NCBI GenBank assembly: GCA_012518265.1
Contig: JAAYST010000026.1
Span: forward strand, 1-32,804
DNA from: Candidatus Methanofrustulum fimipullorum
GTDB taxonomy: Archaea; Halobacteriota; Methanosarcinia; Methanosarcinales; Methanosarcinaceae
DNA: 32,804 bases
Direction of reading: 5' to 3'
Shown: positions 1-32,804 of the stretch, in pieces
Layout: every line of letters begins with the position of its first letter
Position numbering within the stretch: position 1 is the stretch's first letter
The notes under the pieces: generated by a model
What the model was told of the DNA's origin: nothing
Database searches by the model: none
Seen by the model: the letters and a program-made list of their open reading frames with translations, nothing else
Position numbers and translations under genes: made by a program

Positions 1-20
1 AAAAAAAATAAAAAAGATAA

Positions 21-30
21 ATTATATAAA
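21..30 (+). promoter_or_regulatory. Likely folD TATA box
   Basis: ATTATATAAA lies about 55 nt before the chosen folD start, so it would give a leader of about 28 nt carrying the GGAG ribosome binding site at 69-72. The surrounding sequence is almost pure A/T, so the assignment is weak. Confidence 0.4.
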
Positions 31-79
31 AATAAAAATATTTTATATTTTTTTGTTGAAATATTTTCGGAGCATTTTT

Positions 80-949
80 ATGTCAAATACAAACGACAGC
101 AAATCAAACATAATTGACGGAAGAGCATTGGCTAAAAAGATCGATGAAAGAACTGCAAAGAAAGCTGAAAAGCTGAAGTCTGAAGGTGTTTTCCCGAAGC
201 TTGTTACTGTTTTGGTAGGAGACGACCCCGCTTCAAAAATGTATGTCAACATGAAACATAAAGCGTGTGAGAGAATCGGAATTTTCTCAGAGGATAAAAT
301 TTTGCCAGAAAGCACAACGGAAGATGAATTGATTCAATTGATTCGAGAATTAAATTCTGACAAAGAAGTCTCAGGGATTTTAGTTCAATTGCCTGTTCCG
401 AAACATATATCTTCTCAAAAAATAATGAATGAGATTGCACCTGAAAAAGACCCTGACGGTTTTCATCCGGTAAATATGGGAAAACTTATGATAGGAGACG
501 AGGGACTCGTTCCATGTACGCCAAAAGGCGTAATTTACATGCTCGATGAGTACGGAATAAATCCTGAAGGAAAAAAAGCCGTAGTCGTCGGACACAGTAA
601 CATTGTAGGAAAACCGATGACTGCAATGCTTTTAAACAGAAATGCAACTGTTGAGACATGCCACATTTTTACAAAAGATTTGAAAGCGGAAACGATTACA
701 GCAGACATTTTAATAGTAGGAGTGGGAGTAAAACATCTGATTACAAAAGACATGGTAAAAGAAGATGCCGTTGTAATCGATATCGGAATCAATAAAGATG
801 AAACCGGAACGCACGGTGATGTAGATTTCGAAAATGTATCCAAAATTGCAAAACTGATTACGCCTGTTCCGGGCGGTGTAGGACCGATGACTATCGCCGT
901 TTTAATGGAACATGTTGTTTTATGTGCTGAAATGCAAATGCAAAAATAA
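80..949 (+). CDS. folD: Bifunctional methylene-tetrahydrofolate dehydrogenase / methenyl-tetrahydrofolate cyclohydrolase
   Basis: FolD interconverts 5,10-methylene-, 5,10-methenyl- and 10-formyl-tetrahydrofolate in the cytoplasm. The product has about 290 residues, the usual size. It shows the family landmarks in order: VLVGDDPAS, YVNMK with the Tyr/Lys pair of the active site, QLPVPKHI, DPDGFHPVN, the NAD(P)-binding loop VVVGHSNIVGKPM (His where Arg is usual) and the C-terminal TPVPGGVGPMT. An in-frame ATG lies 27 nt upstream at 53. The ATG at 80 is preferred because GGAG at 69-72 is well spaced and the family normally begins just before the IIDGRALA-like segment. folP follows after 58 nt, so the two probably serve one folate pathway. 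Methanosarcina is known to use folate beside methanopterin. Identification is near certain; the start is probable. Confidence 0.95.
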   Translation: MSNTNDSKSNIIDGRALAKKIDERTAKKAEKLKSEGVFPKLVTVLVGDDPASKMYVNMKHKACERIGIFSEDKILPESTTEDELIQLIRELNSDKEVSGILVQLPVPKHISSQKIMNEIAPEKDPDGFHPVNMGKLMIGDEGLVPCTPKGVIYMLDEYGINPEGKKAVVVGHSNIVGKPMTAMLLNRNATVETCHIFTKDLKAETITADILIVGVGVKHLITKDMVKEDAVVIDIGINKDETGTHGDVDFENVSKIAKLITPVPGGVGPMTIAVLMEHVVLCAEMQMQK

Positions 950-1007
950 AAAATAAAAAAATCGGTAAATTATAAAAATTATTTCCTGAAGATGAAGGTC
1001 TGAATAG

Positions 1008-1898
1008 ATGATTGAAGACGAAATTAAAAATGCTGTAAAAACAGGAATTAAGAAAACAGGCGTCAGAAATAAAATCTGCGGCCTTTCTGTCGGAATAAAC
1101 GACCCGCCGCATGTTATGGGGATTTTAAACTTGAGTCCTGAGTCTTTTTACAAAAGTTCTGTAAAAGACGAAAACACAATATTAGAAGCCGCATTAAAAA
1201 TGGTGGAAGAAGGTGCTACAATGCTTGATATAGGAGCACGCTCAACTTCGCCATGGGCGCCTGACGTTCCGGTAGACGTTGAAAAAGAAAGGCTTTTTAA
1301 AGCACTTGATGCAATTCGAGGAAATGTCGATTGCGTTATTTCGGTCGATACGATGTATGCCGAAATTGCGGAAGGAGCGCTAAATAGAGGAGCTCACATT
1401 ATAAACGATGAATCGGGCTTAATTGAAGATCCGAATATGGCAAAAGTAATTGCGGATTATGATGCGAGCGCCGTTTTAATGGCAACTGAAAAGGTAAGAG
1501 GCGACCCATTAGGAATGGATGCCGTTATTTCTTCTCTTGAAAAAATTATCGAAAATGCCGTTAATTCAGGAATTGACGAAAACAATATAATATTGGATCC
1601 TGCAATCGGAAAGTGGATTCCGGAAAAGGAACCGTTTTATGATTATGAAGTTTTGGACCGTTTTGAAGAACTAAATGTGTTTAATATGCCGGTTATGATT
1701 GCGATTTCAAGGAAATCGTTTATGAACGACGTTTTGAAAAAACCGGCAGAGAAACGGTTGGCAGGAACACTTGGAGCTACCGCTGTTGCCGTTTACAAAG
1801 GCGGGCGAATTATTCGAGCCCACGATATAAAAGAAACGCTTGATGCCGCAAATATCGCATACACAATAAGTATGAACGAATATAAACGGGAAAAATAA
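1008..1898 (+). CDS. folP: Dihydropteroate synthase (FolP family)
   Basis: This enzyme joins a pterin pyrophosphate to p-aminobenzoate to make dihydropteroate, a folate precursor. The 296-residue product has the TIM-barrel landmarks in divergent form: MGILNLSPESFY (usual GILNVTPDSF), DIGARSTSP (usual DIGGESTRP), SVDT, NDESG, LDPAIGKW, AISRKSF (the SRKSF phosphate and pABA loop) and RAHDI near the C-terminus. About 35 residues precede the barrel. The changed glycines and the shortened LDPGIGFGK segment set it apart from bacterial enzymes, so the exact substrate is less sure than the family. A TATA-like TTATAAAAA lies at 970-978, about 34 nt before the start. The stop overlaps the next ATG by one base, so translation is probably coupled to the Toprim gene. 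Confidence 0.85.
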   Translation: MIEDEIKNAVKTGIKKTGVRNKICGLSVGINDPPHVMGILNLSPESFYKSSVKDENTILEAALKMVEEGATMLDIGARSTSPWAPDVPVDVEKERLFKALDAIRGNVDCVISVDTMYAEIAEGALNRGAHIINDESGLIEDPNMAKVIADYDASAVLMATEKVRGDPLGMDAVISSLEKIIENAVNSGIDENNIILDPAIGKWIPEKEPFYDYEVLDRFEELNVFNMPVMIAISRKSFMNDVLKKPAEKRLAGTLGATAVAVYKGGRIIRAHDIKETLDAANIAYTISMNEYKREK

Positions 1899-2320
1899 TG
1901 AGCGAATTTGTAAGAAAAAAAGAAGCTTATGAAGCAATAATTGAAACTTTGGAAGAAATTCAAAAAAATTTGGATTCGGGCGCAATCGTAGTTGTTGAAG
2001 GTTTAAAAGACGTAAGAGCGCTTAAAACTTACGGAATCAGAGGCGACATAAGAAAATGTGCAAATACTCCGCTTGCCGTATTTTGTGAAACTGCGGCAAG
2101 AAAAAACAAAAAAATTATTTTGTTGACAGATTGGGACGAGGCAGGAAGAATTCGTGCCGGAAAAATGGCGGAATATTTGGAAAGTCTCGGCGCCGATTTT
2201 GATTTGATGTTTAGAAAAAATATAATCCGTTTTTCAAAAAAAAATATATCGGATATAGAAAGTCTCTGCACTTACTTGACGAGATTAAAAAACGATTTGA
2301 TCCAAAATAATATGCTCTGA
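1898..2320 (+). CDS. Small Toprim-domain protein (UPF0292-like)
   Basis: The 140-residue protein consists largely of one Toprim fold. VVVEGLKDVRAL (about residues 28-39) carries the conserved catalytic-type Glu, and LLTDWDEAG (about 73-81) carries the DxD-type metal ligands. The Toprim fold is shared by topoisomerases, primases, OLD nucleases and RecR, but no partner domain is present here. Stand-alone archaeal proteins of this size are annotated UPF0292 and have no established function; a role in nucleic-acid processing is inference. Its ATG overlaps the folP stop (TAATG), so it is almost certainly co-translated with folP. Confidence 0.75.
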   Translation: MSEFVRKKEAYEAIIETLEEIQKNLDSGAIVVVEGLKDVRALKTYGIRGDIRKCANTPLAVFCETAARKNKKIILLTDWDEAGRIRAGKMAEYLESLGADFDLMFRKNIIRFSKKNISDIESLCTYLTRLKNDLIQNNML

Positions 2321-2336
2321 CTTTTTTGGTTTTTTT

Positions 2337-2360
2337 AAGTAATATTTATTACAATTCAAA
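2337..2360 (+). promoter_or_regulatory. Promoter element of the SixA-like gene, copy 1 of a shared 24-bp block
   Basis: AAGTAATATTTA is followed after two bases by ACAATTCAAA. The same 24 bp, with one mismatch, lies before ribC at 2889-2912, and in both cases the block begins exactly 39 nt before the ATG. It contains the likely TATA box (AATATTTAT), so transcripts would start within a few bases of the start codon. Matching sequence and spacing support a real promoter, possibly with a shared regulator. Confidence 0.65.
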
Positions 2361-2375
2361 GCCTAATTGTAACTA

Positions 2376-2855
2376 ATGATAAAAACTGAATTGAAACCCG
2401 TTAAAAAATTGTATTTGCTCAGGCATGCCAAAAGCAGCTGGGAGGACCCTTTTCTAAGAGATTATGACAGACCGCTTAATAAACGGGGCAGAAGACAAGC
2501 TAAGGCTATGGGAAAGTATTTTCAAGAAAAAGGTTTTGACATCGACCTGATACTCTGTTCCGGTGCATTGAGAACGAGACAGACCTTGGAAATTCTTTTA
2601 GAATATTATGACTACGAAGAAGAAATTGAATTTCGTGATGAAATTTATGCCGCTTCGGTTTCTGCTCTGAAAAATTTGATTTTAGAAGCGAATGTGAATT
2701 CTCTTCTAGTAATAGGGCACAATCCGGAATTAAATATGCTGGCCGATGATTTGACCGGAGAATTCCTAACAATGCCTACTTGCCAACTTGCAGTAATCGA
2801 CATGAAAAGCGGCAATTTGGATATATTTATAAGACCTGATGACGGCAGAAAGTAA
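2376..2855 (+). CDS. Histidine phosphatase, SixA-like
   Basis: The 159-residue protein belongs to the histidine phosphatase superfamily. LYLLRHAKSSW (residues 12-22) holds the phospho-accepting His of the RHG/RHA motif, NKRGRRQA the second-shell Arg, SGALRTRQT the next phosphate-binding Arg, and VIGHNPELN the second catalytic His. The short length and the RHAKS signature match the SixA clade, known in bacteria as phosphohistidine phosphatases. The archaeal substrate is unknown. It has its own promoter (2337-2360) that closely matches the ribC promoter. The ATG lies about 26-30 nt after the TATA-like sequence with no ribosome binding site, suggesting a very short leader. Confidence 0.85.
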   Translation: MIKTELKPVKKLYLLRHAKSSWEDPFLRDYDRPLNKRGRRQAKAMGKYFQEKGFDIDLILCSGALRTRQTLEILLEYYDYEEEIEFRDEIYAASVSALKNLILEANVNSLLVIGHNPELNMLADDLTGEFLTMPTCQLAVIDMKSGNLDIFIRPDDGRK

Positions 2856-2888
2856 AAAAACAAAAAAGCAAAAAACAAAACACATTTA

Positions 2889-3392
<504 letters not shown>

Positions 3393-3466
3393 ATATTATA
3401 TAATATGAATATTATAATATAAATATTATACAAATATTAAATATATTAAGATGAATAATTATATAT

Positions 3467-3484
3467 ATATATTAACAATTTAAA
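3467..3484 (+). promoter_or_regulatory. Likely ribH promoter (TATA plus ACAATTTAAA)
   Basis: ATATATTAACAATTTAAA repeats the logic of the ribC and SixA-like promoters (TATA-like run followed by ACAATTYAAA). It lies about 44 nt before the ribH ATG, leaving room for a leader with the GAGTGA ribosome binding site at 3515-3520. The AT-rich surroundings limit confidence. Confidence 0.4.
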
Positions 3485-3527
3485 TTTAAATACATAAAAA
3501 CGGATAAATTAAACGAGTGAAGCATAA

Positions 3528-3932
3528 ATGACAATAAATTTGGGATTTGTAGTTGCTGAATTTAACAGAGACATAACTTATCAGATGGAGATTTTGGGAG
3601 AAGAGCATGCCAAGTTTTTGGGTGCCGATGTTGTCGATAAAATTTATGTGCCGGGTGTTTTTGACATGCCTTTGGCGGTAAGAAAAATGTGTGAAAACGG
3701 CGACATAGATGCTGTTGTTACGATCGGATGCGTAATTGAAGGGGCGACAAACCACGATGAAGTCGTTGTTGCTCAAGTGACAAGAAAGATTACGGACTTG
3801 GCGCTTGATTACGGAAAACCGGTAACTCTCGGAATTTCGGGCCCTAAAATGACAAGAATGCAGGCGATGGAAAGAATTGATTATTCAAAAAGAGCTGTAG
3901 AAGCGGCTGTAAAATTGGTCCAAAGATTGTAA
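3528..3932 (+). CDS. ribH: 6,7-dimethyl-8-ribityllumazine synthase
   Basis: The enzyme condenses 5-amino-6-ribitylaminouracil with 3,4-dihydroxy-2-butanone 4-phosphate, the penultimate step of riboflavin synthesis, and family members usually form pentamers or icosahedral shells. The 134-residue product shows VVAEFNRDIT (substrate-binding N-terminus), VPGVFDMPLAVRK (family VPGAFELPLA), GCVIEGATNHDEVV with the general-acid His, and LGISG. Asn-His-Asp-Glu replaces the more usual Thr-His-Phe/Tyr-Asp, a modest variation. GAGTGA ends 7 nt before the ATG. Its product is the substrate of the upstream ribC enzyme, and ribB elsewhere in the window makes its butanone substrate. Confidence 0.93.
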   Translation: MTINLGFVVAEFNRDITYQMEILGEEHAKFLGADVVDKIYVPGVFDMPLAVRKMCENGDIDAVVTIGCVIEGATNHDEVVVAQVTRKITDLALDYGKPVTLGISGPKMTRMQAMERIDYSKRAVEAAVKLVQRL

Positions 3933-3969
3933 TTTTATTTGTTTTAATGTTTTAAAAAGGATGAGTAAT

Positions 3970-5130
3970 ATGTCGTTTGGTCTTAACGAAATTTTATCCA
4001 AAAGAATACTGAAAATTGAAGATTCTTCTACTATAAAATATTCGAACAGAGCAAAACAAAAAAAGCTTGCAGGGTACGATGTCATTGATTTTACGCTCGG
4101 CGAGCCCGATTTTGACACGCCTGAAAATATAAAACAGGCAACAATTAAATCATTGAATCGAGGGGATACGCATTATTCGGCGGGCCCCGGTATTTTGGAA
4201 CTGCGAGAAGAGCTAAGCGAGAAACTCGTTCGTGAAAATAATATCGACACGATTGCACAAAATATAATTGTAACGCCGGGCGCAAAACAGGCCATTTTGA
4301 CAATTATGATGGTTTTAATCGAAAAGGGTGATGAAGTTATTATTTTTGACCCGTCTTGGGTTTCATATGAGGCGTGTATAAAACTTGCCGGCGGAAAGCC
4401 TGTGCGTGTTCCGACAGACCCTGAATACGGATTTAAACCTGTTAACCTTTCCGAGTATATTACTCCTAAAACTAAAATGATTATTTTAAATTCGCCGTCA
4501 AACCCGACCGGTGCGGTATACGGAAAAAGCATTTTACAAGAAATTGCTGATATTTCAATCGATAATGATATTTTTGTTTTGGCCGACGAAATTTATGAAA
4601 AAATTATTTATGACAATAAACACATAAGTATAGGCTCTTTTCCGGGAATGGAAAATTTAACCTTTACCGTAAACGGTTTTTCAAAAGCTTATGCGATGAC
4701 GGGCTGGAGAATCGGATATATGAACGCACCCGATTATTTGGTAAAACCGATTTTAAAATATCAAAGCCATTCCATAAGTAATGTGAATACATTTATCCAA
4801 TACGGTGCGCTTGAAGCTATAAAAGGCCCGCAAAACGAACGCGACAATATGATTGCGGAGTTTAGAGAAAGAAGAGACATTTTAGTCGAGGGGCTCAACA
4901 AATTGGGCTTTAAATGTGATGTGCCCCAAGGCGCATTTTACGCATACCCCGATGTAAGCGAATACGGAACGGGCGAACAAGTTACAGACGCTTTGCTCGA
5001 AGAAGCCGATATTGCGGTAATTCCGGGAATCGGATTCGGAAAATCCGGAAAATACCATATAAGAATTTCATATGCGTCATCCGTAAGCAGAATAAAAGAA
5101 GCACTTCTGAGAATGGACAGCTTGCTCTGA
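3970..5130 (+). CDS. Class I/II (aspartate-type) PLP aminotransferase
   Basis: A fold-type I aminotransferase that moves an amino group between an amino acid and a 2-oxo acid. The 386-residue product has DFTLGEPDFDTP, NSPSNPTGAVY (cofactor ring contacts), LADEIYEKI (Asp to pyridine nitrogen, Tyr to O3'), NGFSKAYAMTGWRIGY with the PLP-binding Lys, and RISYASS with the substrate carboxylate Arg. This is the AspC-Iγ type common in archaea and thermophiles, so aspartate is the likeliest donor, but related enzymes use other amino acids. A first ATG at 3961 touches the AAAAAGG ribosome binding site (3954-3960). The ATG at 3970 is correctly spaced and begins MSFGL, so it is preferred. A strong hairpin follows the stop. 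Confidence 0.85.
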   Translation: MSFGLNEILSKRILKIEDSSTIKYSNRAKQKKLAGYDVIDFTLGEPDFDTPENIKQATIKSLNRGDTHYSAGPGILELREELSEKLVRENNIDTIAQNIIVTPGAKQAILTIMMVLIEKGDEVIIFDPSWVSYEACIKLAGGKPVRVPTDPEYGFKPVNLSEYITPKTKMIILNSPSNPTGAVYGKSILQEIADISIDNDIFVLADEIYEKIIYDNKHISIGSFPGMENLTFTVNGFSKAYAMTGWRIGYMNAPDYLVKPILKYQSHSISNVNTFIQYGALEAIKGPQNERDNMIAEFRERRDILVEGLNKLGFKCDVPQGAFYAYPDVSEYGTGEQVTDALLEEADIAVIPGIGFGKSGKYHIRISYASSVSRIKEALLRMDSLL

Positions 5131-5156
5131 TTTTTTAATTAAATGTGATTTAAATT

Positions 5157-5191
5157 TGCTCTGTTGCCGAGGTTCCCTCGGCAACAGAGCA
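5157..5191. terminator. Perfect 16-bp hairpin between convergent genes
   Basis: TGCTCTGTTGCCGAGG and its exact reverse complement are separated by the 3-base loop TTC. It sits between the convergent ends of the aminotransferase gene and mtxX and is far richer in G/C than its surroundings. It could stop or stabilise transcripts from both sides. A canonical T-run does not directly follow on either strand, so termination is inferred from position and stability. Confidence 0.6.
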
Positions 5192-5236
5192 TGAAAAAGC
5201 AAAATGCAAAAAAATACTTTTTATTTTAATATTTTT

Positions 5237-6088
5237 TTACGGTTTTTTTGAAAGTGCGCTTGCGACCATTATTGCTTTTGTGAAATTTCCGTAAGACCTT
5301 GACGTGTCTACGAATATGTGGCGGTCCATAAGCATTGGTGCGCCTAGCCCTGTTCCGCCTCCCAAAAATACTAAAGAGCGGAATATTAAATTTCCGGAAA
5401 TTCCGTTTGGAGCCAAAACAAAATTTGATTTTTCGATTGCGCTTTGAACGTCGTGTCCGTAAAATCTGAATTTTATATTTTTGTCTTTCATTTCTTCTTT
5501 TATTTTTAAAAATTCAGAGTCGTCAAATTCATCTTCCGAGAGAATTCCGATGCAGGGGCTTACTCCGAAACGACGAAGAAATGTTGCCCCAAGACATATG
5601 AATTGCAATTTGTCTTCAAAAGTTGCGCCTTCGTCAATTCCTACAGGTGCTAAAAAAAACGGCTTTCCGTAACCGCTTATTAAAAGTGCAAGTCTATGAA
5701 GATTTTGTACATTGCATGTTTCTTTAATGCAACTTAAAACGTCCGAGGCTTTTGATTTTCCGCGAATTGCGGCATCTACTTTATCGGTTACGAGCAAATT
5801 GACGATGTCTTTTTCAGGCTCGTTTGTATCGTAAATTTCAAAAGGCAATAAATCGCTTTCAATGACAGATTCCGGATAAACGGACAAAGACGCTTTTTTA
5901 ATCTCTTCTTCATTTCCAACCAAAACCAAATCGGCATAGCCTAAATCGATTGCATTTTTTATACACTGAATAGTTTTTTCATTGGGATTTCTAACACCCA
6001 TTGCAACTTTTGAGTGCTTCGAAACAGCTCTTTTTTCGATTTGATCCAAAAAAATATTCAAATCTTCAGGATTGGGCTTTTCAACCAT
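5237..6088 (-). CDS. mtxX: Methanogenesis marker protein 4, MtxX
   Basis: MtxX belongs to the phosphate acetyl/butyryl-transferase-like fold and is found almost only in methanogens and relatives. It was named as a putative methyltransferase component of methyl-coenzyme M metabolism, but its reaction is not established. The 283-residue product shows VAMGVRNPNEKTIQCI near the N-terminus, LVLVGNEEEI, VDAAIRGKSKASDVL, LAPVGIDEGAT, GILSEDEFDD and the Gly-rich GGGTGLGAPML near the C-terminus, all in the family's order. A GAGGA ribosome binding site lies just before the ATG at 6088. It is the last gene of a long minus-strand run that ends against the hairpin at 5157-5191. The AT-rich gap upstream (6089-6191) has short AATAAAGATT repeats. 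Confidence 0.9.
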   Translation of the reverse strand: MVEKPNPEDLNIFLDQIEKRAVSKHSKVAMGVRNPNEKTIQCIKNAIDLGYADLVLVGNEEEIKKASLSVYPESVIESDLLPFEIYDTNEPEKDIVNLLVTDKVDAAIRGKSKASDVLSCIKETCNVQNLHRLALLISGYGKPFFLAPVGIDEGATFEDKLQFICLGATFLRRFGVSPCIGILSEDEFDDSEFLKIKEEMKDKNIKFRFYGHDVQSAIEKSNFVLAPNGISGNLIFRSLVFLGGGTGLGAPMLMDRHIFVDTSRSYGNFTKAIMVASALSKKP

Positions 6089-6191
6089 TTAATTCCTCAT
6101 AACAAAAAAATAATAAAAATAATAAAGATTAATAAAAAATAATAAAGATTAATAAAAATTAATAAAAATCAAAATAAAATAAAATTATAAA

Positions 6192-6599
6192 TTACTTTTG
6201 ATTTTCATAAAAATCGTATAAAAACGAACAAAGTTCGGGTGATAAATTAAATTTATCTTCGATTTGTGAAATAATATATTTGCGGTCTTTTTCATTTTGT
6301 TTCATATTAGAAATCATTTCGTTTACTTCTTTTAATTCAAAATTAGGATTTATATCTTTTCTGTAGCCCCAAAGATTTCCTTTTATCAATTTTATATTAT
6401 TCATAGTCAGAAACATTTTAATCGCTGACGATATGTTTTTTATGAATGAATCGGGCATTTGAATCGCAATTAAACCCGGAGATTTCGAATAAACAGTCAT
6501 TATATCTTTTGCTGTCGGGCGAAACGAAAAATGAACTATTTTTTCGTCCGGTTTTAAATATGAAATTTCGTCGGATGAACTTAAAACTAAAATGTGCAT
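6192..6599 (-). CDS. DUF1699-family protein
   Basis: A small soluble protein of about 135 residues that I match from memory to DUF1699, a family seen mainly in Methanosarcinales and without known function. Supporting motifs are the start MHILVLSSSDEI, the central EKIVHFSFRPTAKDI, LIAIQMPDSFIKNIS, and LIKGNLWGYRKDIN. There is no signal peptide, membrane segment or metal-binding cluster. An upstream in-frame ATG at 6617 would add six residues and would suit a leaderless transcript from a TATA-like TTTTATAT at about 6640-6647. The ATG at 6599 matches the family start better and has GGCGG before it. It lies between the U32 gene and mtxX in the same direction. Confidence 0.65.
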   Translation of the reverse strand: MHILVLSSSDEISYLKPDEKIVHFSFRPTAKDIMTVYSKSPGLIAIQMPDSFIKNISSAIKMFLTMNNIKLIKGNLWGYRKDINPNFELKEVNEMISNMKQNEKDRKYIISQIEDKFNLSPELCSFLYDFYENQK

Positions 6600-6640
6600 A
6601 ATAAATGAAACCGCCATAAAAAATTATAAACAAATTGAAA

Positions 6641-6680
6641 TATAAAATAACAACCAGAAATATAAAACAACAACCATTAT
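6641..6680. repeat. 20-bp tandem repeat at the 3' end of the U32 gene
   Basis: TATAAAATAACAACCAGAAA (6641-6660) is followed directly by a second copy, TATAAAACAACAACCAT, which runs into the U32 stop codon (6677-6679) and another TATAAAAC. The repeat therefore abuts the end of the coding region. Confidence 0.7.
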
Positions 6681-9600
6681 AAAACTGTTCTCATATACAT
6701 TCCTTTTGTACTGTTTTTGTAGTATTTTTCCATATCATATTTTTCGTACAAATCTTCGAGATTTCCTGCTATTGCATTTCTGTAAATATATAATAAGTTT
6801 TCGATATCTTCAGGACTAAAACCGAATCCTTCGATTTTGAAATTTCGAATTCCGGCATCGTATATGTCTTCCGCAAAATCTATGGTGTTTAAAATTTTGG
6901 AGTTAAATACATGATTTCTTCCAAATTCGTCAACAAGTACGGGAAACATAAAACCTTTTGAATCTTTTAATGCATAAAAAATATTGTTATTATTAGAATT
7001 TTTATTGTTATTATTAGAATCGTTATTATCGATTATGTCGATTGCGTCAATTTCGTTTATTGTTAATGTTTGAATTAACGGATGTTCCGTTATCATTATT
7101 TGAATTAAACCGTGGATTAAGCATTCCGATTGAATTCTTTTTCCATAATTTTCGATGCATGAATTTGTGTATTCGTTTATATCTTCGAGTGACATTTCGG
7201 GCGACAATGATACGCAGTTTGCACCGGACTCAAAAATAAGGAAAGCCGCGTTTGAATTGAATATATTAAATGAAAAATCGGATATTATTTCAAATTTGCC
7301 GGAATTACCGGAACTGGCGGAATTACCGGAACTGCCGGAATTATCGGAACTATCGAAACTGCCGGAATTATCGGAACTATCGAAACTGCCGGAATTACCG
7401 GAACTATCGAAAACCGTTTCGCATAACAATTCAAGCATTCCCGGATTTGTCGCGACAAATCCGCCGATTTCATATTCAACGAGTTTCAATATTTGAGATT
7501 TTATTAAATCGAAGTCCGCATCTTTCGTGATTTGAGAAAAAGTATAAAAAATACGTGATTTTTCGGAATTTACAATTTTTTCAGTTTCAAGCAAATTACA
7601 TATTTCATCGAAATTTAAACCGTAAACGAAACCGCCGGGTGAAGATTTAAAAGTATTTCCGCCGACATAAATTCGATCGGCACCTGCATTAATTGCGGAA
7701 AACAACGCATCTTTTGAATAAACAGATATAGAAAGTTTAAACTCGTCTTCTGATTTGATGTCTTTTTTAATTTTTGTATCAGTTTCTTTGTTTGATTCTA
7801 TTTCAATTTCGATTTCTTTGTTTGATTCGATTTCAGTTTCGATTTCTTTGTTTAATTCGATTTCAGTTTCGATTTCTTTGTTTGATTTGATTTCAGTTTC
7901 AACTTCGTTAAAACTGCTATTTGAAATATTTCTTTTAAACGAGTTTATAAAAGCATTTAAAAGTGATGTTAGTGCATCGTTTCTTAATCCTTTCAATACT
8001 CCAAGCGGAATGAAAACATCGTTTTCGAGTTCGATTTCTACATTTTTCGGTTCGAAAAATGTAGTTCCAAGACCGGTTAAAACATTGTATGCCTGTTCTT
8101 TTTTAAACGGATTTTTTTGTGATTTTTCTACTGTGAAATCGGATATTTCTATAATTTCATGAGTTTGTTTTATTTTGTTTCGTTCGTCTTTTTCGTTTTT
8201 TAAAGTAAGTGTAAGTTTTTCTCCTTTTTTTGCCTTAAGTTTAAATGATACGGGAATTTTAAAAGGAAAAGCTCCGACTGCTTGTGCAAATTCCGCGGAA
8301 TTTGCACAATTTTCGACTAATTCTTTTATTTCTTCATCAGATTGAAGAGGCATTTTTTCTTCAATTTCTCTATGAAGTTTTTCATCCGATGTTATGTATA
8401 AAATATCTCCTGCTTTAGGACTTCTTTCACTACTGAAAAGCGATGCGGCCGGAATTGAAACTGTTTCGCCTGCTTTGACATAATCGGTGATTCTGTTGTT
8501 TGAAAACATTTTTCGAACTGTAAAGCCTGCTCTCGGGTCGTTTAAATTTTTTGTGTCCTTTGAATTTTTTGTACCGGATTTTACATTTCCGATTGAAATT
8601 CCGTCGCCTGCAGACAAATCAGAATTTAAAAGAACTGATACTTCACGCCTTTTAAAATCTACATCTTTTACAACGCCTGCTTTAAAGCCTCTGTTGTACG
8701 GAAGCCTTCTGCTCATTAATTCATTTCCCGGATTTTTAATAAAATAACCGTCGGTAAAGCCTCTGTTAAACAGTTTTTCAAGCGTTTCGTCGTTTTCTTT
8801 TGTAACAATTTCGGAAGAATTTTCAAAATAAGAATCGATAATTTCACGATAAGTTTTAACAACTCCGCCTACGTATTCGTATCTTTTCATACGGCCTTCG
8901 ATTTTAAAAGAGTCGACTCCAATTTCAATTAGATTTTTTAGCGACTTTGTCGCATTCAAATCTTTAGGACTCAAAAGATATTTCCCGTCAGTTTTTACAG
9001 ATGCCGAAACCGAATTAAAAGAATCGGAAGAATCAAAAGAATTGAAAGAATTGGAAGAATTAAAAGAATCGGAAGAGTTGGAAAAGTCGGAAAAATAGAA
9101 AAAGTCCGAGAAATTTGAGAAATTTGAAAATTTGATTAAGTCATATTTTTTTCGACAGGGTTGTGCGCATTTTCCTCGATTTCCGCTTCGGCCGCCTGCA
9201 AAACTGCTGAATTGACATTGTCCGGAATAAGAAATGCATAAAGCGCCGTGGATAAACGTTTCAATTTCAATTCCTGTCTTTTCTTTTAAAGTTTTCAGTT
9301 CCGATATATCCAGTTCTCTTGCCGGAATGACCCGTTTTATTCCGTATTTTTTAAGAAATTCCACATGTTTTGAATTGTGAACTGTCATTTGAGTGCTTGC
9401 GTGAAGCGGAATTTCGGGGAATTTTTCCCTGAGCAAATATAAAAGTCCTAAATCTTGAATAATTATGGCGTCTGCTCCCGCTTCGTATATGAATTTTACA
9501 GTTTCTAGAACTTCATCAAATTCGGAATCTCGAAAAAGAGTGTTGACTGTAACATTTACGGAAACACCGAATATGTGAGCGTAATCGATTACGAGAATCA

Positions 9601-9763
9601 ATTCTTCTTTCGAAAAATTTCCGGCAAATGCGCGCGCACTAAATTTTCCGGCACCTAAATAAATAGCGTCCGCTCCGAATACCAATCCTGCAAAAAAAGG
9701 TTTTATATTTCCGGCCGGAGCTAAAAGCTCCGGCTTTTTAATACAACTGTTTATTTTATCCAT
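6677..9763 (-). CDS. U32 peptidase-family protein (RlhA/TrhP-like), enlarged by low-complexity inserts
   Basis: U32 proteins were named as collagenases, but studied bacterial members (RlhA, TrhP, UbiU/V) hydroxylate RNA or quinones with an iron-sulfur cluster. The archaeal target is unknown. The N-terminal barrel shows PELLAPAGN, GADAIYLG, HASTQMTVHN and the family signature ETFIHGALCISYSGQCQFS, followed by RGKCAQPCRKKY; four Cys are suitable cluster ligands. A C-terminal half (from about 7720 downwards) resembles a second U32 barrel. The protein has about 1028 residues, well above the 650-830 usual, because of simple inserts: Ser/Asn/Phe-rich at 9002-9136, a 30-bp/10-residue Glu/Ile/Asn repeat at 7761-7910, Ser/Gly/Asn/Asp-rich at about 7297-7407 and Asn-rich at about 6978-7038. 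All keep the frame. A TTG at 9775 could start it 12 nt earlier; the ATG at 9763 is preferred. Confidence 0.85.
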   Translation of the reverse strand: MDKINSCIKKPELLAPAGNIKPFFAGLVFGADAIYLGAGKFSARAFAGNFSKEELILVIDYAHIFGVSVNVTVNTLFRDSEFDEVLETVKFIYEAGADAIIIQDLGLLYLLREKFPEIPLHASTQMTVHNSKHVEFLKKYGIKRVIPARELDISELKTLKEKTGIEIETFIHGALCISYSGQCQFSSFAGGRSGNRGKCAQPCRKKYDLIKFSNFSNFSDFFYFSDFSNSSDSFNSSNSFNSFDSSDSFNSVSASVKTDGKYLLSPKDLNATKSLKNLIEIGVDSFKIEGRMKRYEYVGGVVKTYREIIDSYFENSSEIVTKENDETLEKLFNRGFTDGYFIKNPGNELMSRRLPYNRGFKAGVVKDVDFKRREVSVLLNSDLSAGDGISIGNVKSGTKNSKDTKNLNDPRAGFTVRKMFSNNRITDYVKAGETVSIPAASLFSSERSPKAGDILYITSDEKLHREIEEKMPLQSDEEIKELVENCANSAEFAQAVGAFPFKIPVSFKLKAKKGEKLTLTLKNEKDERNKIKQTHEIIEISDFTVEKSQKNPFKKEQAYNVLTGLGTTFFEPKNVEIELENDVFIPLGVLKGLRNDALTSLLNAFINSFKRNISNSSFNEVETEIKSNKEIETEIELNKEIETEIESNKEIEIEIESNKETDTKIKKDIKSEDEFKLSISVYSKDALFSAINAGADRIYVGGNTFKSSPGGFVYGLNFDEICNLLETEKIVNSEKSRIFYTFSQITKDADFDLIKSQILKLVEYEIGGFVATNPGMLELLCETVFDSSGNSGSFDSSDNSGSFDSSDNSGSSGNSASSGNSGKFEIISDFSFNIFNSNAAFLIFESGANCVSLSPEMSLEDINEYTNSCIENYGKRIQSECLIHGLIQIMITEHPLIQTLTINEIDAIDIIDNNDSNNNNKNSNNNNIFYALKDSKGFMFPVLVDEFGRNHVFNSKILNTIDFAEDIYDAGIRNFKIEGFGFSPEDIENLLYIYRNAIAGNLEDLYEKYDMEKYYKNSTKGMYMRTVL
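6978..7038. repeat. Triplet-rich TTATTATTAGAA repeat inside the U32 gene
   Basis: Imperfect copies of a TTATTATTAGAA-type unit encode an Asn-run with Ser, Asp and Lys on the minus strand. The reading frame is kept. Confidence 0.7.
7297..7407. repeat. Ser/Gly/Asn-coding tandem repeat inside the U32 gene
   Basis: GCCGGAATTACCGGAACT-like units recur several times with alternation of CCGGAA, TCGGAA and TCGAAA. On the minus strand they encode repeating Ser-Gly-Asn and Phe-Asp-Ser-Ser-Asp segments. Long plus-strand Pro/Glu/Leu reading frames here are by-products of the repeat. Confidence 0.8.
7761..7910. repeat. 30-bp tandem repeat, five units, inside the U32 gene
   Basis: Five head-to-tail 30-bp units start at 7761, 7791, 7821, 7851 and 7881. 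The phase is clear from TTTCTTTG, which ends the units at 7790, 7820, 7850 and 7880; the outer units are diverged. They encode ten-residue Glu/Ile/Thr-Ser/Asn-Lys blocks that form a linker between the two halves of the U32 protein. Confidence 0.85.
9002..9136. repeat. Ser/Asn/Phe-coding low-complexity insert in the U32 gene
   Basis: A run of GAATCGGAAGAATTAAAA-like units in the plus orientation encodes about 45 Ser-, Asn-, Phe- and Asp-rich residues. They follow directly after the cluster-binding Cys segment and precede the conserved GKYLLSPKDL. Confidence 0.8.
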
Positions 9764-9777
9764 TAAAGAGAACAACC

Positions 9778-9863
9778 GTTTATTTTATAATTATTCGTTT
9801 ATGAGAAAACGTTTTTATAATCATTCATTAACAAGAAACCGTTTTTATAATTATTCATTAACT
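9778..9863. repeat. 30-33-bp tandem repeat seeded at the hisF 3' end
   Basis: Three copies of a block with the core TTTTATAATTATTCATTAAC: about 9778-9810, 9811-9840 and 9841-9863. The third copy contains the last codons and stop of hisF (9851-9853). The two others fill the gap to the U32 gene. Confidence 0.8.
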
Positions 9864-10792
9864 GGAATTCCTCGTTTTTTAAGTTCACTTTTTACTTGGC
9901 CGACAGTATATTCGTTGAAATGAAAAATGCTTGCTGCCAATGCGGCACTTGCTTTTCCGACTGTAAGTCCGTCGTATATGTGTTCGATATTTCCAACACC
10001 ACCTGATGCAATTACTGGGATTGATACCGATTCGGAAACTAAGCGTGTGGCTTTCAAATCGTAGCCGTCTTTTGTTCCGTCTCTGTCTTTTACTGTTAAA
10101 AGAATAGAACCCGCACCAAGCTCCTCTACTTTTTTAGCCCAAGTTTCGGCGGAAATTCCGGTTCCTTCATTTCCACCTTTAATTACGACTTCATACCAAT
10201 ACGTTTTTCCGCCTTCGGCGTAAATATTTGCATTCAAAGGAGCGGGATTGAAATTTTTTGAAACGTCGATTGCAATTACGATTCTCTCAGATCCAAATTT
10301 CTCTGACGCTTCTTTTATAAGAGCGGGATTTTTAACGGCCGCCGTATTTATTGAAACTTTTGTAGCGCCCGCTTCAATCATTTCTTCTACGTCTTTTAAA
10401 GTAGAAATTCCGCCACCAATCGTAAACGGAATTTTCAGATCTTTTGACGCATTCTCGATTACGCTTAAAATAGTTTTCCGACCCGCAACAGATGCATTTA
10501 TATCCAAGAAAACCAGTTCGTCCGCCCCTTGTTCTTCATATTTTTTGGCAAAAGAAACAGGATCGCCCGCATCGCGCAAACCCTCAAACAAAACGCCTTT
10601 AACAACGCGACCGCCACTTTCATCTAAAAGTAGATCAAGACACGGAATGATTTTTTTGTTTACGGAATTTCCTGCATTCTTCGCATTTACTGCATTTTCA
10701 GTATTTCTTGCATTTTCTGCTTTTTCAGTATTTTCCGCTTTTTCCGTTTTTTCGGTATTTTCCGTTTTTTTATGTTTAATAAATTCAGTCAT
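9851..10792 (-). CDS. hisF: Imidazole glycerol phosphate synthase, cyclase subunit, with a repetitive N-terminal extension
   Basis: HisF uses ammonia from HisH to turn PRFAR into imidazole-glycerol phosphate and AICAR. The barrel shows [10 protein letters not shown] (catalytic Asp), [34 protein letters not shown] (second catalytic Asp), [22 protein letters not shown] and VIASGGVGN. The usual protein has about 250-275 residues; this one has 313. The surplus is an N-terminal tail of about 47 residues built from three-residue units such as TEN, TEK, AEN and AKN. No ATG, GTG or TTG lies between the tail and the barrel, and a TATA box 27 nt before the ATG supports a leaderless start at 10792, so the tail is probably translated. 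It lies downstream of hisG, hisA and hisB; HisH is not in the window. Confidence 0.93.
10649..10784. repeat. 9-bp-based repeat coding the HisF N-terminal tail
   Basis: Units of the type TTTTCNGNA recur about a dozen times with substitutions. On the minus strand they encode Thr/Ala-x-Asn/Lys triplets. The repeat sits entirely upstream of the conserved barrel. Confidence 0.75.
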
Positions 10793-10815
10793 GTGAGAAA
10801 TATTATAATCTATTG

Positions 10816-10823
10816 TTTATAAA
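10816..10823 (-). promoter_or_regulatory. hisF TATA box
   Basis: TTTATAAA is centred about 27 nt before the hisF ATG in the hisB-hisF gap, with no ribosome binding site in between. This is the spacing of an archaeal leaderless promoter, so hisF can be transcribed apart from hisB. Confidence 0.6.
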
Positions 10824-10847
10824 GTTTTTGAGACGACGTTAAACCGT

Positions 10848-11429
10848 TTATTCCAAAACTCCTTTTGTGCTTTTTATCGTTTCACTTTCTATTTTCGTTG
10901 CTTTTTTCATGCTGTATGCAAATGATTTAAAAACGGCTTCGAGTATATGGTGGTCGTTTTCTCCGTATGCCGAAATATGCAAATTGACACCGGAATTCAT
11001 ACAAAACGTTTCAAAAAAGTGTTTCGTCATTTGGGTCGGGAAATTTCCTACAAATTGAGAATAAAAAGGCACATTCATAACCAAAATTCCTCTGCCGCCT
11101 ATATCCAATGCGGTTTCAGCAAGTGCCTCGTCCATCGGAATTCTGGATTCTCCAAACCTTGCGATTCCGACTTTATCACCGAGAGCTTCATTTACAGCTT
11201 TCCCAAAAACGATTGCAACATCTTCAATCGTGTGATGTGCGTCAATATGCAAATCACCTTTTGCTTTTATGTCAACATCAAATCCGGAATGACGGGAAAA
11301 CGAATCGAGCATATGATCAAAAAAACCGATTCCCGTTTCAATCGAAGAATTTCCGGTACCGTCCAAATTAACGGAAACTGATACGGAAGTCTCTTTAGTT
11401 TTTCTCGATAAACTGGCTGTACGTTTCAT
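10848..11429 (-). CDS. hisB: Imidazoleglycerol-phosphate dehydratase
   Basis: This enzyme dehydrates imidazole-glycerol phosphate to imidazole-acetol phosphate, the step directly after HisF. The 193-residue product is the monofunctional archaeal form without a phosphatase domain. It shows [41 protein letters not shown] and [13 protein letters not shown]; the His/Glu clusters bind manganese. The ATG at 11429 follows the hisA stop by 58 nt and only a weak GGA precedes it. Confidence 0.95.
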
Positions 11430-11487
11430 AAAATCAAATCCAGAACTTAAAACATTTTAAAATATAAAAAAAACATTTGCAATTTTT

Positions 11488-12237
11488 TTAAATTTCTTTT
11501 TCATTTTTTTCTTTAATTGAATCGATTGCTTCTTTTAGTGTAAATTTTCCGGTATAAAGAGCGCTTCCGACAACGACTCCCTCAGTTCCTATTTGTTTTA
11601 AGCAAACGATATCTGACAAACTTGTAACGCCGCCGGATGCAATTACGGGAATTGAAACCGATTTTACGAGTTTTTCAGTAATTGTTGTTTCGATTCCGCT
11701 TAAGAGGCCTTCCGTGTCGATATTCGTAAAGAGAATTGAGCCTGCGCCGAGTTCTTCAAAATCCTTTGAAACGTCTACCGCGCTGTATTCCGATATTGTT
11801 TTCCAGCCGTCGATTGCAACTTTTCCGTCTTTTGAATCGAGTGCAACTATTACGAATTTTGACCCGAACGCATCCGCAATTTGTTTTACGATTTCGGGAT
11901 TTCTTATTGCAACAGTGCTCAATATAACGCGGTCGGCACCTAAGTCGGCTAAAATTTCAGCATCTTCAAAAGAGCGGATTCCGCCGCCGATTTGAACAGT
12001 TACGTTTTTTTCCTTTGAAAATTCGAGTATCTCGGAAATGATATCCGAATTCTTCCGAACACCGTTAATTGCACCGTCCAAATCTATTAAATGAAGAGTT
12101 TTAGCGCCCTTTGATATCCAATCTTTTGCAACGGCAGCAGGATCGTCAAGAGAAATCATTTCATTTTCCAAAACGCCCTGCCTGAGCTGAACACATTTTC
12201 CGTCTTTTATATCAACTGCGGGAATTACTTCAAACAT
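11488..12237 (-). CDS. hisA: ProFAR isomerase (phosphoribosylformimino-AICAR-phosphate isomerase)
   Basis: HisA performs the Amadori rearrangement of ProFAR to PRFAR, the substrate of HisF. The 249-residue TIM barrel is a close relative of HisF and shows EVIPAVDIKDGKCVQLRQG (catalytic Asp), LHLIDLDGA, VQIGGGIRSF, VIVALDSKDGK (second catalytic Asp), FTNIDTEG and VIASGGV. It lies 52 nt downstream of hisG and 58 nt upstream of hisB, in line with a his cluster. Confidence 0.95.
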   Translation of the reverse strand: MFEVIPAVDIKDGKCVQLRQGVLENEMISLDDPAAVAKDWISKGAKTLHLIDLDGAINGVRKNSDIISEILEFSKEKNVTVQIGGGIRSFEDAEILADLGADRVILSTVAIRNPEIVKQIADAFGSKFVIVALDSKDGKVAIDGWKTISEYSAVDVSKDFEELGAGSILFTNIDTEGLLSGIETTITEKLVKSVSIPVIASGGVTSLSDIVCLKQIGTEGVVVGSALYTGKFTLKEAIDSIKEKNEKEI

Positions 12238-12250
12238 TTATAATCAACTT

Positions 12251-12300
12251 CAAGGAATCTCAACAAATCTCGAGGAATCTCAACAAATTTCAAGGAATCA
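12251..12300. repeat. 20-bp tandem repeat at the hisG 3' end
   Basis: CAAGGAATCTCAACAAATCT (12251-12270) is repeated at 12271-12290 and begins again at 12291, which is inside hisG. The hisG stop codon spans 12290-12292, so the coding end of hisG forms the last, partial unit. Confidence 0.8.
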
Positions 12301-13159
12301 ACCGCTCAATCGGAAGAACCAAAATTCCGTTTGCTCCTGCATCTTTTAATTTTCCGACAAGCGTAAAAATATCGTCGGCATCGACTACCACATGGATTGC
12401 GTAAGTTTTTTCAGACGACTTAACTTCCATAATCGTAGGGCCTGAAAGACCTGGAAGCAACTTTTGCACATCTTCCATAAAGCGTTCCGGCACATTCATC
12501 ATTAAATAGCGTTTGCTTTTTGCACGCAAAACACTTTCAACCGCCATTTTAACATCGTGAATTTTTTGTTTTTCCGGATCCTTAAGACTCTCTTTATTCG
12601 CAATTAAGTATACGTCCGATTTAAAAACAGTTCCGATTTCTACGAGTTTATTTATCAAAAGAGTTGTGCCGGAACTTGTAATATCGACTATCGCATCGGC
12701 AACGCCTATGTGCGGCGTCATTTCGCAAGCTCCGCTTACTTCTATTATTTCCACATCTTTGATATTCATTTCCGACATAAAATTATTCGTGATTTCCGGA
12801 AATTCCGTTGCAATTCTCTTTGAGTGCAACTGATCTACGGAATTTATATCAGACGACTCCGGAACCGCCAAAACGAGTTTTGAGCTTCCGAATCCCGTTT
12901 TCGTTAAAAGTTCGACGTCGGCATTCTTTTCAACTACCAAATCCAAACCCGTAATTCCCAAATCGGCCGTTCCCTCCTCAACAAATAAAGGAATATCGGC
13001 CGACCTTGCAAAAATAAACATGATTTCAGGATCGGACGTTTTAGAAATCAACTTTCGACTTTCATTTCCGCCACCGTAAATCGGTAAACCGCTGTCTTTA
13101 AATAACGATAAAGTCGGTTCGTGAAGACGACCTTTATTCGGCACTGCAATTCTTATCAT
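12290..13159 (-). CDS. hisG: ATP phosphoribosyltransferase, long form
   Basis: HisG joins ATP and PRPP, the first and usually feedback-controlled step of histidine synthesis. At 289 residues this is the long form, which carries a C-terminal ACT-like histidine-sensing domain and needs no HisZ. Motifs include AVPNKGRLHEPT, DLGITGLDLV, VDITSSGTTL (PRPP loop) and the C-terminal VVVDADDIFTLVGKL and GILVLPIERLI. GGAAG lies a few bases before the ATG at 13159, and TTTTATAATT at about 13196-13207 is the probable TATA box, so this gene likely begins the his transcript. Confidence 0.95.
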   Translation of the reverse strand: MIRIAVPNKGRLHEPTLSLFKDSGLPIYGGGNESRKLISKTSDPEIMFIFARSADIPLFVEEGTADLGITGLDLVVEKNADVELLTKTGFGSSKLVLAVPESSDINSVDQLHSKRIATEFPEITNNFMSEMNIKDVEIIEVSGACEMTPHIGVADAIVDITSSGTTLLINKLVEIGTVFKSDVYLIANKESLKDPEKQKIHDVKMAVESVLRAKSKRYLMMNVPERFMEDVQKLLPGLSGPTIMEVKSSEKTYAIHVVVDADDIFTLVGKLKDAGANGILVLPIERLIP

Positions 13160-13257
13160 ATTAATGCTTCCGGTAGAAAATTATGAATAATTAATCAAAT
13201 TATAAAATAATAAAAATTTAAAATGTTTCGTTTTCTATTTATAACTAACAAACTATA

Positions 13258-14334
13258 TTATAGTTTACGTTTCGGAACAGTAGTTTTTTCCTTTTTGAAA
13301 TCCTTTGACTTCCAATCATTATCGTGAAACGACTTTTTAATATTTCTTCCTGTTCTTTCGTCTCTTAAAAATCTTCTTGTTCGTTTTTTATCATCGTACT
13401 TTGTAAATTTTTCTTCGACATAAATCCTTTTAACTTTTTTTGCAGGAACCGTATCGCCCGCCTTTTTTCTAAACCGTCCGTCTCTAATTTTTATTGAAGA
13501 AATCGGATACGTTTTGTTTTCAAAAGTGATAGGCTCGCCTACAGTATATTCATGATTTCCCGGAGCTTCGATTTGGTATGAATGTATGACACCTTTTGCC
13601 CTGACCGAAATATTTACAGCCACGCGATCAATTGCACGTGCCCAAATCGTATCTATTTTTTTCGGTTTTGCTGCAGGAACTCTTTTTTCACCGCTTTCGA
13701 TAGAAGTAATTATAACCGGCCACACATCTCCCGACTCGTCATCGATTACCCTTTCCGACTTTATTTTAATCAACTCTTCCTCGTCAAATATAGCAGAAGT
13801 TACAAAAGTATCCCCACCGCGACTGATTATAATTTTCAAACTTTTAATTTTCGTCGCTTTTTTAACAAAACTGTGAATATCGTTACAATTCATGCATTCT
13901 GCAACCGGATTTTGACCCGGTTTTAAAAGCTTGTGCCAAACGGAATGCTTCGGAGAACATTTGGGACACGGAATTTCAACAATACCATCCTCTTCAGCGT
14001 CAACGCCGTCGAAATCATAATCTTCGTCACCAAATTCGTCATATTCATCAAAATCGGAATCGTCAAGTTCATCATCGAATTCATCTAAATAGGAATTGTC
14101 AAGTTCATCATCGAATTCATCAAAATCATCGTCATCGAACTCGTCATCGAATTCATCTAAATTATCATTACCGAGTTCATCTTCAAATTCGTCCAAATCG
14201 TCGTCACCAAGCTTATCGGCCAATTCGTCAAAGTCGTCGAAATCGTCAAAGTCATTGTCGAAATCGTCATCGATGTCTTCATTCGATTCATCGAATTCTG
14301 AATTGAATTTTTTTCCTTTTTTATTTAAATCCAT
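13258..14334 (-). CDS. HVO_0476-type zinc-finger protein with an acidic repeat tail
   Basis: The C-terminal two thirds resemble the archaeal HVO_0476 zinc-finger family: CPKC at about residue 123, a second CMNC about 25 residues later, followed by a β-rich domain and a very basic C-terminus. The function is unknown; nucleic-acid or ribosome association is inference. The first 115 residues are strikingly acidic. Residues 44-103 are five units of a 12-residue repeat with core LDEFDDELD (14026-14205). The result is a protein with opposite charge at its two ends. GGTGAT lies 6 nt before the ATG. ribK is divergent on the other side of a 253-nt gap. Confidence 0.75.
   Translation of the reverse strand: MDLNKKGKKFNSEFDESNEDIDDDFDNDFDDFDDFDELADKLGDDDLDEFEDELGNDNLDEFDDEFDDDDFDEFDDELDNSYLDEFDDELDDSDFDEYDEFGDEDYDFDGVDAEEDGIVEIPCPKCSPKHSVWHKLLKPGQNPVAECMNCNDIHSFVKKATKIKSLKIIISRGGDTFVTSAIFDEEELIKIKSERVIDDESGDVWPVIITSIESGEKRVPAAKPKKIDTIWARAIDRVAVNISVRAKGVIHSYQIEAPGNHEYTVGEPITFENKTYPISSIKIRDGRFRKKAGDTVPAKKVKRIYVEEKFTKYDDKKRTRRFLRDERTGRNIKKSFHDNDWKSKDFKKEKTTVPKRKL
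14026..14205. repeat. 36-bp tandem repeat, five units, coding 12 acidic residues each
   Basis: The repeat units encode variants of a block with core LDEFDDELD. In the plus orientation the sequence shows recurring TCATCGAATTCATC. The unit length is a multiple of three, so copy changes keep the frame. Confidence 0.85.
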
Positions 14335-14460
14335 TTAAAAATCACCGGTTATATAAAACAATCATTAAATATAAAAAACGTTTTCAAAAAAATTACAAAC
14401 AAAACTACTAATTTAAAATAATTAATAAAAATAGAAAATAAAATATTTTTAAGATACAAT

Positions 14461-14558
14461 TTTGAGAACCTGCTCAAATAAGAGATTTATTTATATATTA
14501 GTTTTGCTTAATTATCGTATTACAATTACAATTTCAATTTACAATTGGAATTACAATT
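14461..14558 (+). promoter_or_regulatory. ribK control region: inverted repeat, TATA box and four TACAATT copies
   Basis: An inverted repeat TTTGAG-6 nt-CTCAAA (14461-14478) lies directly upstream of a TATA-like TTTATATATTA (about 14489-14499). Downstream follow four copies of TACAATT, at 14521, 14527, 14540 and 14552. ribK encodes an N-terminal winged-helix domain of the RbkR type, which is known to repress riboflavin genes, so either element could be its operator. This is inference; neither matches a consensus I can verify. Confidence 0.4.
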
Positions 14559-14587
14559 ATTAATTTTAATTTTTACGTGTATTCTTT

Positions 14588-15253
14588 ATGTATCCTATTT
14601 ATTATTTAAAATATTTGGCATTAAAAGATGCTCACAACAAATATATTCCCGTTTCTACAAAAGAAATGGCTAACGATTTGGGCATCAGTTCACAAACTGT
14701 TTCCCGGAACTTAAAAAAGCTGGCTGACGACGGTTTTATTCAAAGAGAAATACATTCGGCAGGTCAAAAAGTCCACATAAAAGAAGAAGGCCTTGAAATA
14801 TTGAGTTTGGAATTAATTGATTACAAAAAAATATTTGAAATCGAAGACAAACTTGAAATTCACGGAAAAACGGTATCAGGATTTGGAGAAGGTGGATATT
14901 ACATAAACAAACCCGAATATCAAAATCAATTCGAAGAAAAACTCGGCTTCAAGGCGTACCCGGGGACTCTTAACATAAAAGTCGATAAAAAATATATAAT
15001 GAACAGAAAAAAAATGAAACAGATAAACAGTGTTAAAATAGACGGCTTTCACGACGGAAACAGAACTTTCGGAAGTGCAAAATGTTATTTTGCACAAATA
15101 GAAAATATCGATTGCGCAATAATCGTCCCGGAAAGAACACATCACGAAGAAGACTTTTTAGAAATAATTGCACCGGTTCGATTAAGAGATGAATTAAATT
15201 TAAAAGACGGAACAGAAATTACAATATTTGTAAGCGGAAAAAAAATTGAATAA
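14588..15253 (+). CDS. ribK: CTP-dependent riboflavin kinase with N-terminal DNA-binding domain (RbkR type)
   Basis: The archaeal kinase uses CTP, not ATP, to make FMN from riboflavin. The first 85 residues form a winged helix (MANDLGISSQTVSRNLKKL is the recognition helix region, then DGFIQREIHSAGQ as the wing). From about residue 95 comes the kinase: GFGEGGYYINKP, LGFKAYPGTLNIKV and a C-terminal RDELNLKDGTEI segment. Two-domain proteins of this kind are known as RbkR, an enzyme that also regulates riboflavin genes. The 221-residue length fits. No clear ribosome binding site precedes the ATG. ribB lies 169 nt downstream on the same strand and is a likely target. Confidence 0.93.
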   Translation: MYPIYYLKYLALKDAHNKYIPVSTKEMANDLGISSQTVSRNLKKLADDGFIQREIHSAGQKVHIKEEGLEILSLELIDYKKIFEIEDKLEIHGKTVSGFGEGGYYINKPEYQNQFEEKLGFKAYPGTLNIKVDKKYIMNRKKMKQINSVKIDGFHDGNRTFGSAKCYFAQIENIDCAIIVPERTHHEEDFLEIIAPVRLRDELNLKDGTEITIFVSGKKIE

Positions 15254-15375
15254 CAGCGATTAACCGTAATCGTAATTATTATTAAAAATTATAATTAAAA
15301 GTTTTATTATTATAAATTTTATTGGTTTATTGTTTTATTAGTTTATTATTTTTGTTTATTGTTTTTGTTTATTAT

Positions 15376-15412
15376 TTTTATAGTATACAATTTATTTTTT
15401 TAAAAAAGGTGG
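15376..15412 (+). promoter_or_regulatory. ribB promoter and ribosome binding site
   Basis: TTTTTATAGTATACAATTT contains a TATA-like sequence followed by TACAATTT, the motif that recurs before ribK, ribC and ribH. AAAGGTGG (15405-15412) is a strong ribosome binding site 10 nt before the ATG. The upstream 100 nt are T-rich TTTATTG repeats. No folded FMN-riboswitch-like structure is visible. Confidence 0.45.
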
Positions 15413-15422
15413 AAAAGCAGAT

Positions 15423-16160
15423 ATGAAATCCGAGACCGGAAATCCCAAGTACAGCGATTTAATTGAAAATGCTTTAGAAGACATAAGAAGTGGTAAATTC
15501 GTACTCTTATATGACTCAGAAAAGCGGGAAGGAGAAACCGACTTTGTCATTTCCGCAATAAAAACGCAACCGGAAGACGTACAGAAAATGAGAAAAGACG
15601 GAGGAGGATTAATTTGTGTATCAATTGGTCCAAATGAGGCCGAAAAATTAAGTTTGCCTTATTTTGCTGACATCGTTAAAAACTCTGATATGGGATCCGA
15701 AGTAAAAAGCATTGCAGAAGTTGAAGGAGACATTGCTTATGACAAAAAATCCTCATTTTCCATTTGGTTAAACCACAGAGAAAACCGAACCGGAATTCCC
15801 GACAACGACAGATCCCTTACCATTAGAAAATTAGGAGAAATGGTAAAGAGAGTAAAGGAAGGAAAAGAAGCTCATATTTACGACGAATTCAGAACACCCG
15901 GCCACACCGCAACCCTTAGAGCCGCAAAAGGACTTTTAAACGAAAGAAGAGGACAAACCGAGCTTTCGATTGCACTTGCCGAAATGGCAAATATAACACC
16001 CGCAATGGTCGTTTGTGAAATGCTTGATGACTACAACGGAAAAGCACTCTCAAAAGATGACGCAATAAAGTACGCAAAAAAAGAGGGTTTCGTTTTTCTT
16101 GAAGGAAAAGATGTTGTGGAAGCGTATGAGTTGTTTTTGGAAGAGAAAGGGGAGAAATGA
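15423..16160 (+). CDS. ribB: 3,4-dihydroxy-2-butanone 4-phosphate synthase
   Basis: RibB converts ribulose 5-phosphate into the four-carbon substrate of lumazine synthase (RibH, at 3528). The 245-residue product is the stand-alone form without a GTP cyclohydrolase II domain. Conserved parts are KREGETDFVISA (acidic metal-binding loop), GGGLICVSI, RTGIPDNDRSLTIRKL (substrate-binding RTG and DR), and FRTPGHTATLRA with the catalytic His. It lies downstream of ribK, whose DNA-binding domain suggests local control. It converges on the nuclease-helicase gene, whose stop is 55 nt away. Confidence 0.95.
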   Translation: MKSETGNPKYSDLIENALEDIRSGKFVLLYDSEKREGETDFVISAIKTQPEDVQKMRKDGGGLICVSIGPNEAEKLSLPYFADIVKNSDMGSEVKSIAEVEGDIAYDKKSSFSIWLNHRENRTGIPDNDRSLTIRKLGEMVKRVKEGKEAHIYDEFRTPGHTATLRAAKGLLNERRGQTELSIALAEMANITPAMVVCEMLDDYNGKALSKDDAIKYAKKEGFVFLEGKDVVEAYELFLEEKGEK

Positions 16161-16215
16161 ATAAGTGCAAAAAAATAAGAGAAAAAATAAAATGAAAAAT
16201 AATTTATAAAATAAA

Positions 16216-18159
16216 TTAATTTTCATCTCTTTTTCTTTCCGCAACTTTCATTAGAGGTTCAGCTACAGCTTCTTCGTATCGATACATTATTCTTTTGTCA
16301 TGTCTTCTTTGTTTTATATACTCTGCAAGATTTTTGTCAGTACAAAAAACTCTGCAACCTTTCATACCGCGTGTAAGAAGAGCTCGATAAGTATTTCGAA
16401 TAATTTCGTCAACTCGTTTTTTTGCGGATTCCGAATCTGTTTCATAGAGTTTTTTTGCTCCTCTTAAAGATTGATCGCTCTTTGCTCTTCCGTTAATATC
16501 CGTTTTTATAACATCGTCCTCAAAATACATATCGGGTCCGATAATCACGCCGACATAATCAAATTCAAGACCCTGAGAAGTATGGATACAACCTGCTTCA
16601 TTTACGGATTCGGGAGAAATTGCCCAAATTCCTTCATTTAAATTCCAACTAATTCCGAAATTATGTTCCGGAATTTCAATATCATAAAAATCGACGTTAT
16701 TTCTTTCAGCTTTCGGCCATTCCCAACAATAGCCTGCCAAAATTCTTGCTTTATTGTTAAAGTTTTTTGCCAAAACCCAATCATACAATTCCTGAGGTGT
16801 TTTTACAACATCAAAATCATAATCTATATCAAAATATTTATTGGCTGTTTCCCGAATTTGCAAAAGATCGTCTATCCATGCCAAATAACCGTCAGATCCG
16901 TTACAGCGAAACTGTGACAATAGATTATCTTTTAATATAATTGCATTTAAATTATTTGCTTGAAGAACAATTTCATCCACATCGCCGATATCATAAAATG
17001 TTACTTTTTGTCTGTCATCTACAAAAAATATCGAACATTTTGAAGCCTTTATAATTTCTTTTATTTGATTTTCGCCTTTATTTGCAAACATTCCGGATTT
17101 GGCACGGAGTCTGTGAGCTTCGTCAACGATTGCAATATCCAAAACATTTTCATCATAAGAATAAAAAGAATCCGGACCCCTAAACAAATTGTCAATCGAA
17201 CTTACTTTCATAGTTCCTTTGAGTTTTGCTTTGTAAACATTCCTGGGCGCACTGTTTTTGGTTATATATTGTGCAACCATGCCTCTTCTTGTAAGTTCGG
17301 CTAACAAATTAATTGCAACAACGGTTTTTCCTGTACCCGGACCGCCTTCCACAATGAATACACGCTTTTTTCCGTCATTTCCGGATTTTTCCGCCATTGA
17401 AATACAACGTTCAAAAACTACTTTTTGATCATCGATCATTGTGAATTCTCGATTTCCGGAAATCATTGAAGCTATTTTGTCCTGAAGAGATTTCGAAGGC
17501 TTTATCCTTCCGTTTTCGATGTGATATAAAACGCCGCAATCATCTCCTTTTGTAATAAATTGACTTATGAATTTCGCTAAATCCGGACCGCCTCTTTTAT
17601 CAAACAGCGGAGCTTTTTCCAAGACATTACTAAAATCTTCATAAAGTAAAGGATCGTTTTCAGGTTCAATTAAATAATTGTGCAAATAAGCACAAGGATT
17701 CAATCTTATATCGTCCGTCTGTACGGATTCATTAAAATCTGTCAGAAGTTTAGCATAAGACCAAGCCTGATAGCAAGGATGTGCAACCATTCTGAAACCC
17801 CCTCCAACATATGTTTCTACGAGATTGTTAACACCGTCTGCATATGAAACTTCATCCCACTGTTTCAACTCAACTATAACAACATTTGCTTTATCGGATT
17901 CGTCATAACCGCTTATAATAAAATCAATTCGTTTAGCTGTACTGGGAATCATATATTCGATTGCAATTCCTGAATTTCCCGGAACATTTGCATTTGATAT
18001 TACAGTATTCATATATTGAAGAGAGTTTTCCCAAGCTCTGATTTCATTTCTTGAAGCTCTGTGATGCGTTTCTCGAACTTGTCTGTCAAGCTGATCTATC
18101 AAAACCCCCCTAAACATATCGTTTTTAAAACCGTCAACATCGTTACTGTAAATAATCAT
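16216..18159 (-). CDS. Predicted PD-(D/E)XK nuclease fused to a DUF2075-type superfamily 1 helicase
   Basis: The 647-residue protein has two parts. Residues 65-140 look like a RecB/Cas4-like nuclease: Glu69, Asp79 in RIDFIIS, VIVELK with the ExK pair at 97-99, and QAWSY (Q131-x3-Y135). From about 245 follows a helicase: GGPGTGKT (Walker A, 272-279), AIVDEAHRL (Walker B), FVDDRQKV, QFRCNGSDGYLAW, HTSQGLEFDYVG and YRALLTRGMKG (motif VI with the Arg finger). The helicase part matches DUF2075, related to the helicase of Schlafen-type proteins. Its ATG is one base after the MazG stop, with GGAGC inside the upstream gene, so expression is coupled. A defence or DNA-repair role is inference from the fusion and partner; the reaction and target are unknown. 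Confidence 0.8.
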   Translation of the reverse strand: MIIYSNDVDGFKNDMFRGVLIDQLDRQVRETHHRASRNEIRAWENSLQYMNTVISNANVPGNSGIAIEYMIPSTAKRIDFIISGYDESDKANVVIVELKQWDEVSYADGVNNLVETYVGGGFRMVAHPCYQAWSYAKLLTDFNESVQTDDIRLNPCAYLHNYLIEPENDPLLYEDFSNVLEKAPLFDKRGGPDLAKFISQFITKGDDCGVLYHIENGRIKPSKSLQDKIASMISGNREFTMIDDQKVVFERCISMAEKSGNDGKKRVFIVEGGPGTGKTVVAINLLAELTRRGMVAQYITKNSAPRNVYKAKLKGTMKVSSIDNLFRGPDSFYSYDENVLDIAIVDEAHRLRAKSGMFANKGENQIKEIIKASKCSIFFVDDRQKVTFYDIGDVDEIVLQANNLNAIILKDNLLSQFRCNGSDGYLAWIDDLLQIRETANKYFDIDYDFDVVKTPQELYDWVLAKNFNNKARILAGYCWEWPKAERNNVDFYDIEIPEHNFGISWNLNEGIWAISPESVNEAGCIHTSQGLEFDYVGVIIGPDMYFEDDVIKTDINGRAKSDQSLRGAKKLYETDSESAKKRVDEIIRNTYRALLTRGMKGCRVFCTDKNLAEYIKQRRHDKRIMYRYEEAVAEPLMKVAERKRDEN

Positions 18160-18160
18160 T

Positions 18161-18490
18161 TTAAAGCTCCGTATATTTTTTACAATTTCCCGTTGCCTTT
18201 TCTATCGGATATTTTTTCTTATTAATTTCAAGTTTTTCCAACATTATTTCATAAACATCGAAATCCAATTTATCCGCAAGCATAAACGAATATATTAAAA
18301 CATCTGCAATCTCTTCTTTAATTCCTTCCGGATTTTGAACAGATCCCCATTGAAAATGTTCCAACAATTCTGCAGATTCAATCACAATTGACTTAGCCAA
18401 ATTTTCCGGAGTATGAAATTGATCCCAATCCCTTTCAGACACAAAAGTTTTAATCTCTTTTAAAATTTTATCAGAATTCGTCATACTCAT
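18161..18490 (-). CDS. MazG-like nucleotide pyrophosphohydrolase
   Basis: A 109-residue all-α NTP pyrophosphohydrolase of the single-domain MazG/dCTPase type, which hydrolyses (d)NTPs to monophosphate and pyrophosphate using magnesium. The metal ligands are visible as ESAELLEHFQW (ExxE, about residues 38-48) and EEIADVLIY (ExxD, about 79-87). The ATG at 18490 is about 27 nt from a TATA-like TTTTATAA, which suits a leaderless transcript; the ATG at 18484 has AGGA seven bases upstream and is an alternative. It is followed after one base by the nuclease-helicase gene. The pairing suggests a two-gene system in which nucleotide-pool control and DNA or RNA cleavage act together. This link is inferred. 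Confidence 0.85.
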   Translation of the reverse strand: MSMTNSDKILKEIKTFVSERDWDQFHTPENLAKSIVIESAELLEHFQWGSVQNPEGIKEEIADVLIYSFMLADKLDFDVYEIMLEKLEINKKKYPIEKATGNCKKYTEL

Positions 18491-18660
18491 TTCCTAAAAA
18501 TTTATTCGATTTTTTATAAAATTATTTAATATTTAAAAAGGTATAAATATAAAAAGTTCACCACGTGAAATGAACATAAAAAATGCGAAATAAAAGAGAA
18601 AACTTAAACCTAAAATCTCAGTTCTATAAAAAATCAAAAACAACATCATTAGAATGTTTT
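18491..18660. promoter_or_regulatory. Upstream region of the MazG/helicase pair
   Basis: TTTTATAA near 18514-18521 (minus strand) is the nearest TATA candidate. A second candidate, TTTTTATATTTATAC, lies at about 18541-18555 and directly abuts the palindrome TTCAC-CAC-GTGAA (18557-18569), which could be an operator. The stretch to 18660 shows no reading frame I would support. Confidence 0.35.
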
Positions 18661-18662
18661 AA

Positions 18663-18837
18663 AAAATTAATTCCAGTATTTGAGACAATTTCATTCCAGT
18701 ATTTGAGACATTTTCATTCCAGTATTTGAGACAATTTCATTCCAGTATTTGAGACGATTTAATTACAGTGTTTGAAGAATTTTCATTCCAGTATTTAAAG
18801 AAAATCCATTCAGGTATTTGACGAATTTCGTTTAAGT
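18663..18837. repeat. 23-bp tandem repeat, eight units, in phase with the MFS stop codon
   Basis: The unit is TTCCAGTATTTGAGACAATT plus three bases. Units start at 18671, 18694, 18717, 18740, 18763, 18786 and 18809, each exactly 23 bp apart. The next expected start, 18832, is the TTAAG that contains the stop codon of the MFS gene. Units become more diverged towards the gene. With 18491-18660 it accounts for the 341-nt gap without a gene. Confidence 0.9.
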
Positions 18838-20088
18838 TGTTGCTGCTTTATTCATTCTGAAATAAAGTGCAGAAGCTATTATCTCCATCACAACGGTAAA
18901 TGCGATAATTAATATCGTCAAATTCATATCGTAAAGAAGTCCCGCAAATGCAGATCCGGCAAATAGTGCCAAGCCGTAAGCCGTATTAAAAATACCGTAG
19001 CCTGTTCCGCGTTTGTGATAGGGAGTTATGTCCGCAATTGCGGAACGCATGATTGTTTCGTGTGTTCCCATTATGATTCCGAAAAGCATCATTCCCAGCA
19101 CGATTAATGTCGTTGAATTGCTCAATGCAAGCAAAGGAAGCGGTATTGTAATCAATGGAATTAATGCCAAGACAAGAATTCCTCCGGTTTTCTTTTTGCT
19201 TTTATATTTTAAATGATCATATGCTTTCCCGATGATAATCGCTGTTACGGCATCAACGAGCATCGCAAACGAATAGAGTAAAGTAATATTACCATCAGAC
19301 ATCAGTCCGTTTGCCTTTAAATGATATCCGATTATACTGAAATTTACAAAACCTGCTGTGCAGAAAAATGTAAATAAGGTGTAGTGCCAAAATACAGGTT
19401 CCAGTTTTTCGTTTTTAAAATTCTTACTCTTATTTTCAACATTGGACAACAAATTCATGCTTTTTATTTTTTTATAGGCAAAATACAAAAAAAGCATTAA
19501 AAGGATAAAAGGCACAATCTGCATTTTGTAGCCTAACTGATATTCGGCAATTCCGCTTTTGCCCATAAAGTAAAAGATTGCGGTAAAGAACAGAGGTCCT
19601 AAAAATGCGCCAAGCTGATCCAATGCTTCCTGCAATCCGAAAGAAAAACCGATTCCGACCTGATTTTCCGCAACTCCAGATAAAACCGTATCTTTAGCAG
19701 GATTTCGTAAGGCCTTTCCGATACGCTCCATTAATATCAAAATTACAAGAATATTCCAATCCATCGTAAAACCGATTAACGGAACACTTACCAGCATGCC
19801 GTAGCCCACAAACATAAAAACCCAATGCTTGCCGCTCTTATCAGATAAAATGCCGGCCAAAAGCCTTAGTGCATAGCCCAGTAATTCACCGACACCGAAA
19901 ACAAGCCCGACTGTTGCTGCACTGAATCCCAATAAATTCAAATACTGACTGTTTGCACTTCTCGCCGATTCATAAATAATGTCGCCGAACATGCTGATTA
20001 TACCGAAAATTATAATCACGGTTACTGCCGTTGAAATCAATTTATTTGAATTCGAAATCACGTCTTTTTTTGACGACATAGACGACAT
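18832..20088 (-). CDS. Major facilitator superfamily transporter
   Basis: An integral membrane protein of 418 residues with about twelve hydrophobic segments. It shows the MFS motif between helices 2 and 3 as LAGILSDKSGKHW, and a Lys/Asn-rich cytoplasmic loop in the middle (KNFKNEKLEP). GIFNTAYGLALFAGS near the C-terminus is of the type found in drug or metabolite exporters of the YajR-like kind. The substrate cannot be told from sequence. A GTG at 20097 is in frame, but the ATG at 20088 has GAGTGG five bases upstream and is preferred. The 3' end runs into the 23-bp tandem array. It lies 67 nt downstream of aroC. Confidence 0.88.
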   Translation of the reverse strand: MSSMSSKKDVISNSNKLISTAVTVIIIFGIISMFGDIIYESARSANSQYLNLLGFSAATVGLVFGVGELLGYALRLLAGILSDKSGKHWVFMFVGYGMLVSVPLIGFTMDWNILVILILMERIGKALRNPAKDTVLSGVAENQVGIGFSFGLQEALDQLGAFLGPLFFTAIFYFMGKSGIAEYQLGYKMQIVPFILLMLFLYFAYKKIKSMNLLSNVENKSKNFKNEKLEPVFWHYTLFTFFCTAGFVNFSIIGYHLKANGLMSDGNITLLYSFAMLVDAVTAIIIGKAYDHLKYKSKKKTGGILVLALIPLITIPLPLLALSNSTTLIVLGMMLFGIIMGTHETIMRSAIADITPYHKRGTGYGIFNTAYGLALFAGSAFAGLLYDMNLTILIIAFTVVMEIIASALYFRMNKAATT

Positions 20089-20155
20089 AAATACCACTCG
20101 ATAATTGATATTTTATAATGATGATATTTTTATAATTATTAGGAATTTATAGTAA

Positions 20156-21256
20156 TTAAAGTCTACTGACCGAAACCGTATTTTCCATAATCAAATCCAG
20201 AATTGCAATTGAGGCCATCGCTTCCGCGACCGGAACTACTCTTATTAAAAATGCGGGGTCGTGTCGTCCTTTGGATTCGATTGTGACGGGTTTTCTTGTT
20301 TTTAAATCGACCGAATATCTAGGTTTTGAAATTGAAGATGTAGGCCGAATTGCGATTTTAAAATCGATGTCTTGTCCGGTTGTAATTCCGCCTGAAATTC
20401 CGCCTGAGTTGTTGGTTTTAAAATAAATTTTGTCGGTTTCGTCTATAAAAATTGAATCGTTGAAAACGGATCCTTTCATGTCGGACGATTTGAAGCCTGC
20501 TCCGAATTCTACGCCTTTGACTCCGCCGATTCCGAAAAGGGCGCTTCCTATTTTCGATTCGGCTTTTTCAAATACAGGCTCCCCGAGTCCTGCTTTTACA
20601 TTTGAAATTTTTCCGGCAATTATTCCGCCTACAGAATCGCCTTCGTTTTTTATTTTCAAAATTTCGATTTCCATTTTCAGTTTCGCATTTTCATCTACAC
20701 AAAAGAAAATATCGTCTCTTTTTTTCAAAAGAATTTCGGCGCTTTCGTTTATATCGTATTTTGCACGAATTTCTCCCAATTGAACTATATGACAACAAAT
20801 TGAAATTCCGAATTTTTCAAACAGAATTTTTTGAGCAACAGCACCTGCACAAACGCGTGCGACCGTTTCACGACCGGAAGATCTTCCGCCTCCGTAAAAA
20901 TCAAATATGCCGTACTTGGAAATGTATCCGAAATCCGCATGACCCGGGCGCGGTATGTTTTTGAATTCTTCGTATTCCGATTTTTTAAAATCTTTATTGT
21001 AAACGATTAAGGATAAGGGAGCGCCGGTCGTTAAACCTTCAAATACACCCGATAAAATTTCGACTTTGTCTTCTTCTAAACGCTCCGACACAAATTTGGA
21101 AGTTCCCGGACGCCTTAAATCAAGAAACGATTGAATGAATTGCTCATCTATCGAAATTCCAGGAAAAACTCCATCGATTACAACACCAACGGCTTTTCCG
21201 TGAGACTCCCCCCAAGTCGTTACTTTGAACAATTTCCCAAAAGTGTTTCCGGACAT
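20156..21256 (-). CDS. aroC: Chorismate synthase
   Basis: AroC eliminates phosphate from 5-enolpyruvylshikimate 3-phosphate to give chorismate, the branch point to aromatic amino acids and to p-aminobenzoate for folate. It needs reduced FMN. The 366-residue product shows TFGKLFKVTTWGESHG at the N-terminus with the catalytic-type His, RPGHADFGYISKYG, GGGRSSGRETVARV, GISGGITTGQDI and RHDPAFLIRVVPVAEAMA. GGAG lies seven bases before the ATG at 21256, and TTTATATAAAA at 21313-21323 is the likely TATA box. A terminator-like hairpin separates it from the upstream mptD gene, so it probably has its own transcript. Confidence 0.96.
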   Translation of the reverse strand: MSGNTFGKLFKVTTWGESHGKAVGVVIDGVFPGISIDEQFIQSFLDLRRPGTSKFVSERLEEDKVEILSGVFEGLTTGAPLSLIVYNKDFKKSEYEEFKNIPRPGHADFGYISKYGIFDFYGGGRSSGRETVARVCAGAVAQKILFEKFGISICCHIVQLGEIRAKYDINESAEILLKKRDDIFFCVDENAKLKMEIEILKIKNEGDSVGGIIAGKISNVKAGLGEPVFEKAESKIGSALFGIGGVKGVEFGAGFKSSDMKGSVFNDSIFIDETDKIYFKTNNSGGISGGITTGQDIDFKIAIRPTSSISKPRYSVDLKTRKPVTIESKGRHDPAFLIRVVPVAEAMASIAILDLIMENTVSVSRL

Positions 21257-21312
21257 TTAAAAACTCCAAATTTCGAATTTCAAACATTAAATTTCAAACT
21301 TCAAATTGTAAA

Positions 21313-21323
21313 TTTTATATAAA
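21313..21323 (-). promoter_or_regulatory. aroC TATA box
   Basis: TTTATATAAAA on the minus strand lies about 60 nt before the aroC ATG. It is followed by TTTACAATTTGAAG and short TTTGAAATT repeats, and by GGAG ahead of the ATG. The sequence and its place after a terminator support a promoter. Confidence 0.5.
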
Positions 21324-21333
21324 AAATTAATAA

Positions 21334-21370
21334 AAATGTGATTTTGATTGGAACAATCAAAATCACATTT
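21334..21370 (-). terminator. 17-bp hairpin with T-run, overlapping the mptD stop codon
   Basis: In the minus direction AAATGTGATTTTGATTG, loop TTC, and the exact reverse complement are followed by TTTTTATTAATTTTTT. This is a canonical intrinsic terminator for the artA-pssA-mptD direction. The first arm contains the last codon and stop of mptD (21363-21365). Confidence 0.75.
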
Positions 21371-21764
21371 CGGAAAACAAATTTTCAACCGAATTTACTT
21401 TCATGAGCGGATAAGACGTCTCTTCATCAAAACCGATTGAAACTGTCACGAGTACCGATTCATAAGCGAGTTTTATTTCGGCGTTAATCATTTTTCCTGT
21501 AATTTCCGTATAACCGAACGAATTTTCATCTGACTTTTCTTTAATTAATTTTCTATCAAGGAAAACCGAAACCGACTTTACAAATGGCTGAAGAGAAATG
21601 CTTTTCTCAATCGCCCTTTCAATGCTTTCGGCGGAATCTATTGAAACGGGTGTTCCCGTAAATTGATGATACAAAGCGCCAAGCTTAATTCCCGATTCAA
21701 ATAAAGCGATATCCCGAGAAGTGATTGGTGTTGATTCTTTTGAGTTTTCATTTTTTTCCGTCAT
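21363..21764 (-). CDS. mptD: Archaeal dihydroneopterin aldolase
   Basis: MptD splits 7,8-dihydroneopterin to 6-hydroxymethyl-dihydropterin, the common precursor of methanopterin and folate. It is an archaeal enzyme (DUF372), unrelated to bacterial FolB. The roughly 133-residue product shows the family segment ALFESGIKLGALYHQF-TGTPVS near the N-terminus, ERAIEKSISLQPFV, and YPLMKV near the C-terminus. A GTG at 21779 is in frame; the ATG at 21764, with GAGCTGA upstream, is preferred. The stop codon lies inside a terminator-like hairpin. It complements folP and folD at the start of the window. Confidence rests on motif recall rather than alignment. Confidence 0.82.
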   Translation of the reverse strand: MTEKNENSKESTPITSRDIALFESGIKLGALYHQFTGTPVSIDSAESIERAIEKSISLQPFVKSVSVFLDRKLIKEKSDENSFGYTEITGKMINAEIKLAYESVLVTVSIGFDEETSYPLMKVNSVENLFSEM

Positions 21765-21793
21765 AATTTCAGCTCGCACTTGGCAGTTTCAGT

Positions 21794-22498
21794 TTAATTT
21801 GAATTTTTAATAAAAACGGGTGACAAAATGTAAATAATCATTAAAAATGAAAGAATTCCGGGAGCAATCGCCGCATAAACGGAATTTGAAAGAGATGATA
21901 AAACTGTAAAGGTAAACACGACTATTAAAAATTGGAATATGATTTTTTGATGAATTTTCGGATAAGGAATCGTGCTTATCATTATGTATGAAAAAATTAA
22001 AGTGATTAAAATTAAAATTATGTCGCTGTTTGGAAAACTGAATTTATCAAAAAATAAAGTGAAAGTTGAAATTCCGACACTTGCACCGGTAATCGGAATT
22101 CCGTCATAGCCTGTGCCCGGTGTGTGAAATGCATTGTAGCGGGCAAGTCTGTAAACGCCGCACAATATGTATATGATACCTGCAATGCAGGCAATGAAAA
22201 TTATATTGTTTGAACTGTTTACTTTGCAATAAGAAATTAATAAAACAGTAGGAGCAACGCCAAAAGAAACGGTATCCGCCAATGAATCTATGTGTTCTCC
22301 AAGAGATCCGCCTTTGTATTTTCGGGCAAGATAGCCGTCAAGTCCGTCTGCAACGGCCGCAAGCAATAAAATTGCCGCAGAAACGCTAATCACGTTCGGG
22401 AGATTCAAATCAACCGTTATCAATAAAAAAATAGAAATAACACCAAATACAAGATTTGAAAAAGATACGATATCAGGCAATTTCAACAGTTTAAACAT
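21794..22498 (-). CDS. pssA: Archaetidylserine synthase (CDP-diacylglycerol--serine O-phosphatidyltransferase family)
   Basis: A membrane enzyme that couples L-serine to CDP-archaeol to make archaetidylserine. The 234-residue product starts MFKLLKLPDIVSF, a typical beginning of the PssA branch, and has the CDP-alcohol phosphatidyltransferase signature as ADGLDGYLARK followed by GEHIDSLAD, giving the paired Asp metal ligands. Several hydrophobic helices follow. GGAAG lies about seven bases before the ATG at 22498; the open frame continues 69 nt further upstream without a comparable signal. artA is directly upstream. In Haloferax, PssA and a decarboxylase are needed for archaeosortase substrates to be lipid-anchored, which makes the pairing meaningful. 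Confidence 0.88.
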   Translation of the reverse strand: MFKLLKLPDIVSFSNLVFGVISIFLLITVDLNLPNVISVSAAILLLAAVADGLDGYLARKYKGGSLGEHIDSLADTVSFGVAPTVLLISYCKVNSSNNIIFIACIAGIIYILCGVYRLARYNAFHTPGTGYDGIPITGASVGISTFTLFFDKFSFPNSDIILILITLIFSYIMISTIPYPKIHQKIIFQFLIVVFTFTVLSSLSNSVYAAIAPGILSFLMIIYILSPVFIKNSN

Positions 22499-22585
22499 TT
22501 TAAGTCTTCCGAATAGATTAATAGATATAAAAGCTATAGATATAAAAGCATTTAGAATAAATATCACAATCGTTTAATTAAATTT

Positions 22586-23398
22586 TCAATTTGAGAGTTT
22601 GAGAGTTTCTTCAATTTCTTTTTTCAACAGATTTATAAGTTTTTCGAAAAATTCGAATATTTCAGGCATCAGTCTGAAAAGCAAATATGCAAGTAAAATT
22701 AATGTGATTAGCGAGCCTGCTTTTGCTATATAGTGATGAGATATTACGAAACTGTTTTCACCAAACCATTGATTTCCGTAAGCGGCTATTACAAACACGT
22801 TTCTAAACAAGTTTAAAATGAATATTGTTATTGAGAAAAACAACGCGTATAAAGCTTTTTTTATTTTGGGAATATTGGTTGAAAGAACAAGGCCTGAAAA
22901 AAGAGCTATACTTTCAATAGCTGTACAGCCCAAAACGATTTGCACCGTTTTTGTGTTGTGTGTAATAACATTCGTATACCCTGGCTCCAAAATTGACACA
23001 AATCCGAGCAAATTTAAAATAAGACAAGTTAAATAGGCCACAAATCCTATCAATATATCCTTTAAGGGTTCAACTGCGTTAAACGGGAAATATACAATAC
23101 CTACAACTATAACTGCTTTCATGAGCGTGTGATAAATTTTCATGTCTTCTGAGTCGTCCGTTTTTTTAATATGTCTTAAAAGGAAAAATGCCATGAAAAT
23201 GCATGTAATGAATGCCAATATAACCAAAGTCGTATTTACGTAATCGGAGACATTAAAATAACGAAAAACCGTTTTAAACCAGTGCAATGAAAATAAAATC
23301 CAGCCCGATGCGTTCAATATGCAAAATACGTTTTTACGCTCTTTGAAAATATAGGACAGAACGAAAACGGCAACTGAAATCCATAAATATAAACTCAT
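22586..23398 (-). CDS. artA: Archaeosortase A-like transpeptidase
   Basis: Archaeosortases are multi-pass membrane cysteine enzymes that cleave a C-terminal PGF-CTERM signal from surface proteins and are linked to their attachment to lipid. The 270-residue product has eight or so hydrophobic segments and the exosortase-type active-site features: CTAIESIALF with Cys158, NLFRN with Arg199, and a downstream HHYIAKAGS. These match the archaeosortase A branch best. No PGF-CTERM substrate gene is in the window. It is the first gene of a minus-strand set with pssA and mptD. The gap to the divergent nucleotidyltransferase gene is 100 nt and carries promoters for both. Confidence 0.85.
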   Translation of the reverse strand: MSLYLWISVAVFVLSYIFKERKNVFCILNASGWILFSLHWFKTVFRYFNVSDYVNTTLVILAFITCIFMAFFLLRHIKKTDDSEDMKIYHTLMKAVIVVGIVYFPFNAVEPLKDILIGFVAYLTCLILNLLGFVSILEPGYTNVITHNTKTVQIVLGCTAIESIALFSGLVLSTNIPKIKKALYALFFSITIFILNLFRNVFVIAAYGNQWFGENSFVISHHYIAKAGSLITLILLAYLLFRLMPEIFEFFEKLINLLKKEIEETLKLSN

Positions 23399-23467
23399 AA
23401 ATAATCGACATAAATAGTATTGTTCATAATAAATAATTTTTGTTCAAAAATCAAAAAAAAACGTGAA

Positions 23468-23475
23468 TTTTATAT
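23468..23475 (+). promoter_or_regulatory. TATA box of the nucleotidylyltransferase gene
   Basis: TTTATATA is centred about 27 nt before the ATG at 23499, and no ribosome binding site lies between. This fits an archaeal leaderless transcript. Confidence 0.6.
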
Positions 23476-23498
23476 ATAGTATTAATCATTTATAGTTT

Positions 23499-24719
23499 AT
23501 GAAAGCTTGTATAATGTGCGGGGGAACGGGAACAAGATTAAGGCCGCTTACATTTCGAAGACCGAAACCTGCAATACCTTTGTTAAATACTCCGTCTGTC
23601 ATTCATTTGATCGAACATCTTTCAAGAGAAGGATTCAATGAAATTATAATTACTCTTGGATATATGGGAGAAGATATTGAAAAGACGGTAGGGGACGGAA
23701 GCGTTTACGGAGTTCACATCGACTACGTTTATGAAAAAGAAAAACTGGGAACGGCAGGAAGTATTAAAAACGCTCAGGAAAAATTGGGCGACGAGCCGTT
23801 TATCGTAGTCGGCGGAGACCACGTAATGACTCTTAATCTTCGTGAAATGTATCGTTTTCATAAAAAACGGGATTCAATCGTAACTATCGGACTTTTGTCA
23901 ATAGATGACCCGAGAGAATTCGGAATTGCGAATATGGATATCGATTACAAAATCACGAGATTTCATGAAAAACCGAATCCGGGAGAAATATTCAGTAACT
24001 TGGCAAGCACGGGAATTTACGTGTGCAGCCCGGAAATTTTTGATTGGATTCCTGAAAATACAAAATATGATTTTGCAAAAGATTTGTTCCCGAAACTTCT
24101 AAAAGCGTGCGAGAAGGAAGGAGAGGAAGAAACAAATAACAAGAAAGTAAAGCCGTGTATAAGCGGTATTTTAGTTCGCGGAAAATGGACCGATGTAGGA
24201 AGTGCGTCCGCTTACAGATCTGCTCAAAAATGGATGCTTGACGACATGCCCGGCACTTCAATAGAAGGATATTTCTCATCGAAAAATGCAAAAATCCAAG
24301 GTCCTTTAAAAATTGGAAACAATGTTACAATCGGCAACAATTCGTCGATTTCGGGACCTATTGTAATCGGTGAAAATACGACTGTCGGAAACAATGTTTT
24401 AATCGGACCGTATTCAGTAATCGGTTCAAATTGCGTAATCGGGAACAATTCTAAAATTTTAGCGTCAAATATATTTGACGGAGTAAAAGTGGGTGATAAA
24501 ACAACACTTTCGGGCGCAATCGTAGATTCGAATACAGTTATCGGAAAAGAATGCAGTATCGAAAACGGAACGATTATCGGACCCGATGTTAAAATTAAAA
24601 ACAATGTAACGGTTCATTCCGGCGTTAAAGTGTGGCCCGAAATCGAAATTGCCGAATACGAAAGCGTAAAAGAAGATATATTTAACGACAATTACGAAAC
24701 GGGAACGGGCGGTTCGTGA
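23499..24719 (+). CDS. Sugar-phosphate nucleotidylyltransferase with left-handed β-helix domain
   Basis: The enzyme would activate a sugar 1-phosphate with an NTP for glycan or cell-surface synthesis. The N-terminal Rossmann-like domain (about residues 1-240) has CGGTGTRLRPLT, RRPKPAIPL, LGTAGSI and VVGGDHVM with the metal-binding Asp. From about residue 265 there are hexapeptide turns such as IGNNVTIGNNSSI and IGPYSVIGSNCVIG, which form a β-helix, as in GlmU-type or archaeal mannose/glucose-1-phosphate nucleotidyltransferases. Sugar and nucleotide cannot be fixed from sequence; whether the helix has acetyltransferase activity is open. Divergent from artA, another surface-related gene. The start fits a leaderless promoter. 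Confidence 0.88.
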   Translation: MKACIMCGGTGTRLRPLTFRRPKPAIPLLNTPSVIHLIEHLSREGFNEIIITLGYMGEDIEKTVGDGSVYGVHIDYVYEKEKLGTAGSIKNAQEKLGDEPFIVVGGDHVMTLNLREMYRFHKKRDSIVTIGLLSIDDPREFGIANMDIDYKITRFHEKPNPGEIFSNLASTGIYVCSPEIFDWIPENTKYDFAKDLFPKLLKACEKEGEEETNNKKVKPCISGILVRGKWTDVGSASAYRSAQKWMLDDMPGTSIEGYFSSKNAKIQGPLKIGNNVTIGNNSSISGPIVIGENTTVGNNVLIGPYSVIGSNCVIGNNSKILASNIFDGVKVGDKTTLSGAIVDSNTVIGKECSIENGTIIGPDVKIKNNVTVHSGVKVWPEIEIAEYESVKEDIFNDNYETGTGGS

Positions 24720-24724
24720 AAAAA

Positions 24725-24870
24725 AAATGTGCTGAAATAAAATTAATCAAAATAAAATTAATCAAAATAAAATAAATCAAAAGAAAATAAAATAAATAAA
24801 AAGAAAATAAAATAAATAAAAAGAAAATAAATAAAAAGAAAATAAAATAAATCAAAAGATACTGAAAACA
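24725..24870. repeat. AT-rich tandem repeats before the coiled-coil gene
   Basis: Units of AATAAAATTAATCAAA and AATAAATAAAAAGAAA recur with small changes through the whole gap. A minus-strand reading frame rich in Phe, Leu and Ile here is produced by the repeat and is not supported as a gene. Confidence 0.75.
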
Positions 24871-24889
24871 AAACGGAAATTGATTGAAG

Positions 24890-26167
24890 ATGAATTTTTT
24901 AAAAAAGCTTTTCGGAATCAAAAAAGAAGTAAAAAGCGAACCGGAGGTTATGACTCCCGATGAGTTTTATGAAACTTTATTGATTGAAAACGAAAAAGTA
25001 GAAAATGATTCTACTGTTGCTTTTAAAAAATATGAAAACGATTTAAAAACTGCTTTAAATTCACTTGAAGAAAGTAATGTTCAATTAACAGATGCAAAAG
25101 TTACCGGGACTTTTGATATAAGAGTTGTAAAACGGGCAAAATCCAATAGGGAAAATGTAAAAAAGCAGGTCGATATTTTAGTAAACAAATTAAAGCCGCC
25201 TGAAGAACCGAGTTTAAACAATATTTTTGAATTTAACGAAAGTTCAATTGCTTCTATAAATTCGTGTTTGGAAAATATGGGCAGGAGTTTTTATTACACT
25301 AAAGCCGTATTTCCCGCGGAGTCTGATAAAGTATCAAGCGACCTTAAAAGTGTCGGTGACTTGATTAATGAAATAAATAATGAAATCTCTGTTTTCAGAA
25401 AAAAATATAACAGAAACAATATTGCGATTTCCGCAGTAGAAGAGTTAAATAAAAAAACAGATTCGGAACAAAACGAACAGGCTTTAATAGATAAGAAGAG
25501 AAACGAAATTGAAAAGTTAAACGAAGAGTTAAAAAATTTGGAAAAACGAATAGAAGATTATTATGAAAGTGAAGATGGAAAAGAAATAACTCTTCTTAAA
25601 AAAGAAACTGAACAATTAAAAGAGGAAGAAAAGGTCGCATTTGACAATATAAAAGCGCTTGTTTTGCCGCTTTTCGGAAATATTTCGGCAATCGTTAAAC
25701 TTCACGAATCAAAAAGATACGGCGTTGATCCTGAATTTAAAAAACGGCTTGAAAAAATAGAAAACGATATTGACACAAATTTGGAATATTTAAATGCTGA
25801 TTTTTTCTCAAAACTCAAAGAGATATTTAAAGACGAAAATTTGGATATTCAAGATCATAAAAAAGAAAAAGCGTATGAAAACTGTGAATTTGCCGAAAAA
25901 CAAATAGGAATAAGAACGGACAAATACAAAAACATACAAAAAGAAATCGAGCAAAAACAAAACAAAATTAAAAATTTCAATATCGATGAAATAAATAAAT
26001 CGGTAAAGGAAAAAGAAGAAATCCTTTTAAAAATCAAACAAATAGAAAACGAGTGCGAAGAAAGCATAAGAAAAAAAGACGCAATTTCAAAACAAAGAAA
26101 CGAAGCAAAGTCAGATTTGGAAAAAATAATAAACTCGTTTGAAAAGAAAATAGAAATAAAGTTTTAA
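24890..26167 (+). CDS. Coiled-coil protein of unknown function
   Basis: I do not recognise this 425-residue protein. It begins with a short basic, hydrophobic stretch (MNFLKKLFGIKKE) that could lie on a membrane surface. Two long charged heptad-rich regions follow, at about residues 190-250 (EKLNEELKNLEKRIEDYY) and 330-420 (KNIQKEIEQKQNKI and onwards), separated by a more hydrophobic segment around LVLPLFGNISAIV. There is no signal peptide, enzyme motif or metal site. A structural or scaffolding role is only a guess. A TTG at 24884 is in frame; the ATG at 24890 is preferred. Its last codons and stop form the first unit of the 23-bp array that follows. Confidence 0.7.
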   Translation: MNFLKKLFGIKKEVKSEPEVMTPDEFYETLLIENEKVENDSTVAFKKYENDLKTALNSLEESNVQLTDAKVTGTFDIRVVKRAKSNRENVKKQVDILVNKLKPPEEPSLNNIFEFNESSIASINSCLENMGRSFYYTKAVFPAESDKVSSDLKSVGDLINEINNEISVFRKKYNRNNIAISAVEELNKKTDSEQNEQALIDKKRNEIEKLNEELKNLEKRIEDYYESEDGKEITLLKKETEQLKEEEKVAFDNIKALVLPLFGNISAIVKLHESKRYGVDPEFKKRLEKIENDIDTNLEYLNADFFSKLKEIFKDENLDIQDHKKEKAYENCEFAEKQIGIRTDKYKNIQKEIEQKQNKIKNFNIDEINKSVKEKEEILLKIKQIENECEESIRKKDAISKQRNEAKSDLEKIINSFEKKIEIKF

Positions 26168-26407
26168 GAACTAAATAAATAAAGTTTTAAGAACTAAATA
26201 AATAAAGTTTTAAGAACTAAACAAATAAAGTTTTAAGAACTAAATAAATAAAGTTTTAAGAACTAAATAAATAAAGTTTTAAGAACTAAATAAATAAAGT
26301 TTTAAAAAACAAATAAATAAAGTTTAAAAAACAAATAGAGATAAAGTTTTAAAAAACAAATAGAGATAAAGTTTTAAAAAACAAATAGAGATAAAGTTTT
26401 AAAAAAC
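26155..26407. repeat. 23-25-bp tandem repeat seeded by the 3' end of the coiled-coil gene
   Basis: The unit GTTTTAAGAACTAAATAAAT plus AAA recurs at 26161, 26184, 26207, 26230, 26253, 26276 and 26299, exactly 23 bp apart. Variant units with GTTTTAAAAAACAAATAGAG follow at 26322, 26346, 26371 and 26396, 24-25 bp apart. The first unit includes the stop codon of the coiled-coil gene (26165-26167), and AATAAAGTTTTAA, the end of the gene, recurs in most later copies. The array ends at the terminator hairpin. Confidence 0.92.
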
Positions 26408-26433
26408 AAAAACGGTTTCTTGAAACCGTTTTT
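26408..26433. terminator. Bidirectional terminator hairpin
   Basis: AAAAACGGTTTC, loop TT, GAAACCGTTTTT forms a 12-bp stem with A-runs and T-runs at its base on both strands. It lies between the convergent coiled-coil gene and tmk, 11 nt beyond the tmk stop, so it can serve both. Confidence 0.75.
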
Positions 26434-26443
26434 TAAACTTCAG

Positions 26444-27139
26444 TTAATCGTTTATTAATTTTAGTATAACTTCGTGTATTTCGTCCAAAATTTCATTTTG
26501 CGGTTTTGTTGCATCGATTAAATATATTCGACTTGGGTATTTGTCTTTAAGTTTTAAAAAGTTTTTTCTTACTTTTTCTAAAAATTCCTTTTTTTCGAAT
26601 TTCGTAATTTCATCTCGATTTTTACAGCGTTTTATTGAGACTTCTGGCGGCAAATCAAAATAAAAAGTAAGGTCGGGTACAACTGTCCAAGGTTTATGGA
26701 GTTGTTCTATAAATTCCGTTGAATTTGGAATTATGTTTTCAAGAGTTACGCCCTGATATGAAATTCGACTGTCGGAATATCTGTCGGAAATTACGATTTT
26801 TCCTAATTTTAATTCCGGTTTTATAACGTTTTCCAAATGACTTGAATGGTCCGCCAAAAATAAAAAAAGCTCGGAAAGAGGATCAATGTCCTTTTCAAAA
26901 GATTCGTAAACAAAGTCACCTGTAAATGTGTTTTTTGTCGGCTCACGCGTAAATACTGCTGAGGCGGGCAATTTTCCCGACTCTTTTAATAGCTCCAATG
27001 TGGTAGTCTTTCCGGCACCGTCAATTCCTTCAAAAGTTATAAGTTTTCCGGATTTTTCGGGTTTACATAGTTTTCCGGATTCGTCCGGTTTACAAGTTTT
27101 TTCGAATTTATCGTAACTTCCCGATTTGATAATCGTCAT
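26444..27139 (-). CDS. tmk: dTMP (thymidylate) kinase with a repeated N-terminal extension
   Basis: Tmk phosphorylates dTMP to dTDP for DNA synthesis. The core shows KLITFEGIDGAGKTTTLELL (P-loop), FTREPT (DRE/REP-type loop), ISDRYSDSRISYQG and LTFYFDLPPE. The family normally starts directly at the LITFEG strand. Here about 33 residues precede it, containing two 9-residue copies of CKPxxSGKL, the second leading straight into the conserved strand. No other start codon lies in the extension, and a TATA-like TTATATAATT is centred about 27 nt before the ATG at 27139, so the extension is probably translated. ahbD is divergent across a 188-nt gap. Confidence 0.92.
   Translation of the reverse strand: MTIIKSGSYDKFEKTCKPDESGKLCKPEKSGKLITFEGIDGAGKTTTLELLKESGKLPASAVFTREPTKNTFTGDFVYESFEKDIDPLSELFLFLADHSSHLENVIKPELKLGKIVISDRYSDSRISYQGVTLENIIPNSTEFIEQLHKPWTVVPDLTFYFDLPPEVSIKRCKNRDEITKFEKKEFLEKVRKNFLKLKDKYPSRIYLIDATKPQNEILDEIHEVILKLIND
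27041..27103. repeat. 27-bp tandem repeat in the tmk N-terminal extension
   Basis: Units at 27041-27067 and 27068-27094 share the pattern AGTTTTCCGGATT, a variable six bases and GTTTACA, and a third partial unit follows. They encode the CKPxxSGKL blocks. Confidence 0.8.
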
Positions 27140-27160
27140 AATTTGAAAATAAGCAATTTA

Positions 27161-27170
27161 AATTATATAA
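27161..27170 (-). promoter_or_regulatory. tmk TATA box
   Basis: TTATATAATT on the minus strand is centred about 27 nt before the tmk ATG, with no ribosome binding site between. This fits a leaderless transcript and supports the extended N-terminus. Confidence 0.55.
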
Positions 27171-27260
27171 TGTTGTTTGTTTAGAGATATATTTTTAACG
27201 GAAACGATTCTTATTTATAAATAGAATGTTTTTATAGCATTTTAATTATTAATGAAAACT

Positions 27261-27322
27261 AATATACAATTGCAATTTTTATAAAGTAAGTTGCAAAATG
27301 AATAAAAGTAAAAGTGGAGTGA
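27261..27322 (+). promoter_or_regulatory. ahbD promoter and ribosome binding site
   Basis: TACAATTGCAATT is followed by the TATA-like TTTTTATAAAG. GGAGTGA (27316-27322) lies five bases before the ATG at 27328. This ribosome binding site decides the start against the upstream ATG at 27298. Confidence 0.55.
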
Positions 27323-27327
27323 TTTTA

Positions 27328-28383
27328 ATGGAAATTCAACCGCCTCGCGTAATTGCCTGGGAGACGACTGCTGCGTGTAATTTGGAGTGTAAACATTGCA
27401 GAGGCAATTCTACATTTGAAAAGCCGGAAAACGAGTTGACGACAGACGAGTCTAAAAAGCTTTTGGACGAAATAAAAAAAGCCGGAAATCCTATAATCAT
27501 ATTAAGCGGCGGTGAGCCGCTTATGAGAGAAGATATTACGGAAATCATAAAGTACGGAACCGATTTGGGTTTTCGTATGACTTTGGCAACTAACGGAACT
27601 TTAATTACTGAAAAAAAAGCAATGGAAATAAAAGAAGCGGGAATAAAACGTGTAAGCATTAGTCTTGACGGAAGAATTGACACACATGACGCTTTCAGAT
27701 GTCAGCCTGGCTGTTTTAAAAGATCGATGGAGGGAATTGAAAATCTCAAAAAAGCAGGTGTGGAATTTCAAATAAATACGACTGTTTCAAGATTTAATAT
27801 AAATGAATTGGAAGACGTGCATAATTTTGCAAAAGAAACTGGTGCTGTCGCCCACCACTTTTTCTTTTTAGTTCCGACAGGTAGAGGTTCGGAATTAAGC
27901 GAATTTGAAATAACTCCGGAGGAATATGAACGTGCGCTTGAATGGCTTTATGAAGAAGTTAAGAAAAGGAAAATTCAGATTCGTCCGACATGCGCTCCCC
28001 ATTTTTTCAGAATCATGAGACAAAAAGCAAAAGAAGAAGGAATAAAAATCACACACGAAACTCATGGATTAAATGCTATGACGAAAGGTTGTCTTGGCGG
28101 AATTACGTTTGGATTCGTATCAAGCGTCGGAGAAGTAAATCCGTGCGGCTATCTGCCCGTTTCCGCAGGAAATGTAAGAGATACGCCTTTTAAAGAAATA
28201 TGGGAAAATGCAAAAGTATTTAACGATTTGAGAAATTACGACGAATATGAAGGAAAATGCGGAATTTGTGAATACAAAAGAGTTTGCGGAGGCTGCAGAG
28301 CAAGAGCTTATGCCGAAACTGGAAATTATATGAAAGAAGAGCCGCTTTGCTCATATGTTCCGATAAAAATTAAAGAAAATTAA
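27328..28383 (+). CDS. ahbD: Radical SAM heme synthase (AhbD family)
   Basis: AhbD oxidatively decarboxylates two propionates of iron-coproporphyrin III to give heme b, the last step of the siroheme-dependent heme route. The 351-residue product begins MEIQPPRVIAWETT and has the radical-SAM cluster CNLECKHC (Cys17, 21, 24), LSGGEPLMR for SAM, and a C-terminal SPASM-type domain with Cys in KGCLGG, NPCGY and GKCGICEYKRVCGGCRARA for extra clusters. The related AhbC starts quite differently. ahbA and ahbB downstream confirm the pathway, although 840 nt of repeats intervene. Related enzymes use other substrates, so AhbD is a family-plus-context call. Whether the organism makes heme depends on ahbC elsewhere. 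Confidence 0.85.
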   Translation: MEIQPPRVIAWETTAACNLECKHCRGNSTFEKPENELTTDESKKLLDEIKKAGNPIIILSGGEPLMREDITEIIKYGTDLGFRMTLATNGTLITEKKAMEIKEAGIKRVSISLDGRIDTHDAFRCQPGCFKRSMEGIENLKKAGVEFQINTTVSRFNINELEDVHNFAKETGAVAHHFFFLVPTGRGSELSEFEITPEEYERALEWLYEEVKKRKIQIRPTCAPHFFRIMRQKAKEEGIKITHETHGLNAMTKGCLGGITFGFVSSVGEVNPCGYLPVSAGNVRDTPFKEIWENAKVFNDLRNYDEYEGKCGICEYKRVCGGCRARAYAETGNYMKEEPLCSYVPIKIKEN

Positions 28384-28410
28384 TTAAAAAAAAAGAAAAA
28401 AATAAAAAAA

Positions 28411-28440
28411 AACGAGGAAACGGCGTAATCATTGACTAAA
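28411..28440 (+). repeat. Left-hand copy of the hairpin arm ahead of the 37-bp array
   Basis: ACGGCGTAATCATTGACT (28419-28436) matches the right arm of the hairpin at 28941-28958 except for one inserted A and the last bases. Degenerate related pieces (CGAGGCGACGGTTAAATCC, CATCCGTTAAATTC) continue to 28573. The array is thus flanked on both sides by related sequence. No gene is seen in 28384-28573. Confidence 0.6.
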
Positions 28441-28573
28441 AAAACGAGGCGACGGTTAAATCCTAAAATGAATAAAACTTGCCGCCGAAAATCTTAAAAA
28501 GCGCCGCAACCGAAAAAAAAAACGAAATCGGGGCATTACATCTAAAACGAAAAAACCGAAGCATCCGTTAAAT

Positions 28574-28918
28574 TCTTAGCGTCTATGATACGACCTGGCA
28601 GCATTTATCATTTATAATCTTAGAGTCTATGATACGACCCGGCAGCATTTATAATCTTAGCGTCTATGATACGACCCGGCAGCTTTTATAATCTTAGAGT
28701 CTATGATACGACCTGGCAGCATTTATAATCTTAGAGTCTATGATACGACCCGGCAGCATTTATAATCTTAGAGTCTATGATACGACCCGGCAGCATTTAT
28801 AATCTTAGCGTCTATGATACGACCTGACAGCTTTTATAATCTTAGGGTCTATGATACGACCCGGCAGCATTTATAATCTTAGAGTCTATGATACGACCCG
28901 GCAGCTTTTAAATTCTTA
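28574..28918 (+). repeat. 37-bp tandem array, about nine units, between ahbD and ahbA
   Basis: Units begin with TCTTAG at 28574, 28618, 28655, 28692, 28729, 28766, 28803, 28840 and 28877, and a tenth starts at 28914 (TCTTAA) and turns into the hairpin. All intervals are 37 bp except the first (44). The core is GTCTATGATACGACC followed by YGGCAGCATTTATAA-like sequence. Variation is confined to a few positions (GAG, GCG or GGG; CCC or CCT; CAT or CTT). The unit is much richer in G/C than the surrounding gap and is not a multiple of three, so it does not code for protein repeats. There are no unique spacers, so it is not CRISPR. Confidence 0.93.
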
Positions 28919-28958
28919 ATGTCAATGATACGCCGTAGAAACGGCGTATCATTGACAT
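28919..28958 (+). other. Perfect 18-bp hairpin capping the 37-bp array
   Basis: ATGTCAATGATACGCCGT, loop AGAA, then the exact reverse complement. The left arm resembles the array core (GTCAATGATACG against GTCTATGATACG), so the hairpin looks like a diverged array unit followed by its inverted copy. An A-run follows rather than a T-run, so it is not a typical terminator for the plus strand. Possible roles are RNA stabilisation or an end structure of the array. Confidence 0.85.
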
Positions 28959-29035
28959 AAAAAAATGGCCCCCGGGAAAATCTTGAAATGCCCGCCCGGC
29001 AAAAAAAAACGGACGCCAGGTGTTTTATTTAGATT

Positions 29036-29150
29036 GAAGAAAAAACAATAAAATACAAAAAACAATAAAATACAAAAAATAATAAAATACAAAAATAATA
29101 AAATACAAAAATAATAAAATACAAAAATAATAAAACGCAAAATAACAAAA
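29036..29150. repeat. AATAAAATACAAAAA tandem repeat before ahbA
   Basis: About seven copies of a 15-17-bp unit AATAAAATACAAAAA run through this part of the ahbD-ahbA gap. It is plain AT-rich sequence without other visible signals. Together with the 37-bp array and 28959-29035 (G/C-rich GGCCCCCGGG and CCCGCCCGGC patches) it accounts for the long gap. Confidence 0.8.
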
Positions 29151-29223
29151 AAAATGGCAAAAACGTCAGAAGAAAACGAAATTGAAAATCCGGAAAAAAA
29201 TAATAAACAGAGGTTGAATCGAT

Positions 29224-29715
29224 ATGGAAATGGAAAAAGGAGAAATAGAAAATTCCGGGATTATTGAAATGGACGAAATCGATAAGAAAATTATTAACAA
29301 AATTCAGCTTGAGTTTCCCCTTTCAACTCGGCCGTTTAGAGATATTTCAAACGAATTGAATATACCGGAAGAAGAAGTTATAGAAAGGCTTAAGCGTTTG
29401 AAAAGTCTCGGCGCAATAAGACGGATAGGACCGATAATAAATACAAGGAAAATCGGGGGCTCAAACACTCTTGTAGGAGTTAAAGTGCCGGAATATGATA
29501 TAGAACGTGTCGCCGAATTCATAAACAATTATACGGAAGTTTCACATAATTATTTAAGAGATGCAGACGTTAACATTTGGTTTACGCTTTCCGCTCCAAA
29601 TAGAGAAAGAATCGATGAAATATTACAAGAAATCAAAGACGAATTCGGATACCCGATATTGGATTTGCCCACGATCAACCAGTACAAAATACAAGTTTAC
29701 TTTGATTTGAAATGA
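29224..29715 (+). CDS. ahbA: Siroheme decarboxylase subunit AhbA
   Basis: AhbA with AhbB removes two acetate carboxyls from siroheme to give 12,18-didecarboxysiroheme. Both belong to the Lrp/AsnC fold but act as enzymes. The 163-residue product has an N-terminal helix-turn-helix (EFPLSTRPFRDISNEL, then RLKRLKSLGAIRRIGP) and a C-terminal domain with RKIGGSNTLVGVKVP, EVSHNYLRDADVNIWFT and QVYFDL. The SHNYLRD/NIWFT pattern is typical of AhbA rather than AhbB. GAGGT lies about nine bases before the ATG. A short frame from 29154 overlaps the start. ahbB follows after 45 nt. Confidence 0.87.
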   Translation: MEMEKGEIENSGIIEMDEIDKKIINKIQLEFPLSTRPFRDISNELNIPEEEVIERLKRLKSLGAIRRIGPIINTRKIGGSNTLVGVKVPEYDIERVAEFINNYTEVSHNYLRDADVNIWFTLSAPNRERIDEILQEIKDEFGYPILDLPTINQYKIQVYFDLK

Positions 29716-29748
29716 ATGAAAATAAATGGAAATGAATGAAAATGAACG
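29709..29748. repeat. 20-bp direct repeat at the ahbA 3' end
   Basis: GAAATGAATGAAAATAAATG (29709-29728) is repeated as GAAATGAATGAAAATGAACG (29729-29748). The ahbA stop codon (29713-29715) is in the first copy. The second copy provides part of the ahbB ribosome binding site region. Confidence 0.8.
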
Positions 29749-29760
29749 GAGTTGGTTATT

Positions 29761-30267
29761 TTGGAGAATATCGGAAATTACGAAAAAGCTTATGAAATGA
29801 CGGAAAATGATTTAAAAATAATAAGAAGCCTTCAGGACGGAATCGAATTTGAATCCAATCCGTACTCAAAAATCGCATCCGATTTGGGTATGACGGAACA
29901 AGAAGTAGTCGACGCAATAAAAAATTTAATTGACAAAAAAATGATAAGAAGATTCGGTGCATCGATTGCTCACAGAAAAATCGGTTTTGTTTACAATTCG
30001 ATGATAGTATGGGACGTGCCTGATGAAAAAACAAAAGAAGTCGGAAAAATTATGGCCTCTTTTAAAGAAGTAAGCCACTGCTACGAAAGACCAAGATTTC
30101 CCGACCCGCCATACAATTGGCCGTACAATATGTTTACAATGGTCCACGCAACATCTAAAGAAGAATGCGAAGAAATGGCAAAAAGAATATCGGATGCAAC
30201 AAAAATTAAAAATTATAAACTCATATTCAGCACACGGGAATTCAAAAAAACGGGCGTTAGAATATAA
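29761..30267 (+). CDS. ahbB: Siroheme decarboxylase subunit AhbB
   Basis: Partner of AhbA in siroheme decarboxylation. The product has the Lrp/AsnC helix-turn-helix (SDLGMTEQEVVDAIKNL, then KKMIRRFGASIAHRKIGF) and the AhbB-typical segments MIVWDVPDE, EVSHCYERPRFPDPPYNW and NMFTMVHATSKEEC. The catalytic-type His and Arg of the SHCYxRP segment are kept. The start is uncertain: TTG at 29752 touches GGAG (29748-29751), TTG at 29761 has it at nine bases, and the first ATG is at 29797 (MTENDLKIIRS), which would still leave a complete domain. I chose 29761. Confidence 0.87.
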   Translation: MENIGNYEKAYEMTENDLKIIRSLQDGIEFESNPYSKIASDLGMTEQEVVDAIKNLIDKKMIRRFGASIAHRKIGFVYNSMIVWDVPDEKTKEVGKIMASFKEVSHCYERPRFPDPPYNWPYNMFTMVHATSKEECEEMAKRISDATKIKNYKLIFSTREFKKTGVRI

Positions 30268-30275
30268 TTAAAAAG

Positions 30276-30363
30276 AAAAGGAAAGGGAAAAAAATAAAAA
30301 AAAGAAAAGGGAAAAAGGAAAGGGAAAAAAATAAAAGAAAAGGAAAAAAGGAAAGGAAAGAGA
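30276..30363. repeat. Purine-rich repeat between ahbB and the precorrin-2 dehydrogenase gene
   Basis: An almost pure A/G stretch on the plus strand is made of GGAAAGGGAAAAAAATAAAA-like units repeated two to three times. GGAAAGAGAA just before the ATG may act as ribosome binding site. Confidence 0.7.
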
Positions 30364-30364
30364 A

Positions 30365-31066
30365 ATGGAAAAGATGCAAAAAGACAACAAAGGAAATGAA
30401 GAAAAGGAAAAAGATTATGTTCCGCTGATGATTTCTCTTTCGGGGAAAAATGTTGTAATATTTGGCGGGGGAGAAGTTGCCGAACGAAAAGCTTTAAGAT
30501 TTATGGACAGTTCAAATGTAATCGTTTATAGCCCTACATTTACTGAAGCTTTGGAAAAAGCAAATGAAGAAAAAAAACTCAAAGCTGTTTCTCTTTCCTT
30601 AAAAACTTCAAAAGAACAGGTAGAACCTATAATATCTGATGCGTTTTTAGTAATTCCTGCAACCTCGGATACGAAGTTGAATTCGTTTATAACTGATTTG
30701 GCGAAACAAAAAAATATTCTTGTAAATTCTGTAGACGGAGCAAACGAAGTCGTAATTCCGTCGACTGTTAAAATGGGCGGACTGACGATTGCGATTTCAT
30801 CAAAAGGTTTGAGTCCCGCCGCAACAAAACTTGCAAGAATGAGAATAGAAACGGTAATTACAAAAGATTTCGAATATATGATTGAGATTCAAAACGAACT
30901 CAGAACATATTTAAAAGAAAAAGTGGACGACCAAAAACAAAGACAAAAAATTATCTGGGAAATACTTAAATCAGAAGAAATATGGAATGAAATAAAAGTA
31001 TCAAAAGAGTCGGCGACAAAAAAAGCGTTCGAAAAAGCCGAAAGAATGATTAAAGATTTGTCGTAA
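30365..31066 (+). CDS. Precorrin-2 dehydrogenase (CysG N-terminal/Met8p-like)
   Basis: The enzyme oxidises precorrin-2 to sirohydrochlorin with NAD, and some relatives also insert iron to give siroheme. Sirohydrochlorin leads both to siroheme, the AhbA/B substrate, and to coenzyme F430. The 233-residue product starts with an acidic/Lys-rich tail of about 17 residues, then YVPLMISLSGKNVVIFGGGEVAERKA is split by the usual strand-loop-helix, with FGGGEVAERKA as the NAD loop. VNSVDGANEVVIPS and AISSKGLSPAATKLAR are the other family landmarks. The C-terminal helical part is about as long as in archaeal homologues. Position after ahbAB fits a tetrapyrrole operon. Confidence 0.88.
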   Translation: MEKMQKDNKGNEEKEKDYVPLMISLSGKNVVIFGGGEVAERKALRFMDSSNVIVYSPTFTEALEKANEEKKLKAVSLSLKTSKEQVEPIISDAFLVIPATSDTKLNSFITDLAKQKNILVNSVDGANEVVIPSTVKMGGLTIAISSKGLSPAATKLARMRIETVITKDFEYMIEIQNELRTYLKEKVDDQKQRQKIIWEILKSEEIWNEIKVSKESATKKAFEKAERMIKDLS

Positions 31067-31095
31067 CAGACAAACAAATCGAAATCGTGACGAAA

Positions 31096-32691
31096 TCATC
31101 TTGAAGGATGTATATTTTTTTTGGAGTTTTCAGCATCATCCGTCGTTTTGTTCAGGCATCTGATTAACGGTTTTGAAAGATGTCTTCGAGCCGACGGCGG
31201 AACTTCGTAAATTCCGGGTTCAATCGATCTTGGTTTACTTTGACTGATTTTTTCATTCGATTTCGTTTTACAATTTTTGCATCTGAAACCTTGATTTTTA
31301 CCGGCCGACTCCATCGTTTTAAAACATTTCGGACAAACGGGATTTTTAAAAACGATGTCTTCCGAAAGCTTTTTTAAATCTATTTTTTCAATATTAAATG
31401 TGTTGTTTTTAAAACTTCCGTAAACTTCAATTTCATCGCCCGGAATCAGTTTTCTTATGATGTTTCTGAAATTTCCGGTAGGCTCATATGCGGCACAGTC
31501 GATTTTTATTTTTTGAGAAGATTCGTTTTTTGATTCCGATTCGTTTTCCGATTCCAATTCGCTTTTCGATTTATTTTTCGATTTATTTTTCGATTTGTTT
31601 TTAATTTTAAAAAAAACATGTCCGCCTTCAATCGTTTCTGGTTTTGAATCGACAATTCCCTTAATTTTGTAAGAGTGGATATCTTTTAATTTTGAAAAAT
31701 CGTTTTCCGAATCTTTCGTAAAATCGATTAAATGCATATCGGTTCCCTGATTTGTGATAAAAATCCGATAGTGCTCAAACGGTTCTGATTTGATGTATTT
31801 TGAAGCTTTTAAAACCCAATCGGGTGATTCTCCGCGAATCCCGAATAAAACCGGGTCGGGGGAATTCGGAACGGAGACTACCATTTTTTTGGATTTTCCA
31901 AAGTAATCGACCGTATCCCAAGTGTGCGGATATGTGTATTTGTCGGCTTCAAAAAAGCTGTCTGAATCGATTTTTCTTGCCGTTTTGAAGTTTTCCTGAA
32001 ATCTGTATGCCAAAAGTTCATAAGTTTTGTCGGAAAGTCCGTTTAAAGCAGCACCTGATGCCGCAAGTGCGCCGATTAGACCGCGCCCGAGTTTCATATA
32101 AAAACTTGAAATTTCATATTTTTCAATTATGGAAAATGCTCCTGAAATTTCTGCGACTTCCTTTTGGGCTTTTTTATAAAAATCGTGTAAAGGTTTTTTT
32201 AATTCAAAAAAACGGGAACCGGGAATGAAAACGACACCGGGATTTGTCTTATCACATTCAATTTCCGAATTTTTCGAAATGAATTCTTTTGAAACCGATA
32301 CAATTTTATCAAAACAGTCCGGAGAATTCATTTTAAAAACAATACATATCGCCGCATTTCCTCTAGTTTTATACGGAATTGATGGGTTTAAGCGAATGAG
32401 ATAAGGATTCCCTACAAGAACACAAAAATTTTCGGAATCAAGAAGATCTATAAGCTTTGAAGCCAAATAAGTAGTACACATCCCTTCGTTTGAATCGGTA
32501 TCATCCAAACTTACTATCATTAAAGAATCAATAAAAGTACCAAAGTCCGAATGTTCGATATTTGAATTTCCAATATTCGAATTTTCAATATTCGAATGTT
32601 TGATAAAACCGTCGGGCGCATTAAGTTTTATCAAGTCTTGCAAATCTTGCAAGTCTTGTAAAACAACTGCGTCCGGTTTGATTTTTTCCAT
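31096..32691 (-). CDS. tiaS: tRNA(Ile2) 2-agmatinylcytidine synthetase with repeat insertions
   Basis: TiaS attaches agmatine to C34 of the archaeal tRNA-Ile that reads AUA. The product shows VSLDDTDSNEGMCTTYLA (nucleotide and metal loop), the KTRGNAA segment, GRGLIGALAA, YPHTWDTVDYF, SVPNSPDPVLFGIRG, ITNQGTD and a C-terminal zinc ribbon CPKC...CKNC. It has about 531 residues, longer than usual. The additions are an N-terminal tail of about 60 residues before the normal start, with LQDLQDLQDL and NSNIxNSNI repeats, and a Lys/Ser/Glu/Asn repeat at about 31512-31610 near the OB-fold-like domain. A GTG at 32700 is in frame; the ATG at 32691 has GTGG five bases upstream and is preferred. It converges on the precorrin-2 dehydrogenase gene. 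Confidence 0.93.
   Translation of the reverse strand: MEKIKPDAVVLQDLQDLQDLIKLNAPDGFIKHSNIENSNIGNSNIEHSDFGTFIDSLMIVSLDDTDSNEGMCTTYLASKLIDLLDSENFCVLVGNPYLIRLNPSIPYKTRGNAAICIVFKMNSPDCFDKIVSVSKEFISKNSEIECDKTNPGVVFIPGSRFFELKKPLHDFYKKAQKEVAEISGAFSIIEKYEISSFYMKLGRGLIGALAASGAALNGLSDKTYELLAYRFQENFKTARKIDSDSFFEADKYTYPHTWDTVDYFGKSKKMVVSVPNSPDPVLFGIRGESPDWVLKASKYIKSEPFEHYRIFITNQGTDMHLIDFTKDSENDFSKLKDIHSYKIKGIVDSKPETIEGGHVFFKIKNKSKNKSKNKSKSELESENESESKNESSQKIKIDCAAYEPTGNFRNIIRKLIPGDEIEVYGSFKNNTFNIEKIDLKKLSEDIVFKNPVCPKCFKTMESAGKNQGFRCKNCKTKSNEKISQSKPRSIEPGIYEVPPSARRHLSKPLIRCLNKTTDDAENSKKNIHPSR
31512..31610. repeat. Low-complexity insert in tiaS
   Basis: TTTTTCGATTTA-type 12-bp units and GATTCCGATTCG-type units encode repeated Lys-Asn-Lys-Ser and Glu-Ser/Asn blocks on the minus strand. 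The insert keeps the frame. Confidence 0.75.
32546..32664. repeat. 15-bp and 9-bp repeats in the tiaS N-terminal tail
   Basis: ATTCGAATTTTCAAT-like 15-bp units (32546-32600) encode NSNIE/NSNIG blocks, and TCTTGCAAA-like 9-bp units (about 32634-32664) encode LQD blocks. Both precede the conserved LDDTDS loop. Confidence 0.75.
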
Positions 32692-32713
32692 AAAAACCAC
32701 TATCTATTTTCTT

Positions 32714-32804
32714 GATTCGTTTTGTTGAAATCGTTTTTGATATGATTTCGTTTTGTTGAAATCGTTTTTGATATGATTTTATTTTGTTGAAATCGTTTTT
32801 GATA
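32714..32804. repeat. 30-31-bp tandem repeat upstream of tiaS, cut by the window edge
   Basis: The unit GATTTCGTTTTGTTGAAATC plus about ten bases (GTTTTTGATAT) starts at 32714, 32744 and 32775. The array runs out of the window, so its length and the gene beyond are unknown. Confidence 0.9.

Follow-up and report, generated by a model that had tools for sequence, protein, structure and literature searches.

Two adjoining genes on the minus strand of a 32,804-nucleotide stretch of DNA from Candidatus Methanofrustulum fimipullorum (the window, meaning here the whole stretch analysed) encode a MazG-like protein and a nuclease-helicase, which raises the question of whether the two form a defence pair, as a first-pass annotation of the sequence had proposed, or have some other reason to stand side by side.

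Domain make-up of the two proteins

The MazG-like gene comes first (18161–18490, minus strand, 109 aa) and is followed by the nuclease-helicase gene (16216–18159, minus strand, 647 aa), with the single base 18160 between the two open reading frames, exactly the spacing of stop and ATG that the first-pass annotation had described. A Shine-Dalgarno-like GGAG motif lies 7 nt 5′ of the helicase ATG (junction region 18160–18175, minus strand), and because this motif falls within the 3′ end of the MazG gene, translational coupling from MazG to the nuclease-helicase is plausible.

The first protein is predicted to be an all-alpha NTP pyrophosphohydrolase resembling DCTPP1/RS21-C6. It matches Pfam PF12643 well above the family cut-off (1.1e-19, 70.8 bits, cut-off 27), and its residues 14–109 align with human DCTPP1/RS21-C6 (1.1e-17), including the C-terminal KYTxL. 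The metal motif is complete (E38xxE41 and E60xxD63), with E41, E60 and D63 invariant in an alignment of 57 of 57 homologues, so that both profile and ExxE...ExxD motif place the protein among the MazG-like/dCTPase enzymes. Its start may lie at Met3, which has AGGAA upstream. MazG and DCTPP1 enzymes are house-cleaning enzymes; human DCTPP1 shares the alignment and metal motif but works as a stand-alone enzyme.

In the second protein, defined from its open reading frame, Pfam matches and an AlphaFold2 model, residues 265–608 (16336–17367, minus strand; also recovered by genome search) form a predicted SF1 helicase domain. They match Pfam SLFN-g3_helicase, PF09848, at 4e-97 (326 bits, cut-off 24); this family was formerly called DUF2075, the helicase type that had been claimed for this gene. 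Walker A (GGPGTGK, 272–278) and Walker B (DEAH, 346–349) motifs are present, and K278 of Walker A, E347 and Q529 are invariant in all 66 aligned homologues; together with the profile match, these motifs assign the 647-aa protein to the SLFN-g3/DUF2075 helicases. A fold search with the whole protein, dominated by the helicase, placed this half near DSH9, SLFN11, RecD2 and Dna2.

Residues 1–240 (17440–18159, minus strand) gave no Pfam match. However, E68, D79, E97, K99, H127, Q131 and Y135 are identical in 66/66 homologues, and the nuclease residues read from the sequence earlier (Asp79, ExK at 97–99 and QxxxY at 131–135) are therefore all in place and invariant, with E68 in addition. Structure prediction followed by comparison with PD-(D/E)XK folds, which had been suggested as a check, yielded high-confidence models (pLDDT 90.1 and pTM 0.87 at full length; pLDDT 92.0 for residues 1–240 alone) that match PD-(D/E)XK nucleases. 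The top Foldseek match of residues 1–240 in the PDB was Card1 (E 4.1e-4, probability 0.99), followed by weaker matches of which many are PD-(D/E)XK enzymes (BsmI, EndoMS, EcoO109I, SfsA, EcoT38I, BstEII), all with modest TM-scores of about 0.3. Searching the PDB with the sequence of this domain found nothing, and only the fold search gave matches; since sequence search misses the fold, the domain is a divergent member of the PD-(D/E)XK superfamily, to which the modelled core fold and the D...ExK site assign it.

Upstream of the pair (18491–18600, minus strand), the sequence contains a TATA-like stretch rich in A and T, as well as the inverted repeat TTCAC-CAC-GTGAA (18557–18569), neither with support for a role. 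The repeat had been taken as a hint that the pair has its own regulation, a suggestion that did not hold up: the intergenic region contains five inverted repeats of this size against a mean of 8.9 in shuffled sequences, which is not above chance, and we rejected the palindrome as an operator. Between the pair and a neighbouring MFS transporter gene, positions 18658–18821 hold five to six tandem 23-bp repeats (ATTCCAGTATTTGAGACAATTTC), which have no second copy in the genome and were rejected as the mark of a mobile element. Two further minisatellites, at 28609–28932 (37-bp unit, 8.8 copies, 92% match) and 26154–26402 (23-bp unit, 10.6 copies, 94% match), are apparently not CRISPR because the arrays were reported without spacers.

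Distribution of the pair and its insertion site

The pair had been taken as accessory, and its distribution agrees. Real helicase orthologues occur in four of 112 genomes of the same family, a count that leaves out short P-loop matches, and a MazG of this type in two of the 112. Another genome of the same genus (65% complete) lacks both, and 12 of 394 genomes in a sample of the phylum were positive. The best 80 relatives in the GTDB collection share 46–55% identity and come from Bacillota, Bacteroidota, Pseudomonadota, Spirochaetota, Nitrospirota, Saccharibacteria and others, as well as from haloarchaea, Methanobrevibacter and a Woesearchaeote.

In quick trees without bootstrap, the window helicase nests with six Bacillota sequences, mostly from gut or rumen (SH-aLRT 96), and the window MazG falls inside a mainly Bacillota set (16 rows, support 95). 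The helicase of another family member (L006) groups instead with the Woesearchaeote and is read as a separate acquisition.

Two relatives from other genera (G006 and G004) keep the gene order CPxCG protein, riboflavin kinase, ribB, about 1 kb, aroC, g27298, g29224, g29752 and g30365; in G006 that 1 kb contains one cation-efflux-like gene. The window has the same order, but with the pair and the MFS gene between ribB and aroC, with aroC inverted and with further genes beyond aroC. The pair thus lies outside the ancestral locus, at a rearrangement, and is neither universal in family or phylum nor present at these two orthologous loci. Its patchiness in the family, its absence from the orthologous ribB–aroC loci and its position among Bacillota in the trees all point to horizontal acquisition. 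The MFS gene (18832–20097), whose matches in relatives are only 23–29% identical, may have arrived together with the pair. GC content was uninformative as a signal of transfer, with 31–36% for the pair against 35% for the window, although a GC3 of 0.26 is at the low end.

Some relatives reside on plasmids, and the pair itself was found on Microcystis phage Mwe-JY31 and on one IMG/VR contig, as would be expected if the module served conflict between mobile elements or counter-defence, with plasmids or phages using it to exclude competitors or to degrade host DNA, and the copy described here stranded in a chromosome. We consider this improbable, as most of the copies found are on chromosome-size contigs and a scan of 50,697 phage records gave matches in only 4.

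Pairing across genomes, variants and flanking genes

Co-occurrence of the two genes across genomes, a check that had been proposed for the pair, was counted at the 76 homologous loci that had 600 nt or more of sequence on either side, and the outcome was positive. A same-strand MazG gene lies within 150 nt at 44 of these (34 upstream and 10 downstream), with adjacency spanning many bacterial and archaeal phyla and a 4-nt overlap as the commonest gap; five more loci have a MazG nearby, and 27 have none, so that pairing is not obligatory. In two haloarchaea, the downstream MazG comes from a deeply divergent branch of the MazG tree, suggesting that MazG was recruited by the nuclease-helicase more than once.

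Adjacency might instead reflect a loose operon, in which MazG, as a general-purpose mobile house-cleaning gene, would have no joint function with its neighbour. The loci lacking MazG are compatible with this, as is the frequency of MazG-type pyrophosphatases as phage cargo (phrog_3301); moreover, in G050 (L172, 7890–9922) a PolB-like gene of 555 aa, and not the nuclease-helicase, follows a MazG of this type. Against this, the two genes have stayed adjacent in many phyla, often as a 4-nt overlap, and in two haloarchaea a deeply divergent MazG takes the downstream position; of the explanations considered we give this one the least credence. The start of the G050 PolB-like protein (MRLFEGTIQDF) resembles the nuclease-helicase N-terminus, and the gene is possibly a deletion remnant.

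At least ten bacterial relatives from several phyla (L083, L092, L097, L103, L108, L110, L115, L118, L124 and L080) are about 150 aa longer and carry a C-terminal LexA/UmuD-type signature, GESMxxxIPxG...K. Pfam called Peptidase_S24 in three of four long relatives tested (1.1e-6 to 5.7e-10), and the archaeal nuclease-helicase has no S24 domain. This S24-fused branch is as compatible with a role in DNA damage as with one in infection.

We next consider the genes around the relatives, scanned with PADLOC profiles at E ≤ 1e-20. Among 238 flanking genes, matches comprised the NUDIX family PDC-S07 (six genes), mREase_IV (five), Orf5/HEC-06 (three) and BrxF (two), and one each of PD-Lambda-5 A, PD-Lambda-5 B, SoFic, AbiEii, MTase_II, RT_UG30 and PDC-S41; at least 23 of the 238 thus belong to defence families if these tallies, given per family and not per gene, are read as different genes. 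For comparison, a scan of 119 genes beside aroC in these genomes gave matches to 30 profiles. Each of the profiles listed was hit by a single member, and almost all of them describe helicases, so that probably one gene is behind them and the rate is about 1 in 119. The flanks of relatives are therefore enriched in defence families over the aroC neighbourhood, a comparison made without a p-value and against surroundings biased to housekeeping genes. On annotated plasmids, a Methanosphaera relative lies near BREX-4 pglZ/brxL, another near Druantia DruA, and a Hymenobacter relative has restriction-modification genes and another DUF2075 gene in its vicinity; in the latter (L127, 12001–15987), two nuclease-helicase genes stand in tandem. 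Many relatives stand among ordinary genes.

The proposed count of nearby defence genes therefore came out in favour of the relatives, which combine association with defence genes and a horizontal, patchy distribution, but not of the window's own neighbours. The PADLOC profiles found no convincing defence gene among the other 30 genes of the window, which is not a defence island; its one strong match is to viperin profiles and most probably comes from an ordinary radical SAM enzyme.

The main rival to a defence function is an accessory DNA-repair module, in which the nuclease-helicase would process ends or forks in the manner of Dna2 or RecD2 and MazG would clean damaged dNTPs during repair synthesis. 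Dna2 and RecD2 among the structural neighbours, the LexA-like S24 domain of bacterial relatives and the house-cleaning role of MazG and DCTPP1 speak for it, while the patchiness of the pair, its movement between domains, its occurrence on plasmids and phages and the excess of defence genes in the flanks of its relatives over those beside a housekeeping gene speak against it; on balance, we regard repair as unlikely.

Relation to known systems and a possible mode of action

None of the PADLOC models comes close to this nuclease-helicase subfamily, and the best matches of the window protein are PDC-S41 (6.7e-15), AbiO (1.5e-13) and Nhi (6e-12). PDC-S41, a phage-defence candidate defined by a single gene, is matched over the nuclease and helicase regions, at up to 1.5e-19 in relatives, but in the window the match is split into three stretches and is far from the roughly 1e-240 of true members among neighbours, which places the protein outside that family. 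Nhi of Staphylococcus epidermidis and AbiO are likewise single-chain proteins, and the window protein matches their SF1-type helicase region; however, the match covers this part only and not the full-length profiles, and no MazG partner has been described for either. Nhi is reported to be a nuclease-helicase that acts against phages and is set off by phage SSB, and an involvement of SSB-coated or replicating DNA is reported for both Nhi and Hna (PMC10732053); a NERD nuclease domain is given for Nhi-like proteins (PMC10952713). The helicase half also resembles the group-3 helicase of Schlafen proteins (SLFN11, SLFN14), but by Pfam the window protein is without the Schlafen core (AlbA-type) RNase domain and has the predicted PD-(D/E)XK N-terminus instead, and it would not be a Schlafen proper.

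A parallel arrangement recurs beside the nuclease-helicase itself (L074, L085, L090, L111 and others), where a DUF3427 helicase-PLD protein is accompanied by a NUDIX hydrolase (PDC-S07), in L074 and L085 as a direct neighbour. This too is a nuclease-helicase adjoining a nucleotide pyrophosphatase, but with an SF2 helicase, a PLD nuclease and NUDIX in place of MazG, and it is not homologous throughout. In Corynebacterium, a helicase-PLD and MutT pair was replaced by an island (PMC5379612). Nucleotide enzymes including MazG are predicted, unvalidated defence parts, and DefensePredictor includes MazG in its set of predicted defence domains that are as yet uncharacterised (PMC13092281). A paper describing the present pair (DUF2075 or Schlafen with MazG) was not found in the literature searched, a body that leaves out most subscription journals, and this literature yielded no antiviral assay for the subfamily.

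The absence of the pair from the relatives' locus, the gut-bacterial origin of its nearest versions, its pairing across phyla and the defence genes beside its relatives make it a good candidate antiviral system. The domain composition of the two proteins, the invariance of their active sites, the retention of the pairing and its patchiness are direct observations, and with the nuclease fold they back the original proposal of a candidate defence pair. We put the probability that this is a horizontally acquired two-gene defence module, uniting a nuclease-helicase with a nucleotide-pool enzyme and acting against viruses, at roughly 60%.

In such a defence module, by analogy with Nhi and Hna, the SF1 helicase would engage replicating or broken invader DNA, perhaps coated with SSB, and the PD-(D/E)XK domain would cut the DNA so engaged. 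The co-translated MazG would hydrolyse dCTP or non-canonical dNTPs to the corresponding NMPs, leaving the virus a smaller or a filtered supply; since about a third of the homologous loci have no MazG, it would be an auxiliary part. More tentatively, and with clearly lower confidence, the pair may represent an unnamed two-component immune system shared across domains, in which the nuclease-helicase cuts viral DNA, MazG destroys a specific, possibly viral and modified, dNTP, and a bacterial branch is switched by the LexA-like S24 domain.

Phage defence makes repeated use of nuclease-helicases. The pair is conserved in haloarchaea and methanogens as well as in Bacillota and Bacteroidota, has a branch fused to S24 and is paralleled by DUF3427 with NUDIX; it offers a testable case for the question why DNA-degrading motors travel with nucleotide hydrolases.
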